The notes beneath the pieces are model-generated. The model searched no databases. It had not been told where the DNA came from and worked only from the letters and a program-made list of their open reading frames with translations. A stretch of DNA of 60,241 bases from Terrisporobacter mayombei (GTDB lineage Bacteria > Bacillota > Clostridia > Peptostreptococcales > Peptostreptococcaceae), in assembly GCF_014333445.1 (NCBI RefSeq), contig NZ_JACRYU010000011.1, positions 1 to 60,241 of the forward strand, written 5' to 3'. Within the stretch, counting starts at the first letter, position 1. Each line of letters begins with the position of its first letter. Shown here in pieces: positions 1 to 60,241 of the stretch. Made by a program: the position numbers and the translations under genes.

Positions 1-33
1 TATTTCTGGTGAATAGTGTACTCTTGTACTCAT
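1..33 (-). CDS. Partial 5' end of a probable IS3-family transposase OrfA
   Basis: Only the first 11 codons lie in the window, reading MSTRVHYSPEI, preceded by a strong AAAGGAGG site 8 nt before the ATG. From memory this resembles the start of IS3/IS150-type OrfA helix-turn-helix proteins, which open with similar short basic-aromatic stretches. The match is far too short to be certain. The rest of the gene runs off the left edge. Confidence 0.4.
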   Translation of the reverse strand, partial: MSTRVHYSPEI

Positions 34-119
34 AATAAAATAACCTCCTTTAAAATCATACATATAGTATGTTTCAAAAGAGGTTGTTTTATTTATTCCC
101 GTGTAAAGGGTTCACTTCA
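1..119 (-). mobile_element. Possible edge of an IS3-family insertion sequence
   Basis: Next to the partial transposase-like start, the minus strand begins TGAAGTGAACCCTTTACACG at about position 119. A terminal TG followed by a GC-richer stretch is the usual form of an IS3-family end, and it sits about 85 nt before the putative OrfA start, a normal distance. The other end and any target duplication are outside the window, so the boundary is a guess. Confidence 0.3.
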
Positions 120-252
120 GTATCTGGAAGTTTTTTTATTTTTGTTTATCTAATTAAAATTAATAAATATTATTATTTAGTAATAAAGAAGGTAAATATA
201 ATACTATTGTAATTAAAATTGGATAATACTAAGTTTTATAAATTAAATAATC

Positions 253-1248
253 CTAATAATAGATTCCTTCTTCAAAGTAATCTTTAATTTCATCAAGATT
301 ATTAGATTTGCCTAATGCTAACATTAATTTAATTCTTGATTTATGACCGTTTAAATCGCCGGCAAAAATACAACCAAGATTTTTTAAATCTCTACCAGAG
401 CCTAGATATCCATAAGAATCATAAACTCTTCCTAGTAAACATCTAGAAGTTATTACAACAACAACTCCTTTTTCTCTAGCATATTTAACTCCTTCATACA
501 TTTGTGGAGGTATATTTCCACGACCCATTGCTTCTATTACAATACCCTTATAGCCCATATCTACAGCATGATTTATAAAAGTATAATCCATTCCTAATCC
601 TGATTTAAATAATGCAACTTTACTTACAACTTTATCAGTATCTATGAACGTTCTGCGTGCAACATTTTTGAATAATAAAAGCTGATTACTATCTACTATG
701 CCCAAAGACCCTTTACCTGGAGATTGGAAAGTATTTAGAGACATTGTATCTGTTTTTGTAGCTTCTGAAGCTAATAAAACTTCATTGTTTAAAACAACAA
801 GAACACCTTTATTTCTAGCGTTTTCTGATATAGCTACACAGACAGAAGAGGCTAAATTATTTGAACCATCATAACCAAGTTCCGAACTACTTCTCATAGC
901 ACCTGTTACTATAACTGGTTTTTCATGATTTATAACTAAATCTAAGAAGTAAGCACTTTCTTCTAAACTATCTGTACCATGAGTTATTACAACTCCAGAG
1001 ATATCTTCTCTATCTAATAATTCAAGGACACAATTTTTTAACTGCATAAGTTTTTGTGGTGTCATATGCGGTCCTGGTATTTCATCAAAGTCTATAACTT
1101 CAAAATCTGCAACTGTACTAATACCTGCTGCCATAGACATAATTTGTTGACCAGATAAAGATGGTACATTAGCTCCAATTTCATCATCTATTGTCATTGA
1201 AATAGTTCCGCCAGTAAATATAATAGCTACTTTTTTTCTTGTAGACAT
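253..1248 (-). CDS. ansA: L-asparaginase
   Basis: Hydrolyses L-asparagine to aspartate and ammonia. The 331-residue protein has the family's two active-site blocks: TGGTIS at 12-17 with nucleophile Thr15, and THGTDS at 89-94 with Thr92 and Asp93. Lys165 (in ATKTDT) completes the expected Thr-Thr-Asp-Lys set. No signal peptide is visible, so it should be cytoplasmic (the type I-like compact form). The start is fixed by TAAGGAGG 8 nt upstream. It is a single gene, divergent from the cysteine desulfurase at 1741. Confidence 0.93.
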   Translation of the reverse strand: MSTRKKVAIIFTGGTISMTIDDEIGANVPSLSGQQIMSMAAGISTVADFEVIDFDEIPGPHMTPQKLMQLKNCVLELLDREDISGVVITHGTDSLEESAYFLDLVINHEKPVIVTGAMRSSSELGYDGSNNLASSVCVAISENARNKGVLVVLNNEVLLASEATKTDTMSLNTFQSPGKGSLGIVDSNQLLLFKNVARRTFIDTDKVVSKVALFKSGLGMDYTFINHAVDMGYKGIVIEAMGRGNIPPQMYEGVKYAREKGVVVVITSRCLLGRVYDSYGYLGSGRDLKNLGCIFAGDLNGHKSRIKLMLALGKSNNLDEIKDYFEEGIYY

Positions 1249-1359
1249 AATATTGCCTCCTTATATTTAAATACTATATATAATTATACCAAAATATTAA
1301 AAAAAAAGAGTGTTATGTGATAAATAATTTTTAGAATATTTTACTTTAAATTTGAACAT

Positions 1360-1488
1360 AAAAAAAGAGCCGGGGAAGCTCTTTTTCTGATAAATTAAAT
1401 CTAATTCGTCTTAGACATAATATATATCTATTCATAAAAAGGGGTATTTGAATAGAAACTTTAATTGGGTTATCAAGGGGATAACTAC
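1360..1488 (-). ncRNA. Candidate small RNA with C-rich hairpin loops
   Basis: On the minus strand a promoter reads TTGCAT (1523-1518), 17-nt spacer, TATTAT (1500-1495), giving a predicted start near 1488. The transcript would fold into four hairpins: 1485-1469 (6-bp stem, loop CCCTT), 1456-1427 (8-bp stem TCTATTCA/TGAATAGA, loop containing CCCC), 1415-1400 (5-bp stem), and a terminator at 1386-1362 (9-bp stem, loop TTCCCCG) followed by seven U. No open reading frame is present. C-rich loops of this kind in Gram-positive small RNAs pair with the purine-rich Shine-Dalgarno of target mRNAs. The class is inferred; I do not recognise a named family. Confidence 0.6.
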
Positions 1489-1634
1489 TATTATATAATA
1501 ACAATATTCGACAATAAATGCAATAAAAAATTAAAATTTAATTATATAAAATAATATTTCTACAAAAATAAATTAATATGAATAGTATGCTTTTATAAAA
1601 CTTTAAGTATAACATTAAAAAAAACGTATAAAAA

Positions 1635-1643
1635 TGGTATAAT
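1635..1643 (+). promoter_or_regulatory. Extended -10 promoter for nifS-thiI
   Basis: TGG precedes TATAAT (1638-1643), an extended -10 element for the vegetative sigma factor. The hexamer 17 nt upstream (TTAAAA) is a weak -35. The predicted start is near 1650, leaving a leader of about 90 nt. Confidence 0.5.
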
Positions 1644-1740
1644 AAAGAATGCTAATGTGAAAATATATATATTTGACGAATTTATTAGATAACATAATTA
1701 ATGTATATATTAATAAAAAATATATAGGACGGTGTAGTAA

Positions 1741-2892
1741 ATGGAAATTTATTTAGATAATAGTGCAACTACAAAGCCTTATGAAGAAGTAGTGGAAGAA
1801 ATGGTTAAAGCACTTACTACAGAATATGGAAATCCATCTTCTCTACATAAAAAAGGAATAGAAGTTGATAGAAAAATCAAAGAAGTAAGACAAAATATAG
1901 CTAGAACTTTAGGTGCAAAAGATAGAGAAATATTCTTTACATCTGGAGGAACAGAATCTAACAATACAATAATTAGAGGAGTTGCTTATAATTTTAGAAA
2001 AACTAAAAATCATATAATATCAACTAATATAGAGCATCCTTCTGTCTTAAATACACTTTATGATTTAGAAAAAGAAGGATTTGAAATAACATTATTAGAA
2101 GTTGATGAAAGTGGAAAAATAAGTATAGAGGATTTAAAGAAAGCAATTAAGCCAGCTACTATACTAATTTCTACAATGCATGTTAATAATGAACTAGGAA
2201 GTATACAACCAATAGAAGAGATAGGAAAATATCTAAAAACGCTAGATCAAAAAATATATTTCCATGTGGATGCAGTTCAATCTTACACAAAAATTAAATT
2301 TAGACCAACAAGATATAATATTGATTTCATGACTGTGAGTGGGCATAAATTCCATGGTCCAAAAGGTATAGGATTTATGTATATTAAAGAAAATAGTAAG
2401 ATAAAACCTATATTAACTGGTGGAGGACAAGAAGTCGGAGTAAGATCTGGAACAGAAAATGTACCAGGTATATATGGATTAGGAAAAGCAGTTGAGATAA
2501 TGAACAAAGATTTAGATAAAAAGATTGAAAAAATACAAATCTTAAAATCTTTATTAAAAGATGAAATATTAAAGAATATAGAGGGTGTAAAAATAAACTC
2601 TCCAGAAGATGGTGTATGTCATATACTAAATGTTTCTTTTGAAAATATAAGAGGAGAAGTTTTACTACATTTCTTAGAACAAAAAAATATATATGTATCT
2701 ACAGGATCTGCTTGCTCTTCTAAGAAAAAAGGCAGTCATGTACTAAATGCAATAAATCTTAAGCCAGATGAAATCGAGGGAGCAATAAGATTTAGTTTAT
2801 CTGATTTCAATACAGAAGAAGAGATTTTAGAAACTGTTAAAGTTTTAAAGGAATCTATAAATGATTTAAGAATGATAATAAAAAGACGATAA
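1741..2892 (+). CDS. Cysteine desulfurase (NifS/IscS family), ThiI partner
   Basis: PLP-dependent enzyme that takes sulfur from L-cysteine as a protein persulfide, releasing alanine. The 383-residue protein starts MEIYLDNSATT, carries the PLP lysine K203 in SGHKFHGPKG, and has the persulfide cysteine C325 in STGSACSS. thiI starts 13 nt after its stop. In Firmicutes this pairing supplies sulfur for 4-thiouridine in tRNA rather than bulk Fe-S assembly; that role is inferred from the neighbour. An extended -10 promoter lies about 100 nt upstream. Confidence 0.93.
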   Translation: MEIYLDNSATTKPYEEVVEEMVKALTTEYGNPSSLHKKGIEVDRKIKEVRQNIARTLGAKDREIFFTSGGTESNNTIIRGVAYNFRKTKNHIISTNIEHPSVLNTLYDLEKEGFEITLLEVDESGKISIEDLKKAIKPATILISTMHVNNELGSIQPIEEIGKYLKTLDQKIYFHVDAVQSYTKIKFRPTRYNIDFMTVSGHKFHGPKGIGFMYIKENSKIKPILTGGGQEVGVRSGTENVPGIYGLGKAVEIMNKDLDKKIEKIQILKSLLKDEILKNIEGVKINSPEDGVCHILNVSFENIRGEVLLHFLEQKNIYVSTGSACSSKKKGSHVLNAINLKPDEIEGAIRFSLSDFNTEEEILETVKVLKESINDLRMIIKRR

Positions 2893-2905
2893 TAAGAGGT
2901 GAAAA

Positions 2906-4102
2906 ATGTACAATTCAATTATAGTAAAATACGGAGAAATAGGAATTAAAGGTAAAAATAGATATATCTTCGAGAATAAATTAATAAAAAATATAAAAAA
3001 TATGTTAAAGCCTATAGATAAATTCAATGTTTACAAAGAGTACGGAAGAGTTTACGTTGATTTAGGTGATTATGAGTATGAAGAAGTAGTAGAAGAAGTT
3101 AAAAAAGTATTTGGTGTAGTTGGAGTATGTCCGGCAGTTAAGGTACTTAGAAGTAATGAAGATACTGTTGAAACTGCTTATGAAAAATTAAAAGAAACTG
3201 CACTTTTAGTATTAGAAGACAAAATTGAAAATGGTGCTAAATCATTTAAAGTTGAATCAAGAAGGGGGGATAAATCATTTAGATTAACTTCTCAAGAAAT
3301 GAGTATAGATATAGGTGGATATTTATTATCTAGAGTAGGAGATAGAATAAAAGTAGACATAAATAATCCTGAAGCAAAAGTAAAATGTGAACTTAGAGAA
3401 AATAATGTTGTAGTTTATACAGATACAGTACCTGGTTATGGTGGGCTTCCAATAGGTACAAATGGTAAAGCTATGTCTTTATTATCAGGTGGTATAGATT
3501 CACCAGTAGCTACATGGATGGTTGCTAAAAGAGGTATGGAAGTAGAAGCAATACATTTCCATACATATCCTTTCACTAGTGAAAAATCACAAGAGAAGGT
3601 AAAAGACTTAGCTAGAATATTAGCTAAATATTGTGGAAGAGTAAGACTTCACAAAGTTAATTTACTTGAAATACAAAAATCTATCGGATTAAACTGTAGA
3701 GATGAAGAAATGACTATAATCTCTAGAAGATTCATGATGAGGATAGCAGAAAGAGTTGGAGTACAAAGAAATTGTGATGCTTTAATAACAGGAGAGAGTA
3801 TAGGACAAGTTGCTTCACAAACTATACAAGGTTTAACTTGTACAAATGCATCAGTAAGTTTACCAGTATTTAGACCTCTTATTGCTATGGATAAATCTGA
3901 AATAATTGATATAGCTAAGAAAATAGACACTTTTGAAACATCTATAATACCAGAAGAAGATTGTTGTTCAGTATTTGCTCCTAAGAAGCCTGTAACTAAG
4001 CCTAAGTTAGAAAGAATTGAGGATTCTGAAAAAGCGTTAGAAGTAGAGAAATTAATACAAGATGCTATAGATAATATGGAAGTAGAAGTTATAGAATTTT
4101 AA
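2906..4102 (+). CDS. thiI: tRNA uracil 4-sulfurtransferase ThiI
   Basis: Adenylates U8 of tRNA and inserts sulfur to form 4-thiouridine. The ferredoxin-like and THUMP domains fill about residues 1-170, then the PP-loop ATP pyrophosphatase motif SGGIDS lies at 194-199. At 398 residues it lacks the C-terminal rhodanese domain of the E. coli enzyme, as is usual in Firmicutes, so the upstream desulfurase would deliver sulfur directly. The start has AAGAGGTG upstream. A hairpin terminator follows at 4130. Confidence 0.95.
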
Positions 4103-4129
4103 TTAATAATTTAATAATATAGAGTAGAG

Positions 4130-4158
4130 CCTTAGATATAATAATATCTAAGGTTTTT
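4130..4158 (+). terminator. Terminator after thiI
   Basis: A 10-bp stem, CCTTAGATAT/ATATCTAAGG, with a 4-nt loop, followed by TTTTT. It ends the nifS-thiI transcript. Confidence 0.8.
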
Positions 4159-4206
4159 AAATTATAAAATGATTATAGATAAGATTACAATTTGATTAAT
4201 GAATAT

Positions 4207-4238
4207 AAAAAAGAAGTCTTAATTAAGACTTCTTTTTT
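4207..4238 (-). terminator. Terminator after pflA
   Basis: A near-palindromic AAAAAAGAAGTCTT / AAGACTTCTTTTTT hairpin 14 nt past the pflA stop. It has U-runs on both strands, so it could also stop read-through from thiI. Confidence 0.8.
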
Positions 4239-4251
4239 ATATAAGTTTATA

Positions 4252-4989
4252 TTATTTATTGTTAAATACTTTAATTCCGTATCTTTCAATAATTTCACTA
4301 GCTTTTTTAACATCATCTTGGTCTGCATCTCTAACATCTTTTAATTCATAATCGATGCCCATGCTTTCCCATTTGTGGATACCTATGCTGTGATAAGGTA
4401 ATAATTCAAATCTATCTACATTATTTAAAGAAGCAGCAAATTCACCTAATTTAGATAAATTATCTTCACTATCAGTTATTCCAGGAACCAAAACGTGTCT
4501 TATCCAAACTGGTATGTTTCTTTCATCTAAATGTTTTGCTAATTTTAAAGTTTTTTGAATACTAACACCTGTTAATTCTTTCGATTTTTCATCGTCCATA
4601 TGTTTTAAGTCAAGTAATACTAAGTCAGTATTATCAAGGACTTTGTCAATTTTTTCTACATCAACAAATCCTGAAGTATCTAAACAAGTATGAATGTCAT
4701 TTTCTTTAGCTTTAGCAAATAATTCAGCAAGGAAATCAGCTTGTAAAGTAGCCTCACCACCAGAAGCTGTGATTCCACCGCCTGAAGATTTCATATAAGA
4801 TTTATATTTACATGCTTTTTCTATTAATTCATCAGCTGTGTATTCAGTTCCGATTTTAGCATCCCATGTATCTCTATTATGGCAATATTTACATTTTAAT
4901 GGACATCCTTGGAAAAAGAATATGCATCTTATACCAGGTCCATCTACTGTTCCAAATGTTTCTATTGAGTGAATTCTTCCTGTAGTCAT
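4252..4989 (-). CDS. pflA: Pyruvate formate-lyase activating enzyme
   Basis: Radical SAM enzyme that abstracts hydrogen from the glycine of PFL to install the glycyl radical. The 245-residue protein has the cluster-binding CX3CX2C as C29, C33 and C36 in GCPLKCKYCHN, preceded by the family's GTVDGPGIR. Start supported by AAGAGGTG 7 nt upstream. It lies downstream of pflB in the same direction, but a terminator (5236-5209) and 270 nt separate the two, so separate or read-through transcription is likely. Confidence 0.95.
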   Translation of the reverse strand: MTTGRIHSIETFGTVDGPGIRCIFFFQGCPLKCKYCHNRDTWDAKIGTEYTADELIEKACKYKSYMKSSGGGITASGGEATLQADFLAELFAKAKENDIHTCLDTSGFVDVEKIDKVLDNTDLVLLDLKHMDDEKSKELTGVSIQKTLKLAKHLDERNIPVWIRHVLVPGITDSEDNLSKLGEFAASLNNVDRFELLPYHSIGIHKWESMGIDYELKDVRDADQDDVKKASEIIERYGIKVFNNK

Positions 4990-5208
4990 ATTAACACCTC
5001 TTAAATTTAGTTATAAAACTAAAAAAGGTAAGAATATATATAAAACAGACTATAGATTAATTATATAAATAAAATTTATAAACTATAATGTAGAGTACTT
5101 TTATTTTATTATATATCCATATTATATCTTTTAAAGTTTTTTATTATTATGTTAAATCTAATATTATTATTTTAATTATTTATAATAATATTTGTAAAAG
5201 GATAAAAT

Positions 5209-5236
5209 AAAAAGACTAAAATAAATTTAGTCTTTT
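5209..5236 (-). terminator. Terminator after pflB
   Basis: A 12-bp stem, AAAAAGACTAAA/TTTAGTCTTTTT, with a 4-nt loop and a U-run on the minus strand, 25 nt beyond the pflB stop codon. Confidence 0.8.
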
Positions 5237-5261
5237 TACTTGTATATAGTTAGCTTATAAA

Positions 5262-7493
5262 TTAAGCCATTTTTCCGTGGAATGTTCTGTTTATAACATC
5301 TAATTGTTGTTCTTTAGTTAATTTGATGAAGTTAACAGCATATCCTGAAACTCTTATTGTTAATTGAGGATATTTTTCTGGATGTTCCATAGCATCTTCT
5401 AAAGTAGCTCTATCAAATACGTTAACGTTTAAGTGATGAGCTCCATCTCCGAAGTATCCATCCATCATTGCTGATAAGTTAGTAATTCTTTCATTCATAT
5501 CTTTTCCTAAAGCACCAGGTACTATAGAGAAAGTATTAGATATACCATCTTGAGAATGCTCATATGGTAATTTAGCAACAGATGATAATGAAGCTAAAGC
5601 TCCGTTTGTATCTCTTCCGTGCATTGGGTTAGCTCCTGGAGCGAATGGAGCACCAGCTCTTCTACCACATGGAGTATTACCAGTTTTCTTACCGTAAACA
5701 ACGTTTGAAGTTATTGTTAATACAGATTGAGTATGAACTGAATTTCTGTAAGTTTTATTTTTTCTTATTTTGTTCATCATAGACTCAACTAAGTATACAG
5801 CTATATCATCAACTCTATCATCGTTGTTTCCGTATTTTGGATAATCTCCTTCTATTTCGAAGTCAACAGCTACACCAGCTTCATTTCTTATAGCTTTAAC
5901 TTTAGCATGTTTTATAGCAGATAATGAGTCAGCAGCAACTGATAAACCAGCTATACCACAAGCCATTGTTCTGAATACATCTCTATCATGTAAAGCCATT
6001 TCTAATGCTTCATAAGAGTATTTATCATGCATGTAGTGGATTACATTTAAAGTATTTACATATAAGTTTGCTAACCAATCAGTAAATGGTTCGAATCTAG
6101 CCATTACTTCATCATAGTCTAAGTATTCAGAAGTTATTGGTTCAAATCTTGGTCCAACTTGTACACCTGATTTTTCATCAACCCCACCGTTTATAGCGTA
6201 TAATAATGTTTTAGCTAAGTTAACTCTAGCTCCGAAGAATTGCATTTGTTTACCTATTCTCATTGCAGATACACAACATGCTATTCCGTAATCATCTCCC
6301 CAGTAAGGTCTCATTAAATCATCATTTTCGTATTGAACTGAACTTGTATCTATAGATACTTTAGAACAGAAATCTTTGAATCCTTGTGGGAAGTTGTTTG
6401 ACCAAAGTACTGTTAAGTTTGGTTCTGGAGATGGTCCTATAGTATAAAGAGTATTTAAAACCCTGAATGAGTTTTTAGTTACTAATGTTCTACCATCTAT
6501 ACCCATACCACCGATTGACTCAGTTACCCATGTTGGGTCACCAGAGAATAATTCATTGTAGTCTGGAGTTCTTAAGAATTTAACCATTCTTAATTTCATA
6601 ACGAAGTGGTCCATTAATTCTTGAACTTCTTCTTCAGTTATTAAACCAGCTTTTAAATCTCTTTCAAAGTATATATCTAAGAAAGTAGAAGTTCTACCTA
6701 TTGACATAGCAGCACCATTTTGGTCTTTTATAGCTGCTAAGTAAGCGAAGTATAACCATTGTACAGCTTCTCTTGAGTTAGTAGCTGGCTTAGATATATC
6801 GAATCCGTAAGATTCAGCCATTCTTTTTAATGCTTCTAAAGCTTTTATTTGATCAGATATTTCTTCTCTTAATCTTATTACATCTTCATCCATGCAAGAA
6901 ACTTCTAAAGAAGTTTTTTGTTGCATTTTATCTTCTATTAATCTATCAACACCGTATAAAGCAACTCTTCTGTAGTCACCTATTATTCTACCTCTTCCGT
7001 AAGCATCTGGAAGACCTGTTATTATACCAGATTTTCTAGCAGCTCTCATTTCAGAAGTATAAGCATCGAATACACCTTGGTTATGAGTTTTTCTGTATTT
7101 AGTGAATATTTCACTTACTTGTGGATCACATTCGAATCCATAAGCTTTACAAGATGTTTCAACCATTCTTATACCACCTTCAGGCATTATAGCTCTTTTT
7201 AGTGGTGCGTCAGTTTGTAAACCAACTATAGTTTCTTTATCTTTGTCTATATATCCAGGCGCGTAAGCATCTATTGCAGAAACAGTTTTAGTGTCAACAT
7301 CTAATGTTCCACCATTTTCTCTTTCTTTTTTGAATAGCTCCATTACTTCAGCCCATAATTCTTTTGTGTTTTCTGTAGCTCCTGCTAAGAAAGAAGCATC
7401 TCCTTCATAAGGAGTGTAGTTAGCTTGTATAAACCCTCTAACGTCTACTTCTTTAGTCCATTTTCCAGTTTTAAAACCTTGCCATGCTTTCAT
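5262..7493 (-). CDS. pflB: Pyruvate formate-lyase (formate C-acetyltransferase)
   Basis: Glycyl radical enzyme converting pyruvate and CoA to acetyl-CoA and formate under anaerobic conditions. The 743 residues match the family's usual length. The adjacent active-site cysteines C406 and C407 lie in GIACCVSAM, which marks PFL rather than the single-cysteine diol or choline lyases. The radical glycine is G717 in RVSGYAVNF. Start supported by TAGGAGG. Its activase lies just downstream. The promoter region has an exact FNR-type box (7558-7571), suggesting control by a Crp/Fnr-family regulator. Confidence 0.96.
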
Positions 7494-7524
7494 TTAGACA
7501 TCCTCCTAAAAGTGATTGTTTTAT

Positions 7525-7530
7525 ATTATA
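7525..7530 (-). promoter_or_regulatory. Predicted -10 box of the pflB promoter
   Basis: TATAAT on the minus strand, 32 nt before the pflB start codon. The hexamer 17 nt upstream is TTTTTA, a poor -35, as at promoters that need an activator. The predicted start point is near 7518. Confidence 0.45.
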
Positions 7531-7557
7531 AAGTTCGATAAAAATATTAAAAATGTA

Positions 7558-7571
7558 TTGATAAGTATCAA
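7558..7571 (-). promoter_or_regulatory. FNR-type operator upstream of pflB
   Basis: TTGAT-AAGT-ATCAA is an exact match to the FNR/Crp-family consensus TTGAT-N4-ATCAA and lies inside an 18-nt near-palindrome (7556-7573). It is centred about 46 nt before the predicted pflB start point, next to a poor -35 box. The binding protein is not in the window. Confidence 0.55.
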
Positions 7572-7641
7572 TAAGATATATTCTAGCACAAACACAGTAT
7601 ATTGTATACAAAAATATCTTACTAAATCTTATCGAATTTCC

Positions 7642-7664
7642 TAACAATTTATCTTAAATTGTTA
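7642..7664. promoter_or_regulatory. Perfect inverted repeat between pflB and the exchanger gene
   Basis: TAACAATTTA, TCT, TAAATTGTTA: two perfect 10-bp arms around a 3-nt centre, in the divergent intergenic space. It looks like an operator for a dimeric regulator. The half-sites have the opposite order from the Rex consensus (TTGTTAA...TTAACAA), so I do not call it a Rex site. No U-run follows, so it is not a terminator. Confidence 0.45.
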
Positions 7665-7780
7665 TATTAAATAGATACCCATACATTATTGGGACTAAAC
7701 ATAAATTCATAAAAAATAAAAAAATTGTTTTGCATAAAGATGTAGCTTCAGAATAGATATAAATATAGGGGGGAGATAGT

Positions 7781-8749
7781 ATGACTTTAGTTGTGATTTT
7801 ATTTTTTATAGGGTTTATTTTAATAACAAAAGGAGCAGATATTTTTATTGATTGTACAGTATTGATTGGTAAGAAAACTGGTATATCAGAATTAATCTTA
7901 GGTGCGACCATAGTGAGTTTTGCTACAACCTTACCAGAGTTAACTGTATCAACATTAGCATCTATAGATAATCATACAACAATGAGTTTGGGAAATGCTG
8001 TTGGTTCTATAATCTGTAATACAGGACTAATATTAGGATTAGTTGCATTTATAAGTCCTTTTAAAGTAGATAAGAGTATGTTTTCATCTAGGTCAATAAT
8101 ACTACTTGTAGCAGTTTTAGCGTTAATGATTCTAGGAAGAGATGGAAGTATCACTAGAGGGGATGGATTAATATTAATTCTAATACTTATTGTGTATATG
8201 TATACTAATGTAAAAAGTGTTTCTGGAAATGGTAAAAATATTGCTAGCAATAATAATGAAATAAACTCTTGTAGAGTAGCACATAATAAGCATGAAAATC
8301 TAAAGACAGCATTACTTTTTGCATTAGGACTAGTTATGATGGTAGTAGGCTCAAAATTATTAGTAGATAATGGCGTTAAATTAGCTAGTTTTATAGGGAT
8401 ACCACAAGGTGTAATAAGTTTAACTGTTATAGCCCTTGGAACATCCCTTCCAGAATTAGTATCTTCTTTAACTGCTATAAGAAAAAAACATCATGGAATA
8501 TCAGTAGGAAATATTTTAGGAGCAAATATTTTAAATATAACATCTGTAACAGCTATTTCATCATTAATAAATGATTTACCTATATTGTCGCAGAATATTA
8601 GAATTGATTTTCCATTTATGATTGGTCTTTTACTTTTATTAATATTACCAACTATGAAAAAAAGTAAATTATATAGAATTCAAGGATTTCTAATGTTAGG
8701 AACATACATAACATATATAACTACTTTGTACTTTATGTATTTAGCTTAG
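7781..8749 (+). CDS. Sodium/calcium exchanger family membrane protein (CaCA, YrbG-like)
   Basis: Multi-pass carrier of the Ca2+:cation antiporter superfamily, expected in the cytoplasmic membrane exchanging Ca2+ for Na+ or H+. The 322 residues hold two inverted alpha repeats: GATIVSFATTLPEL near 41-54 and the matching IALGTSLPELVSS in the second half, each with the ion-binding Pro-Glu. About ten hydrophobic segments are split by a short Asn/Lys/His-rich loop near 145-175. Start supported by AGGGGGGAG. It stands alone, and substrate preference cannot be read from the sequence. Confidence 0.88.
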   Translation: MTLVVILFFIGFILITKGADIFIDCTVLIGKKTGISELILGATIVSFATTLPELTVSTLASIDNHTTMSLGNAVGSIICNTGLILGLVAFISPFKVDKSMFSSRSIILLVAVLALMILGRDGSITRGDGLILILILIVYMYTNVKSVSGNGKNIASNNNEINSCRVAHNKHENLKTALLFALGLVMMVVGSKLLVDNGVKLASFIGIPQGVISLTVIALGTSLPELVSSLTAIRKKHHGISVGNILGANILNITSVTAISSLINDLPILSQNIRIDFPFMIGLLLLLILPTMKKSKLYRIQGFLMLGTYITYITTLYFMYLA

Positions 8750-8782
8750 TTAATTATATAAAATAATACATATATAATGATG

Positions 8783-8840
8783 GGTTTTATTCAAGGAAAT
8801 TTCTTTAATTAAGTGATTAGCTGAATAGGACCTTTTTTTT
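8783..8840 (+). terminator. Terminator after the exchanger gene
   Basis: An 11-bp outer stem (8783-8793 with 8822-8832, including G-U pairs) encloses a smaller AAGGA/TTCTT hairpin, followed by eight U. Confidence 0.65.
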
Positions 8841-8854
8841 CGGCAAAAATATAA

Positions 8855-8883
8855 TTGCATAATATTGAAATAAACTATATAAT
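8855..8883 (+). promoter_or_regulatory. Promoter of the DEAD-box helicase gene
   Basis: TTGCAT (8855-8860), 17-nt spacer, TATAAT (8878-8883): a near-consensus vegetative promoter. The predicted start is near 8890, leaving a leader of about 38 nt. Confidence 0.75.
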
Positions 8884-8927
8884 AGAAAAGTTAATATTTA
8901 TGATAACGGAAAGGAAATAATTAATTT

Positions 8928-10568
8928 ATGAATATAATAAAATTTGAAGATTTACCAATAAGTGATGAGATAAAGAGATCAGTAGCGGAATTAGGATTTG
9001 AAGAACCGTCTCCAATACAATCACAATCAATACCTGTAATCTTAACAGGAAAAGATGTTATAGGTCAAGCACAAACAGGTACAGGAAAGACAGCAGCGTT
9101 CAGTATACCAGTATTAGAGATGGTAGACCCTAATAATAAGAATGTACAAGCAGTAGTATTATGCCCGACAAGAGAGCTTGCAATACAAGTTTCTAGTGAA
9201 ATGAGAAAATTAGGAAAATATAAAAGTGGAATAAAAACACTTCCAGTTTACGGCGGACAACCAATAGATAGACAAATAAAATCATTAAAGAGCGGAGTAC
9301 AAGTTGTTATAGGGACACCAGGTCGTGTTATTGATCATATAAATCGTAGAACTCTAAAAATGGACGAAGTAAAAATGTTAGTTCTTGATGAAGCGGATGA
9401 AATGTTAGATATGGGATTCAGAGAAGATATTGAATTAATATTAGAGCAGACACCAAGTGAAAGACAAACTACTTTCTTCTCAGCAACTATGTCAAAAGAA
9501 ATATTAGAACTTACTAAGAAATATCAAGATGATCCACAATTAATTAAAATAGTAAGGAAAGAATTAACTGTACCAAATATAAAACAATACTATATAGAAA
9601 CAAGAAGAGCTAATAAGTTAGAAGTATTATGTAGATTAATTGATGTATATAATCCTAAATTATCAGTTGTGTTCTGCAATACAAAAAGAGGTTCTGATGA
9701 ATTAGTTAGTGAATTACAAGCAAGAGGATATTTTGCAGATGCTCTTCATGGTGATTTAAAACAAACTCAAAGAGATATAGTAATGGATAAATTCAGACAA
9801 GGGACAATAGATATACTTGTTGCTACAGATGTTGCAGCTAGAGGGATAGATGTTGATGATGTTGAGATGGTGTTCAACTATGATTTACCACAGGATGAAG
9901 AATACTATGTTCATAGAATAGGTAGAACTGGTCGTGCTGGTAGAGAAGGTATATCATTCAGTTTCGTATTTGGAAAAGAAATAAGAAAAATGAAAGACAT
10001 AGAAAGATATACAAAATGTAAATTAGTAAGACATAATATACCAACAATAGCTGACGTTGAAGAGAAAAAAGTAACTGCATTCTTTAAAGAAGTTAAAGAT
10101 GTTATAAAAGATAGTAACTTATCAAAACAAACTCAATGGATAGAAAATCTTTGTGAAGAAGAAGGGTTAGAAGCTATAGAGGTTGCTGCAGCTCTTGTTA
10201 AAATAGCATTAGGTGATGAAGAAAAACAAGAAATAGTTGAAGAAACTTCAAGTTACAAAGAAGAATCTGGAAGAAGACGTAGAGATAGAGGCGATAGAAA
10301 ACGTGGTAAAAATGCTGAAGCTGGTATGGTAAGATTATTTATAAATGTAGGTAAAAATCAAAGAATTCAAGCTAAAGATATAGTTGGAGCTATAGCTGGA
10401 GAAGCTGGAATACCAGGAAAGCTAGTTGGTACAATAGATATATATGATAAATATACATTTGTAGAAGTTCCTAAAGAAAATGCTAAAAAAGTATTAGATA
10501 AAATGAAAAACATAAAGATAAAAGGTAATAAAATTAATATAGAAAAAGCTAACCAAAGAAGAAAATAA
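8928..10568 (+). CDS. DEAD-box ATP-dependent RNA helicase with DbpA-type RNA-binding domain
   Basis: Unwinds short RNA duplexes, probably in ribosome assembly or mRNA turnover. The 546-residue protein shows an N-terminal Q motif, AQTGTGKT at 48-55, PTREL at 80-84, DEAD at 154-157, SAT at 185-187 and the HRIGRTGR motif VI. A charged Arg/Gly-rich linker (about 430-468) leads to a C-terminal DbpA-like RNA-binding fold starting near RLFINVGKNQ. That domain suggests a DbpA/YxiN or CshA/DeaD role on 23S rRNA; which one is unclear. It is monocistronic, between its own promoter and terminator. Confidence 0.94.
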   Translation: MNIIKFEDLPISDEIKRSVAELGFEEPSPIQSQSIPVILTGKDVIGQAQTGTGKTAAFSIPVLEMVDPNNKNVQAVVLCPTRELAIQVSSEMRKLGKYKSGIKTLPVYGGQPIDRQIKSLKSGVQVVIGTPGRVIDHINRRTLKMDEVKMLVLDEADEMLDMGFREDIELILEQTPSERQTTFFSATMSKEILELTKKYQDDPQLIKIVRKELTVPNIKQYYIETRRANKLEVLCRLIDVYNPKLSVVFCNTKRGSDELVSELQARGYFADALHGDLKQTQRDIVMDKFRQGTIDILVATDVAARGIDVDDVEMVFNYDLPQDEEYYVHRIGRTGRAGREGISFSFVFGKEIRKMKDIERYTKCKLVRHNIPTIADVEEKKVTAFFKEVKDVIKDSNLSKQTQWIENLCEEEGLEAIEVAAALVKIALGDEEKQEIVEETSSYKEESGRRRRDRGDRKRGKNAEAGMVRLFINVGKNQRIQAKDIVGAIAGEAGIPGKLVGTIDIYDKYTFVEVPKENAKKVLDKMKNIKIKGNKINIEKANQRRK

Positions 10569-10577
10569 TAAATATTA

Positions 10578-10610
10578 AAGTAACTTGATCAATTGGTCAA
10601 GTTACTTTTT
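10578..10610 (+). terminator. Terminator after the helicase gene
   Basis: A 12-bp stem, AAAGTAACTTGA/TCAAGTTACTTT, with a short loop, continuing into a U-run. Confidence 0.85.
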
Positions 10611-10938
10611 TGTTTTTCATTAATAATATTATCAGTTTGTAATACAAAGCAGCCTTATTATGATATAATTTAAAATGATGTTAATTAACTATCATAACAA
10701 AATAATCTTTTCCATTTGTAGATATAGAGAAGTTATATCTATGTATAGGACATTAATAGAAAGACAATCTAAACAAGATTCATTTCTTTGATATGCAAAT
10801 CTTATGATGTTAAATTATTAATTTAGAAGATTATGATGGTTATTGAACATGATTGTTATTTTAATTTTATAGATAGACAATAATAAATGATAAATAGTAG
10901 TATAATAAATTATCAAAGTTAAATTATCATTTTTTATG
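10611..10938. other. AT-rich intergenic region and long folT leader
   Basis: No open reading frame with a ribosome site. A possible promoter, TTGTAA, 16 nt, TATGAT, lies around 10636-10663 and would give folT a leader of over 300 nt. An 8-bp hairpin TAGATATA/TATATCTA sits near 10720-10741. I looked for the THF, TPP and preQ1 riboswitch cores and the T-box core and found none. Confidence 0.4.
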
Positions 10939-10985
10939 CCTCCATCCACATGATTATTAAATATGTGTCTAGCTAGAATAGGAGG
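10939..10985 (+). promoter_or_regulatory. folT leader structure able to sequester its Shine-Dalgarno
   Basis: CCTCC (10939-10943) is exactly complementary to GGAGG (10981-10985), the folT ribosome site. Between them CACAT (10947-10951) pairs with ATGTG (10963-10967), and TCTAGCTAGA is self-complementary. The fold would hide the site and so could control translation. Ligand or trigger is unknown. Confidence 0.45.
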
Positions 10986-10991
10986 AAATTT

Positions 10992-11507
10992 ATGGATAAT
11001 AAATTTGATGTAAAAAAATTAATACAAATAAGTTTACTGATAGCAATAGAAGTTATATTAACCAGGTTCTGTTCTATACAAACGCCAATAGTAAGAATAG
11101 GCTTTGGATTTTTACCAATAGCAATGATAGCAATGATGTATGGACCATTGAGTGCAGGAATATCTTATGTAGTAGGTGACATTCTAGGTATGCTATTATT
11201 TCCATCTGGAGCATATTTTCCAGGGTTTACGTTAACTGCATTTTTAACTGGATTGACATATGGAGTATTTTTATATAATAAACCTGCTACTTGGAGTAGA
11301 ATAATAGGAGCGGCAATGACCGTTTGCCTTATAATCAATTTAGGTTTAGATACTTATTGGTTATCTATAATAATGGGTAAAGGTTATTTAGCTTTACTTC
11401 CAACACGTATAATAAAAACAGTTATTATGATACCAGTTCAAACTTTAATAATCGGAATCATATGGAAAAAAGTTGTTGTAAAAATTGTGAAAATATCACA
11501 TGCTTAG
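10992..11507 (+). CDS. folT: Folate ECF transporter S component FolT
   Basis: Substrate-binding membrane subunit of an energy-coupling-factor importer, which would share the ECF ATPase and T subunit encoded elsewhere. The 171 residues form about six hydrophobic segments, with an early Arg in LTRFCSIQTP followed by VRIGFGFLPIA, typical of FolT. Family placement is firm; folate as substrate is from family knowledge. The start has an exact GGAGG 6 nt upstream, which the leader may sequester. It has no operon partners. Confidence 0.85.
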   Translation: MDNKFDVKKLIQISLLIAIEVILTRFCSIQTPIVRIGFGFLPIAMIAMMYGPLSAGISYVVGDILGMLLFPSGAYFPGFTLTAFLTGLTYGVFLYNKPATWSRIIGAAMTVCLIINLGLDTYWLSIIMGKGYLALLPTRIIKTVIMIPVQTLIIGIIWKKVVVKIVKISHA

Positions 11508-11622
11508 TAATTTAATAAATTATAAAATTAATAGTAAAAAAATAATTAATTATATCAAATAAATCAATAATAATTTATAGTAGAATCTTGATAAAGATTT
11601 ATATAACTGCTAAAAATTTATT

Positions 11623-11818
11623 AAGTAATGACATAATCAAGATATAAGTGTGTAGCAGAGCAATCACTGCGAATTTAGATAGGGTAATATGATTGCAAAA
11701 AATTCATACCAATACCAAATAGCTAGGATTGGAGAGAGAGGTCTATCAACTTTAATTTTAATAGCTTTTAGAAACAATCAAGTGTCTAAGAAATATTTAT
11801 ATTTCATAGGCACTTTTT
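11623..11818 (+). ncRNA. Candidate structured RNA upstream of spoIIA
   Basis: A possible promoter, TTGATA (11588-11593), 17-nt spacer, extended TGC-TAAAAA, would start RNA near 11623. Below it lie a GCAATCA/TGATTGC stem (11660-11666 with 11690-11696), a CCAAT/ATTGG stem (11709-11713 with 11728-11732), a purine-rich GGAGAGAGAGGT stretch and a 15-nt-arm terminator (11780-11815) followed by six U. No reading frame fits. It could be a free small RNA or the 3' end of the folT transcript. I recognise no known riboswitch core. Confidence 0.4.
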
Positions 11819-11820
11819 TA
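11780..11820 (+). terminator. Terminator of the candidate RNA or of folT
   Basis: Arms 11780-11794 and 11801-11815 pair with one mismatch and one G-U, loop of 6 nt, then TTTTTT. Confidence 0.75.
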
Positions 11821-11882
11821 TATTTTAAGGGATTATAAATTATTTGAATTGTGGATAATTTATAATCCCTACTGATAAATTT

Positions 11883-11929
11883 GAGCAACGGACCAAGTCG
11901 TTGGCGATATGAGCGAAGCGAATTTTTTT
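11883..11929. repeat. GC-rich intergenic element, possible dispersed repeat
   Basis: This short block is about half G+C in surroundings near 20-25%. It contains a CAACG/CGTTG hairpin and GAGCGAAGCGAA, followed by seven T on the plus strand. It has no coding potential. Only one copy is in the window, so calling it a repeat rests on its composition and a vague memory of similar clostridial intergenic motifs. Confidence 0.3.
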
Positions 11930-12071
11930 ATATTTTTAATAAAATAAAAGATTGAAGAATACAACAAGTAAAAAATGGAAATTATACTAAGTAATAGGTA
12001 ATAATAGGTTGTAAAAACTATGTATGTTTTAATATATACAGAAAGCAACAAAACTAGATAAATTTCATTGA

Positions 12072-12096
12072 AGGATTAAAAATACTTTACTCGAAT
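12072..12096 (+). promoter_or_regulatory. Sigma-H type promoter of the spoIIA operon
   Basis: AGGATTA (12072-12078), 14 nt, GAAT (12093-12096) fits the sigma-H consensus AGGAWWW-N11-14-GAAT. Sigma-H drives spoIIA in the known spore formers. The predicted start point is near 12103. I did not find a clear Spo0A box nearby. Confidence 0.6.
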
Positions 12097-12133
12097 TGAT
12101 AATGAGTAAATGTTAATACTAGGGGGGAAACAA

Positions 12134-12466
12134 ATGATTAAATGCTATCTTGAAGATAAAACATTATTAGTTGAAATCTTGTCTACAGAACTTGATCATC
12201 ATATAGCTAGAGAAGTGAGAGAAGAAGTTGATTCGATTTTAATGAAAAAACAAATTTCGTATATTATATTTGATTTTCAATATGTCAACTTTATGGATTC
12301 TTCTGGAATTGGTGTAATAATAGGAAGATATAAAAAAATTGCAAATCATGGCGGTAGAGTATCTGTAATAAATATGAATTCTAGGGTTGAAAAAATATTT
12401 AATTTATCTGGAATGAGTAAAATAATTGACATCTATGACACTTTTGAAGATGCAATAAATTCTTAA
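12134..12466 (+). CDS. spoIIAA: Anti-sigma F factor antagonist SpoIIAA
   Basis: STAS-domain protein that, when unphosphorylated, pulls SpoIIAB off sigma F in the forespore. The phosphorylated serine lies in FMDSSGIGVIIGRY. I start at the ATG at 12134 (110 residues) because AGGGGGG lies 6-12 nt before it; an in-frame ATG at 12110 would put that ribosome site inside the gene. First gene of spoIIAA-spoIIAB-sigF, under a sigma-H type promoter. Confidence 0.95.
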   Translation: MIKCYLEDKTLLVEILSTELDHHIAREVREEVDSILMKKQISYIIFDFQYVNFMDSSGIGVIIGRYKKIANHGGRVSVINMNSRVEKIFNLSGMSKIIDIYDTFEDAINS

Positions 12467-12489
12467 TTATTAAAGGGGGAACTTTTAAA

Positions 12490-12918
12490 ATGAGTAATAT
12501 TTTAGAGGTCAAATTTTCAGCTAAATCAGAAAATGAAAGCTTATCTAGGGTAATAGTTGCATCTTTTGCAGCAAAATTAGATCCAACATTAGATGAAATA
12601 TCTGATATAAAAACAGCTGTATCTGAAGCAGTAACAAATGCAATAATTCATGGATATGATGAAGATGAATCTAAATTTGTATATTTAAGATGTGAGATGA
12701 ATGATAGAACAATAAAAGTAGTAGTTGAAGATAGAGGAAATGGAATAGAAGATATTGAGCAAGCAATGCAACCTATGTATACATCTAAACCTGAACTAGA
12801 AAGATCAGGAATGGGCTTCTCGTTTATGGAAAGCTTTATGGATAATTTAGAAGTTGCTTCTATAAAAGGTGAAGGAACTAAGGTAGTGATGACTAAAACT
12901 ATAGAATTACCTAAATAA
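12490..12918 (+). CDS. spoIIAB: Anti-sigma F factor and serine kinase SpoIIAB
   Basis: Binds sigma F and holds it inactive, and phosphorylates SpoIIAA. The 142-residue GHKL protein has the N box EAVTNAIIHGY (E46, N50), the ATP-lid DRGNGI at 81-86 and SGMGF at 106-110. Start has AAAGGGGGA upstream. It is 23 nt after spoIIAA and 24 nt before sigF, so the antagonist, kinase and sigma factor are cotranscribed. Confidence 0.96.
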   Translation: MSNILEVKFSAKSENESLSRVIVASFAAKLDPTLDEISDIKTAVSEAVTNAIIHGYDEDESKFVYLRCEMNDRTIKVVVEDRGNGIEDIEQAMQPMYTSKPELERSGMGFSFMESFMDNLEVASIKGEGTKVVMTKTIELPK

Positions 12919-12942
12919 GATAAAAAGGATAGAGGTTTGAAT

Positions 12943-13710
12943 ATGAGTGTAGCTGCTAAAAAAGAAGAAAAAAGACACTTACTTAGTCATGAAGAAACCT
13001 TAGAGCTATTAGAAAGAGCCCAACAGGGTGATGAGGAAGCTAAGGAAGTGCTCATATCAAACAACTTGGGACTAGTCAGAAGCGTTGTATCTAAATTTTC
13101 TAATATAGGTTATGAAAGAGATGATTTATTTCAATTAGGATCTATAGGACTTATCAAAGCAATTTATAAGTTTGATTCTGCATTTAATGTAAAATTTTCT
13201 ACATATGCAGTTCCTATGATACTTGGTGAAATTAAAAGATATTTGAGAGATGATGGTATGGTTAAAGTATCAAGATCTCTTAAGCAACTAGCTATTAAGG
13301 CTAAATCACAAAGTGAAATTTTAACTAAAAAACTGGGTAGAGAACCTACTGTTGAAGAAATAGCGAGTGAATTAGATGTTGAAAAAGAAGATTTGGTTAT
13401 GGCTATGGAAGCAAATTTCTCTGTAGAATATTTACATGGCGTTATACATGAAGAAGAAGGATCTCCTATATGTTTAATAGATAAAATAAGTTTAAAAGGA
13501 GAAAATGAAGAAGAGAAAGTTATTGATAATATACTTTTAAAAGAAGTATTAGGAAAATTAGAACAAAGAGAACGTCAAATTATTATGTTAAGATACTTTG
13601 AGGATAAGACGCAAAGCGAAATAGGAGATATACTTAAAATATCTCAAGTTCAAGTATCTCGAATAGAAAAGAAAGTATTGATGAAGCTAAAATCATATAT
13701 AAGTCAATAA
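12943..13710 (+). CDS. sigF: RNA polymerase sporulation sigma factor SigF
   Basis: First forespore-specific sigma factor. Region 2 is seen in DLFQLGSIGLIKAIYKFD and FSTYAVPMILGEIKRYLRDD; region 4 helix-turn-helix in KTQSEIGDILKISQVQVSRIE. I start at ATG 12943 (255 residues), 7 nt after AGAGG. A TTG two codons upstream (12937) would overlap that ribosome site. A strong terminator 15 nt beyond the stop ends the spoIIA operon. Confidence 0.96.
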   Translation: MSVAAKKEEKRHLLSHEETLELLERAQQGDEEAKEVLISNNLGLVRSVVSKFSNIGYERDDLFQLGSIGLIKAIYKFDSAFNVKFSTYAVPMILGEIKRYLRDDGMVKVSRSLKQLAIKAKSQSEILTKKLGREPTVEEIASELDVEKEDLVMAMEANFSVEYLHGVIHEEEGSPICLIDKISLKGENEEEKVIDNILLKEVLGKLEQRERQIIMLRYFEDKTQSEIGDILKISQVQVSRIEKKVLMKLKSYISQ

Positions 13711-13724
13711 AATAAATGAAGTTA

Positions 13725-13760
13725 GAGCTCTTTTGATTAAATCAAAGGAGCTTTTTTTTT
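13725..13760 (+). terminator. Terminator of the spoIIA operon
   Basis: A stem of about 12 bp with one bulge (AGCTCTTTTGAT with ATCAAAGGAGCT), followed by nine or more U. Confidence 0.85.
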
Positions 13761-13843
13761 AGAATTATAGTTTAATTTTTATATTTCTCCAAATACTAAT
13801 TAGGAAGTAATTTGAATTTTTATAAAGATAGGAGGGAAATTAT

Positions 13844-14302
13844 ATGTCTATTATGAAATCTAATAAAAATGAATATAAAGAATACGTTGATAAAATAAGT
13901 CCAAAGCCTACTTATTTTAAAAATGGTGTTTTAGCATTTATAGTAGGTGGAATAATCTGTTGTATTGGACAAGGAATTAATGATTTTTATATGAATTTTA
14001 TGGGGTTAGATAAATTAGCGGCAGCATCTGCAACATCAATGACATTGATTTTTATAGGTGCATTTTTAACTGGCTTAGGAGTATATGATTTGATAGGAAA
14101 GCGTGCAGGAGCTGGCTCTATAATCCCTATAACAGGATTTGCAAACTCTATAGTTTCGCCAGCAATGGAATTTAAAAAAGAAGGATATGTATTAGGTGTT
14201 GGAGCAAATTTATTTAAGATTGCAGGACCTGTTTTAGTTTATGGGATTTCATCATCTATATTATGTGGAATAATTTATTATATTGTAAAAATGCTTCCAT
14301 AA
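13844..14302 (+). CDS. spoVAC: Stage V sporulation protein AC
   Basis: Inner forespore membrane protein for dipicolinic acid movement into the spore; SpoVAC homologues act as mechanosensitive channels. The 152-residue protein has a charged N-terminus then hydrophobic segments, including NGVLAFIVGGIICCIGQG. Start supported by AGGAGGG. It opens spoVAC-spoVAD-spoVAE, the minimal three-gene SpoVA set of Clostridia, directly after sigF. No clear sigma-G promoter was found in the 90 nt before it. Confidence 0.94.
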   Translation: MSIMKSNKNEYKEYVDKISPKPTYFKNGVLAFIVGGIICCIGQGINDFYMNFMGLDKLAAASATSMTLIFIGAFLTGLGVYDLIGKRAGAGSIIPITGFANSIVSPAMEFKKEGYVLGVGANLFKIAGPVLVYGISSSILCGIIYYIVKMLP

Positions 14303-14337
14303 AATTTAATATACTGACGTTTTAAGGATGTGAAATA

Positions 14338-15351
14338 ATGATTAAAAAAAGAATTGGAGAAAGAACTATAAAATTAAATAATTTACCAACTATAATAGCA
14401 GCATCTTCTATAGTTGGTCCTAAAGAAGGAGAAGGTCCTTTAAAAGATAAATTTGATTTAATCTTAACAGACGATTTATATGGAGAAAAAACATGGGAAC
14501 TAGCCGAAAGTAAAATGGTTCAATCTGTTATGGATATGAATGTGAAAAAAGCAAATAAAAAGCTTAGTGATATTAATTTACTATATGGTGGGGATTTAAT
14601 TAATCAGATATTTCCATCATCATTTGCAGCACGTGAGTTAGCAATACCTTTCTTTGGTATATATGGTGCATGTTCTACAATGGCAGAAGGGTTATGTTTA
14701 GGATCAATGGCTGTAGATGGTGGTTACGCAGATTATGTTTTGACAGGGGCATCAAGTCATTACTGTACTGCTGAGAGACAATTTAGATTCCCATTAGAGC
14801 TTGGAAATCAAAAGCCAATGACAGCACAGTGGACAGTAACAGGAGCTGGAGGTGTATTACTAGCAAAAGAAGGTAATGGTCCTAAAGTTAAATATATAGT
14901 TCCTGGTAAGGTAATTGATAAAGGAATTGATGATGGTAATAATATGGGAGCAGCAATGGCACCTGCAGCAGCAGACACGATATATTCTTATTTTAATGAT
15001 ACAAAAGATGATCCAAATAGTTTTGATTTAATTGCTACAGGGGATTTGGGCAAAATAGGTAAACAAATTTTGTTAGATATATTAAAAGAAATGAAAGTTA
15101 ATATTTCTAAAGTTCATACAGATTGTGGGTTAGAAATATTTGATTTAGAAAATCAAGATGTACACTGTGGGGGAAGTGGTTGTGGATGTTCTGCCACAGT
15201 ATTTTGTGCAGATATCTATGAAAAACTGATGAAAAAAGAATTTAATAAGGTTATGCTAGTATCTACAGGTGCATTATTATCTCCAACAAGTTCTCTTCAA
15301 AACCAAACTATACCGTCTGTTGCACATGCAGTAGTAATTGTTAATGAGTAG
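14338..15351 (+). CDS. spoVAD: Stage V sporulation protein AD
   Basis: Thiolase-fold protein that binds dipicolinic acid on the membrane for loading into the spore core. The 337 residues match the family's length, with the typical YGACSTMAEGL and DCGLEIFDLENQDVHCGGSGCGCS segments. It lies 35 nt after spoVAC and 12 nt before spoVAE, with AAGGATG upstream of the start. Confidence 0.96.
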   Translation: MIKKRIGERTIKLNNLPTIIAASSIVGPKEGEGPLKDKFDLILTDDLYGEKTWELAESKMVQSVMDMNVKKANKKLSDINLLYGGDLINQIFPSSFAARELAIPFFGIYGACSTMAEGLCLGSMAVDGGYADYVLTGASSHYCTAERQFRFPLELGNQKPMTAQWTVTGAGGVLLAKEGNGPKVKYIVPGKVIDKGIDDGNNMGAAMAPAAADTIYSYFNDTKDDPNSFDLIATGDLGKIGKQILLDILKEMKVNISKVHTDCGLEIFDLENQDVHCGGSGCGCSATVFCADIYEKLMKKEFNKVMLVSTGALLSPTSSLQNQTIPSVAHAVVIVNE

Positions 15352-15363
15352 GAGGGATAAGAA

Positions 15364-15726
15364 TTGATACTAGATTATATAAAAGTATTTTTTGTTGGTG
15401 GGCTTATTTGTCTAATAGCTCAAATAATGATGGATTATTTTAAGATGCAAACACCATATGTCATGGTTACTTATGTGACAGTGGGAACAATATTAACATT
15501 CTTAGGAATCTATGAGAAAATTGTAGACTTTGGTGGATCAGGAGCTACAGTTCCTATAATCGGATTTGGTTATTCTTTAGGTAAGGGTGTAATGAAATCC
15601 ATAGAGACAGATGGATTTTTAGGAGTTCTGACAGGTGGTGTAACTGCTACAGCAGGAGGTATAGCAGCAGCAGTATTTTTTGGATATATAGTATCTGTAA
15701 TATTTAATCCAAAAGCAAAGCCTTGA
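15364..15726 (+). CDS. spoVAE: Stage V sporulation protein AE
   Basis: Small polytopic membrane protein of the SpoVA channel (120 residues, about four hydrophobic segments). It begins with TTG: TAGGAGGG lies 7 nt upstream and the first residues already form the first membrane segment, so no later start fits. Hydrophobic GFGYSLGKGVMKSIETDG is typical. Last gene of the operon, closed by a terminator shared with the convergent PBP gene. Confidence 0.94.
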   Translation: MILDYIKVFFVGGLICLIAQIMMDYFKMQTPYVMVTYVTVGTILTFLGIYEKIVDFGGSGATVPIIGFGYSLGKGVMKSIETDGFLGVLTGGVTATAGGIAAAVFFGYIVSVIFNPKAKP

Positions 15727-15742
15727 TTAATTATATAAAATA

Positions 15743-15776
15743 AAAATCTTCCTTAAAATATAAGGAAGATTTTTTA
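15743..15776. terminator. Bidirectional terminator between spoVAE and the PBP gene
   Basis: AAAATCTTCCTTA / TAAGGAAGATTTTT: a 12-13 bp stem with U-runs on both strands, between convergent genes. Confidence 0.85.
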
Positions 15777-15790
15777 TTTTAACCGTTATT

Positions 15791-18466
15791 TTATTGTGGT
15801 GTCGTAGTAGATTCTGGAGTAGTGCTACCTCCAGGTGATGTATTACCTGAAGGTTGGTCAGTACTACCGTTACCGGTACTGCCACTACCAGTATTGCTAT
15901 TACCAGTGTTGCCACTATTATTATTACTATTATTATCAGTTGGAGGTGTCTGATTTTCACCTTCACCTGGCGTTTGATTTTCATCTTCTGGTGGATTAGA
16001 ACCATCACCAGACTCATTTGGATTATCTTGATCTTCTTCTTCAGTTTCTTGAGTCGGAGGAGCTTGATAAGATGATCTTGACGGAGCTGTTCCTTCGATG
16101 AATGCGGCATTTGAGCCATAAGATGAAGTACCACCATCAGTTAAGTTAATTTTTGTAAAGTAAACTCCATCAGGAACTGGGAATTTAGTCTTTGTAAGGT
16201 TTTGATGGATAGGACCCATTACTTTAGCCCAAAGTCTAGCAGCTGTTGAACTTGAACCTTGACCTCTTCTTTTAATGTTATTACCATTAGCATCTTTCTG
16301 TGCATCATCAGCAATATATGTTGCTCCTACATAATATGGAGTATATCCAACGAACCAAATATCTAAAGAGTCATTTGTTGTACCAGTTTTTCCGGCTACT
16401 GGCATATTGCCTAAGGAAGCTGCTTTACCAGTACCTTCAGTAATAACTGCTTGAAGCATATCAGTCATAACATATGCTACTTGTTCATCTACAACTTTAT
16501 GTTGCTCTGGATTAGCTTTTACTAATAACTGTCCATCATAAGTAGTTATAGTAGTGTATACCGTTGGTTCAATATAATTACCTCCATTAGCTAATGTACC
16601 GTAAGCTGCAGCCATTTCAAGAGGAGATATACCTCTTGCCATACCACCTAATGTTAAAGAAGCAAATCGTCTGTCAGTATTGCTTATTTCTTTAGTTTTA
16701 CTATCTACTACGCTAGTTATACCAAAGTCTTTAAGGTAATTTATCATTATATCCATACACTCATCGTATGTGCTTCCAAGAGTTTCTGCAGCCTTAATAG
16801 CTATTGTATTTGAAGATAAAGCTAATGCTTTTCTTGTACTCATATCACTTGTACCAGGAGTAGTAGTAGCGGGATTCCAATCTCTATTATCCTTGAATTT
16901 ATATCCGCCACGCTTATCGCTAAATACTCTAGATTGAGTAGTTTCTAAAGTATCTATAGCTGGAGTATAAACTGATAAAGGTTTTATAGTAGATCCTGGT
17001 TGTACAGGTGTTGTAGCTCTATTTATACCACCTCTAGTTTTAATATGTCTACCACCAATTAATGATTTAATTTGTCCAGTTCTATAATCTAATATAACCA
17101 TACCTGATTGTGGTTGAACAATACCATTTTGACCTGGGATAGTATTAGGAAAATTATCATCATTTTTATATTGTTTTTCTAGATTTTCTTGCATTCCTGA
17201 ATCTATAGTAGTGTAAATGCGAAGTCCTCCATTATAATACATATTACTTGCTTCTTCTTTTGTATATCCTTGCTCTACAAAAGCATCCACTACTTCTGAA
17301 TAAATATAATCTTCAACAGAAGATGCAGTACTTTCTGTATACTCAGGTAATTTAACATCTATAGGATTTGCTATCTCTTCATCATATTGTGATTGAGTAA
17401 TATATCCTAATCTTAGCATTTTAGCTAATATATTTTTTTGTTTTTCTTTTGCATTTTCGTTAGGAACTGCTTTTCTAACAATCATAGTCTGATTTTTTAA
17501 TTGAGAATAAATATCCTCGCTAGGAATTAATCCCCAAGAGTATAATTTATATACCATTTGTAATTCTACATCTGTTGGATCATCCCAATCATCATCTGCA
17601 GTATTGACTGCAAATATAAGTTTATTCTCTAAATCTTCTTTAGTTTCAGATCCATCTAATTTTTGTTGTTTGTAAGGTGTATACTTAGCTGGATTATTTG
17701 TTGCCGCCATTAATAGAGCAGCCTCTCCAGGTGTTAACTGTGAAGCAGACTTACTAAAGTATCCCTTAGCACCAGCTTCAGCTCCATATAAACCTTTACC
17801 TACATAAAAATTATTTAGATAAGCTAATAAGATATCTTCTTTTTCTACAACTTTACTCATTTCATATGCATAATAAATATCTTTTATTTTACGAGTTAAA
17901 CTTTTTTCTTGAGAAGTTATTAACATTTTAGATACCTGCATTGGTATTGTAGAACCGCCTTGTGTTTTGCCCAGAAGTGTATTAACAACTGAACGAGCTA
18001 AACCTTTAACATCTACACCGCTATGTTCATAAAAACGCTCATCTTCTGCTGCAATAAGAGCATTTTGTAAATTCTTATTTATTTTATCCAATGTCTTTAC
18101 AGGCTCTTTTTTATTGCCTGTTTCTGGCTTAGCTAAAAGTTCTCCATCAGAGTAGTATATCTCTGTAGTTTTATATGTTCCTTTTTCTAATAAAGCTTTA
18201 TTCACAGTTACTGTGTTTCTTAGAGAGGCGAAAACAACTCCAGATCCAACAGCTACACCTACAACTAATAATACTAAGAAAACTATCCCTAGAGTTTTTA
18301 CACCTTTAAATCTTGTAGATTTATTTTTTGAGGATGTTGATTTCTTTCTCTTGGAACTACTTGAGTTACTAGAGCTACTCGAGGTTTGTTGTGTTTTGTT
18401 TTTATCTGAAGAGCTTACTTTTCTTCTTTTAATTTTATTTCTATCATCACGATTATCTCTCACCAT
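15791..18466 (-). CDS. Class A penicillin-binding protein (PBP1A type)
   Basis: Bifunctional peptidoglycan synthase. A Ser/Lys/Arg-rich cytoplasmic tail (1-57) precedes a membrane segment (about 58-82). The GT51 transglycosylase has EDERFYEH at 141-148 and GGSTIPMQ near 170-177. The transpeptidase has nucleophile S492 in GSTIK, SSN at 551-553 and KTGT at 693-696. The last ~110 residues are a Pro/Gly/Ser/Asn/Thr low-complexity tail of the kind seen in wall-exposed clostridial PBPs. 891 residues; start fixed by TAAGGAGG. Confidence 0.95.
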   Translation of the reverse strand: MVRDNRDDRNKIKRRKVSSSDKNKTQQTSSSSSNSSSSKRKKSTSSKNKSTRFKGVKTLGIVFLVLLVVGVAVGSGVVFASLRNTVTVNKALLEKGTYKTTEIYYSDGELLAKPETGNKKEPVKTLDKINKNLQNALIAAEDERFYEHSGVDVKGLARSVVNTLLGKTQGGSTIPMQVSKMLITSQEKSLTRKIKDIYYAYEMSKVVEKEDILLAYLNNFYVGKGLYGAEAGAKGYFSKSASQLTPGEAALLMAATNNPAKYTPYKQQKLDGSETKEDLENKLIFAVNTADDDWDDPTDVELQMVYKLYSWGLIPSEDIYSQLKNQTMIVRKAVPNENAKEKQKNILAKMLRLGYITQSQYDEEIANPIDVKLPEYTESTASSVEDYIYSEVVDAFVEQGYTKEEASNMYYNGGLRIYTTIDSGMQENLEKQYKNDDNFPNTIPGQNGIVQPQSGMVILDYRTGQIKSLIGGRHIKTRGGINRATTPVQPGSTIKPLSVYTPAIDTLETTQSRVFSDKRGGYKFKDNRDWNPATTTPGTSDMSTRKALALSSNTIAIKAAETLGSTYDECMDIMINYLKDFGITSVVDSKTKEISNTDRRFASLTLGGMARGISPLEMAAAYGTLANGGNYIEPTVYTTITTYDGQLLVKANPEQHKVVDEQVAYVMTDMLQAVITEGTGKAASLGNMPVAGKTGTTNDSLDIWFVGYTPYYVGATYIADDAQKDANGNNIKRRGQGSSSTAARLWAKVMGPIHQNLTKTKFPVPDGVYFTKINLTDGGTSSYGSNAAFIEGTAPSRSSYQAPPTQETEEEDQDNPNESGDGSNPPEDENQTPGEGENQTPPTDNNSNNNSGNTGNSNTGSGSTGNGSTDQPSGNTSPGGSTTPESTTTPQ

Positions 18467-18803
18467 AAGATTAACCTCCTTATTTTAATGAATAATTATA
18501 ACATATTTGAGCATTTTTATAAACTTTCATTAATGTTAATAGCAATTTATTAAAAGATACAATATAATTATACATTTAGAGTATATAAATAATAAAGTAA
18601 AATTTTTTTTTTATGTAATATTAAAAAAATATTTAAACAAAAAAATACACAGTTAAAGGTATATAATTATATTTTCTGCGGTTGAATAAAAAATATTTAT
18701 TTCATCAAATTATATTATGATTATTGTCTTATTATATAAAATTTAAAATAATAAATAAAATATATTTTTTTAGGAATAATAAGGATAAAGTATAATATAA
18801 AAA
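18467..18803. other. AT-rich intergenic region
   Basis: Very AT-rich, without reading frames carrying a ribosome site. It must hold the promoter of the minus-strand PBP gene (right next to 18466), but many TATAAT-like strings make a choice impossible. I see no structured RNA. Confidence 0.4.
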
Positions 18804-18828
18804 TATAGGACTGATATACAGTCCTATA
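18804..18828 (-). terminator. Terminator after the SpoIVB-type gene
   Basis: A perfect 10-bp stem, TATAGGACTG/CAGTCCTATA, with a 5-nt loop; on the minus strand it runs into TTTTT. Confidence 0.75.
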
Positions 18829-18839
18829 TAATTAATAGA

Positions 18840-19847
18840 TTAATGAATCATCCATTGGATATATACACCATATCCTAAGCTTGGATTATTTTCTAGAGCG
18901 TGAGATACAGCTCCTACAATCTTATCACCTTGTACTATAGGCGTTCCACTCATACCTTGAACAATACCTCCTGTTTTTTGTAATAATTCAGGATCAGTAA
19001 TTTTTATTTTGATACCTTTTGAATCAGGTTTATGTTGATGTTCTATATTTATTATTTCTATATCATATTTTTTGCATTGATTATTAACATCTTGTAATAT
19101 AATTTGAGCTTTTCCTAATTTAACTTCTTCTATAGAAGCTATTTTATATTTTTCATATTTAGATAAATCAATATCACTTATTTTACCTTTTATACCAAAA
19201 TCACTATTTTTGTTAAATTCTCCTATAATATTATTTTTACTTGCACTTATACAACCAACATTTCCTCTACATGATTTTTTTATATTTAAATTATCTGTGT
19301 AAGAAATACATCCTTTTTTTATAGGGATTTTTTTTGTACCACCTATATTAATAGGATGCGCTACAGCACCAAATTCTTTTGTATTAGGATTTACATAAGT
19401 TAATGTTGCGAATCCAGAAATTAAATTATTAAAATTAGTTTTTTCTAAGGCTTTTTTATCACATTTAAGACTAAAAATAGAATTTTCTCTTCTTATTAAT
19501 ATAGATATATTATCAGATTTCTTTAAAGAAGAAAGACTTTTATTAAAATCTTCATATGAATTAATATTTTTATCTTCTATTTTTAAAATAGAATCGCCTA
19601 TTTTTAACGGTGAATTATCAACTTCATTTCTTACTATTAAATTCTTTAGCTCGGCATCAATTTGTAATATGTTTCCCATAGGAATAAGGTATTCATTATT
19701 ATTTTCTTCTATATTTTGTGAATAAATAATATTATTTGTGAAAAAATATAGAAAAACATAAAAAAATATTAAAGTTAATCCATTAAATTTATATTTAATT
19801 TTTTTAGAAACTTTATTTCTGTTTAATTTATTAATAATATAAAACAC
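18840..19847 (-). CDS. spoIVB: SpoIVB-type serine peptidase (family S55) with PDZ domain
   Basis: Known SpoIVB is a forespore-secreted protease that signals to the mother cell. One membrane segment (about 22-42), a PDZ-like region (about 55-130), then the S55 domain with likely His164 in FGAVAHPI and Ser300 in QGMSGTPIVQG. At 335 residues it is shorter than the B. subtilis protein. The start is uncertain: the GTG at 19847 overlaps the best Shine-Dalgarno (AAGAAGGTG), while an in-frame ATT at 19838 has ideal spacing. Clostridia may carry two SpoIVB paralogues, so this could be the second. Confidence 0.88.
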   Translation of the reverse strand: MFYIINKLNRNKVSKKIKYKFNGLTLIFFYVFLYFFTNNIIYSQNIEENNNEYLIPMGNILQIDAELKNLIVRNEVDNSPLKIGDSILKIEDKNINSYEDFNKSLSSLKKSDNISILIRRENSIFSLKCDKKALEKTNFNNLISGFATLTYVNPNTKEFGAVAHPINIGGTKKIPIKKGCISYTDNLNIKKSCRGNVGCISASKNNIIGEFNKNSDFGIKGKISDIDLSKYEKYKIASIEEVKLGKAQIILQDVNNQCKKYDIEIINIEHQHKPDSKGIKIKITDPELLQKTGGIVQGMSGTPIVQGDKIVGAVSHALENNPSLGYGVYIQWMIH

Positions 19848-20039
19848 CTTCTTTCTAAATTATTTGATTTGGTGCTTTAATATTATCTTGCACATTATTC
19901 GTGTTTTAATCCTTGGAAATGAGTTTCAGTAAGGCCGTAGATTTCATAAAAATACAGAGGATATTTTAAAATGTTTATATTAAGAGAAATGAAAAAATAA
20001 AAAGAAATAAAATCACTATTAATTTTCCAAAAAGTGTTT

Positions 20040-20417
20040 TTATTTCTTTTTTTTAATATTTTTTTTTGTATTTTTAGATTTTATTTTATCTTCACATCTA
20101 GACTTTGTAACAGCTAAATCCGGAACAGGAGGAACAAAACTAACTTCATTTTCTTCTCCTGAATTACATCCATTGACCGATGTAATTAATGCTAATTCAT
20201 CAGAAAGAACAGCAAAGAAAGTAGATAGTATCGCAAGATCTGTATTAGATAGTTCTTCTGCTAATCCAACTGATAAGGCAGAGGCCAAAACAATGTAATC
20301 TATGTAACTAAAGCAACATAGTTTAGAAGTATCTTTATTGTTGTTTGAGCTAGATGAAGATTTATTAGAGCAAGAATTATTTTTAGATGAAGACCTTCTC
20401 TTATTAGTTTTATTCAT
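20040..20417 (-). CDS. Hypothetical protein with Ser/Asn/Lys-rich ends
   Basis: 125 residues. A Ser/Asn/Lys-rich N-terminus (1-30) and Lys-rich C-terminus flank a hydrophobic-acidic core, YIDYIVLASALSVGLAEELS then LAILSTFFAVLSDELALI. The core recalls the small clostridial DUF6774-type proteins, but this is from memory and weak. Six Cys are scattered. Its only strong ribosome site, GGAGG (20455-20451), lies 33 nt before the ATG with a hairpin between. No function is proposed. Confidence 0.65.
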   Translation of the reverse strand: MNKTNKRRSSSKNNSCSNKSSSSSNNNKDTSKLCCFSYIDYIVLASALSVGLAEELSNTDLAILSTFFAVLSDELALITSVNGCNSGEENEVSFVPPVPDLAVTKSRCEDKIKSKNTKKNIKKKK

Positions 20418-20455
20418 ATATATAATCTCTATTTATAGAGACTAAAGTCACCTCC
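20418..20455 (-). promoter_or_regulatory. Hairpin-bridged Shine-Dalgarno of the 20417 gene
   Basis: GGAGG (20455-20451), 6 nt, then a 9-bp stem TAGTCTCTA (20444-20436) with TAGAGATTA (20431-20423), 4-nt loop, then 5 nt to the ATG. Linear spacing is 33 nt; folded it becomes 11 nt. In-frame upstream codons end at a TAA inside the hairpin, so no earlier start exists. Confidence 0.5.
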
Positions 20456-20583
20456 ATAGATAGTCTATATAAATATGTATATGTAAAAAAAATAAATAAA
20501 AAACCTTTAAGATAAATAAGGAAATTAAAAGTAGGAAATAATAAAATATATGAAAATTTACTAAATAAAAGAAAGGATAAGTT

Positions 20584-21390
20584 ATGAGAATATATAAACT
20601 ATCATTAGTAGCAATTATTATTTTGGGGATTATATTTATAGGAAAATCAGATCCTATGAAAAATCTTTATAAAAATAGCGCATCTATAATAACAGGATTA
20701 AATATTGATGCAAAGGATCAAAATGAAAATAAACAAGATAAAAAATCAAATGAAAAAAAAGAGAAGTACTTAATATGTATAGATCCAGGTCATCAATCTA
20801 AGGGAGATTGGAAGACAGAACAAGTTGGCCCAGGATCACCTTATCAAAAAGCTAGAGTGTCATCAGGTACAGTTGGGATAAGTACAAAAAAACCAGAATA
20901 TATTTTAAATTTAGAAGCATCTAAAGTTTTAAAGCATATATTAGTAAGTAAGGGATTCGATGTTGTGATGACGAGAGAAAGTAATGATGTTAATATAAGT
21001 AATTTAGAAAGAGCTACATTTGCAAATAAGAAAAATGCTAATATGGTTATAAGAATACATGCAGATGGATCTGATGATACCTCAATTACAGGTGCATCTA
21101 TTTTAATTCCATCACAAAAAGGTCAGTATACTGCACCTATTTTTGAAGCTAGTTATGAATGTGCCAATTTAGTCAAAAGTAAAATGGATGTGGCAGGATT
21201 TAAGGTAAATGGAATTTATGAAAGAGATGATTTAACTGGATTTAACTGGTCTAAAGTACCAGTAGTATTAGTAGAAATGGGATTTATGAGTAATTATAAC
21301 GAAGATCAAATGATGTCCAATCCAGAGTATCAAACAAAAATGATGCAAAGTATTGCTGATGGAGTAGAAGAATATTTTCAGATTAAATAA
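20584..21390 (+). CDS. cwlD: N-acetylmuramoyl-L-alanine amidase (Amidase_3, CwlD-like)
   Basis: Zinc amidase that removes peptide stems from peptidoglycan; CwlD makes the muramic lactam of the spore cortex. A single N-terminal membrane anchor (about 5-20), a Lys/Asn-rich linker, then the catalytic domain with zinc ligands H70 (DPGH), E111 and H159 (IRIHADG) and catalytic E231 (VEMGFMSN). 268 residues, close to CwlD. Assignment to CwlD rather than another Amidase_3 rests on size and the sporulation context. Start has GAAAGGA. Confidence 0.85.
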   Translation: MRIYKLSLVAIIILGIIFIGKSDPMKNLYKNSASIITGLNIDAKDQNENKQDKKSNEKKEKYLICIDPGHQSKGDWKTEQVGPGSPYQKARVSSGTVGISTKKPEYILNLEASKVLKHILVSKGFDVVMTRESNDVNISNLERATFANKKNANMVIRIHADGSDDTSITGASILIPSQKGQYTAPIFEASYECANLVKSKMDVAGFKVNGIYERDDLTGFNWSKVPVVLVEMGFMSNYNEDQMMSNPEYQTKMMQSIADGVEEYFQIK

Positions 21391-21410
21391 GTCAGGTGAT
21401 GTGGGTGGAG

Positions 21411-22142
21411 ATGAATTCTGTAGAAAAAGCATTTGGGATACTGATATCTAAAACTTTTAAAGTAGTAAATCCTATAAAAAAAAAGATAATAAACACAAAC
21501 TGTGAAGTTCATTTATTTATACAAGATAGTGCATTAGATATTCTAAGAGAGAATGGTTATTATGAAGAAGTAGAGTTTTATAATAGATTTAAACCATATA
21601 TAAATAAAGGTTTAGTGTGGGCAGATCAAGATTTTAGATCTTATTTTCATTTTTATGATCCTAGATATAAAAAAGGTATGTATGGAAATTCTGATAATGC
21701 TATGACTTTAGTTAAAAGCTATTACAATAATTCACTATATTTTATAAATAAAGGTGATTATATAAATGGAATGGCTTACTTTGGGGCACTTTGTCATATA
21801 ATACAAGATTTGACAATACCTCAGCATGCCAAAGGGAAGTTATTAGATAGACATAAGCAATTTGAGACATATGTAAAATTAAATTATAGAAAAATAAAAA
21901 GGTTCAAGATTACAGGAGAACCCATAGTATATAAAGATGTAGCAGAGTATGTAGAAAAAAACTCGAAGAAGGCTTTAAACTTTGATTATATGTATAAGAA
22001 TATAAATGATAGTAAGTCTAAGTTTTATCTATTAGCATATAGCTCTATAGGATTAGCACAAAAAAGCACGGCAGGATGTATGTTAATGTTTTTTGAAGAT
22101 TTAAATAAGATAAGAAAAGATGAAATTACATTTGTATATTAA
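21411..22142 (+). CDS. Zinc-dependent phospholipase C-like protein
   Basis: Resembles the bacterial zinc phospholipase C/S1-P1 nuclease fold: EVHLFIQDSALDIL, WADQDFRSYFHFYDP, and HIIQDLTIPQHA followed by HKQFETYV give the spaced His/Asp metal ligands. Unlike secreted phospholipases it has no signal peptide, so the product should stay in the cell. The start is unclear: GTG 21396, ATG 21399, GTG 21405 and ATG 21411 are all in frame; I chose 21411, which AGGTG (21394) precedes at 12 nt. It follows cwlD by about 20 nt, so a sporulation role is possible. Confidence 0.75.
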   Translation: MNSVEKAFGILISKTFKVVNPIKKKIINTNCEVHLFIQDSALDILRENGYYEEVEFYNRFKPYINKGLVWADQDFRSYFHFYDPRYKKGMYGNSDNAMTLVKSYYNNSLYFINKGDYINGMAYFGALCHIIQDLTIPQHAKGKLLDRHKQFETYVKLNYRKIKRFKITGEPIVYKDVAEYVEKNSKKALNFDYMYKNINDSKSKFYLLAYSSIGLAQKSTAGCMLMFFEDLNKIRKDEITFVY

Positions 22143-22153
22143 GAATTAATATA

Positions 22154-22188
22154 AAGAGCCTGCTTAAATATTTCTAAGCAGACTCTTC
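22154..22188 (-). terminator. Terminator overlapping the end of the ThrE-type operon
   Basis: AAGAG-TCTGCTTA pairs with TAAGCAG-GCTCTT on the minus strand, followed by a weak U-run. The 5' arm contains the last codons and the TAG stop of the 22174 gene. It also lies just after the plus-strand phospholipase-like gene, so it may serve both. Confidence 0.65.
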
Positions 22189-22668
22189 TTTACATTTATC
22201 ATTTTTATAATATTTTGGTAAAAATTTTCTGTATTCCAATCTATAATAAGTTCTAAATATTGACGAAACAACTATTACTCCTAACGCTATAGAACCACTT
22301 GCAAACATTACATTTGATCCAGTTTCTAAAGCTAAAGTATATTTACCTTCTATAATATGGAACATAGTATTATATAGTCCAAGTCCTGGTATTAAAGTAA
22401 TAATTCCTGGTACGACAAATAGTATAGTAGGTTTTTTATATTTTATAGCTAATATTTCACATAATAATGAAGCTACCGATGCTCCCATAAAATTAGAAAA
22501 CATCATATCAAAATTAAGTCTCATTAAAATTACATAAATAGTCCAAGATATCATTCCTACCGCTCCAGAGATAAATAATGTTTTTCTAGGAGCATTTAAA
22601 AATACTGCAAATCCTACCGCTGCTGCATAGGAGAATATCATGTGTATATACATTGGCATCCAAATCAT
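22174..22668 (-). CDS. Threonine/serine exporter family, small subunit (YjjB/ThrE_2)
   Basis: Polytopic membrane protein of 164 residues with about five hydrophobic segments, including FLNAPRKTLFISGAVGMISW and VPGIITLIPGLGLY. It matches the C-terminal half of ThrE-type exporters. Its ATG overlaps the stop of the upstream half (TAATG), giving translational coupling. The two products probably form one transporter; the exported substrate is unproven. Confidence 0.85.
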   Translation of the reverse strand: MIWMPMYIHMIFSYAAAVGFAVFLNAPRKTLFISGAVGMISWTIYVILMRLNFDMMFSNFMGASVASLLCEILAIKYKKPTILFVVPGIITLIPGLGLYNTMFHIIEGKYTLALETGSNVMFASGSIALGVIVVSSIFRTYYRLEYRKFLPKYYKNDKCKEESA

Positions 22669-23453
22669 TATAAAGATCCTCCCATTCTTACATATATATT
22701 TATTATAATTCCCACACCAGCGGCTATTGCTGTTGCAATCATACCAGCATCAAAAGCACGAGTCACACCAGAAATTAATTCGCCAGAAATTAAGTCCCTT
22801 ACACCTTTAATAAAAGGTACCCCTGGTAAAAGTGGCATTATTGAACCAACTATCAACATTTTAGGGTTGCTTAATATGTGAAGTTCTGTAAGAGCAACTC
22901 CACTTATAGCAATTATAACTGAAGCCACTAAAGTAGCAAATATAGGAACTTTACTTATTTTCATTACTTTATCATAGACCACCATAGCAAGTACAGAAGT
23001 TATAAGGGTTAAAAGGAAAGTTATTACATCATCTCCACCTGCTAAAACTGCAAAACTTGATGATCCTATTGCTGTTGCAATATTTACTATAAGTGGTGAA
23101 TATGGTGGATTTCCATCTAAATTTTTTAATTCAGTAATTGCTTGATCTATGGTTATACTTCCATCGCTAACGAACTTTCTTGAGAAGTCATTTAATAAAT
23201 CAACTTTATTTAAATTTATACATCTATGTTTTATTACTTTCATAAATGAGTATCCATCAAATCTATCGTCAGAAATGATAATAGTAGTTGGTGCTACAAA
23301 TACGTTTATATGAGTGAACCCCCTAGATGCACATATTCTTTTTACACTATCTTCAACTCTAGATGTCTCAGCTCCATTGGATAGCATTAACTCGCCTATA
23401 AACGTAGCTAGTCTTAGGACATCTTTCTTACATTTGTTATTATGATTAGTCAT
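22668..23453 (-). CDS. Threonine/serine exporter family, large subunit (YjjP/ThrE)
   Basis: 261 residues. A soluble N-terminal part (RLATFIGELMLSNGAETSRVEDSVKRIC and the following V-rich segment) precedes about five membrane segments from residue 120 on, including PLLPGVPFIKGVRDL. This is the N-terminal half of the ThrE family. Start fixed by AAAAGGAGG. It is coupled to the YjjB-like gene by a 1-nt stop/start overlap. Confidence 0.87.
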   Translation of the reverse strand: MTNHNNKCKKDVLRLATFIGELMLSNGAETSRVEDSVKRICASRGFTHINVFVAPTTIIISDDRFDGYSFMKVIKHRCINLNKVDLLNDFSRKFVSDGSITIDQAITELKNLDGNPPYSPLIVNIATAIGSSSFAVLAGGDDVITFLLTLITSVLAMVVYDKVMKISKVPIFATLVASVIIAISGVALTELHILSNPKMLIVGSIMPLLPGVPFIKGVRDLISGELISGVTRAFDAGMIATAIAAGVGIIINIYVRMGGSL

Positions 23454-23772
23454 AAATGTCCTCCTTTTTATTAAAGAATATTTCTTAAAAATTATATTAA
23501 ATTACTGTTATGATAAAAGATTATATCACTTACAAAAACATAGTTAAAGTATAAATATTTTACGGAGATAATATTTTTTGGAGTTATTATATAATACCAT
23601 GGAAATCTTGAAATTTATACTTTTAGGGGTAGTAGAAGTGAGGTAACTATTAAGGTAAAAGTTAGGATAATCTATAATTTAAAAAAGGTAAAAATAATAA
23701 ATATACATTTTTATAAAAATGAAATATAATAGTATAGATAAATAGACAAAAAAATTATGAAGAGGTGTGAAA
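23454..23772. other. Intergenic region between divergent genes
   Basis: No coding potential. It must hold promoters for the ThrE pair (minus) and the ABC-F gene (plus); TATAAT at 23725-23730 is a candidate -10 for the latter. I see no terminator or structured RNA. Confidence 0.4.
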
Positions 23773-25323
23773 ATGCTTGTAGTAGAAAATGTCAGTCATG
23801 GATTCGGAGCTAGAGTTATACTAGAAAATGTATCTTTCAGACTAAAAAAGGGAGAACATATAGCACTAGTTGGTGCAAATGGAGAAGGTAAATCTAGTTT
23901 TTTAAATATAATAACAAAAAAACTTATGCCAGATGCAGGTAATATAAAATGGTCATCAAGAGCTACAGTTGGATATTTAGACCAGCATTCAGTTCTTGAA
24001 AAAGGAAATACAATAAAAGACATTCTTAGAGGTGCTTTTAAAAATATGTTTGAATTAGAGCAAGAAATGCTTCAAATGTACGACAAAATGGGAGAAGCAA
24101 GTGATGAGGAGATGACAAAACTTCTTGAAGAAACTGCTGAGATACAAACAATATTAGAAAATAGTGGATTCTATACAATAGATGCAAAAATCCAAGAAGT
24201 AGCAAATGGTCTTGGACTTGGAGAAATAGGATTAGATAGAGATGTAGATGATTTAAGTGGAGGACAAAGAACAAAAGTACTTTTAACTAAGTTATTACTT
24301 GAAAGTCCAACGATACTTATACTAGATGAGCCTACTAACCATTTAGATGAGGAACATATAGTATGGCTTACTAGATATCTTCAAGATTATGAAAATAGTT
24401 TTATCTTAGTTTCACATGATGTTCCATTTATAAATAATACATGTAATGTAATTTATCATATAGAAAATGCTGAACTTACTAGGTATAAAGGAAACTATGA
24501 TGAGTTCGAAAGGCTTAGAGATATTAAGAAAAGACAAGAAGAAAGTGCATATGAAAGACAAGTTGAAGAAAGAAGAAAACTTGAAGATTTTGTACAAAGA
24601 AATAAAGCAAGAGTTGCTACTCGTGGAATGGCAAACTCTAGACAAAAAATCTTAGACAAGATGGAAATTTTAGAAAGACCAAAAGAAAAAATAAAACCTA
24701 CTTTTGACTTTAGAAATGCTAGAGCAGCAGCTAGGATAATATTTGAAACTAAAGACTTAGTTCTTGGATACAATGATCCTTTAACTAAACCATTAAACTT
24801 CCAATTAGAAAGAGGTCAAAAGATAGCTCTTAAAGGTATGAATGGTATAGGAAAATCTACTTTATTAAGAACTTTACTTGGAATACAAAAACCATTTGAT
24901 GGTGAAGTACAATTAGGAGACTATTTAGAAGTTGGGTACTTTGAGCAAGAATCTTCTAAAGATAACTATAATACAGCTTTAGATGATGTTTGGGCTGAAT
25001 ACCCAGTCTTAACTAACTATGAAGTAAGACAAGCTTTAGCTAAATGTGGACTTTCAAATGAACACATAACTAGTCAAGTTAGAGTATTAAGTGGGGGAGA
25101 GGCAGCTAAAGTTAGATTATGTAAATTAATGCTTAAAGATATAAACTTCTTAGTTCTAGATGAGCCTACTAACCACTTAGATGTAGAAGCTAAAGATGAG
25201 TTAAAGAAAGCGATAAAAGAATTTAAGGGAACTGTTCTTTTAGTTTGTCACGAACCAGAATTTTATAGTGATATAGTAGATGATGTCTGGAATATAGAAG
25301 ATTTTACTACAAAAATAGTTTAA
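23773..25323 (+). CDS. ABC-F family ATPase
   Basis: Two ATP-binding domains without membrane segments, joined by a charged linker, as in ABC-F translation factors that act at the ribosomal E site. First Walker A GANGEGKSS and signature LSGGQRTK; second Walker A GMNGIGKST and signature LSGGEAAK; both have LDEPTNHLD. The linker lies near residues 235-310. 516 residues; no long C-terminal extension as in many antibiotic-resistance ABC-Fs, so a YbiT/YkpA-type housekeeping role is more likely. Start at ATG 23773, as the GTG at 23767 overlaps the AGAGG ribosome site. Confidence 0.92.
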   Translation: MLVVENVSHGFGARVILENVSFRLKKGEHIALVGANGEGKSSFLNIITKKLMPDAGNIKWSSRATVGYLDQHSVLEKGNTIKDILRGAFKNMFELEQEMLQMYDKMGEASDEEMTKLLEETAEIQTILENSGFYTIDAKIQEVANGLGLGEIGLDRDVDDLSGGQRTKVLLTKLLLESPTILILDEPTNHLDEEHIVWLTRYLQDYENSFILVSHDVPFINNTCNVIYHIENAELTRYKGNYDEFERLRDIKKRQEESAYERQVEERRKLEDFVQRNKARVATRGMANSRQKILDKMEILERPKEKIKPTFDFRNARAAARIIFETKDLVLGYNDPLTKPLNFQLERGQKIALKGMNGIGKSTLLRTLLGIQKPFDGEVQLGDYLEVGYFEQESSKDNYNTALDDVWAEYPVLTNYEVRQALAKCGLSNEHITSQVRVLSGGEAAKVRLCKLMLKDINFLVLDEPTNHLDVEAKDELKKAIKEFKGTVLLVCHEPEFYSDIVDDVWNIEDFTTKIV

Positions 25324-25376
25324 TTATATAAATATAAAAAGGGAAAATAGAAGCTATATTTTAAAGGGGATTGTTG

Positions 25377-26012
25377 ATGAAAAAAATATTAAATATGATA
25401 ATTTCAATTTCATTGGCTATGTTTATTATTAGCGGATCTGTTATATTAGGTTTAAAATGTAAAAGTATATATTATAATGATGTATCAAAACTAAATATAA
25501 GTAGTATGAGTGGATTATCCGAAGATGAAATAAAGTTAAATTATGATTATTTGATTGATTATAATTTAAATGACTTTGTTGGAGAATTTAAATTGCCAAC
25601 AATAAAATTTTCTAACGAGGGAAAAATTCATTTTGAGGAAGTAAGAAATATTTTTCAATTTATAAAAAAGCTGTTTTATATATCGTTTGTAATTTCTTTA
25701 GTAGGGATAATATTTAATATCAAAAATAGAAACATAAAGTTTTTAAAATATTCTTCTATTATGACTATTTTATTACCTATAGTTACATCGATACCAGTTA
25801 TGATTAATTTTAATTACTTTTTTATTAAATTTCATCAAGTAGTATTTTCAAATAATTATTGGATTTTCGATCCAGATATTGACCCTGTAATAGAAATACT
25901 TCCACAAGAAGTATTTCTTCATATAGGAGTATTTATTTTAATGATAATGCTTTCTATAAGTATATTATTACAGATTGCATACAGGCTGATAAATAAAAAG
26001 ATGAATATATAA
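25377..26012 (+). CDS. TIGR01906/DUF1461 family integral membrane protein
   Basis: 211 residues with an N-terminal membrane segment, an outside loop of about 70 residues ending in KIHFEEVRNIF, then three more hydrophobic segments. The His-x-x-(D/E)-V motif before the second segment is typical of the TIGR01906 family, whose function is unknown. I start at ATG 25377, 6 nt after AAAGGGGA; two in-frame TTG codons lie in between. Confidence 0.78.
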   Translation: MKKILNMIISISLAMFIISGSVILGLKCKSIYYNDVSKLNISSMSGLSEDEIKLNYDYLIDYNLNDFVGEFKLPTIKFSNEGKIHFEEVRNIFQFIKKLFYISFVISLVGIIFNIKNRNIKFLKYSSIMTILLPIVTSIPVMINFNYFFIKFHQVVFSNNYWIFDPDIDPVIEILPQEVFLHIGVFILMIMLSISILLQIAYRLINKKMNI

Positions 26013-26016
26013 ACAA

Positions 26017-26060
26017 AAATGATACCTATAGATTAAAATACTAATCAATAGGTATCATTT
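26017..26060. terminator. Bidirectional terminator
   Basis: A 14-bp stem, AAAATGATACCTAT/ATAGGTATCATTTT, enclosing a GATTA/TAATC hairpin, between convergent genes; U-runs on both strands. Confidence 0.8.
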
Positions 26061-26083
26061 TATTATAAAGAGAATATACATAA

Positions 26084-26347
26084 TTAATCATTTTTTTTAG
26101 TTATGTTAATAATATCTTGAAATTTTCCAATAATATAATCATAATTATCTTTCTTATGAGGAAGACCACATGATGAACAGTCTTTTATTCCTTTAGAAGT
26201 ATATTTTACGTTTCCACCACAATTATCTCCTAAAGCATATAAAGGGCAGTAACAGAATAGGCAGTTAAATTCATCTGGCTTACTAGTTTTATGACAAGGG
26301 AAAAATTCACAATCTTTATGATTAAAGAATTTATAATTTTCACTCAT
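26084..26347 (-). CDS. Cysteine-rich small domain protein
   Basis: 87 residues with nine Cys in CEFFPC, CLFCYCPLY, NCGG and DCSSCGLPH. This pattern fits the cysteine-rich small domain family (PF04071-like), presumed metal-binding with unknown function. Start has AGGAGG 11 nt upstream. Monocistronic on the minus strand. Confidence 0.8.
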   Translation of the reverse strand: MSENYKFFNHKDCEFFPCHKTSKPDEFNCLFCYCPLYALGDNCGGNVKYTSKGIKDCSSCGLPHKKDNYDYIIGKFQDIINITKKND

Positions 26348-26505
26348 ATAAAGAATACCTCCTTGTATTTAATAATTTAATTATACTAAATATTCACTTT
26401 AATGGTATAATTATTAAAAATTAAATTATTTTATTTGAAAGTAGAAGCCAAAAGAAATCAATTAATTTTATAAATAAAAGACATTGAGATAAAAGAGGTG
26501 TAAAT

Positions 26506-27795
26506 ATGGAAATGGAAAAACAACAAGAAAGAGCCCTACTTATAGGTCTCAATATAACTACTAACGTAAAAAAAATAGATGATATAGACATAAATGAATC
26601 GATGGAAGAGTTAAAAGAATTAACTAAGGCAGCAGGAGCAGAAGTTGTAGGAAGTTTAATTCAAAATAGACCTGCAATTGATTCAGCTTATTATGTTGGA
26701 AAAGGAAAAGTGGAAGAGTTAAGACAATATTGTGAAGCTACTGATGCTACTATGGTAATTTTTAATGATGAGTTATCAGGAGCTCATATAAGGAATATAG
26801 AAGAAGTAGTTGGCATAAAAGTTATAGACAGAACAACTTTAATCCTAGATATATTTGCTCAAAGAGCTTTAAGTAAAGAAGGTAAATTACAAGTTGAACT
26901 TGCTCAGTTAAGATATAGATTACCTAGGCTTTATGGTATGGGTGGTGCGATGAGTAGAACTGGTGCAGGGATTGGAACTAGAGGACCTGGGGAACAAAAA
27001 CTTGAAATTGACAAAAGACATATATTAAATAAAGTAGCAGATATAAGGAGAGAGCTAAGAGAAGTATCTAAGAATAGGGAAACTCAAAGGGTTCAAAGAA
27101 TGAAATCAAATATTCCTATAGTTGCTTTAGTTGGATATACAAATGCAGGAAAATCTACATTATTAAACGAACTAATAAAAACACATAAAGACTACGAAGA
27201 AGAAAAAGAAGTTTTCGTAAAAAATATGTTATTTGCTACATTAGATGTTACTTTAAGAAAAGCAACATTACCAAATAAAAGAGATTTCTTAGTTGTAGAT
27301 ACAGTAGGATTTGTAAGTAAGCTTCCGCATGACCTAGTAGATGCTTTTAAAGCGACATTAGAAGAAGTTCAATATGCTGATTTAATTTTACACGTTATAG
27401 ATGCTACTAATAGTAGTTATGAACTTCAAAAACAAACGACAGAATCAGTATTAAAAGATTTAAAAGCTGACGATAAGAAGACAATAATAGTGTATAACAA
27501 AGTTGATAAATTAGAACTTGATATTTATCCAAAAAATCAAAAAGATAAAGTATATATTTCTGCAAAAAAAGGAATAAATATGGATAAACTATTAAGTATG
27601 ATTGAAGAAGCTTTAATGGAAGATACTTATAATGTAAGTCTTTTAATTCCTTATGAAAGAGGAGATATATTTAGTAAAATAAAAGATAAATATAATGTAA
27701 ATGACTTTAATTATGAAGAAAATGGTATATCTGTTGATGTAAATTTAGATGAAGAAGATTATAATATATATAAGGATTACATTTTAAATAGGTAA
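26506..27795 (+). CDS. hflX: Ribosome-associated GTPase HflX
   Basis: Splits stalled or hibernating ribosomes. An N-terminal HflX domain ends in GPGEQKLEIDKR and a coiled segment, followed by the G domain: G1 GYTNAGKSTL, G3 DTVGFVSKLP, G4 NKVD. 429 residues. The start is supported by AGAGGTG. It is followed 4 nt later by a HEAT-repeat gene, so the two are cotranscribed. Confidence 0.95.
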   Translation: MEMEKQQERALLIGLNITTNVKKIDDIDINESMEELKELTKAAGAEVVGSLIQNRPAIDSAYYVGKGKVEELRQYCEATDATMVIFNDELSGAHIRNIEEVVGIKVIDRTTLILDIFAQRALSKEGKLQVELAQLRYRLPRLYGMGGAMSRTGAGIGTRGPGEQKLEIDKRHILNKVADIRRELREVSKNRETQRVQRMKSNIPIVALVGYTNAGKSTLLNELIKTHKDYEEEKEVFVKNMLFATLDVTLRKATLPNKRDFLVVDTVGFVSKLPHDLVDAFKATLEEVQYADLILHVIDATNSSYELQKQTTESVLKDLKADDKKTIIVYNKVDKLELDIYPKNQKDKVYISAKKGINMDKLLSMIEEALMEDTYNVSLLIPYERGDIFSKIKDKYNVNDFNYEENGISVDVNLDEEDYNIYKDYILNR

Positions 27796-27799
27796 TAAA

Positions 27800-28471
27800 A
27801 TGGAAATAAGTTGGAATAATATAGATAAAATTGAAGATTACTTTATTACCTATCTTCTTTACAAAGAATCTAAAACTGTATCACAAATTAGTAAAATAAG
27901 AAACATATCAACAATAGAAGTAAAAGATCAACTTATTAGAGCTAAACTAGAAATAAAATCAATGTCTAAGGTTGAAATAGAATCATCTAAGGATATATTA
28001 GACAAATATCTAGAAATGGATAAATGCGAAAGGCTTGAATTTATTCATGATTTAAGTTTAGACGATGAAAAAATGATAAAATTCAAAAGAGAGCTTTATA
28101 AAAGAATCAGAATTGAAAAAAATGCTGAAGACTTAATAATTCTAATATGGACTACAGGTGAATTGAAAGAAGAGAAATATCTAGATTTATTACATAAATT
28201 GACAAGTCATAGACACTCAGATATAAGAAGAATTACATATTCAGCTATAAGGAAAATTCAATCACCGTTAAGTCGACAATGCTTAGAAAAAGGCCTATAT
28301 GATTCTAATCCACAAACTAGACAGTATTGTGCCAAAGCTCTAGCCATAATTGGAAATAATAATAGTTTAAAAATTTTACAAAGACTAGCAACTCAGAGGA
28401 ATTATGAAAAGGAATATGTATTAAGAGCTTATGAAGAAGCAATAGAAGCTATTGAAAATCAAAGTTCTTAA
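27800..28471 (+). CDS. HEAT-repeat domain protein
   Basis: 223 residues. The N-terminal half looks like a helix-turn-helix (KTVSQISKIRNISTIEVKDQL); the C-terminal half has HEAT-like helical pairs (HSDIRRITYSAIRKIQ, NPQTRQYCAKALAIIG). Such a combination suggests a scaffold or a nucleic-acid-associated adaptor. Starts 4 nt after hflX with AGGTAA, so it may work with HflX; function unknown. Confidence 0.7.
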   Translation: MEISWNNIDKIEDYFITYLLYKESKTVSQISKIRNISTIEVKDQLIRAKLEIKSMSKVEIESSKDILDKYLEMDKCERLEFIHDLSLDDEKMIKFKRELYKRIRIEKNAEDLIILIWTTGELKEEKYLDLLHKLTSHRHSDIRRITYSAIRKIQSPLSRQCLEKGLYDSNPQTRQYCAKALAIIGNNNSLKILQRLATQRNYEKEYVLRAYEEAIEAIENQSS

Positions 28472-28579
28472 TTATATTAGTAACATACAACTTAATAATT
28501 AATTGTTATCAGAGATTTATCTCCGAAATTTAACAAAAAATAATTAAAATAATTAAAGGTTAATAGGAGGAATTTTAAA

Positions 28580-29011
28580 ATGATAGTAAGACGTTGTTCA
28601 GGTGGAGTTGTTTTTTATGCAAATAAAGTTCTTTTACTAAAAAATGATAGACATGAGTGGACATTACCAAAAGGTAAAGTTCGTGAAGGTGAATTGGCTG
28701 CAGATAGTGCTGTAGAAAGAGTAAAAGATGAGACAGGTGTAGATGCTTATCCATTAGTAGTAGCTGGAGATACAATGTATGAATTTTTTTCAAGAAGTAG
28801 ACAACAAGAAGTTTGTAATGCAATAGTTTGGTATGTTATGGAAGCTGAAAATCCAGAATACATAATAAGGGAAGATTTTCTAGATGGTGGTTTCTTTAAA
28901 ATAAAGGATGCTATGGAGATGTTATCTCATAGTAAAGAAAAAGCATTAGTTGATGTTTCATATAAAAAATATAAAGTAGAAAAGAAAAGTAATACAGAGA
29001 TTGCCAAGTAA
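28580..29011 (+). CDS. Nudix hydrolase family protein with altered Nudix box
   Basis: 143 residues with the Nudix fold layout. The Nudix box runs from G32 to V54, but the invariant Arg-Glu is swapped to Glu46-Arg47 and the first Glu of the EE pair is Asp50; Glu51 is kept. The family hydrolyses nucleoside diphosphates linked to other groups. With the swap, activity may be altered, or the swap may be normal in this clostridial subfamily. Start supported by TAGGAGG. Confidence 0.8.
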   Translation: MIVRRCSGGVVFYANKVLLLKNDRHEWTLPKGKVREGELAADSAVERVKDETGVDAYPLVVAGDTMYEFFSRSRQQEVCNAIVWYVMEAENPEYIIREDFLDGGFFKIKDAMEMLSHSKEKALVDVSYKKYKVEKKSNTEIAK

Positions 29012-29036
29012 AGTATAATATAATTAAATAAGAAAA

Positions 29037-29067
29037 TTCAAAGAAAGGGTAAATCCCTTTCTTTTTT
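29037..29067 (+). terminator. Terminator after the Nudix gene
   Basis: AAGAAAGGG, 5-nt loop, CCCTTTCTT, then U-run. The next gene's ribosome site begins soon after. Confidence 0.8.
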
Positions 29068-29085
29068 AAGATATAGGAGGAAATC

Positions 29086-29730
29086 ATGAGTGGTTACAAA
29101 ACATTACACAAATATGGAGTAGATGAGTGTATAATTGAAAAATCAACTTTTATAGGCTACGCAAAGCCCATAAAAAGTGAAGATGAAGCAGTAGAATTTG
29201 TAAATGAAATAAAGAAAAAACATAAGGATGCAACTCATAATGTATGGGCATATACGGTTGGCGAAAATATGAATATCCAAAGATATAGTGATGATGGGGA
29301 GCCACAAGGGACTGCAGGTATACCTACACTAGAGGTAATAAAAAAAGAAGATTTAAGGGATATAGTAGTTGTTGTAACAAGATATTTTGGAGGAATAAAA
29401 TTAGGTGCAGGAGGATTAGTTCGTGCATATACTAAAGGTGCTAAAATAGGTATAGAGGCAGGTATTATAATTGAAAAGGTAAAATATACAGATGTAAAAA
29501 TTAAAATTGAATATAATCAATTAGGTAAGATACAAAATGAAATAATGTCATTAGGATTTACTGTTAAAGATACTATATATGGTGAAGATGTTGAAATAAT
29601 TGTATATTCAAAAGTTGAAGATGTGGAATCTTTAAAATCTAGAATAATAGACATAACTAGTGCTACAGCAGACATATCTATAGGGGATGAATATTATTTA
29701 TCAGAGAAAGAAGGACAATTAATATTATAA
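29086..29730 (+). CDS. YigZ/IMPACT family protein
   Basis: 214 residues with the UPF0029 N-terminal domain (THNVWAYTV, YSDDGEPQGTAG, VTRYFGGIKLGAGGLVRAY) and a C-terminal DUF1949-type domain. The eukaryotic relative IMPACT regulates Gcn2, but the bacterial role is not settled. Start has AGGAGG. Confidence 0.9.
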   Translation: MSGYKTLHKYGVDECIIEKSTFIGYAKPIKSEDEAVEFVNEIKKKHKDATHNVWAYTVGENMNIQRYSDDGEPQGTAGIPTLEVIKKEDLRDIVVVVTRYFGGIKLGAGGLVRAYTKGAKIGIEAGIIIEKVKYTDVKIKIEYNQLGKIQNEIMSLGFTVKDTIYGEDVEIIVYSKVEDVESLKSRIIDITSATADISIGDEYYLSEKEGQLIL

Positions 29731-29814
29731 CTTTAATTTTAATAAATAATATACATAGATATGGTGAGTTTATGTATTAAATAAGGTAAAATTTATCGGT
29801 AGGGTGGGGTTATA

Positions 29815-31308
29815 ATGAGAAATTTAGTTTTGATTATAATATGCAACTTATTTATATATTTAATCATGGCATTTATATTTTTATATTTTTATAGAAGAAC
29901 AACTCAAAAATCAATCATGCACTACAGCAATAAAGAAGAAATAAATAGGATAGATAATAAAATTAAAGAATTAGAGAAAAAAATTTTTATACAAGATATG
30001 TTAAATCATGTTAATTTAGAAAATGAAATTAATGAAAAGTTATTTTATATAAATAAAATAATTAAAGAATATAATAATGAGGCTATAGGTTATTATTATA
30101 GAGGAAATTTATATCTTAAATTTGAAAGATATGATGATGCTTTAAATGATTTTGATAAGATTATAGAAATAGATGGTAGTTTTAAAGAAGCTTATAGAGG
30201 TAAAGGCGTATGTTTATCTAGAAGAAAACAGTATTATGAGGCTATTGACAGTTATAAAAAAGCAATAGAAATAGATGATACTTATGAGGTGGCTTACTAT
30301 AATATGGGATTTTGCTATAGTAAATTAAAAAAATATCAGAACGCTATAAATGCATATACTAAAGCTATTGAATTAGATGGAGATGATGTTGGAGCTTATT
30401 ATAATAGAGGAAGAAATTATAATAGGATTTGTAGATATGAAGATGCTATAGAAGATTTCACTTATGCAATAAAATTAGAAAAATTTGATGATAGACTATA
30501 TTATAATAGAGGAATATCTTACTCGCTTTTAGAAAAGCATGAAGAGGCATTATTAGATTATAAAAAAGCAATTAATCTTAATAAAGATTTTGAAGAAGTT
30601 TATTATTATGCAGGATTTTCATCTTATTTATTAGAAGAATATTATGAAGCCATAGAATATTTTAATATAGCTTTAGAAATAGATCCTAACTATGAACAAG
30701 CTTATTATGGTAGAGGTCTGATTTATATAAAAATAGACGATTATGAAGAAGCACTTAGAGATTTTAATGAAGTTATAATTTTAAATAATAAAAATGCAAA
30801 GGCCTATTATAAAAGAGGGTTGGCTTTAGATAATTTAGAACGATATGAAGAAGCTATAGAAGATTTTACAAAAGCTATAGAGTTAAATTATAAGGATGAG
30901 AATGTATATTATAACAGAGGAACATCTAAATCCTTATTAAAAGATTTAGAAGGTGCAAAAGAAGACTTAACAAAAGCATTGGAATATAATAATGAGGAAT
31001 TTAGAATATATGATGTTAGAGGCATGGTAAATTTAGAATTAGATAAATTTGATGAAGCCATAGTTGATTTTACTAAGTCTATAAATTTATTAGAAAGCTC
31101 TGTTTCTTATTATTATAGAGGTTTAGCTTATTGTAATGTTGGTGAGTTGGAAAAAGCTGTAGCGGATTTTACAAAAGCAATAGAAATCGATCCTTATGAT
31201 TTAAAGTCTTATCAAAATAGAGGTGATGCATTTTGCAATATGGGAAAATATGATGATGCAATAAAGGATTTCGCTATAGTTTCTGAGCTTGAAAAAACTA
31301 TAAAATAA
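29815..31308 (+). CDS. Membrane-anchored tetratricopeptide repeat protein
   Basis: One N-terminal membrane segment (about 3-26), a short coiled-coil-like stretch, then roughly a dozen 34-residue TPR units from about residue 80 to the end, with the repeated pattern AYYNRG...YEEAIEDFTKAIEL. 497 residues. TPR arrays bind partner proteins; the anchor places this one at the membrane facing the cytoplasm or the outside, which I cannot decide. No operon partners. Confidence 0.85.
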   Translation: MRNLVLIIICNLFIYLIMAFIFLYFYRRTTQKSIMHYSNKEEINRIDNKIKELEKKIFIQDMLNHVNLENEINEKLFYINKIIKEYNNEAIGYYYRGNLYLKFERYDDALNDFDKIIEIDGSFKEAYRGKGVCLSRRKQYYEAIDSYKKAIEIDDTYEVAYYNMGFCYSKLKKYQNAINAYTKAIELDGDDVGAYYNRGRNYNRICRYEDAIEDFTYAIKLEKFDDRLYYNRGISYSLLEKHEEALLDYKKAINLNKDFEEVYYYAGFSSYLLEEYYEAIEYFNIALEIDPNYEQAYYGRGLIYIKIDDYEEALRDFNEVIILNNKNAKAYYKRGLALDNLERYEEAIEDFTKAIELNYKDENVYYNRGTSKSLLKDLEGAKEDLTKALEYNNEEFRIYDVRGMVNLELDKFDEAIVDFTKSINLLESSVSYYYRGLAYCNVGELEKAVADFTKAIEIDPYDLKSYQNRGDAFCNMGKYDDAIKDFAIVSELEKTIK

Positions 31309-31311
31309 ATT

Positions 31312-31350
31312 AAAAGGACTAAATTTATATATTTAAATTTAGTCCTTTTT
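31312..31350. terminator. Bidirectional terminator
   Basis: AAAAGGACTAAATTTA pairs with TAAATTTAGTCCTTTT, U-run on both strands, between convergent genes. Confidence 0.85.
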
Positions 31351-31352
31351 TA

Positions 31353-31718
31353 CTATTGTTTTTTTCCCTCGAAAAGTCCTTTTTTTATTTCAAATAATCC
31401 TATTAAAAATAAAAATATACCAAAAGCTTTTCTTAGTATTTCTGAGTTTAGGTATTCAGCTAATAGGGACCCGACAATTGCCCCTACAATACCAAAGAGT
31501 GCAATAGGGACCACTAAACCAAACTCCACATTTTTATTTTTGATATGAATAAATAAAGCTGTAATTGTCATGGGTATAGAGGATATTAAATTTATACTCT
31601 GTGCGAGTTTTGGATCAATACTAGCAAATAAAACAAGGGCCGGAATCAAAATAGTTCCACCACCCATACCCATTCCACCAATTATTCCTGCGAAAAAACC
31701 TATTATACCGACAAGCAT
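31353..31718 (-). CDS. TauE/SafE-type sulfite exporter, half-size protein (second half)
   Basis: 121 residues with about four membrane segments and the family's glycine-rich repeat GMGMGGGTILIPALVL. Full-length TauE/SafE carriers have two such halves in one chain of about 250-260 residues; here each half is a separate gene. It starts in a TAATG overlap with the upstream half, so the two are coupled. Exported anion not known. Confidence 0.85.
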   Translation of the reverse strand: MLVGIIGFFAGIIGGMGMGGGTILIPALVLFASIDPKLAQSINLISSIPMTITALFIHIKNKNVEFGLVVPIALFGIVGAIVGSLLAEYLNSEILRKAFGIFLFLIGLFEIKKGLFEGKKQ

Positions 31719-32086
31719 TAAAACACCATCCTAAATGCGGCTATAATCATAACTATGCCAAAACCAATTCTTAAAACTTTTCCTGTTACTTTGCTTAAAA
31801 GTTTTGCACCTATAATCCCACCTATTATACTCCCTATAGCTGCTTGGATCGTTAAACCAACATCATAAGTTCCTTTTGATATGTATATTATTGAACTGGT
31901 AGTTGATAAAAAGATTATTATAGCAAGAGCAGTAGAGTGGGATTTATGTTCTTCAACTTTTAAAATATTATTTAATATGGGAACTAGCAAAGTTCCTCCT
32001 CCAGAGCCAAAAACTCCATTTATAAATCCTGTAAAAAGACCTATAAAACAATTTTTAAAATTAAAATCTGAGGATTGTTTATTCAT
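31718..32086 (-). CDS. TauE/SafE-type sulfite exporter, half-size protein (first half)
   Basis: 122 residues with about four membrane segments and GVFGSGGGTLLVPIL, the same Gly-rich motif as in its partner. I start at ATG 32086, 7 nt after AGGTG; an in-frame TTG lies one codon upstream. The two halves likely dimerise to make one carrier. Confidence 0.85.
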   Translation of the reverse strand: MNKQSSDFNFKNCFIGLFTGFINGVFGSGGGTLLVPILNNILKVEEHKSHSTALAIIIFLSTTSSIIYISKGTYDVGLTIQAAIGSIIGGIIGAKLLSKVTGKVLRIGFGIVMIIAAFRMVF

Positions 32087-32268
32087 CAATTTTCACCTAC
32101 TTTAATTTAGTTTTTACAGAAAAGAAAAATTTATTTAGGTAAAAATTAAATTTAAAAAAATAAAATTTATATATATCATTATTAGAATTAATTACATAAT
32201 GCATACGAAATATAATATTGATATATGATATAATAAATTTAAATTTATTTTAAGGAAGGGGTCTAATT

Positions 32269-33024
32269 GTGAACAGAAGAGAACATATTGATAAGACAAT
32301 ACAGTGGTTAAGAGATAAAGTTCAAGAAGCTAATTGTAAGGGATTAGTAGTAGGAGTTTCTGGAGGTATAGATTCAGCAGTAGTTTGTAACCTAATTAAA
32401 AGAGCTTATCCGAATAACTCAATAGGAGTTATAATGAGTATAAATAGTAATCCAAAAGATAGAGAAGATGCTTTAAAAGTTATAGAAGGCTGTGGAATAG
32501 ATTATATAGACCTTGATCTAACAGATCCACAAGTTGCAATAAGAGACATGGCTTTAAATGCATTAAAAGAAAAGAATTTATTTAATGAAAATGGAGAAAG
32601 AGCTGCAGATTCAAACTTAAGAGCTAGAATAAGAATGAGTACTCTATATACAGTTGCTAACGATTTAGGATACTTAGTTGTAGGTACTGATAATGCAGCA
32701 GAAGTTCATACTGGATATTTCACTAAATATGGAGATGGTGGAGTAGATTTAATTCCAATTGCTAATTTAACAAAAGCGGAAGTTTATGAATGGGCAAAAG
32801 AGCTTGGTGTACATGAAGATGTTATTAATAAAGCTCCATCAGCAGGTCTTTGGGAAGGACAAACTGATGAAAATGAAATGGGAACAACTTATGATATGAT
32901 AGATAAGGTTGTTCAAGGAAAAAGAGATGAAGTTCCTCAAAAAGATTTAGAAATAATAGATAGACTTCATAGAATTAGTGAACATAAAAGAAATATGCCT
33001 CCAAAGCCTCCAATATTTGAATAG
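32269..33024 (+). CDS. nadE: NH3-dependent NAD+ synthetase
   Basis: Final step of NAD+ synthesis: amidates nicotinic acid adenine dinucleotide with ATP and ammonia. PP-loop SGGIDS at 31-36; no glutaminase domain at 251 residues, so ammonia is the nitrogen donor. It begins with GTG, 6 nt after AAGGAAGGGG. An extended -10 (TGATATAAT, 32226-32234) lies about 35 nt upstream. Monocistronic. Confidence 0.95.
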   Translation: MNRREHIDKTIQWLRDKVQEANCKGLVVGVSGGIDSAVVCNLIKRAYPNNSIGVIMSINSNPKDREDALKVIEGCGIDYIDLDLTDPQVAIRDMALNALKEKNLFNENGERAADSNLRARIRMSTLYTVANDLGYLVVGTDNAAEVHTGYFTKYGDGGVDLIPIANLTKAEVYEWAKELGVHEDVINKAPSAGLWEGQTDENEMGTTYDMIDKVVQGKRDEVPQKDLEIIDRLHRISEHKRNMPPKPPIFE

Positions 33025-33159
33025 AATATAGAAGTGCTTATTATTGAAGTAAAAGGTATTACATACGTTTACTAAATTGAATTTTTATGTTAAAATTTAC
33101 GGTGTTAATAAGATTTAATTTTAAGATATGTAAACACATGAGAAATAAGGAGTGGAACT

Positions 33160-33879
33160 ATGGGTCGTATAGGTAACATTATTAATAGAAAAGGTAAACA
33201 AGATGCAAAAAGAGCATCAGTATTCACTAAGCATGCAAGAGCTATAACTGTTGCAGCTAAAGAAGGTGGAGGAGATCCAGAATATAATGCAGCTTTAAAA
33301 ACAGCTATAGAAAAAGCTAAGGCTGATAATATGCCAAATGATAATATAAATAGAGCAGTTGCTAAAGGTTCAAGTGCTGGTGGAGGAGAAGATTACTTCT
33401 CAAACACTTATGAAGGATACGGACCAGGTGGAGTTGCTGTTATAGTTGAAACATTAACTGATAATAAAAACAGAACAGCAGGTAACGTAAGATACTACTT
33501 CGATAAAAATGGTGGTAACTTAGGAACTACTGGCTGTGTTGGATTTATGTTCGATAGAAAAGGACAAATATTAATAGCTGAAGCTGATGGAGTAACTGAA
33601 GATCAACTTATGGATGATGCTTTAGAAGCTGGTGCTGATGATATATTAACAGAAGAAGGTGGATTTGAAGTAATAACAACTCCAGAAGATTTTGGAGCAG
33701 TTAGAGATGCACTTTTAGAAAAAGGATATGAATTTGTATCTGCAGATGTTAAATTAATACCTCAAACAACTACAGTATTATCTGATGAAGCTCAAGCTAA
33801 AGCTATGGAAAAATTAGTTGATATGCTTGAAGATGATGACGATGTACAAAATGTCTTCCATAACTGGGAACAAGAATAG
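33160..33879 (+). CDS. YebC/PmpR family transcription-translation regulator
   Basis: 239 residues, starting [18 protein letters not shown], with [17 protein letters not shown] and the acidic C-terminal [12 protein letters not shown] typical of the family. YebC proteins are described as DNA-binding regulators, and some recent work links them to translation of proline-rich proteins. Start has AAGGAG. Confidence 0.93.
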
Positions 33880-33986
33880 TCATCAATATGATAAAGTGAT
33901 TTCAATGATTGTGGCCTTTTGAGAGATTGAAAGTCTTAAAAAATGGCTATAGTTAAGGTAAACATATTAATTTTATATAACAAATG

Positions 33987-34009
33987 CAATGGAATACCAT
34001 TGAGTTTTT
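33987..34009 (+). terminator. Terminator downstream of yebC
   Basis: CAATGG, AATA, CCATTG, then AGTTTTT. Confidence 0.55.
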
Positions 34010-34019
34010 AAGGAGAATA

Positions 34020-34076
34020 AAAACACTTCTAATTATGATGTATGTTGTAATTCATACAAATAATTTGAAGTGTTTT
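34020..34076 (+). terminator. Long hairpin downstream of yebC
   Basis: AAAACACTTC (34020-34029) pairs with GAAGTGTTTT (34067-34076); inside, AATTAT/ATAATT and GTATG/CATAC extend the structure. A second, stronger terminator after the short one at 33987. Confidence 0.65.
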
Positions 34077-34177
34077 ATTATTTTAGAAAATAATAAATTT
34101 GAATTATCTTAAACTAATTAGATTATATATTATATAAGAGATATTATATACTTATTAAAAAGGGGATGAGTAAGATT

Positions 34178-34357
34178 ATGAAAGAAGATAAAAATATCTG
34201 TTATGTTTGTGAAGGCCAAATTATGAGTGAAGAAGATTTAGTTATATGTGAGAATTGTAATCATATTTATCATAAAATATGCTGGCAAGAAATAAGAGAA
34301 GAGTGTATTCACTGCAAGAACAAAATATGTAAAGAAAAATTGAATAATGAAAAATAG
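34178..34357 (+). CDS. Small RING/PHD-like zinc-finger protein
   Basis: About 59 residues. The Cys/His pattern CYVC...CENCNHIYHKIC...CIHC matches a prokaryotic RING-type finger (PF14446-like) that would bind two zinc ions. I start at ATG 34178, 12 nt after AAAAGGGG; the ATG at 34166 directly abuts that site. Function unknown; bacterial fingers of this type are usually adaptor modules. It is followed by two more cysteine-motif genes. Confidence 0.65.
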   Translation: MKEDKNICYVCEGQIMSEEDLVICENCNHIYHKICWQEIREECIHCKNKICKEKLNNEK

Positions 34358-34391
34358 TGAATTAATTATAAATAAACTATTTACTTAAAGG

Positions 34392-34420
34392 TCTAGATAT
34401 GAATGTATCTAGATTTTTTT
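34392..34420 (+). terminator. Terminator after the RING-like gene
   Basis: TCTAGATA, 6-nt loop, TATCTAGA, seven U. Confidence 0.8.
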
Positions 34421-34607
34421 GTTAAAATATTTTACTAAATATAAGGAATATGACAAATATCACTAAAATATTCAAAATAAACTGATACAATACTATAAAG
34501 AGTAACTGAAATTAGCATTTCATTTTTTACATCACAATAAATTCCTACATATGTGAATATAAGAATATAAAATAACAACTATGGCATAATAGAAAGGGGT
34601 AAAACGT

Positions 34608-35012
34608 ATGTTATATACACCAAAATATATTTATAATAATGATTTAGATCAAAAAATATGTAAGTGTCCAGAATGTAAAAAATATAGAATTTTATACTGT
34701 CATTCAAGTATATCTGAATGTAAAGAAGAAACTTCTAAATCTATAGAAAGTGATATTTTTGCTGTTTGTTCAAAGTGTGGTAGAATGTATAGATTTAGTA
34801 TAACTCAAATGAATAATCAAGATAAATTTCACGTAGTAAGAGTCAATTTGATAGAAGAAAAATATAGTGATGTGAAAGAAAATATAATAAGAAATTATAA
34901 TTCTTATGAGTCAATATTATCTATAAAATCAGAAGATTTTTTAACTAAATTAATAAAAGATATTGAAGAAGATAATTATAAATTATTGGAATATGTGTTT
35001 ATGGAAAAATAG
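34608..35012 (+). CDS. Zinc-ribbon-like hypothetical protein
   Basis: 134 residues. Two Cys pairs, CKCPECKK near residue 20 and AVCSKCGRMYRFSI near 54, look like one zinc ribbon; the rest is acidic and helical. I do not recognise the family. The next gene, 11 nt downstream, has a similar layout, so they may be diverged tandem copies. Start has AAAGGGG. Confidence 0.65.
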   Translation: MLYTPKYIYNNDLDQKICKCPECKKYRILYCHSSISECKEETSKSIESDIFAVCSKCGRMYRFSITQMNNQDKFHVVRVNLIEEKYSDVKENIIRNYNSYESILSIKSEDFLTKLIKDIEEDNYKLLEYVFMEK

Positions 35013-35023
35013 GAGAAAATCAA

Positions 35024-35494
35024 ATGGTTACTGTTACGAAATTTTTAACAAAAAAAGATTTAAAAATAAAAATATGTGATTGTCAAAGTGAAGAAAATTT
35101 AAAAGTTTTGTTTAAAGAAATATATGAAACAGAACTTAGAATACAGCCTAATCAAGTGCTTGAAGGAGCATATATATTAAGAGATGAAAAGATAGTAGCA
35201 CGTTGTGAAGAGTGTAAAAAAATATATTCTATAAGAACTACATTTGAAGGGGGATTTAAAGATCAATGCTTAAGTGTAGATTCTATTGAATTATTTGATG
35301 GAAGTGAAAAAGACCTTAGAAAAATATTAAATGAGATGTACGATGAATATGAAGAAGAGCTAATCAATATAGCTACAGATGATTATTCTGTTAAGATATT
35401 AGACAAAATTGAAGATGAAGAAAAAATAATTACTAGATACGCATATCTAAATAGAGAAGATAAAGATTTATATGAAGATTTAATGAATAAATAA
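35024..35494 (+). CDS. Hypothetical protein related to its upstream neighbour
   Basis: 156 residues. The N-terminal region has CDC near residue 19 and CEECKKIYSIRT near 65, resembling the CSKCGRMYRFSI part of the neighbour, and a similar acidic helical C-terminus. The first Cys pair is incomplete (CDC only), so zinc binding may be lost or changed. Start has AGGAG. Function unknown. Confidence 0.62.
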   Translation: MVTVTKFLTKKDLKIKICDCQSEENLKVLFKEIYETELRIQPNQVLEGAYILRDEKIVARCEECKKIYSIRTTFEGGFKDQCLSVDSIELFDGSEKDLRKILNEMYDEYEEELINIATDDYSVKILDKIEDEEKIITRYAYLNREDKDLYEDLMNK

Positions 35495-35526
35495 AAAAGA
35501 TTGGAGCTTAGATTCCAATCTTTTTT
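35494..35526. terminator. Bidirectional terminator
   Basis: AAAGATTGGA / TCCAATCTTT stem with A- and U-runs on the two sides, between convergent genes. Confidence 0.8.
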
Positions 35527-35566
35527 ATTTAAAATATATAATTTAAATTATGTAAAATAATTATGT

Positions 35567-35893
35567 TTATTTATATCTGAAGCTATTGCAGTAAGTTTCT
35601 GAGTATAAATTAGTTTTTTCTATATTTGATGTTATAGCTATATCATGCAGGCTACATGTACAGCCAGCTACATTATGTGCACAGCTTTTAACATTACATC
35701 CAAGTGTATTACATGAACCACTGTCTAAAGTATTATTAGTTAAGGTACTATAAGTATCTTGATTTAAAAAAGTACTACAACATGTATTGTTATTTGTTCT
35801 TGCTTTTTTACCATTTACAGATATTTTATTTGCATAACAAACACCACTATTATTATGAGAACAGTTATTTACATTACAAACTATTGTTGGCAT
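35567..35893 (-). CDS. DUF1540 protein with two cysteine-rich units
   Basis: 108 residues built from two copies of a unit of the form C-x4-C-x-H-N...C: CNVNNCSHNNSGVC near the start and CNVKSCAHNVAGCTC near 65, each followed by a later Cys. This is the DUF1540 pattern, common in clostridia; role unknown, presumed metal-binding. The start is ATG 35893, 7 nt after AAGGAGG; an upstream in-frame TTG lacks a site. Confidence 0.82.
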   Translation of the reverse strand: MPTIVCNVNNCSHNNSGVCYANKISVNGKKARTNNNTCCSTFLNQDTYSTLTNNTLDSGSCNTLGCNVKSCAHNVAGCTCSLHDIAITSNIEKTNLYSETYCNSFRYK

Positions 35894-36012
35894 AATATAC
35901 CTCCTTGTTAAGTTAATCAATAATTAGTATTGACATATTATAGTAAAAATATGATGATAATTAATTAAAATGAGTCAGAAGAGAGGTTTATATTTTATAG
36001 TAAATAAAAATT

Positions 36013-36045
36013 AAAGCCAGATACTTATGTATAAGTAATGGCTTT
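36013..36045 (-). terminator. Terminator after the 36081 gene
   Basis: AAAGCCATTACTTAT pairs with an imperfect match ending TGGCTTT on the minus strand, then AATTTTTAT. Confidence 0.65.
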
Positions 36046-36080
36046 AAATCAATAAAATTCAAGGGAAGATATAAAAGATA

Positions 36081-36389
36081 TTATAGACATTTTTCATATA
36101 TATCTTTTTCCATAAGAACTTTAGCAATAAGGTTAGCAGATAAAGGGTAGGACTTTGCAGGTTTCCATGTTTCAATTAATTTTTTTTCAAAATCACTTAA
36201 TGTAAGGGATTCACCAGTTTTTATTTTATTAGAAAACTCTTTAGTAAATTCTTTTATATTTAGAAAATCTTCTAATTTTAACTCATAAAAAAGTTGAGTA
36301 CTATGCTGAGGAGGTTTTAGAAAAATAAGATTTTGTCTAAACTCTATAAAATCCAATCTATTAACAATATAATTACTTTTTTCGTCCAA
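36081..36389 (-). CDS. Hypothetical protein
   Basis: 102 residues, mixed charged and aromatic, with no Cys except the penultimate residue, no membrane segment and no motif I recognise. It starts at TTG 36389, 8 nt after AGAGGTG; no ATG lies near. Ribosome site and terminator support a real gene. Confidence 0.65.
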   Translation of the reverse strand: MDEKSNYIVNRLDFIEFRQNLIFLKPPQHSTQLFYELKLEDFLNIKEFTKEFSNKIKTGESLTLSDFEKKLIETWKPAKSYPLSANLIAKVLMEKDIYEKCL

Positions 36390-36546
36390 TTAAATCACCT
36401 CTATGCTTTAAAAATAAAATATTACTTTATAGTATGTATAAAAGTAATAAAATGAGACAAAAATACCTTAATAAAAGTTACTATTTTTTTCCTTGATATA
36501 AGGAGAAGATTACATATAAAAATAGCATAGATAAGGAGGTTATTTT

Positions 36547-37128
36547 ATGTTCGAAAATCAAAAGAAGTTCCCTTGGAAAAAACAAGCGTTAATTTTTCTA
36601 GGAGTAATGGTCTTAATAGGAGGAATAGGCCTAGGCGTAAAAATTAAAGATACTCAAGAGGCAAGACTAGCAAAGCAAGAAATGAATTCTTCTAAAGAAG
36701 TATTCAAATTAAATAAAGAATGTGAAATTTGGGTACAAGGTCAAATAACAAGTAGTGGTTCTTATGAAAGTCCTAAGATGTTAGGAACAATACCAAAAGA
36801 TTTATTAGATAAAAGTAAAGAGGAAATAACTGCTTATTTTAAAGAGAAATATCCTAATAAAGAAATAGTAAGTATGAATCAATATGAAATAATTTTATGT
36901 AACTCTCAAGATAAAGAGCCAGCTAAAGCTAATAAATACTCTATAGAAGAAAAAGATGGATTTATATATGTTTATAAATATGACAAGGAAGGAAATAAGA
37001 GTAAATTAGAAAAAACAGAAATATCAGTTAATTCCCTTCCAAAATCGGTACAAGAAGAGGTATCATCAGGAATTATAGTTGATACTGAAGATGATGCTTA
37101 TAGTAGACTGGAAAACTTTGAAAGCTAA
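36547..37128 (+). CDS. BofC C-terminal domain-containing membrane protein
   Basis: 193 residues with a cytoplasmic N-terminus, one membrane segment (about 13-30) and an outside domain. The C-terminal SVNSLPKSVQEEVSSGIIVDTEDD matches the BofC C-terminal domain. In B. subtilis BofC restrains SpoIVB during sigma-K checkpoint signalling; whether this protein does so is inferred, but a SpoIVB-type gene is in the same window. It lies just before ruvCAB, as bofC does in other Firmicutes. Start has AAGGAGG. Confidence 0.82.
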   Translation: MFENQKKFPWKKQALIFLGVMVLIGGIGLGVKIKDTQEARLAKQEMNSSKEVFKLNKECEIWVQGQITSSGSYESPKMLGTIPKDLLDKSKEEITAYFKEKYPNKEIVSMNQYEIILCNSQDKEPAKANKYSIEEKDGFIYVYKYDKEGNKSKLEKTEISVNSLPKSVQEEVSSGIIVDTEDDAYSRLENFES

Positions 37129-37156
37129 TCCTTAATATTTACATAAAATCTTATAC

Positions 37157-37195
37157 TACCCCTGTATAAATTAATTAAATTTGTATAGGGGTAAT
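37157..37195 (+). terminator. Terminator after the BofC-domain gene
   Basis: TACCCCTGTATAAATT pairs with AATTTGTATAGGGGTA with minor slips, then AATTTTATT. Confidence 0.65.
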
Positions 37196-37288
37196 TTTAT
37201 TATTAAAAATTAAATACTATTTATCTTAATTATCGGGAAAAGTGAAATTTTTATATATTATCAGTATTATTCTAATTTTAAAATGATA

Positions 37289-37297
37289 TGGTATAAT
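37289..37297 (+). promoter_or_regulatory. Extended -10 promoter for the ruvCAB region
   Basis: TGG-TATAAT (hexamer at 37292-37297) with no good -35; start point near 37304, giving a leader of about 43 nt. No LexA box recognised. Confidence 0.5.
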
Positions 37298-37346
37298 ATA
37301 TAAGAACATAAGTTTCGTGAAAATATGTATGGAGGTCTCTTGTTTT

Positions 37347-37847
37347 ATGAGAATACTAGGAATAGATCCAGGTATAGCGATTGTTGGTTATGGGATAATT
37401 GAGTATAAAAATAATAAATTTAAAGTCATTGATTACGGTGCGATAACTACTCCGTCAACTATGAGCAATACAAAAAGATTAGAACGAATATATAAAGGAA
37501 TAGACCTTCTAATAAAAAATTATGATATTGATGAAGTTGGAGTCGAGGAATTATTCTTTAACAAAAATGTTAAGACTGCAATAACAGTAGCCCAAGCAAG
37601 AGGGGTTATATTACTAGGTTGTTCTCATAACGATAAACCCATTTATGAATATACACCTCTTCAGGTTAAACAAGGTGTAGTAGGATACGGGAGAGCTGGG
37701 AAGTCTCAAGTTCAGCAGATGGTTACATCAATGTTAAATTTAAAAGAAATACCAAAGCCTGATGATGTTGCTGATGCTTTAGCTGTTGCAATATGTCATG
37801 CTCATGCAAATAAATTAGAAAAAACTTTAAAAAATATAGGTATATAA
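37347..37847 (+). CDS. ruvC: Crossover junction endodeoxyribonuclease RuvC
   Basis: Cuts Holliday junctions with the RuvAB motor. 166 residues from ATG 37347, placed 10 nt after GGAGG, giving the family start MRILGIDPG with catalytic Asp7. The other acidic residues lie in VGVEELFF and in DDVADALAVAICH. Upstream in-frame starts would include the ribosome site. First of ruvC-ruvA-ruvB, spaced 15 and 20 nt. Confidence 0.95.
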   Translation: MRILGIDPGIAIVGYGIIEYKNNKFKVIDYGAITTPSTMSNTKRLERIYKGIDLLIKNYDIDEVGVEELFFNKNVKTAITVAQARGVILLGCSHNDKPIYEYTPLQVKQGVVGYGRAGKSQVQQMVTSMLNLKEIPKPDDVADALAVAICHAHANKLEKTLKNIGI

Positions 37848-37862
37848 TAGAAGGAGAAAATT

Positions 37863-38465
37863 ATGTATAGCTACATAAAAGGTAGTATTGAAGAAATTTG
37901 TTTAGACCATGTAGTAATTGATAATAATGGTATAGGATATAGAATAAATGCATCAAATAATACTATTATGAAATTACAATTAGGTCATGAGTGTAAAATT
38001 TACACAAAACTTATTGTAAAAGAAGATGATATGAGTCTTTGTGGTTTTTATGATAAGGAAGAATTAAAGATGTTTGAATTATTAACATCAATTTCAAAGA
38101 TAGGTCCAAAGGTAGGACTTGGAATATTATCATTTGCTTCACCGAAACAAATAGGGGCTTATATATTAAGTGAGGATATAGCTAAATTATCGAAAGCTCC
38201 AGGTGTTGGTAAAAAGACTGCGGAAAGAATAGTTTTAGAGCTTAAGGATAAAATAGACAAAAATAACGTAGAGTTTGAAGCAACATTATTAACTAGCCAG
38301 CCTATAGCAGTATCTAAAGATGAAGCTATAGATGCATTAGTTGCCTTAGGATATTCATTACAAGAATCAAAAGATGCAGTACAAAGATGCAAAAAAGATG
38401 GACTAAACACAGAGGATATTATTAAAAAATCATTAAGTTATTTAATGAGTAAATCATTAAGATAA
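37863..38465 (+). CDS. ruvA: Holliday junction branch migration protein RuvA
   Basis: Junction-binding tetramer that loads RuvB. 200 residues: OB-fold domain I, two helix-hairpin-helix motifs ([13 protein letters not shown] and [16 protein letters not shown]), and the C-terminal RuvB-binding helices ([13 protein letters not shown]). Start has AAGGAG. Confidence 0.96.
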
Positions 38466-38485
38466 TAATTGAAAGGGGGATTTAC

Positions 38486-39502
38486 TTGTACGGATTTGAA
38501 GATGAAGATAGAATTATCACATCAAGTATGCAAAATGATGATGTAGATATAGAAAATAATTTAAGACCTAAGTTTTTATCAGATTACCTAGGGCAAGAAA
38601 AGGCAAAGGAACAATTATCAATATTTATAGAGGCAGCTAAAAGTAGGAATGAACCTTTAGATCATGTTCTTTTATACGGTCCACCAGGGCTTGGTAAAAC
38701 AACATTAGCAAGTATTATTGCTAGTGAAATGGGTGTTAATCTAAGAATAACGTCGGGACCAGCAATTGAAAGAGCTGGAGATTTAGCTGCAATACTTACT
38801 AATCTAAATGAGAATGATGTTTTATTTATTGATGAAATTCACAGAATAAATAGAAGTGTAGAGGAAGTTTTATATCCAGCTATGGAGGATTATTGTATAG
38901 ATATTATAATAGGAAAGGGTCCATCAGCAAGAAGTATAAGACTTGATTTACCGAAATTTACTTTAATTGGTGCGACTACAAGAGTTGGTATGTTAACAAA
39001 TCCACTTAGGGATAGATTTGGTGTTATATGTAAGCTTGATTATTATACAGTTGAAGAATTAACTAATATAGTTATAAGATCGGCTAATATATTAGGTGCA
39101 GAAATCGAACAAAGAGGAGCTATGGAAATTGCAAGACGTTCTAGAGGAACACCAAGGATAGCTAATAGATTACTAAAGAGGGTTAGAGACTATGCACAAG
39201 TCAGAGCAGATGGAAATATAACATCAGAAGTTGCAGACCAAGCTTTAGAAATGATAGGTGTAGATAGTTTAGGTTTAGATTATGTGGATGAAAAATTATT
39301 ATTAACTATCATTAATAAATTTAAGGGTGGCCCAGTTGGTCTAGATACTTTAGCTGCATCAATTGGAGAAGATAGAAATACAATAGAAGATGTTTATGAG
39401 CCTTATTTGCTTCAGCTTGGATTTATAAATAGAAGTCCAAGGGGAAGGATTGCAATGCCTAATGCATATAAGCATTTAAATATATCTTATCCAGAAAAAT
39501 AA
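38486..39502 (+). CDS. ruvB: Holliday junction branch migration ATPase RuvB
   Basis: AAA+ hexameric motor. Walker [11 protein letters not shown], Walker B FIDEIHR, sensor GATTRVG, and the Arg finger region LRDRFG. 338 residues. It starts with TTG, 5 nt after AAAGGGGGA; no ATG is nearby. C-terminal winged-helix includes INRSPRGR. Confidence 0.96.
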
Positions 39503-39614
39503 ATAATAGTACTGATAGAGACATTACAAATTGTTTTAGTAGAAAAATGTTAGATTTTTTGATATTATGATAAATGTATGTTTCAAACAATATAATTTGA
39601 AAGGACGTTTAACA

Positions 39615-40640
39615 TTGAAAACAAGCGATTTTTATTTTGATTTACCAGAAGAATTAATTGCTCAAGTACCAATTTTAGACAGATCTAGTTCTAAATTAAT
39701 GGTATTAGATAAAGAAACTGGTGAAATAAGTCATAAAGTTTTTAAAGACATTATAGATTATTTAAATCCAGGTGATTGTCTTGTATTAAATGATACTAGA
39801 GTAATACCTGCAAGACTAATTGGTGCTAAGGAAGGCACAGGTGGAAAAATAGAATTTTTATTATTAAAAAGATATGAAGATGATACTTGGGAAACTCTTG
39901 TTAAACCAGGTAAAAAGGCTAAAATAGGGTCTAGATTCTCATTTGGAGATGGAAAGCTTGTAGCTGAAGTTGTTGGAATGGGAGATGATGGTGCTAGGAT
40001 AGTAAAATTTGAATATGAAGGTATTTTTGAAGAAGTTTTAGATGAACTTGGAAATATGCCACTTCCACCATATATAACAGAAAGATTAGAAGAAAGAGAA
40101 AGATACCAAACAGTTTATTCTAAACATAATGGTTCTGCAGCAGCTCCTACAGCAGGTCTACATTTTACAGATGAATTATTAGGAAGGATTAAAGAGAAAG
40201 GTATAGATTTAGCATTTGTCACACTACATGTAGGTCTTGGTACTTTTAGGCCAGTAAAAGTTGATGATGTGCTGAAACATGATATGCATTCAGAATATTA
40301 TATGGTATCACAAGATGCAGCAGATAAAATCAATAAAGCTAAAGAAAACGGAAATAGGGTTATAACAGTAGGTACTACTAGTACAAGAACTATAGAATCT
40401 GTAGCTGATGAAAATGGAAAGATGAAAGCGGCATCTGGATGGACAAAGATATTTATTTATCCAGGATATAAATTTAAAGTTGTAGACAATTTAATAACGA
40501 ATTTCCACTTACCAGAGTCGACATTAATAATGTTAGTAAGTGCTTTAGCCGGAAAAGAAAATGTATTAAATGCATACGAGTGTGCAGTTGAAAATAAGTA
40601 TAGATTCTTTAGTTTTGGGGACGCAATGTTTATAAAATAA
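39615..40640 (+). CDS. queA: tRNA preQ1(34) S-adenosylmethionine ribosyltransferase-isomerase
   Basis: Adds the cyclopentene ring in queuosine synthesis. I start at TTG 39615 (341 residues, typical for QueA), giving [17 protein letters not shown], with AAAGGACG 9 nt upstream; an earlier ATG in frame (39567) would add 16 residues of poor quality. Conserved [10 protein letters not shown] and GLHFTDELL present. tgt follows after one small gene, the usual queA-tgt arrangement. Confidence 0.94.
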
Positions 40641-40683
40641 TAAAAGGGTATATATTATTATAAAAAAACATGATAAAAGATTA

Positions 40684-40932
40684 TTGAAATTATCGGAAAA
40701 CTTTGAAACAGCTCTTTCGGTAGTGCTACTTATTCTTGTATTATTAGTGATGTTAGACTTTCTTTTGGGAGTACTTGCAATAGGAGAATTATTTGCAATT
40801 GGAAAGTTCTTGATGACAACAGAAGAACGATCTATAAGTTTAAGTAGATTATATAATCTTAAACCTTCTAGAGAGGAACATGTTAGAGATGAGATAACAG
40901 AGCATTTTGCTAATCAACATAATAATGTTTAA
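40684..40932 (+). CDS. Small membrane protein between queA and tgt
   Basis: At least 82 residues: a short soluble start, two merged hydrophobic segments (about 8-45), and a charged C-terminus (PSREEHVRDEITEHF). Family not recognised. The start is odd: TTG 40684 has no good ribosome site, while AAAAGGG at 40642-40647 is well spaced for in-frame ATT codons at 40654 or 40657, which would add the residues IIKKHDKRL. No ATG or GTG fits. Confidence 0.6.
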   Translation: MKLSENFETALSVVLLILVLLVMLDFLLGVLAIGELFAIGKFLMTTEERSISLSRLYNLKPSREEHVRDEITEHFANQHNNV

Positions 40933-40950
40933 AAGATATAAAACTAATAG

Positions 40951-42099
<1,149 letters not shown>

Positions 42100-42167
42100 G
42101 AAATTTAAGATATAATGTTTATTATACTTTTATTTAAAGTAATAAACATATGAAGGAGTGAAAACAT

Positions 42168-42446
42168 ATGAATGGAAATATGATATTTTCAATTGTTTAC
42201 ATGGTTGCACTATTTGCAATTTTCTATTTCTTATTTATAAGACCACAAAAGAAAAAAGAAAAACAACTAGAAGACTTAAGATCAAGCCTAAAAGTAGGAC
42301 AAATGGTTGTTACAATAAGCGGTATGTTAGCTACAGTAGCTAAGGTTGAAGATGAATGTGTTATTCTTGAAGTTGGACCAAATAGAACAAAAATGCCATT
42401 TAAAAAATGGGCTATAGCTTCTGTTGAAGAGAAAAAACAAGATTAA
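42168..42446 (+). CDS. yajC: Preprotein translocase subunit YajC
   Basis: Accessory membrane protein of the Sec translocase. 92 residues: one membrane segment (about 5-25) ending in IRPQKKKEKQ, then a small cytoplasmic domain with LKVGQMVVTISGMLATV. Start has GAAGGAG. It commonly follows tgt. Confidence 0.95.
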   Translation: MNGNMIFSIVYMVALFAIFYFLFIRPQKKKEKQLEDLRSSLKVGQMVVTISGMLATVAKVEDECVILEVGPNRTKMPFKKWAIASVEEKKQD

Positions 42447-42459
42447 TAATTAGTAATTT

Positions 42460-42504
42460 AAAATCTCCCTAATGAATATATTATTCTTGAGGGGAGGTTT
42501 TTTT
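42460..42504 (+). promoter_or_regulatory. Terminator hairpin overlapping the next gene's Shine-Dalgarno
   Basis: AAAATCTCCCT (42460-42470) pairs over 11 positions with GGGGAGGTTTT (42491-42501), including G-U pairs, and seven T follow, ending directly at the ATG of 42505. The 3' arm contains GGGGAGG, the only ribosome site of that gene. The structure therefore would both end yajC transcripts and hide the site. Confidence 0.6.
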
Positions 42505-42867
42505 ATGGCTAAAAGTATACATATATTAAAGGGCCTAGGATATGCATACATAATAACTTTGGCAATATTATTAGGCTATAACTTATTACTTACTTATACT
42601 GGATTATCTTACGATACAGTATCTATGGTGACATCATTTATTACTACTATATCAGCAGCTTTTGGTGGATTTTATGCATGTAGACATATAAAAGAAAAGG
42701 GCCTAATATATGGTTTTATTGTAGGGTTATCATACATAATAATACTTGTCATCATGTTTTATTTAGCTAAGGAAAAATATATATTTGATATGACATTACT
42801 ATACAAAGGATTATTAGTCTCAGCTGCAGGAGGTATAGGAGGTATACTTGGGGTTAACTTCAAATAA
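42505..42867 (+). CDS. TIGR04086 family membrane protein
   Basis: 120 residues with four hydrophobic segments; starts MAKSIHILKGLGYAY and holds FGGFYACRHIKEKGLIYG, typical of this family (function unknown). The start is ATG 42505, after GGGGAGG and seven T. An upstream in-frame ATG (42472) lies in the terminator loop and lacks a site. Confidence 0.82.
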   Translation: MAKSIHILKGLGYAYIITLAILLGYNLLLTYTGLSYDTVSMVTSFITTISAAFGGFYACRHIKEKGLIYGFIVGLSYIIILVIMFYLAKEKYIFDMTLLYKGLLVSAAGGIGGILGVNFK

Positions 42868-42888
42868 GTTCCATAACGTGAAAAATTA

Positions 42889-42897
42889 TGATATAAT
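42889..42897 (+). promoter_or_regulatory. Extended -10 promoter for scfA-scfB
   Basis: TGA-TATAAT (hexamer at 42892-42897), start point near 42904, leader of about 27 nt. No good -35. Confidence 0.5.
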
Positions 42898-42930
42898 TAG
42901 AACAGTTAATTATAATTGGAGGTAGTTAAA

Positions 42931-43074
42931 ATGGCTAAAAAACATATAAAAACATTATCTAGTGCTACTTTAAAAGAGAGTGCTGCAAAAGGTGGATGTG
43001 GAGAATGTCAAACTTCTTGTCAATCTGCATGCAAAACTTCTTGCACAGTTGCAAATCAAGAGTGTGAAAGATAA
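42931..43074 (+). CDS. scfA: Six-cysteine ranthipeptide precursor SCIFF
   Basis: A 47-residue precursor: leader MAKKHIKTLSSATLKESAA, then a core with six Cys at 23, 26, 30, 34, 38 and 45 (GGCGECQTSCQSACKTSC region). This is the near-invariant SCIFF peptide of Clostridia. The radical SAM maturase downstream makes Cys-to-Thr thioether bridges. Start has TTGGAGG. SCIFF is conserved but its cell function is not settled; a quorum-sensing role has been proposed for some clostridial ranthipeptides. Confidence 0.97.
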   Translation: MAKKHIKTLSSATLKESAAKGGCGECQTSCQSACKTSCTVANQECER

Positions 43075-43203
43075 TTTAAAAGAGAGAATTTTGATGGGTG
43101 AGGGTATTAATAGAATAATGCCCTCATTTTATTTAAATGAAAATTTACATATATTTAATGATGGGTATATAATAATATAGATTAAATTTTAGGAGGATGG
43201 ATT

Positions 43204-44577
43204 ATGAGTATGATACATAAATTTTCCATGGATGGATACAATATCGTATTAGATGTAAATGGAGGAGGAGTTCATGTTCTTGATGAGGTTGCGTATGATC
43301 TTGTAGATTTATTTGAAGAAAAATCTAAAGGAGAAATCATTGATACGTTAAGCAAAGATTATACAAGAGAACAAATAGAAGAGGCTTACGAAGAAATCGA
43401 ATCTTTAAAAGAAGAAGGGCTTCTATTTACAGAAGATACATATCAAGAGCATCCAAGTTTTGTGAATAGAAAAAAAGTTGTCAAAGCTTTATGTTTACAT
43501 GTTTCACATGATTGTAACTTAAAATGTAAATACTGTTTTGCTTCACAAGGTGATTTTGGTGGAGAAAAAGAAATGATGAGTTTTGAAGTAGGTAAAAAAG
43601 CTATAGATTATCTAATTGCTAATTCTGGAAATAGAAGAAACTTAGAAATAGATTTCTTTGGTGGAGAACCATTAATGAACTTTGATGTTGTTAAAGAATT
43701 AGTGGCTTATGGTAGAAAAGTAGAAAAAGAAAATGGAAAAAACATAAGATTCACTATAACAACTAATGGTGTATTATTAGATGATGATAAAATAGATTAC
43801 ATAAATGAGCATATGCATAATGTTGTTTTAAGTTTAGATGGAAGAAAAGAAATAAACGACAATATGAGGCCTACAGTTAATGACAAAGGTAGTTATGATG
43901 TGATTATGCCTAAGTTCAAAAAACTAGTAGATAAGAGACCTAAGGATAAGTACTATTACATTAGAGGAACATTTACTAGAGATAATTTAGATTTTTCAGA
44001 AGATGTACTTCACTTTGCAAATGAAGGTTTTAAATTAACTTCTGTTGAGCCAGTTGTTGGAGATGAAAGTAATCCATACGCTTTAAGAGAAGAAGATATG
44101 GACAAAGTATTTGCTGAATATGAAAAATTAGCTAAACAATATGCAAAAAGAAAATTAGATGGTGAAGATTTCACATTCTTCCACTTTGTTGTTGATTTAA
44201 ATCAAGGACCATGTGTAATAAAAAGAATTACAGGATGTGGAGCTGGAAATGAATATTTAGCTGTTACACCTAATGGAGATATATATCCTTGTCACCAATT
44301 TGTTGGAAATGATGACTTTAAATTAGCTAATATATTAGATGATGAAGTTATTATACCTCAAGAAATAAGTAATATGTTTAGAGATGCTCATGTATACTCT
44401 AAAGAAGATTGCAAAACATGTTGGAATAAATTCTACTGCTCAGGTGGATGTCATGCAAATGCAATTAACTTTAATGATGATATTAAAAAGCCTTATGAGC
44501 TTGGATGTGAGATGCAAAAGAAAAGAACTGAATGTTCTATAATGATTCAAGCAAAATTAATGTTAGAAGGAGAATAA
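43204..44577 (+). CDS. scfB: SCIFF thioether maturase, radical SAM/SPASM protein
   Basis: Forms thioether links in the SCIFF peptide. 457 residues: an N-terminal peptide-binding (RRE/PqqD-like) region (about 1-95), radical SAM CX3CX2C as C104, C108 and C111, and a SPASM domain with CGAGNEYLAVTPNGDIYPC and CKTCWNKFYCSGGC binding two extra clusters. Start has AGGAGG. It lies 129 nt after scfA. Confidence 0.96.
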   Translation: MSMIHKFSMDGYNIVLDVNGGGVHVLDEVAYDLVDLFEEKSKGEIIDTLSKDYTREQIEEAYEEIESLKEEGLLFTEDTYQEHPSFVNRKKVVKALCLHVSHDCNLKCKYCFASQGDFGGEKEMMSFEVGKKAIDYLIANSGNRRNLEIDFFGGEPLMNFDVVKELVAYGRKVEKENGKNIRFTITTNGVLLDDDKIDYINEHMHNVVLSLDGRKEINDNMRPTVNDKGSYDVIMPKFKKLVDKRPKDKYYYIRGTFTRDNLDFSEDVLHFANEGFKLTSVEPVVGDESNPYALREEDMDKVFAEYEKLAKQYAKRKLDGEDFTFFHFVVDLNQGPCVIKRITGCGAGNEYLAVTPNGDIYPCHQFVGNDDFKLANILDDEVIIPQEISNMFRDAHVYSKEDCKTCWNKFYCSGGCHANAINFNDDIKKPYELGCEMQKKRTECSIMIQAKLMLEGE

Positions 44578-44581
44578 ACCT

Positions 44582-45082
44582 ATGATTAAAGAATATGAAG
44601 ACGCTAATCCTAGTATCGACGAATCTGCTTTTATAGCAGAAAGTGCTGATATAATAGGAGATGTAGTTATCGAAAAAGATGCAAGTATTTGGTATAATGC
44701 AGTTTTAAGAGGTGACGTAAATAGAATTCATATTGGTGAAAATTCAAACGTACAAGATGGAAGTGTTGTACATTGTTCTGAAAAACAAGATACAATTATA
44801 GGTAAAAATGTGACTGTTGGTCATAATGCAATTATTCATGGATGTAAAATAGGAGACTATAGCTTAGTTGGTATGGGTTCGATTATACTTGATGATGCTG
44901 AAATAGGAGAATTTAGTATGATTGGAGCTGGAAGTTTAGTAACAGGTAATAAAAAATTTCCACCAGGAGTTTTAATTTTAGGTTCACCAGCTAAAGTTGT
45001 AAGAGAATTAACAGATGAAGAAAAAGAAAGTCTAAAAAAATCTGCTATAAATTACGTTCAAGAGGGTAAAAAACATAAGTAA
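44582..45082 (+). CDS. Gamma-carbonic anhydrase-like left-handed beta-helix protein
   Basis: 166 residues of hexapeptide repeats (VVIEKDASIWYNAVLRGD, IIGKNVTVGHNAIIHGCKIGD) with three His that fit the metal site of the trimeric gamma-CA family (YrdA/PaaY). Enzyme activity is uncertain for this subfamily. It starts 4 nt after scfB, so it is in the same transcript, although no role in SCIFF is known. Confidence 0.9.
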   Translation: MIKEYEDANPSIDESAFIAESADIIGDVVIEKDASIWYNAVLRGDVNRIHIGENSNVQDGSVVHCSEKQDTIIGKNVTVGHNAIIHGCKIGDYSLVGMGSIILDDAEIGEFSMIGAGSLVTGNKKFPPGVLILGSPAKVVRELTDEEKESLKKSAINYVQEGKKHK

Positions 45083-45105
45083 TTAAATTAATGATTTTAA
45101 TAAAT

Positions 45106-45136
45106 AAAAAGGAGCAATAATGATTGCTCTTTTTTA
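45106..45136 (+). terminator. Terminator of the scf operon
   Basis: GAGCAAT, 4-nt loop, ATTGCTC with flanking A- and U-runs. Confidence 0.85.
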
Positions 45137-45237
45137 TTTAGGATAAATGAAGCTATTTTTAGTATTAGAGTATGGTGTACAAGTTAATAATATTATAATA
45201 TTTAAGTGTAATCATAAAAAGAATGAGGTGATAACTT

Positions 45238-47697
45238 TTGATATATAATAAAAAATGGACATTAAAACATAAAGGTAAAGTAAAAGAGACGGATTTAAGT
45301 AAAAAAATAAACATTTCCCCGGAAATCAGTCAAATTTTAAATAATAGAGGGATAAATAATGAAAAAGATGCAGAAATATTCATGAATCCGTCTTTAGAAT
45401 ATCTTAGAGATCCGTTTTTAATGAAAGATATGGATAAGGCTGTAAAAAGAATAAAAAAAGCAATCGAAAACAATGAGAATATATATATTTATGGAGATTA
45501 TGATGTGGATGGAGTTTCATCAACTTCAATTTTATATATTTATTTCAAATCTATAGATTACCCAGTGAAGTATTATATTCCAAATAGACTAGAAGAAGGA
45601 TATGGTATAAATGAAGAAGCAATCAGAAAAATTAGTAGTGATGATTGTAATCTTATAATCACAGTAGATTGTGGTATTACATCAGTTAAAGAAGTAGAGA
45701 TAGCTAATGAATTAGGCATAGATGTTATAATTACAGATCATCATGAATGCCAAAGTGAAATACCAAATGCTTATGCAATAGTAAACCCAAAGCAAGAGGA
45801 TTGTAATTATCCTTTTGATATGATTTGCGGATGTGGGGTTGCATTTAAATTGATACAAGCTTTAACTGATAAGGAAGAGTTTAAAACATCCATGTATAAT
45901 TATCTAGAGATAGTCACACTAGCTACCATATGTGATATAGTGCCCCTTGTAGATGAGAATAGGATTATAGTAAAAAATGGTCTAAAACTTATGAAAGAAG
46001 GTAAAAATTTAGGGTTGAGAGAACTAATTAAAGGATGTGGTATAGAAACTAATAAAATAGGTTCATCTCATATAGGATACTCTGTAGGTCCTAGGATAAA
46101 TGCTTCTGGAAGATTGGGATATTCATATTTAGGTGTTCAGTTGTTTACTACAGATTCGCAAGAAGAAGCAAAAGAAATTGCTAACATATTAGAATCTAAG
46201 AACATAGAAAGACAGATGATTGAAAGTAAAATGTATAAAGAAGCTGAAGAAGTTATGGCTAATGATGAAAGCTATAAAGATGATAAGGTGTTAGTAATTG
46301 CACATGAGGGATGGCAACATGGTGTAATTGGTATAGTAGCATCTAAACTAACTGAAAAATATTATAAGCCGACAGTTCTACTTACAATCGAAGGTGATGA
46401 AGCAACAGGTTCTGCAAGATCTATAAAAGGATTTAGCATATTTGAAGCACTAGAGTCTTGTAAAGACTTAATGAATAAATTTGGTGGACACGATCAAGCT
46501 GCAGGTCTAGCTCTTAATAGAAATAATATTATGGAACTAAAAGAAAGAATTAATAAAATAGCTGATTATAGTTTAAGCGAAGAAGATTTAATTGAAAATA
46601 TAAAAGTAGAATATGAATTAGAAGAAGATAGTGCAAATCTAAACTTAGTTGATGATTTACATAAATTAGAACCATTTGGAATGAGCAATCCCTCACCAAG
46701 ATTTATAATGAGGGATTTATTATTAACAAATGTATATAAAATGGGAAAAAATAAGCAACATTTAAAAATTATAGTGGAAGATAAGAAGGAATATGAATGT
46801 GTCGGATTCAATATGTCATATTTAGCAGATAATTTTGAAATAGGAGATAAAATAGATATATTATTCCAAGTAGATGAAAATAATTTTAATAATGAGAGAA
46901 AAGTACAATTTTTATTAAAAGATATAAGATTATCTCATCCAAAGATAGCTACAAATAATAATATGTCTATTAAATTATTTGAGAAAATAATACCTAAGGA
47001 TAAAGATAGTATTTATTCTATTAACATGACAGATGAAGATTTTTCTAATGATATAGAAGGAAATATAAATATTAATATTTTTGAACATATTAAAGAAGAT
47101 ACATTAGTAATAACAAATACTTTAAATGGGTTTTATAGAGCTTTATCAGATATATCTCTTACAGATTTAGAATTCGGAATTAATTTTAATTACATAACTC
47201 AAAAAAATAAGAAAGTACAACTTATATTTTCACCTAATATTGATAAAATAGACTTAAAAAGATATAATAGAATTATTCTTTATGATTTTTTATATAATGA
47301 AGGAGAATATTCGTACCTAAATAAAAATATTTTAAATAATAAGAATATTATTAAGTATTATGGGGAAGAAGATAAAATATATTTAAAAAATATAATGGAA
47401 AATATAGTTCCAAAAAGAGACGAATTTATCAATATTTATAAGCATATGCTTGTAAGCAAAAATATAAACGTTAAATTAACAGAATTAAAGAAACTATTTA
47501 AACTTTTACCTTTAAAAACTTTTGCTATACTTAGGGTTTTTGAGGAATTAAATTTGTTAAATTTTGAAATAAATAATGAGTCTAATAGTATATCAATATA
47601 TTTATTAGAAAAACCTGATAAAAAGCTTAATTTGGATGAAAGTGTAGTACTTAATAATCTAAAAAATTTAAAAGAGATGTATCTAAAAAGCTATTAG
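45238..47697 (+). CDS. recJ: Single-stranded-DNA-specific exonuclease RecJ
   Basis: 5'-3' exonuclease for recombination and mismatch repair. DHH phosphoesterase: YGDYDVDG at 85-92, VDCG near 143, DHH at 167-169; then DHHA1 with FGGHDQAAG and an OB fold. 819 residues, longer than E. coli RecJ because of a low-complexity Asn/Ile-rich C-terminal region after about 560, as in other Firmicutes. Starts with TTG, 7 nt after GAGGTG. Confidence 0.94.
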   Translation: MIYNKKWTLKHKGKVKETDLSKKINISPEISQILNNRGINNEKDAEIFMNPSLEYLRDPFLMKDMDKAVKRIKKAIENNENIYIYGDYDVDGVSSTSILYIYFKSIDYPVKYYIPNRLEEGYGINEEAIRKISSDDCNLIITVDCGITSVKEVEIANELGIDVIITDHHECQSEIPNAYAIVNPKQEDCNYPFDMICGCGVAFKLIQALTDKEEFKTSMYNYLEIVTLATICDIVPLVDENRIIVKNGLKLMKEGKNLGLRELIKGCGIETNKIGSSHIGYSVGPRINASGRLGYSYLGVQLFTTDSQEEAKEIANILESKNIERQMIESKMYKEAEEVMANDESYKDDKVLVIAHEGWQHGVIGIVASKLTEKYYKPTVLLTIEGDEATGSARSIKGFSIFEALESCKDLMNKFGGHDQAAGLALNRNNIMELKERINKIADYSLSEEDLIENIKVEYELEEDSANLNLVDDLHKLEPFGMSNPSPRFIMRDLLLTNVYKMGKNKQHLKIIVEDKKEYECVGFNMSYLADNFEIGDKIDILFQVDENNFNNERKVQFLLKDIRLSHPKIATNNNMSIKLFEKIIPKDKDSIYSINMTDEDFSNDIEGNININIFEHIKEDTLVITNTLNGFYRALSDISLTDLEFGINFNYITQKNKKVQLIFSPNIDKIDLKRYNRIILYDFLYNEGEYSYLNKNILNNKNIIKYYGEEDKIYLKNIMENIVPKRDEFINIYKHMLVSKNINVKLTELKKLFKLLPLKTFAILRVFEELNLLNFEINNESNSISIYLLEKPDKKLNLDESVVLNNLKNLKEMYLKSY

Positions 47698-47709
47698 GAG
47701 GAGTTTTAA

Positions 47710-48222
47710 ATGGATTTAAAACAAACAGTAAGAGTAATTGAAGATTTCCCAAAGGAAGGAATAAGCTTTAAGGACATAACAACATTACTACAAGATGGCA
47801 AAGCATTTAAATATGCAATAGATGAGATTATAGCAAATTTAAAAGATAAAAATGTAGATTTAATTGTTGGACCGGAAGCAAGAGGATTCTTAATGGGAAC
47901 ACCAGTTGCTTATGGTATGGGAGTAGGATTTATACCTGTTAGAAAACCTGGAAAATTACCAGGAGAAGTTGAGAGTTATGAATATGATTTAGAATATGGT
48001 TCTAATATATTAGAAATACATAAGGATGCTATTAAGCCAGGACAAAGGGTTGCTATAGTTGATGATTTATTAGCTACAGGTGGAACTACAGAAGCAGCAG
48101 CTAAATTAATTGAAAAATTAGGTGGACAAGTTGTTTCAATGCAATTCTTAATAGAACTAGAAGATTTAGATGGAAGAGCAAAATTAACAAACTATGATGT
48201 TAATTCTCTTATAAAATACTAA
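47710..48222 (+). CDS. apt: Adenine phosphoribosyltransferase
   Basis: Salvages adenine to AMP with PRPP. 170 residues, with [11 protein letters not shown] and the PRPP loop [17 protein letters not shown]. Start has AGGAGG, 12 nt after recJ. recJ-apt-relA is a common Firmicutes string. Confidence 0.97.
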
Positions 48223-48230
48223 GACAATAA

Positions 48231-48262
48231 TAATAGTTGGTTTATTACCAACTATTTTCATA
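48231..48262 (+). terminator. Terminator after apt
   Basis: AATAGTTGGT, 5-nt loop, ACCAACTATT, then TT. The U-run is short, so read-through into relA is likely. Confidence 0.6.
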
Positions 48263-48299
48263 TATAATAAAATTTATACTTTAGAGAATAGGTGGTTGT

Positions 48300-50507
48300 A
48301 TGCATGATAAGGAATTACAGGATATAATAGACAAAATAAGGGAATATGCTCCTAGTACAGATACTACTCTTGTAGAAAAAGCTTATTACTTAGCTAAATC
48401 TGCTCATGAAGGTGTCCTAAGAAAATCAGGGGAACCTTATATAATTCATCCGATAGCTGTTGCAAATATTTTAGTAGAGATGCAACTTGATATAGCTACT
48501 ATATCTGCAGGACTTTTACATGATGTAATTGAAGATACGGATTATACTTATGATGATATAGAAGAGATGTTTGGCAAGGAGATTGCTGATTTAGTTGATG
48601 GTGTAACAAAACTTGGTCAAATAAAATATAAGTCTAAAGAAGAAACTCAAGCTGAAAATTTAAGAAAAATGTTTTTAGCTATGGCGAAAGATATTAGAGT
48701 TATACTTATAAAGTTGGCAGATAGACTTCATAATATGAGGACTTTGAAGTATATGCCAGAGGAAAAGGCAAAATATAAAGCAAAAGAGACTCTAGAAATT
48801 TATGGAGGTATAGCTCATAGACTTGGAATTTCTAAAATTAAATGGGAATTAGAAGATTTGGCTTTAAGATATATAGATCCAGATGGGTATTATGATTTAG
48901 TTAATAAAGTTTCTATGAAAAGAAGTCAAAGAGAGGCCTACATAGAAAAAATAGTAAAGTTATTACAAGAAAAATTTAATGAATTTAATATAGATTGTGA
49001 AGTTTATGGAAGACCAAAACATTTTTATAGTATTTATAAAAAAATGCAAAATAAACATAAGACTTTTGAGGAAATATTTGATTTAACTGCTGTAAGAATA
49101 GTGGTAGATACAATAAAAGATTGTTATGCAGTTCTTGGAATGGTTCATACATTATGGGTACCTATGCCAGGACGATTTAAGGATTACATAGCAATGCCAA
49201 AAGCAAATATGTATCAATCGCTTCATACTACTGTAATTGGCCCTGAAGGTGAACCAGTAGAGATACAAATTAGAACTCATGAAATGCATAATATTGCAGA
49301 ATACGGGATCGCTGCTCACTGGAAGTATAAAGAAGGGACAATGAGTAATAATGATAAAATGGAAGAAAAACTTAAATGGCTGAGACAAATGATGGAGTGG
49401 GAAAAAGATGTTAAAGACCCACAGGAGTTTTTAGACTCATTAAAAGAAGATGTGTTTAATAGCCAAGTTTATGTTTTTACTCCAAAAGGAGATGTAATAG
49501 AACTTCCAGCAGAATCTACCCCTATAGATTTTGCATATAGAGTCCATACAAAAGTAGGAAATAAGTGTACGGGTGCTAAGATAAATGGTAGATTAGTGCC
49601 TATTGATTATAAATTGCAAAATGGAGAAATTGTTGAAATAATAACATCTTCAAACTCTAATGGTCCAAGTAGAGATTGGCTAAAGCTGGTTAAAACTCCA
49701 AATGCAAGAAATAGAATAAGACAATTCTTCAAGAAAGAAAGAAGAGAAGAAAATATTGAAAGAGGATATGAAATATTAGAAAAAGAATTTAAAAAATATG
49801 GGATACCATTAAAAGACTCTTCAATAGAAAAATTTATGGAACAGGTTGCTAAAAAATTCAATCAACCAAGCTTAGAAGATTTGATAGCAACCATAGGATA
49901 TGGGGGAATTGTTGCCAGTCAAGTGGTTCCAAAAGTTAGAGATTATTACCTTAAAGAGGAAAAGAAAAAGGAAAAAGAAAATAGACAAAAAGAGCAAGAT
50001 GATTTAGGAAATAATAATTTAAGCGATAAAGAGTACAAGGAAAAAAGAAAGAAAAATAGCTCAGGTGTAATTGTAAGAGGATTAGATAATATACTAGTAA
50101 GATTTGCGAAATGTTGTAATCCACTTCCAGGAGATGAAATTATAGGCTATGTTACAAAAGGTAGAGGTGTTGCAATTCATAGAGCTGATTGTCCGAACTG
50201 TAAGCTTGATAATGAATTATTTAGTAAAAGATTAGTTGATGTAGAATGGAATAATCCTAAGAAATCTAAGTTTGAAGGTGAAATCAGAATATTAGCTAAT
50301 GATAGAAAGGGAATACTAAATGATCTTACTCATATGATAGCCGTACAAAAAATTAATATAAATGGGATAAATGCTAGAAAATCAAAAGATGGTATGACTC
50401 ATATTAATTTATTAATAGAAGTAAACGACATTTCTGAACTGACAGACTTAATGAAAAAATTAAGATCTATACCTGGTGTAGATGATGTTTTCAGGGTTAG
50501 AAATTAG
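48300..50507 (+). CDS. relA: Bifunctional (p)ppGpp synthetase/hydrolase RelA/SpoT
   Basis: Makes and degrades the stringent alarmone. 735 residues: HD hydrolase domain with H74-D75 in GLLHDVIEDT, synthetase domain (GRPKHFYSIYKKMQ, TAVRIVVD, YQSLHTTVIGPEG), TGS (VFTPKGDVIELPA), a zinc-finger-like helical part (FAKCCNPLPGD) and a C-terminal ACT domain. Start has AGGTGG 5 nt upstream. Followed 9 nt later by dtd. Confidence 0.97.
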   Translation: MHDKELQDIIDKIREYAPSTDTTLVEKAYYLAKSAHEGVLRKSGEPYIIHPIAVANILVEMQLDIATISAGLLHDVIEDTDYTYDDIEEMFGKEIADLVDGVTKLGQIKYKSKEETQAENLRKMFLAMAKDIRVILIKLADRLHNMRTLKYMPEEKAKYKAKETLEIYGGIAHRLGISKIKWELEDLALRYIDPDGYYDLVNKVSMKRSQREAYIEKIVKLLQEKFNEFNIDCEVYGRPKHFYSIYKKMQNKHKTFEEIFDLTAVRIVVDTIKDCYAVLGMVHTLWVPMPGRFKDYIAMPKANMYQSLHTTVIGPEGEPVEIQIRTHEMHNIAEYGIAAHWKYKEGTMSNNDKMEEKLKWLRQMMEWEKDVKDPQEFLDSLKEDVFNSQVYVFTPKGDVIELPAESTPIDFAYRVHTKVGNKCTGAKINGRLVPIDYKLQNGEIVEIITSSNSNGPSRDWLKLVKTPNARNRIRQFFKKERREENIERGYEILEKEFKKYGIPLKDSSIEKFMEQVAKKFNQPSLEDLIATIGYGGIVASQVVPKVRDYYLKEEKKKEKENRQKEQDDLGNNNLSDKEYKEKRKKNSSGVIVRGLDNILVRFAKCCNPLPGDEIIGYVTKGRGVAIHRADCPNCKLDNELFSKRLVDVEWNNPKKSKFEGEIRILANDRKGILNDLTHMIAVQKININGINARKSKDGMTHINLLIEVNDISELTDLMKKLRSIPGVDDVFRVRN

Positions 50508-50516
50508 GAGGAAAAT

Positions 50517-50966
50517 ATGAGAGCAGTTGTGCAAAGAGTTTCTTCTTCTAAAGTAACAGTAGATGAAGAAGTTGTTGGTAAGGTAAATAATGGATTATTA
50601 GTTTTACTAGGAGTAACCCATGATGATACATCTAAAGATGTTGATTACATGGTTGATAAAGTAACGAATTTAAGAATATTTGAAGATGAAAATGATAAGA
50701 TGAATTTATCTTTAAAAGACATTGATGGAGAGATTTTAGCGGTTTCTCAGTTTACATTATATGGTGATTGTAGAAGAGGTAGAAGACCGAGTTTTAGTGA
50801 TGCGGCTAGACCAGATGTAGCAAATCCTTTATATGAGGAATTCGTTCAAAAAGTAAGAGATTTAGGAATTAATGTAGGTACTGGAAAGTTTGGCGCACAT
50901 ATGATGGTAGATTTAACTAATGATGGACCAGTTACTATATTATTAGAATCAAGAAAAGAATTCTAA
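50517..50966 (+). CDS. dtd: D-aminoacyl-tRNA deacylase
   Basis: Removes D-amino acids wrongly loaded on tRNA. 149 residues with the active-site motifs SQFTLYGD at 77-84 and NDGPVTI near the C-terminus. Start has AGGAGG. The relA-dtd pair is usual in Firmicutes. Confidence 0.97.
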
Positions 50967-50979
50967 AGGAGGGAAAATC

Positions 50980-51597
50980 ATGATAGTACAAAAAATTGTT
51001 GAGAATCATATGGGTGAAAATACTTATGTAGTTGGTGATGAAAATACTAAAAAATGTTTTGTTGTTGACCCTGGAGCAAGTCTTTCGGATATAATGAGTT
51101 ATGTTAATAAGATGAACTTTATAGTTGAATACATCGTTCTGACTCATGGTCACGGTGATCATATAGCAAGTGTTTTAAATTTAAAAGATAAGACTAATGC
51201 TAAAGTAGTAGCTCATGAATTAGAAAAAGAACTTTTACTAGATAAAAAGAAAAATTTAAGTGCTCAGCTTCCATCAAATACTGTTGAACTTGATGCAGAT
51301 ATATATGTTAAAGATAATGACACATTAAAAATCGGTGATATGAAATTAAAGTTCATTCATACACCAGGTCATACACCAGGAAGTATGTGTATAAAGGTCG
51401 ATAATCATATGCTTACAGGAGATACTTTATTTGCAGGAAGTATAGGACGAACTGATTTTTATGGTGGTGACTATAAAAAGATGGAAAAATCACTTAAAAG
51501 ATTAGAAAAACATGACGAGAATATAACCATATATCCAGGTCATGGACCAAATTCAACTTTGAAAATAGAAAAAATGACAAATCCTTTTATGAGATAG
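50980..51597 (+). CDS. Metallo-beta-lactamase fold hydrolase (glyoxalase II-like)
   Basis: 205 residues with the metal motif THGHGDH (H56, H58, D60, H61), HTPGHTPGS and the later YPGHGP. This small form resembles YcbL-like glyoxalase II or persulfide dioxygenase relatives; substrate unknown. Start has GGAGGG, 13 nt after dtd. Confidence 0.9.
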   Translation: MIVQKIVENHMGENTYVVGDENTKKCFVVDPGASLSDIMSYVNKMNFIVEYIVLTHGHGDHIASVLNLKDKTNAKVVAHELEKELLLDKKKNLSAQLPSNTVELDADIYVKDNDTLKIGDMKLKFIHTPGHTPGSMCIKVDNHMLTGDTLFAGSIGRTDFYGGDYKKMEKSLKRLEKHDENITIYPGHGPNSTLKIEKMTNPFMR

Positions 51598-51633
51598 ATT
51601 AATAGTTACAAGGATTTCAAAAGGAGCTAGAAA

Positions 51634-53106
51634 ATGATAGGTATTTTACTAAAAGGTCATGATTTTAATTACGAAGTAAGTGAACTTGTGAAATTATTTA
51701 CCTCAGAATTTAAAATTATTGACAGTAAAGACTGTATGATGGTTATAGAAAATGATTTATTTTTCCACAATGATAATGTTTTTGCAAAAACATCATATTG
51801 TGAAAATTATGGGGTTATCTATGATCATATAGAACATAGAGATTTACAGGGGTTATGTGAGAAGGATAGAAAAAAAGTTATCAAGGAGACTATAAAGAGA
51901 AGTATTTTTAAAATTTTAGAAAAGAAATTTAAAATTACTCCACCATGGGGCATTCTTACGGGAATAAGACCAGTAAAAATAGTACACTCATTATTAGATG
52001 ATAATTTTAATGATAATGAAATAAAAGAAAAACTTTCTACTGATTATCTTATTGATGATGAAAAGATAAATCTAGCACTTGATATTGCAAAAAGAGAAAG
52101 AAAATTTATTTATCCACTAGATGAGAATAAAGTATCTATTTATATTGGAATACCATTCTGTCCTACAAGATGTTATTATTGTTCATTCCCTGCTAACTCT
52201 TTAAAACAGTTTGGTGGTTTAAAGCCTGCATATGTAGCTAAACTACTTGAAGAAGTCCAAGGGGTAGCACAATTATTAAAGGAACAAAACAAATCAATAG
52301 AAACTCTATACATAGGTGGAGGAACTCCAACTACGCTATCTGTAGATGAGATGGATACTTTGATTAAGGGATTATTTAAAATATTTGACCTTAGTCAGAT
52401 AAAGGAATTTACTGTAGAAGCTGGAAGACCAGATACTATAAATAGAGAAATGCTAGAGTTGCTTAAAAAGCATAATGTTTCTAGAATTAGTATAAATCCT
52501 CAATCTATGAATAATAAAACTCTTGAAAAAATAGGAAGAAGTCATAGTGTAGAAGATATTATAGAATGCTTCCATCTAGCTAGAAAAGTAGGTTTTGACA
52601 ATATAAATATGGATATAATACTAGGACTAGTAGATGAAAATTTAGATATGGTTAGAAATACTTTAGATAAAATAAAAGAACTATCTCCTGAAAGTCTAAC
52701 TGTTCATACTTTAGCGGTAAAAAGAACATCAAAGCTTAAAGAAAATCTAGAGGATTATCAGCTTGCCGAGTATGAAGAAATGGTAAATATGATTCAATTA
52801 GCTAAAGATTATGCAAAAGATATGGGACTAAATCCTTATTATATGTACAGACAAAAACATATGTTAGGAAACCTTGAAAATATAGGTTATGCTAAAGAAG
52901 GTTATGAATGTATTTATAACATGCAAATTATGGAGGAAAAACAAAGTAATTATGCATTAGGTGCTGGTGCCATAACTAAATTTGTATATCTTGATGAAGA
53001 CAGAATAGAAAGAGTAGAAAATGTCAAAAATGTTGAACAATATATAGATAGAGTTGATGAAATGATAAAAAGAAAATATGAGGAGGTAGAAAAGAATGCT
53101 AAGTAA
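51634..53106 (+). CDS. hemZ: Coproporphyrinogen dehydrogenase HemZ (HemN-like radical SAM)
   Basis: 490 residues. An N-terminal extension (about 1-165), then the radical SAM domain with CX3CX2C as C176, C180 and C183 in FCPTRCYYCSF and the GGGTPT motif. HemZ-type proteins are annotated as oxygen-independent coproporphyrinogen oxidases, but clostridial members may have other roles as many lack full haem synthesis. Overlaps hisS by 11 nt. Start has AAAGGAG. Confidence 0.88.
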   Translation: MIGILLKGHDFNYEVSELVKLFTSEFKIIDSKDCMMVIENDLFFHNDNVFAKTSYCENYGVIYDHIEHRDLQGLCEKDRKKVIKETIKRSIFKILEKKFKITPPWGILTGIRPVKIVHSLLDDNFNDNEIKEKLSTDYLIDDEKINLALDIAKRERKFIYPLDENKVSIYIGIPFCPTRCYYCSFPANSLKQFGGLKPAYVAKLLEEVQGVAQLLKEQNKSIETLYIGGGTPTTLSVDEMDTLIKGLFKIFDLSQIKEFTVEAGRPDTINREMLELLKKHNVSRISINPQSMNNKTLEKIGRSHSVEDIIECFHLARKVGFDNINMDIILGLVDENLDMVRNTLDKIKELSPESLTVHTLAVKRTSKLKENLEDYQLAEYEEMVNMIQLAKDYAKDMGLNPYYMYRQKHMLGNLENIGYAKEGYECIYNMQIMEEKQSNYALGAGAITKFVYLDEDRIERVENVKNVEQYIDRVDEMIKRKYEEVEKNAK

Positions 53107-54358
53107 AGCGCCAAGAGGAACAAGAGATATATTACCAAAGGAAGTATATAAATGGCATTACGTTGAAAAAAAATTTAGAGAAATCTGTGCATTATATGGC
53201 TATGAAGAGATGAGAACTCCTATATTTGAGCATACAGAAGTTTTTACAAGAAGTGTCGGAGACACAACAGATATAGTACAAAAAGAAATGTATACATTTG
53301 TTGATAAAGGTGATAGACAAATAAGCTTGAAGCCAGAAGGAACAGCAGGTACACTAAGAGCATTTATAGAACATAAATTATATGCCGATACACAACCAAC
53401 AAAACTATTTTACATAACACCATGTTTTAGATATGAAAGACCTCAAGCTGGTAGACAGAGACAATTCCACCAATTTGGAGTAGAATCATTAGGAAGTGAT
53501 AGCCCTTCAATGGATGCAGAGGTTATATCTTTAGCAGTACAATTCTTTAATGAATTAGGATTAAAAGATTTATCAGTAAATATAAATTCAGTAGGATGTC
53601 CTAACTGTAGAGAGGCTTATAATAAATCATTAAAAGAATACTTAGATACAAAAGCTGATGTATTATGTTCAACTTGTCTTGATAGAAAAGACAAAAATCC
53701 AATGAGAGTTATAGACTGTAAAAATCCAACATGTAAAGAAAATATACAAGATATACCTTATATGATAGATAATTTATGTGATGATTGCAAAGATCACTTT
53801 GAAAAATTACAAGAGTATCTAAGAGAAATGGATATCAACTTTGTAATTGATAAAACTATAGTTAGAGGTCTTGACTACTACAAGAAAACTGCATTTGAAA
53901 TAATATCTAATGATATAGGTTCACAAAGTACAGTTTGTGGTGGAGGAAGATACGATGGTCTTGTTGAACAACTTGGAGGACCGAAAGGTATAAGTGGTAT
54001 AGGATTTGGACTTGGAGCAGAAAGATTATTATTAACGTTAGAAAATAATAATATAGAAATAGAAAATCCAAAATCTACAGACATATACATAGCAACAATA
54101 GGAGATGTAGCTAAGACCAAGAGTTTTGGTTTAATAAAAGTATTAAGAGATAATCACATAAGTGCTGACAATGATCATTTAGATAAAAGTTTAAAAGCTC
54201 AATTTAAATACTCTGATAAAATAAATGCCAAATTTACAATAGTAATAGGTGATGATGAGCTAGCAAATAACTCAGCTACTTTAAAAGATATGAGAACATC
54301 AGAACAAACTACTGTAAAACTTAGTGAATTAGTAGATGAGTTAAAGAAAAGATTATAA
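53096..54358 (+). CDS. hisS: Histidyl-tRNA synthetase
   Basis: Class II synthetase of 420 residues: motif 1 near the start (APRGTRDILP), motif 2 FRYERPQAGRQRQFHQFG, His-binding VRGLDYYKKTAFE, motif 3 GIGFGLGAERL, and a C-terminal anticodon-binding domain. The ATG lies inside the end of hemZ, 7 nt after AGGAGGT. No T-box leader is present. Confidence 0.97.
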   Translation: MLSKAPRGTRDILPKEVYKWHYVEKKFREICALYGYEEMRTPIFEHTEVFTRSVGDTTDIVQKEMYTFVDKGDRQISLKPEGTAGTLRAFIEHKLYADTQPTKLFYITPCFRYERPQAGRQRQFHQFGVESLGSDSPSMDAEVISLAVQFFNELGLKDLSVNINSVGCPNCREAYNKSLKEYLDTKADVLCSTCLDRKDKNPMRVIDCKNPTCKENIQDIPYMIDNLCDDCKDHFEKLQEYLREMDINFVIDKTIVRGLDYYKKTAFEIISNDIGSQSTVCGGGRYDGLVEQLGGPKGISGIGFGLGAERLLLTLENNNIEIENPKSTDIYIATIGDVAKTKSFGLIKVLRDNHISADNDHLDKSLKAQFKYSDKINAKFTIVIGDDELANNSATLKDMRTSEQTTVKLSELVDELKKRL

Positions 54359-54379
54359 TTAAAAAAGATATAGATAATT

Positions 54380-54411
54380 AAGGTGAAAAGAATAAAATTC
54401 TTTCACCTTTT
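54380..54411 (+). terminator. Terminator-like hairpin between hisS and aspS
   Basis: AAGGTGAAA pairs with TTCACCTT, with AGAAT/ATTCT extending the stem; short U-run. It may partly limit aspS transcription. Confidence 0.6.
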
Positions 54412-54437
54412 AGTGCGTAGTTTACAAAGGAGGAAAT

Positions 54438-56228
54438 ATGGAAAACTTAAAAGGATTAAAAAGAACTCATTATTGTGGCGATTTAAGAATTGCCAATGTT
54501 GGAGAAGAAGTAATTCTTAACGGATGGGTACAAAAGAAAAGAAACTTAGGGGGATTAGTATTCGTTGACTTAAGAGATATTAGAGGAATAAGTCAAATAA
54601 TATTTGATACAAATGTAAGTGAAGAAGCATTCAATAAAGCTGAAAAATTAGGTTCAGAGTATGTTGTTGCAGTAAAAGGTATAGTTAGAGAAAGACAATC
54701 TAAAAATCCTAATATGCCAACAGGAGATATAGAAATAGAAGCAACTGAACTTAGAATATTAAGTAAATCAGAAACACCACCAATATACATAAAAGATAAT
54801 GACAATGTTTCTGAAGATTTAAGATTAAAATATAGATTCTTAGACTTAAGAAAGCCTTCTATGCAAAGAAACTTAATGATTAGAAGTAATGTTGCTAGAA
54901 TAGTTAGAAACTATCTAACAGACAATAACTTTACTGAAATAGAAACTCCTTTCTTAATAAAACCAACTCCAGAAGGAGCAAGAGATTATTTAGTACCAAG
55001 TAGAGTTAACCAAGGTAAATTCTATGCGTTACCACAGTCACCACAATTATTTAAACAATTATTAATGGTAAGTGGTATGGATAGATATTTCCAAATAGTA
55101 AAATGTTTCAGAGATGAAGATTTAAGAGCTGATAGACAGCCAGAGTTCACTCAAATAGACTGTGAAATGTCATTTGTTGATGAAGAAGATGTGATGTCAA
55201 TAATGGAAAAAATGCTTCAAGATATATTCAAGCAAACTTTAAATATTGATATTGAATTACCACTTCCAAGAATGACTTACAAAGAAGCTATGGAGAGATA
55301 TGGTTCAGACAAACCTGATACTAGATTTGGTTTAGAATTTGTAAACATATCTGATATAGTTAAAGAGTGTGGATTTGGAGTATTTGCTAATGCGGCATCT
55401 GATGAAAATGGCAGTGTTAGAGGTATAAATGTTAAAGGCGGAGTAGAAGCATTCTCTAAAAAAGGTATGAAAAAATTAGAAGAGCATGCAAAAACTTATA
55501 AAGCTAAAGGTCTTGCATGGATAAAAGTAACTGAAGAAGGTATAGATTCTCCAATAGCTAAATTCTTCTCAGAAGAAGAAATAAAAGCTATATTAGAAAA
55601 AATGGAAGCTGAATCAGGAGACTTATTATTATTTGTTGCGGATAAAAATGCTGTAGTTTATGATGCCTTAGGACAAGTTAGACTTGAAGTTGGTAGAAAA
55701 CTTGATTTAATGGATAAAAATAAATATAACTTATTATGGGTAACTGAATTCCCATTATTCGAAAAAGATGAAGAAACAGGAAGAATGATAGCGATGCACC
55801 ATCCATTTACATCTCCTTTAGATGAAGATATAGATGGGTTAGAAAATGAAGATAAAACTAACTTAAGAGCTAAAGCTTACGATATAGTTTTAAATGGATA
55901 TGAAATAGGTGGAGGAAGTGTCAGAATATCCAACAGTGATGTTCAAAAGAAAATGTTCAAAGCTTTAGGACTTAGTGAAGAAGAAGCTAACAATAAATTT
56001 GGATTCTTATTAGAAGCATTTAAATATGGTGTTCCACCACATGCTGGCTTAGCATTTGGATTCGATAGATTAATAATGCTACTTACAGGAGCTGATAATA
56101 TTAGAGAAGTCATAGCATTCCCTAAAAATCAAAATGCAATAGACCCTATGACTAATGCACCAGCATTAGCTGAAGAAGCACAATTAGAAGAATTATGCAT
56201 AAAAGTAGATGTTGAAGAACAAGAATAA
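54438..56228 (+). CDS. aspS: Aspartyl-tRNA synthetase
   Basis: 596 residues, the bacterial form: N-terminal OB-fold anticodon domain, class II core with FRDEDLRADRQPEFTQID, an inserted GAD domain (about 290-420), and the motif 3 GLAFGFDRLIMLL. Start has AAAGGAGG. Whether it is the strict or the Asn-mischarging form depends on gatCAB elsewhere. Confidence 0.97.
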   Translation: MENLKGLKRTHYCGDLRIANVGEEVILNGWVQKKRNLGGLVFVDLRDIRGISQIIFDTNVSEEAFNKAEKLGSEYVVAVKGIVRERQSKNPNMPTGDIEIEATELRILSKSETPPIYIKDNDNVSEDLRLKYRFLDLRKPSMQRNLMIRSNVARIVRNYLTDNNFTEIETPFLIKPTPEGARDYLVPSRVNQGKFYALPQSPQLFKQLLMVSGMDRYFQIVKCFRDEDLRADRQPEFTQIDCEMSFVDEEDVMSIMEKMLQDIFKQTLNIDIELPLPRMTYKEAMERYGSDKPDTRFGLEFVNISDIVKECGFGVFANAASDENGSVRGINVKGGVEAFSKKGMKKLEEHAKTYKAKGLAWIKVTEEGIDSPIAKFFSEEEIKAILEKMEAESGDLLLFVADKNAVVYDALGQVRLEVGRKLDLMDKNKYNLLWVTEFPLFEKDEETGRMIAMHHPFTSPLDEDIDGLENEDKTNLRAKAYDIVLNGYEIGGGSVRISNSDVQKKMFKALGLSEEEANNKFGFLLEAFKYGVPPHAGLAFGFDRLIMLLTGADNIREVIAFPKNQNAIDPMTNAPALAEEAQLEELCIKVDVEEQE

Positions 56229-56240
56229 TATAAAATAAAT

Positions 56241-56282
56241 AAAAACCATAAAAATTGTGATATACAATCTTTATGGTTTTTT
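56241..56282 (+). terminator. Terminator after aspS
   Basis: AAAACCATAAAAATTG pairs with CAATCTTTATGGTTTT (one mismatch), then TTTT. Confidence 0.85.
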
Positions 56283-56359
56283 ATATGCATATAGATAAGC
56301 TGAAAATAAAACATATAATATGTTTATTAAATAAATTGATTATATGAATATATACAATA

Positions 56360-56399
56360 AAATAGGTAGATTATAAATTTAGTTATAATCTACCTATTT
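56360..56399. repeat. Perfect 17-bp inverted repeat
   Basis: Arms 56360-56376 and 56383-56399 are perfectly complementary around a 6-nt loop; the core reads GGTAGATTATAA. It is AT-rich with no long U-run on the plus strand, so it is an unusual terminator or an operator or repeat element. Confidence 0.6.
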
Positions 56400-56404
56400 C
56401 AGAG

Positions 56405-56563
56405 TAAGAAAATTAAGCTATATTGCTAGTCCTTTAGTAATAAGATAAAACATATTAGTAAAGGAATACCACCTAGATATATTTCGTATCCTAAATGGTA
56501 AAAATATTATAGTTAAAGAAAAAATTTATAAACATAGAGGATGAGTAATTCTGCTATGTTTTT
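56405..56563 (+). ncRNA. Possible structured RNA upstream of ogt
   Basis: In a 630-nt gap: hairpin CCTTTAGTAATA with TATTAGTAAAGG (one mismatch), a second with CCA...TGG ends and TAG/CTA, GATA/TATC inside, then AAACATAG / CTATGTTT followed by a U-run, a terminator at about 56530-56562. No promoter could be chosen. A weak 64-codon frame at 56541 begins inside the terminator and is not likely real. Confidence 0.3.
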
Positions 56564-56812
56564 AAGAAGAATAAAGTATTTATGTAATAATTATAGATAT
56601 TTTGACAAATATTGTCTACAAACTAAAAAAAGTAATATAAATTTATTAAATTATATAAAAAATAATAATTATAAAAAGACATATATTTTATGTAATTTTT
56701 ATATTAGTTTTAAGGATTTACTAATTGGGTACTAATAAAAAGTAGAGAAATGAAATACTATGACAAAATATGTATTTATATTTATAATATATTATGAATG
56801 TATATTTTATTG

Positions 56813-56857
56813 AAAGGAGACACGATTTTATCATTTTATATCGTGTATTATATAACA
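56813..56857 (+). promoter_or_regulatory. Hairpin-bridged Shine-Dalgarno of ogt
   Basis: AAAGGAG (56813-56819) is followed at once by a 7-bp stem ACACGAT (56820-56826) with ATCGTGT (56840-56846), then 11 nt to the ATG at 56858. Linear spacing is 38 nt; with the hairpin folded it is 11 nt. Confidence 0.5.
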
Positions 56858-57331
56858 ATGTATAATATATTTTTTTATGAAACAGATATAGGGACTATTG
56901 GGATTAGGGAAGATGGTCAATATATAACAAATATATATTTTTCAAAATTTAATACAGAAGATAATATATTAGAGACCGACTTAATAATATCAGGAATAAT
57001 GCAAATTAATGAATATATTCAGGGGAAAAGAAAGAAATTTGACTTGCCTTTAAATTTAGAAGGAACGGAATTTCAAAAGAAAGTATGGAATGAACTGAAA
57101 AACATTCCTTATGGAGAAACAAGAAGTTATAAGGATATTGCAGTAGCAATAGGTAATGAAAAAGCCTCTAGAGCTATTGGTATGGCAAATAATAAAAATC
57201 CAATACCAATACTTATTCCATGTCATAGGGTTATAGGTGCAAATGGAAAATTAGTAGGATATAGAGGTGGACTTGATATAAAAGAAAAACTACTTAATAT
57301 AGAAAACGCAGATTTGAACAAAGGAGAATAA
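56858..57331 (+). CDS. ogt: Methylated-DNA--protein-cysteine methyltransferase
   Basis: Repairs O6-alkylguanine by moving the alkyl group to its own Cys. Active-site [13 protein letters not shown]-binding helix [13 protein letters not shown] start at ATG 56858 (157 residues) because [16 protein letters not shown] matches the family start; the in-frame ATG at 56798 lacks a ribosome site. Its Shine-Dalgarno is 38 nt upstream beyond a hairpin. Followed 2 nt later by nfo, forming a repair operon. Confidence 0.92.
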
Positions 57332-57333
57332 AA

Positions 57334-58167
57334 ATGTTAAATATAGGATGTCACTTATCGGTATCAAAAGGTTTTAAAAATATGGGAGATGAGGCATTAA
57401 GTATAGGTGCCAATACTTTTCAATTCTTTACTCGTAACCCAAGGGGAGGAAAAGCGAAAGATTTAGATGATAAAGATATACAAGCATTTCTAAAATTAGC
57501 TGAAGAAAATAAATTTGCTAAATTATTAGCTCATGCTCCATATACGTTAAATGCATGTGCAGCAGATGAAAGTAAAAGAGAATTTGCTATACAAACTTTT
57601 GAAGATGATTTAAGAAGATTACAAAAAGTTCCAAACAACTTATATAATTTCCATCCAGGAAGTCATGTAAAACAAGGAGTAGATGTTGGCATAGAATATA
57701 TAGCTGATATGATTAATAAAGCTCTAAAGCCAGAACATACTACTACAGTACTACTTGAAACTATGGCTGGAAAAGGTACTGAGATAGGAAGAAGTTTTGA
57801 AGAATTAAGATCAATAATAGATAGAGTTGAATTAAAAGATAAAATAGGTGTATGTCTTGATACTTGTCATGTATTTGATGCTGGGTATGATATTGTAAAT
57901 GATTTAGATGGTGTACTAGAAGAATTTGATAGAGTAATAGGTATTGATAGATTAAAAGCAATACATTTAAATGATAGTGTACATGGATTTGAAAGTAAAA
58001 AAGATAGACATGCTAAAATAGGTGAAGGAAAAATTGGATTAGAAGCAATAACAAGAATTATAAACCATCCAAAGCTTCGTAACTTGCCATTTTTACTTGA
58101 AACACCAAATGAATTAGAAGGATATTCTAAAGAGATTGAATTATTGAAAAGTGTATATAAAGGATAA
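57334..58167 (+). CDS. nfo: Deoxyribonuclease IV (AP endonuclease Nfo)
   Basis: Cuts DNA 5' to abasic sites. 277 residues, TIM-barrel with metal ligands in [50 protein letters not shown] and LLETP. Start has AAAGGAG. Cotranscribed with ogt. Confidence 0.96.
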
Positions 58168-58169
58168 GT

Positions 58170-58202
58170 AAAAAGTGAACTTTATAAGTTCACTTTTTTA
58201 TT
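58170..58202. terminator. Bidirectional terminator between nfo and the AlkD-like gene
   Basis: AAAAAGTGAACTT, TATA, AAGTTCACTTTTT (one offset), with U-runs on both strands. Confidence 0.85.
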
Positions 58203-58215
58203 TATTAGAAATTTA

Positions 58216-58911
58216 TTACTTTATTTTCATAGTCCTCATTAAATTTTTATCACTTTTGCTTACACGATTAGATTCTATAATTTTTTGAAGTGCTTTATTA
58301 TAAGTAAACTTATCTAAATTATTATTTTCTAAGAATTTTAGAGTTTTATCAGGATAATGTATGTATGCAAATGATATTGCCCAAGCCACTGCCATTTTTA
58401 CATAGTAACCTTCATGGCTAATATTATTTAAAATATGTAAAATTTCATCAATATAATCATCTACTATATAAAAATTAAGCATCATTACAACTGCAAATCG
58501 AATATCAAATTCTTTAGATGATAAAGAATAAGGACGTATAAATTCCCATACTTCTTTCATATTTTTCTTAGTGAATTTTAAGTTATTACAAAAACTATCA
58601 CATATACCCCAATTATTAATTTTAGGAATAAAATTTTTCATATAATTGAATCGACTTTCATTATCAGTTTTTATATAACCAATAGTTAATCCTTCAATCA
58701 TTATTTCTTCATAATAGTCACTATAAGGATTTTCTAAGTATTCATTCCAATTATCTTTTGATAAATTTTTTGATATTTTTCTTAATAAAGGAAGTCTTAC
58801 ACCTAATATATTATCTATATTTGGGCATAATTTACTATGAAATTTTTTATATTTTTCATCAATTAAATTAAATAATTCAATTCTAATTTCATCGTTTATA
58901 TTTTTATTCAT
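58216..58911 (-). CDS. DNA alkylation repair protein (AlkD-like)
   Basis: 231 residues of HEAT-like helical repeats. AlkD excises cationic alkylated bases without flipping them; its key residues Trp, Asp and Trp correspond here to W101 and D105 (NNWGICD) and W177 (AVAWAISFA). So the catalytic set seems kept. Start has GAGGTGA. It is convergent with ogt-nfo, making a local repair group. Confidence 0.87.
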   Translation of the reverse strand: MNKNINDEIRIELFNLIDEKYKKFHSKLCPNIDNILGVRLPLLRKISKNLSKDNWNEYLENPYSDYYEEIMIEGLTIGYIKTDNESRFNYMKNFIPKINNWGICDSFCNNLKFTKKNMKEVWEFIRPYSLSSKEFDIRFAVVMMLNFYIVDDYIDEILHILNNISHEGYYVKMAVAWAISFAYIHYPDKTLKFLENNNLDKFTYNKALQKIIESNRVSKSDKNLMRTMKIK

Positions 58912-58953
58912 ATGGTCACCTCATTTAAATTGAGTATATCATATAAAAAAGAA

Positions 58954-58990
58954 AGAGACATAAATTTGTCATTATAAAATTTATGTCTCT
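58954..58990 (-). terminator. Terminator after the His-rich gene
   Basis: AGAGACATAAATTT pairs with AAATTTATGTCTCT; on the minus strand followed by TTCTTTTTT. Confidence 0.8.
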
Positions 58991-59040
58991 AAATAATAAA
59001 CTTTTGATGTAAAGTTTTTGGAGGGAAAATTATAATTTAA

Positions 59041-59298
59041 TTACTTATGATCACGATGGCAATGATGATCATGTGTGTGACAAGCAGAGTGATTTCCATG
59101 ACAACATTGATGGTTTTTATGTTCTTTATCGTCTTTGTCATGATCATGATGACCACAATTAGAACAATTATTTAATTGTATAAACCCATCATTATCCATA
59201 GCATTTGAATTGAAATCAGGAACATTTGGAGAAATATCCTCATTTAATGCAGGATTAAAATTAAATTGTGGTTTATTTCTATATCCTTCAGTAGTCAT
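59041..59298 (-). CDS. Small His/Cys-rich protein, probable metal binder
   Basis: 85 residues. The first 40 are ordinary and Asn/Pro-rich; the last 42 hold about 13 His and 6 Cys (NCGHHDHDKDD, HQCCHGNHSACHTHDHHC). This suggests binding of Ni, Zn, Cu or Co, for storage, buffering or a surface layer. No signal peptide. Start has AGGAGG. Family unknown. Confidence 0.75.
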   Translation of the reverse strand: MTTEGYRNKPQFNFNPALNEDISPNVPDFNSNAMDNDGFIQLNNCSNCGHHDHDKDDKEHKNHQCCHGNHSACHTHDHHCHRDHK

Positions 59299-59427
59299 AA
59301 AATACCTCCTATATTTTAATTGTCATTAATAGTATGCTGAAAAACTAATAAAAATATTGTAAGAAGAAAAAACAAGAAATCGTAGTTATTGGAAATTATA
59401 GAAATTTTAAAATAATTATAAAAAAAT

Positions 59428-59466
59428 AGCTGTGTAAAAATGATCGAAAATCAATTTTACACAGCT
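59428..59466 (-). terminator. Terminator after the ferredoxin gene
   Basis: AGCTGTGTAAAA with TTTTACACAGCT, plus inner TGAT/ATCA; on the minus strand a run of seven U. Confidence 0.85.
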
Positions 59467-59487
59467 ACTTTAATTTATAAAAAATAA

Positions 59488-59877
59488 TTAATCAGCAACT
59501 TCAACTACTTCAAGTATTTCCATTGGGCATGCTTTTACACATATTCCACAAGCCATACATTTAGAAGGTGCTGGTTTTTCCTCAGATTTAACTATGATAC
59601 CTTTTGGACAGACATCTACACAAGTTAGACATCCTGTACATTTTTTCTTATCTATAGCATATACTCCTTTAGCATTTTTAGATATAGCTTCTTCAGGACA
59701 TTTTTTAGCACAAACACCACATTGATTGCAAGCTTTAACATCTAAAACATCTTTTTTATTAACCCCTATAGATATACAAGAGAAACCTTTAGTTTTATAA
59801 AAGGCTTCTGAGCAAGCTAGTTCACAACTTAAACAAGCTTGGCATAAAGATTTGTCTGTAACAACTAATTTTTTCAA
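59488..59877 (-). CDS. Ferredoxin-like protein with four [4Fe-4S] motifs
   Basis: 129 residues with four CX2CX2CX3C groups: CQACLSCELAC, CNQCGVCAKKC, CTGCLTCVDVC and CMACGICVKAC. It should carry up to four clusters as an electron carrier, similar to the electron-transfer subunits (CooF/HycB/DmsB-like) of larger redox enzymes; partner unknown. Starts with TTG, 7 nt after AAGGGGG. The likely partners may lie beyond the right edge, but the gene points away from it. Confidence 0.9.
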   Translation of the reverse strand: MKKLVVTDKSLCQACLSCELACSEAFYKTKGFSCISIGVNKKDVLDVKACNQCGVCAKKCPEEAISKNAKGVYAIDKKKCTGCLTCVDVCPKGIIVKSEEKPAPSKCMACGICVKACPMEILEVVEVAD

Positions 59878-59902
59878 TCCTATTCCCCCTTAATATGTAG
59901 AA

Positions 59903-59927
59903 CGTTTATTTTGTTAAAAAATAAACG
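59903..59927 (-). promoter_or_regulatory. Inverted repeat in the ferredoxin leader
   Basis: CGTTTATTTT, 5 nt, AAAATAAACG: a perfect 10-bp stem just upstream of the ferredoxin ribosome site. Possible operator or leader hairpin. Confidence 0.45.
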
Positions 59928-60143
59928 CCTTAGTTCAAGTGTATATGATTATTATGTCAAAATCAACGAAGTGACAACAATCTATTGATTACTTTTTGGA
60001 AAGTAAAAATTTCATAATAAAAATATCTAAAAATAAAATGAAGAAAATAATAAAAATTTGAAAAATATTAATAAGTAAGCTATTATAAAAAAATATAGGC
60101 TAAAATATAATTAAATAATTATGGTTTTGTTAATTAGATATGA

Positions 60144-60158
60144 TGAGAATCATTCTCG
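60144..60158 (+). promoter_or_regulatory. Fur-type box near the right edge
   Basis: TGAGAAT-C-ATTCTCG fits the 7-1-7 Fur box TGATAAT-N-ATTATCA at 12 of 14 defined positions and is an almost perfect palindrome. The controlled gene probably starts to the right of the window; no gene start is seen in the remaining 83 nt. Confidence 0.55.
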
Positions 60159-60241
60159 AATTGATAAATAAACCGATAGGTTAAATTAAGTTTCATATCT
60201 TTAAAAATTTGCATGGCAAACAAGCCTAACGAAATTATAAA

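Follow-up and report, generated by a model that had tools for sequence, protein, structure and literature searches.

A conserved small RNA candidate with C-rich loops and a Spo0A-box-like promoter motif in Terrisporobacter and its relatives

The minus strand of the Terrisporobacter mayombei DNA analyzed here (60,241 nucleotides, referred to as the window) very likely carries, to judge from sequence comparison, a small RNA gene at positions 1488–1360 that is conserved throughout the order. The best reading of this RNA is that of a small RNA with C-rich seeds in the Spo0A regulon, which would work like RoxS/RsaE without being a member of that family. Spo0A is the master switch of sporulation, the promoters of the RNA often bear its candidate binding site, and C-rich patches in the RNA could cover ribosome-binding sites. 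We consider it fairly probable that the RNA acts in trans, combining an order-wide core with a promoter controlled by Spo0A and with C-runs that block G-run ribosome sites. First, comparison shows a stand-alone unit that has its own promoter and terminator and an order-wide core of hairpin 1 and a C-rich stretch. Second, Spo0A~P would control its transcription, with repression more likely than activation. Third, the C-runs would base-pair with ribosome-binding sites that contain G-runs, so that several mRNAs, spo0A perhaps among them, would not be translated. The order comprises gut and soil bacteria, and the RNA appears to have been kept nearly unchanged across it. Families of the order are denoted by codes (f1, f3, f10 etc.); f1 includes Terrisporobacter, and f10 is the best-sampled family.

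Structure and conservation of the RNA

On the minus strand, the −35 element TTGCAT (1523–1518) is separated by 17 nt from the −10 element TATTAT (1500–1495), and transcription is predicted to start at about 1488. Both elements can be read directly from the DNA; in relatives, the former aligns with TTGNNN and the latter is kept. From the predicted start to the end of a run of seven T (1366–1360), the RNA would measure about 129 nt, in agreement with the ~128 nt of the preliminary description. A consensus scan of the region listed neither the promoter nor the terminator of the RNA, and promoter-like sites were as frequent as in shuffled sequence (21 vs. 20.6). Since the motif scan listed neither, the case for the TTGCAT-17-TATTAT promoter and the seven-U terminator, both proposed earlier, rests on their conservation. 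The earlier statement that the RNA contains no open reading frame holds in part: a 52-aa frame with a TTG start (1346–1504, minus strand) spans the RNA, but its start lies upstream of the predicted transcription start.

The computed fold (−28.3 kcal/mol; z of −4.67; none of 200 shuffles as good) comprised four hairpins, as had been claimed. Hairpin 1 (1486–1468) exposes the loop CCCCTTG with the C-rich patch CCCCTT at 1480–1475. Hairpin 2 (1456–1427), with ACCCCTTTTT in its loop, contains the C-rich stretch CCCCTTTTT (1444–1436); it is predicted for Terrisporobacter, where UCUAUUCA pairs with UGAAUAGA, instead of the downstream stem preferred in other genera. Hairpin 3 (1425–1390) has no C-rich loop. 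The terminator hairpin (1388–1360, including the T-run) can be read directly as well as folded, presents TTCCCC (1377–1372) in its loop, and is kept in f1 copies. Thus, C-rich loops are found in three of the four hairpins, as in the preliminary description.

Across the order, the core consists of hairpin 1 (GGUUAUCCCCCUGRUAACC; AGUUAUCCCCUUGAUAACC in the window), followed by a stretch with CCCAAUACCCCUUUU (AAAUACCCCUUUUU in the window). The loop of hairpin 1 is CCCCCUG in most relatives and CCCCUUG in the window. The most conserved part of the RNA is the C-rich stretch CCCAATACCCCTTTT, the counterpart of CCCCTTTTT; it was identical in 81/81 f10 copies among the matches listed, with or without Spo0A. 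Hairpins 2 and 3 lie outside this deep core, and further stems vary by clade. Covariation cannot test hairpin 1 because it hardly varies, and RNAalifold on alignment A2 returned only hairpin 1 and the terminator, with no pairs changed on both sides. For the downstream stem of f1, four pairs were changed on both sides (mean of 1.2 in shuffles, 0/500), yet the pair types were no more numerous than after shuffling. The counterpart of hairpin 3 in other f1 genera covaried as well, both partners having changed in six of its 11 pairs; this count used 12 f1 copies other than Terrisporobacter, since the Terrisporobacter copies align badly there.

Among seven Terrisporobacter-type sequences, 127 of the 129 RNA positions were invariant, as compared to only 103/217 and 53/111 positions in the flanking spacers. 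Model R1, a covariance model of the core that scored 74.8 bits in the window, found the RNA in 61/71 genomes and 22/23 genera of the family. In 60 of these 71 genomes, the match had an E-value of 3e-8 or better, and one (G034) matched only at 0.04. The sole genus of the family without a copy in this search was g6 (0/9 genomes). These nine genomes were also without full-length Spo0A, the best matches being about 1e-22.

The order-wide covariance search detected the RNA in 271 of the 393 genomes, which represent 114 of the 158 genera. Its named carriers are Terrisporobacter, Clostridioides difficile, Metaclostridioides mangenotii, Peptacetobacter and Acetoanaerobium noterae. The preliminary description had suggested a covariance search as a check: the stems and C-rich loops proved to be kept in relatives, rather than lost beside conserved flanking genes. 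With model R2, 10/291 genomes of the class matched, eight of which belong to the order. Of the two outside it, G529 (L300), where the gene order is preserved and the promoter motif reads TGTCGG, gave a strong match of 78 bits, and G503 matched marginally. No copy was found in G455, a genome of the same family as G529. In the phylum sample, 1/199 genomes matched, namely the reference genome itself, and a pattern search of 21 genomes contributed nothing further. Phage sequences gave no match; among plasmid sequences, an Acetoanaerobium record the size of a chromosome matched, and weak matches to two Staphylococcus plasmids were judged to be noise. At the gathering threshold, no Rfam family matched the RNA in the window or in eight loci, and permissive thresholds yielded only scores far below the cut-offs of the respective families. 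Rfam 15 has no entry for the RNA, and Rfam-based annotation therefore overlooks it.

A candidate Spo0A box in the promoter

The heptamer TGTCGAA, which we take to be the Spo0A consensus, occurs on the minus strand at 1513–1507, between the −35 and −10 elements. The RNA of the window thus has a 0A box at its promoter, as would be expected of a member of the Spo0A regulon. According to the available sections of PMC11210211, Spo0A~P works via 0A boxes. The box had gone unnoticed in the preliminary description and is new in the present analysis.

Full-length Spo0A was scored with TIGR02875 in the same 393 genomes of the order, and 167 promoters, one per genome, were compared as a subset of the 271 carriers. 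Those from f10 were the best-scoring matches listed plus four loci, not all f10 copies. A box was called when TGTCGAA occurred with at most one mismatch in the 75 nt that precede hairpin 1. In the 167 promoters, with f10 represented by the matches listed, the box was present in 100/118 genomes with Spo0A and 7/49 genomes without it (Fisher p of 5e-18), and perfect boxes in 54/118 and 4/49, respectively. In comparison, 200 permuted motifs occurred on average in 10.9/118 and 6.0/49, and the best of them in 47/118 genomes with Spo0A. Collapsing the data to genus blocks preserved the difference (56/69 vs. 4/19; f10 among the matches listed), and none of 20,000 label shuffles between genus blocks reached it, either overall or within f10.

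Most of the Spo0A-negative promoters came from f10, where among the matches listed 33/40 genomes with and 2/41 genomes without Spo0A carried the box. Thus, the box of an RNA found order-wide is mostly missing in f10 where Spo0A is missing. Exclusion of seven Spo0A-negative f10 loci with altered hairpin 1 left 32/39 vs. 2/31 (among the matches listed). Outside f10, the contrast was not significant (67/78 vs. 5/8; p of 0.12), and therefore the overall association rests on f10. In f1, 45/47 genomes with Spo0A had the box. A smaller set lacking eight genomes, among them the boxed Spo0A-negative G075, G078 and G142, gave 98/116 vs. 4/43 (f10: matches listed); addition of the eight lowered the overall contrast and rendered that outside f10 non-significant. 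Within genera, the box followed Spo0A in g99 (5/5 vs. 1/12), g31 (1/1 vs. 0/1) and g48 (5/7 vs. 0/1), and two g12 genomes scored as Spo0A-negative retained it like their Spo0A-positive genus mates. Of the five boxed Spo0A-negative genomes outside f10, four have Spo0A-positive genus mates, and the absence of Spo0A from G054 (86% complete), G075, G078 (75% complete) and G142 may reflect gaps or recent losses. The fifth, G048, is rated 100% complete and has a perfect box without Spo0A.

As a check on the Spo0A-negative labels, the DNA-binding domain was searched for in 38 negative genomes of f10, in eight positives, and in 11 and six other genomes. Full-length Spo0A was found in 0/38 of the f10 negatives. 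Short or weak matches to a stand-alone Spo0A DNA-binding domain (PF08769) were observed in 12 of these 38, in G046 and in Peptacetobacter G079 and G080, and also as second copies in G220 and G241. The frames concerned were mostly about 127–177 aa long, too short to include a receiver domain. Such proteins may be orphan Spo0A-like regulators, and they could account for some boxes in Spo0A-negative genomes.

On balance, control by Spo0A is more probable than not in genomes that have Spo0A. Most boxes lie about 27 or 47–50 nt ahead of hairpin 1, and they can face either way. With two preferred positions around the core promoter and no fixed orientation, repression would fit better than activation. 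Sporulation cannot be the only role of the RNA because the RNA persists in many genomes without Spo0A.

The motif might instead serve a different regulator, lost together with Spo0A in f10, in which case the RNA would be an ordinary growth-phase or metabolic small RNA. The perfect box of G048 and the short stand-alone Spo0A_C-domain proteins of some Spo0A-negative genomes are in line with this, as is the finding that 8/11 box-failing promoters of Spo0A-positive genomes outside f10 keep the core TGTCG and vary in the last two bases. We nevertheless regard it as unlikely: the motif equals what we recall as the Spo0A consensus, permuted motifs performed much worse, and the contrasts within g99, g31 and g48 fit Spo0A.

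C-rich seeds and candidate targets

The RNA likely acts in trans through its C-rich seeds. The preliminary description had described the loops as anti-Shine-Dalgarno sequences and had named three ribosome sites as examples, all of which are present (SpoIIAB, AAAGGGGGAA; RuvB, AAAGGGGGAU; gene 25377, AAAGGGGAUU). The C-runs match G-run ribosome sites better than Shine-Dalgarno sequences at large, and such G-runs occur in a minority of genes: a run of at least four G at the ribosome site was found in 74/340 sampled genes of Terrisporobacter G005.

For spo0A, a G-run of at least five was present in 44 of the 48 leaders parsed. The ribosome sites of SpoIIAA and SpoIIAB (12134 and 12490 in the window) have five to six G, and thus sporulation genes beyond spo0A may share the G-run. 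In many f3 and f11 genomes, the spo0A ribosome site is UCAGGGGG, the complement of the hairpin-1 loop CCCCCUGA. This 8-mer occurred at the start of one of 361 sampled genes of G112, namely spo0A, and perfect matches of at least 8 nt to hairpin 1 were found for 10/361. When sampled genes were ordered by the energy of their duplex with hairpin 1, spo0A ranked 12 of 340 (G005), 4 of 361 (G112) and 17 of 344 (G230), i.e., in the top 5% in all three genomes and never first. With the anti-Shine-Dalgarno sequence of the ribosome, it ranked 201, 174 and 114, respectively. These ranks ignore accessibility and use gene starts from a simple script. Only G005 and G230 are independent tests, since leaders from the family of G112 inspired the idea. 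In Terrisporobacter, the longest perfect match between the spo0A leader and hairpin 1 is 5 nt, and 175/340 genes have an equal or longer one. The hairpin-1 ranks are suggestive only, and spo0A mRNA is a possible target. Since spo0A ranked high for hairpin 1 and average for the anti-Shine-Dalgarno sequence, acting as a general anti-Shine-Dalgarno RNA does not explain everything. Among the f10 matches listed, the hairpin-1 loop was intact in 39/40 genomes with Spo0A vs. 29/41 without it (p of 0.0015), and seven of the first nine f10 loop variants share one deletion.

It is conceivable, if rather unlikely as a whole, that these elements make up a double-negative switch of ancient origin. In it, Spo0A~P would shut the promoter of the RNA, the hairpin-1 loop CCCCCUGA would cover the G-run site of spo0A (UCAGGGGG in f3 and f11), and the second, invariant C-rich seed would act on other mRNAs, which would sustain the RNA after loss of Spo0A. 

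An RNA retained throughout an order, whose Spo0A box largely disappears together with Spo0A in f10, would add a conserved post-transcriptional layer to the decision to sporulate. C. difficile has no apparent phosphorelay, according to the available part of PMC10267692.

No convincing shared target emerged from scans with the C-rich stretch, and this, together with its invariance in all 81 f10 copies among the matches listed, which is stricter than in many base-pairing seeds, would suit a core whose partner is a protein or a second small RNA, as in a scaffold or sponge, without pairing to ribosome sites. Such a role appears even more doubtful than a different promoter regulator, since base pairing of C-runs to ribosome sites with G-runs is already known from RoxS (PMC5419742, sections available) and hairpin 1 ranks spo0A high, whereas the ribosomal anti-Shine-Dalgarno sequence does not.

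The preferred reading, base pairing by C-rich seeds, has counterparts among known small RNAs. LhrC-type small RNAs of Listeria are multicopy, with homologous copies and C-rich single-stranded parts. The new RNA shares homologous copies and C-rich single-stranded parts with them; compared by description, it differs in sequence, clade, promoter and its maximum of three copies per locus. RoxS, in the accessible text of PMC5419742, has several C-rich regions able to pair with G-rich targets and a promoter under the repressor Rex. Likewise, the window RNA has several C-rich regions, namely three patches, and repression by Spo0A is proposed here. Clade, gene context and promoter box differ from RoxS/RsaE, hairpin 1 and the C-rich core are the new RNA's own, and the RoxS/RsaE covariance model (RF01820) scored 14.5 bits in the window against a threshold of 79, with no match listed for L077.

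In C. difficile, SpoY and SpoX bind spo0A mRNA, and eight more small RNAs form chimeras with it; SpoY, which derives from a 5'UTR and is protected at nt 30–41, binds a G-rich motif resembling a ribosome site and prevents spo0A from being translated (PMC10267692, in the part available). Both act on spo0A mRNA, which for the new RNA is a candidate target only. Nucleotides 30–41 of the C. difficile copy of the new RNA are not C-rich; identity with SpoY is thus not supported when set against the partial description of SpoY available. The RNA could be among the eight others reported in that part of PMC10267692. Few C. difficile small RNAs had been found in other clostridia at the time of PMC3649979, in the sections available, and the available part of PMC11651100 contained nothing on this locus. 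No description of the RNA came up in the literature searches; catalogues of C. difficile small RNAs may list it as an uncharacterised transcript.

Gene context and tandem copies

In the window, the RNA lies upstream of an asparaginase-like gene on the same strand (253..1248, minus) and is flanked by a divergent gene for a NifS/IscS-type cysteine desulfurase (1741..2892, plus); both genes scored below curated cut-offs, with synteny as further evidence. In the first 20 loci, the NifS/IscS-type gene was present in 20/20 and the asparaginase-like gene downstream in 19/20, and each neighbor was found in 8/9 loci from f3, f7, f9 and f11 (L077–L083, L085, L086). Neither was found in the nine f8 and f10 loci (L071–L076, L084, L087, L088). 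No asparaginase-like gene was found to accompany the RNA at the loci of C. difficile, Metaclostridioides and Peptacetobacter, most of which have a convergent ABC ATPase gene downstream (named by inspection); the C. difficile copy sits between that gene and the pair iscS-thiI. Since the RNA is kept at loci without these genes, it is independent of them in cis.

In 8/20 loci, the RNA is followed or preceded in tandem by a second copy whose terminator differs, and the maximum per locus was three tandem copies (L037 in G075). Tandem copies and copies without the usual neighbors indicate a stand-alone trans-acting RNA. Together with the order-wide conservation, they bear out the earlier proposal of a separate small RNA gene in which C-rich patches recur. 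That the RNA is instead a cis-acting leader or attenuator of the asparaginase-like gene, the short RNA being the terminated product, is suggested by the same-strand gene in 19/20 first loci and 8/9 f3/f7/f9/f11 loci, but it is very improbable and was rejected, as the RNA does not always lie upstream of that gene, being kept without it in C. difficile, Metaclostridioides, Peptacetobacter and 9/9 f8/f10 loci, precedes convergent or other genes, and occurs in tandem.

The extra tandem copies of L037 and of other f1 loci end in the terminator CCTACTTC...GAAGTAGG, which has no C-rich loop. The asparaginase, IscS and ThiI proteins encoded in the window share 97% identity with those of a Terrisporobacter MAG (L105).
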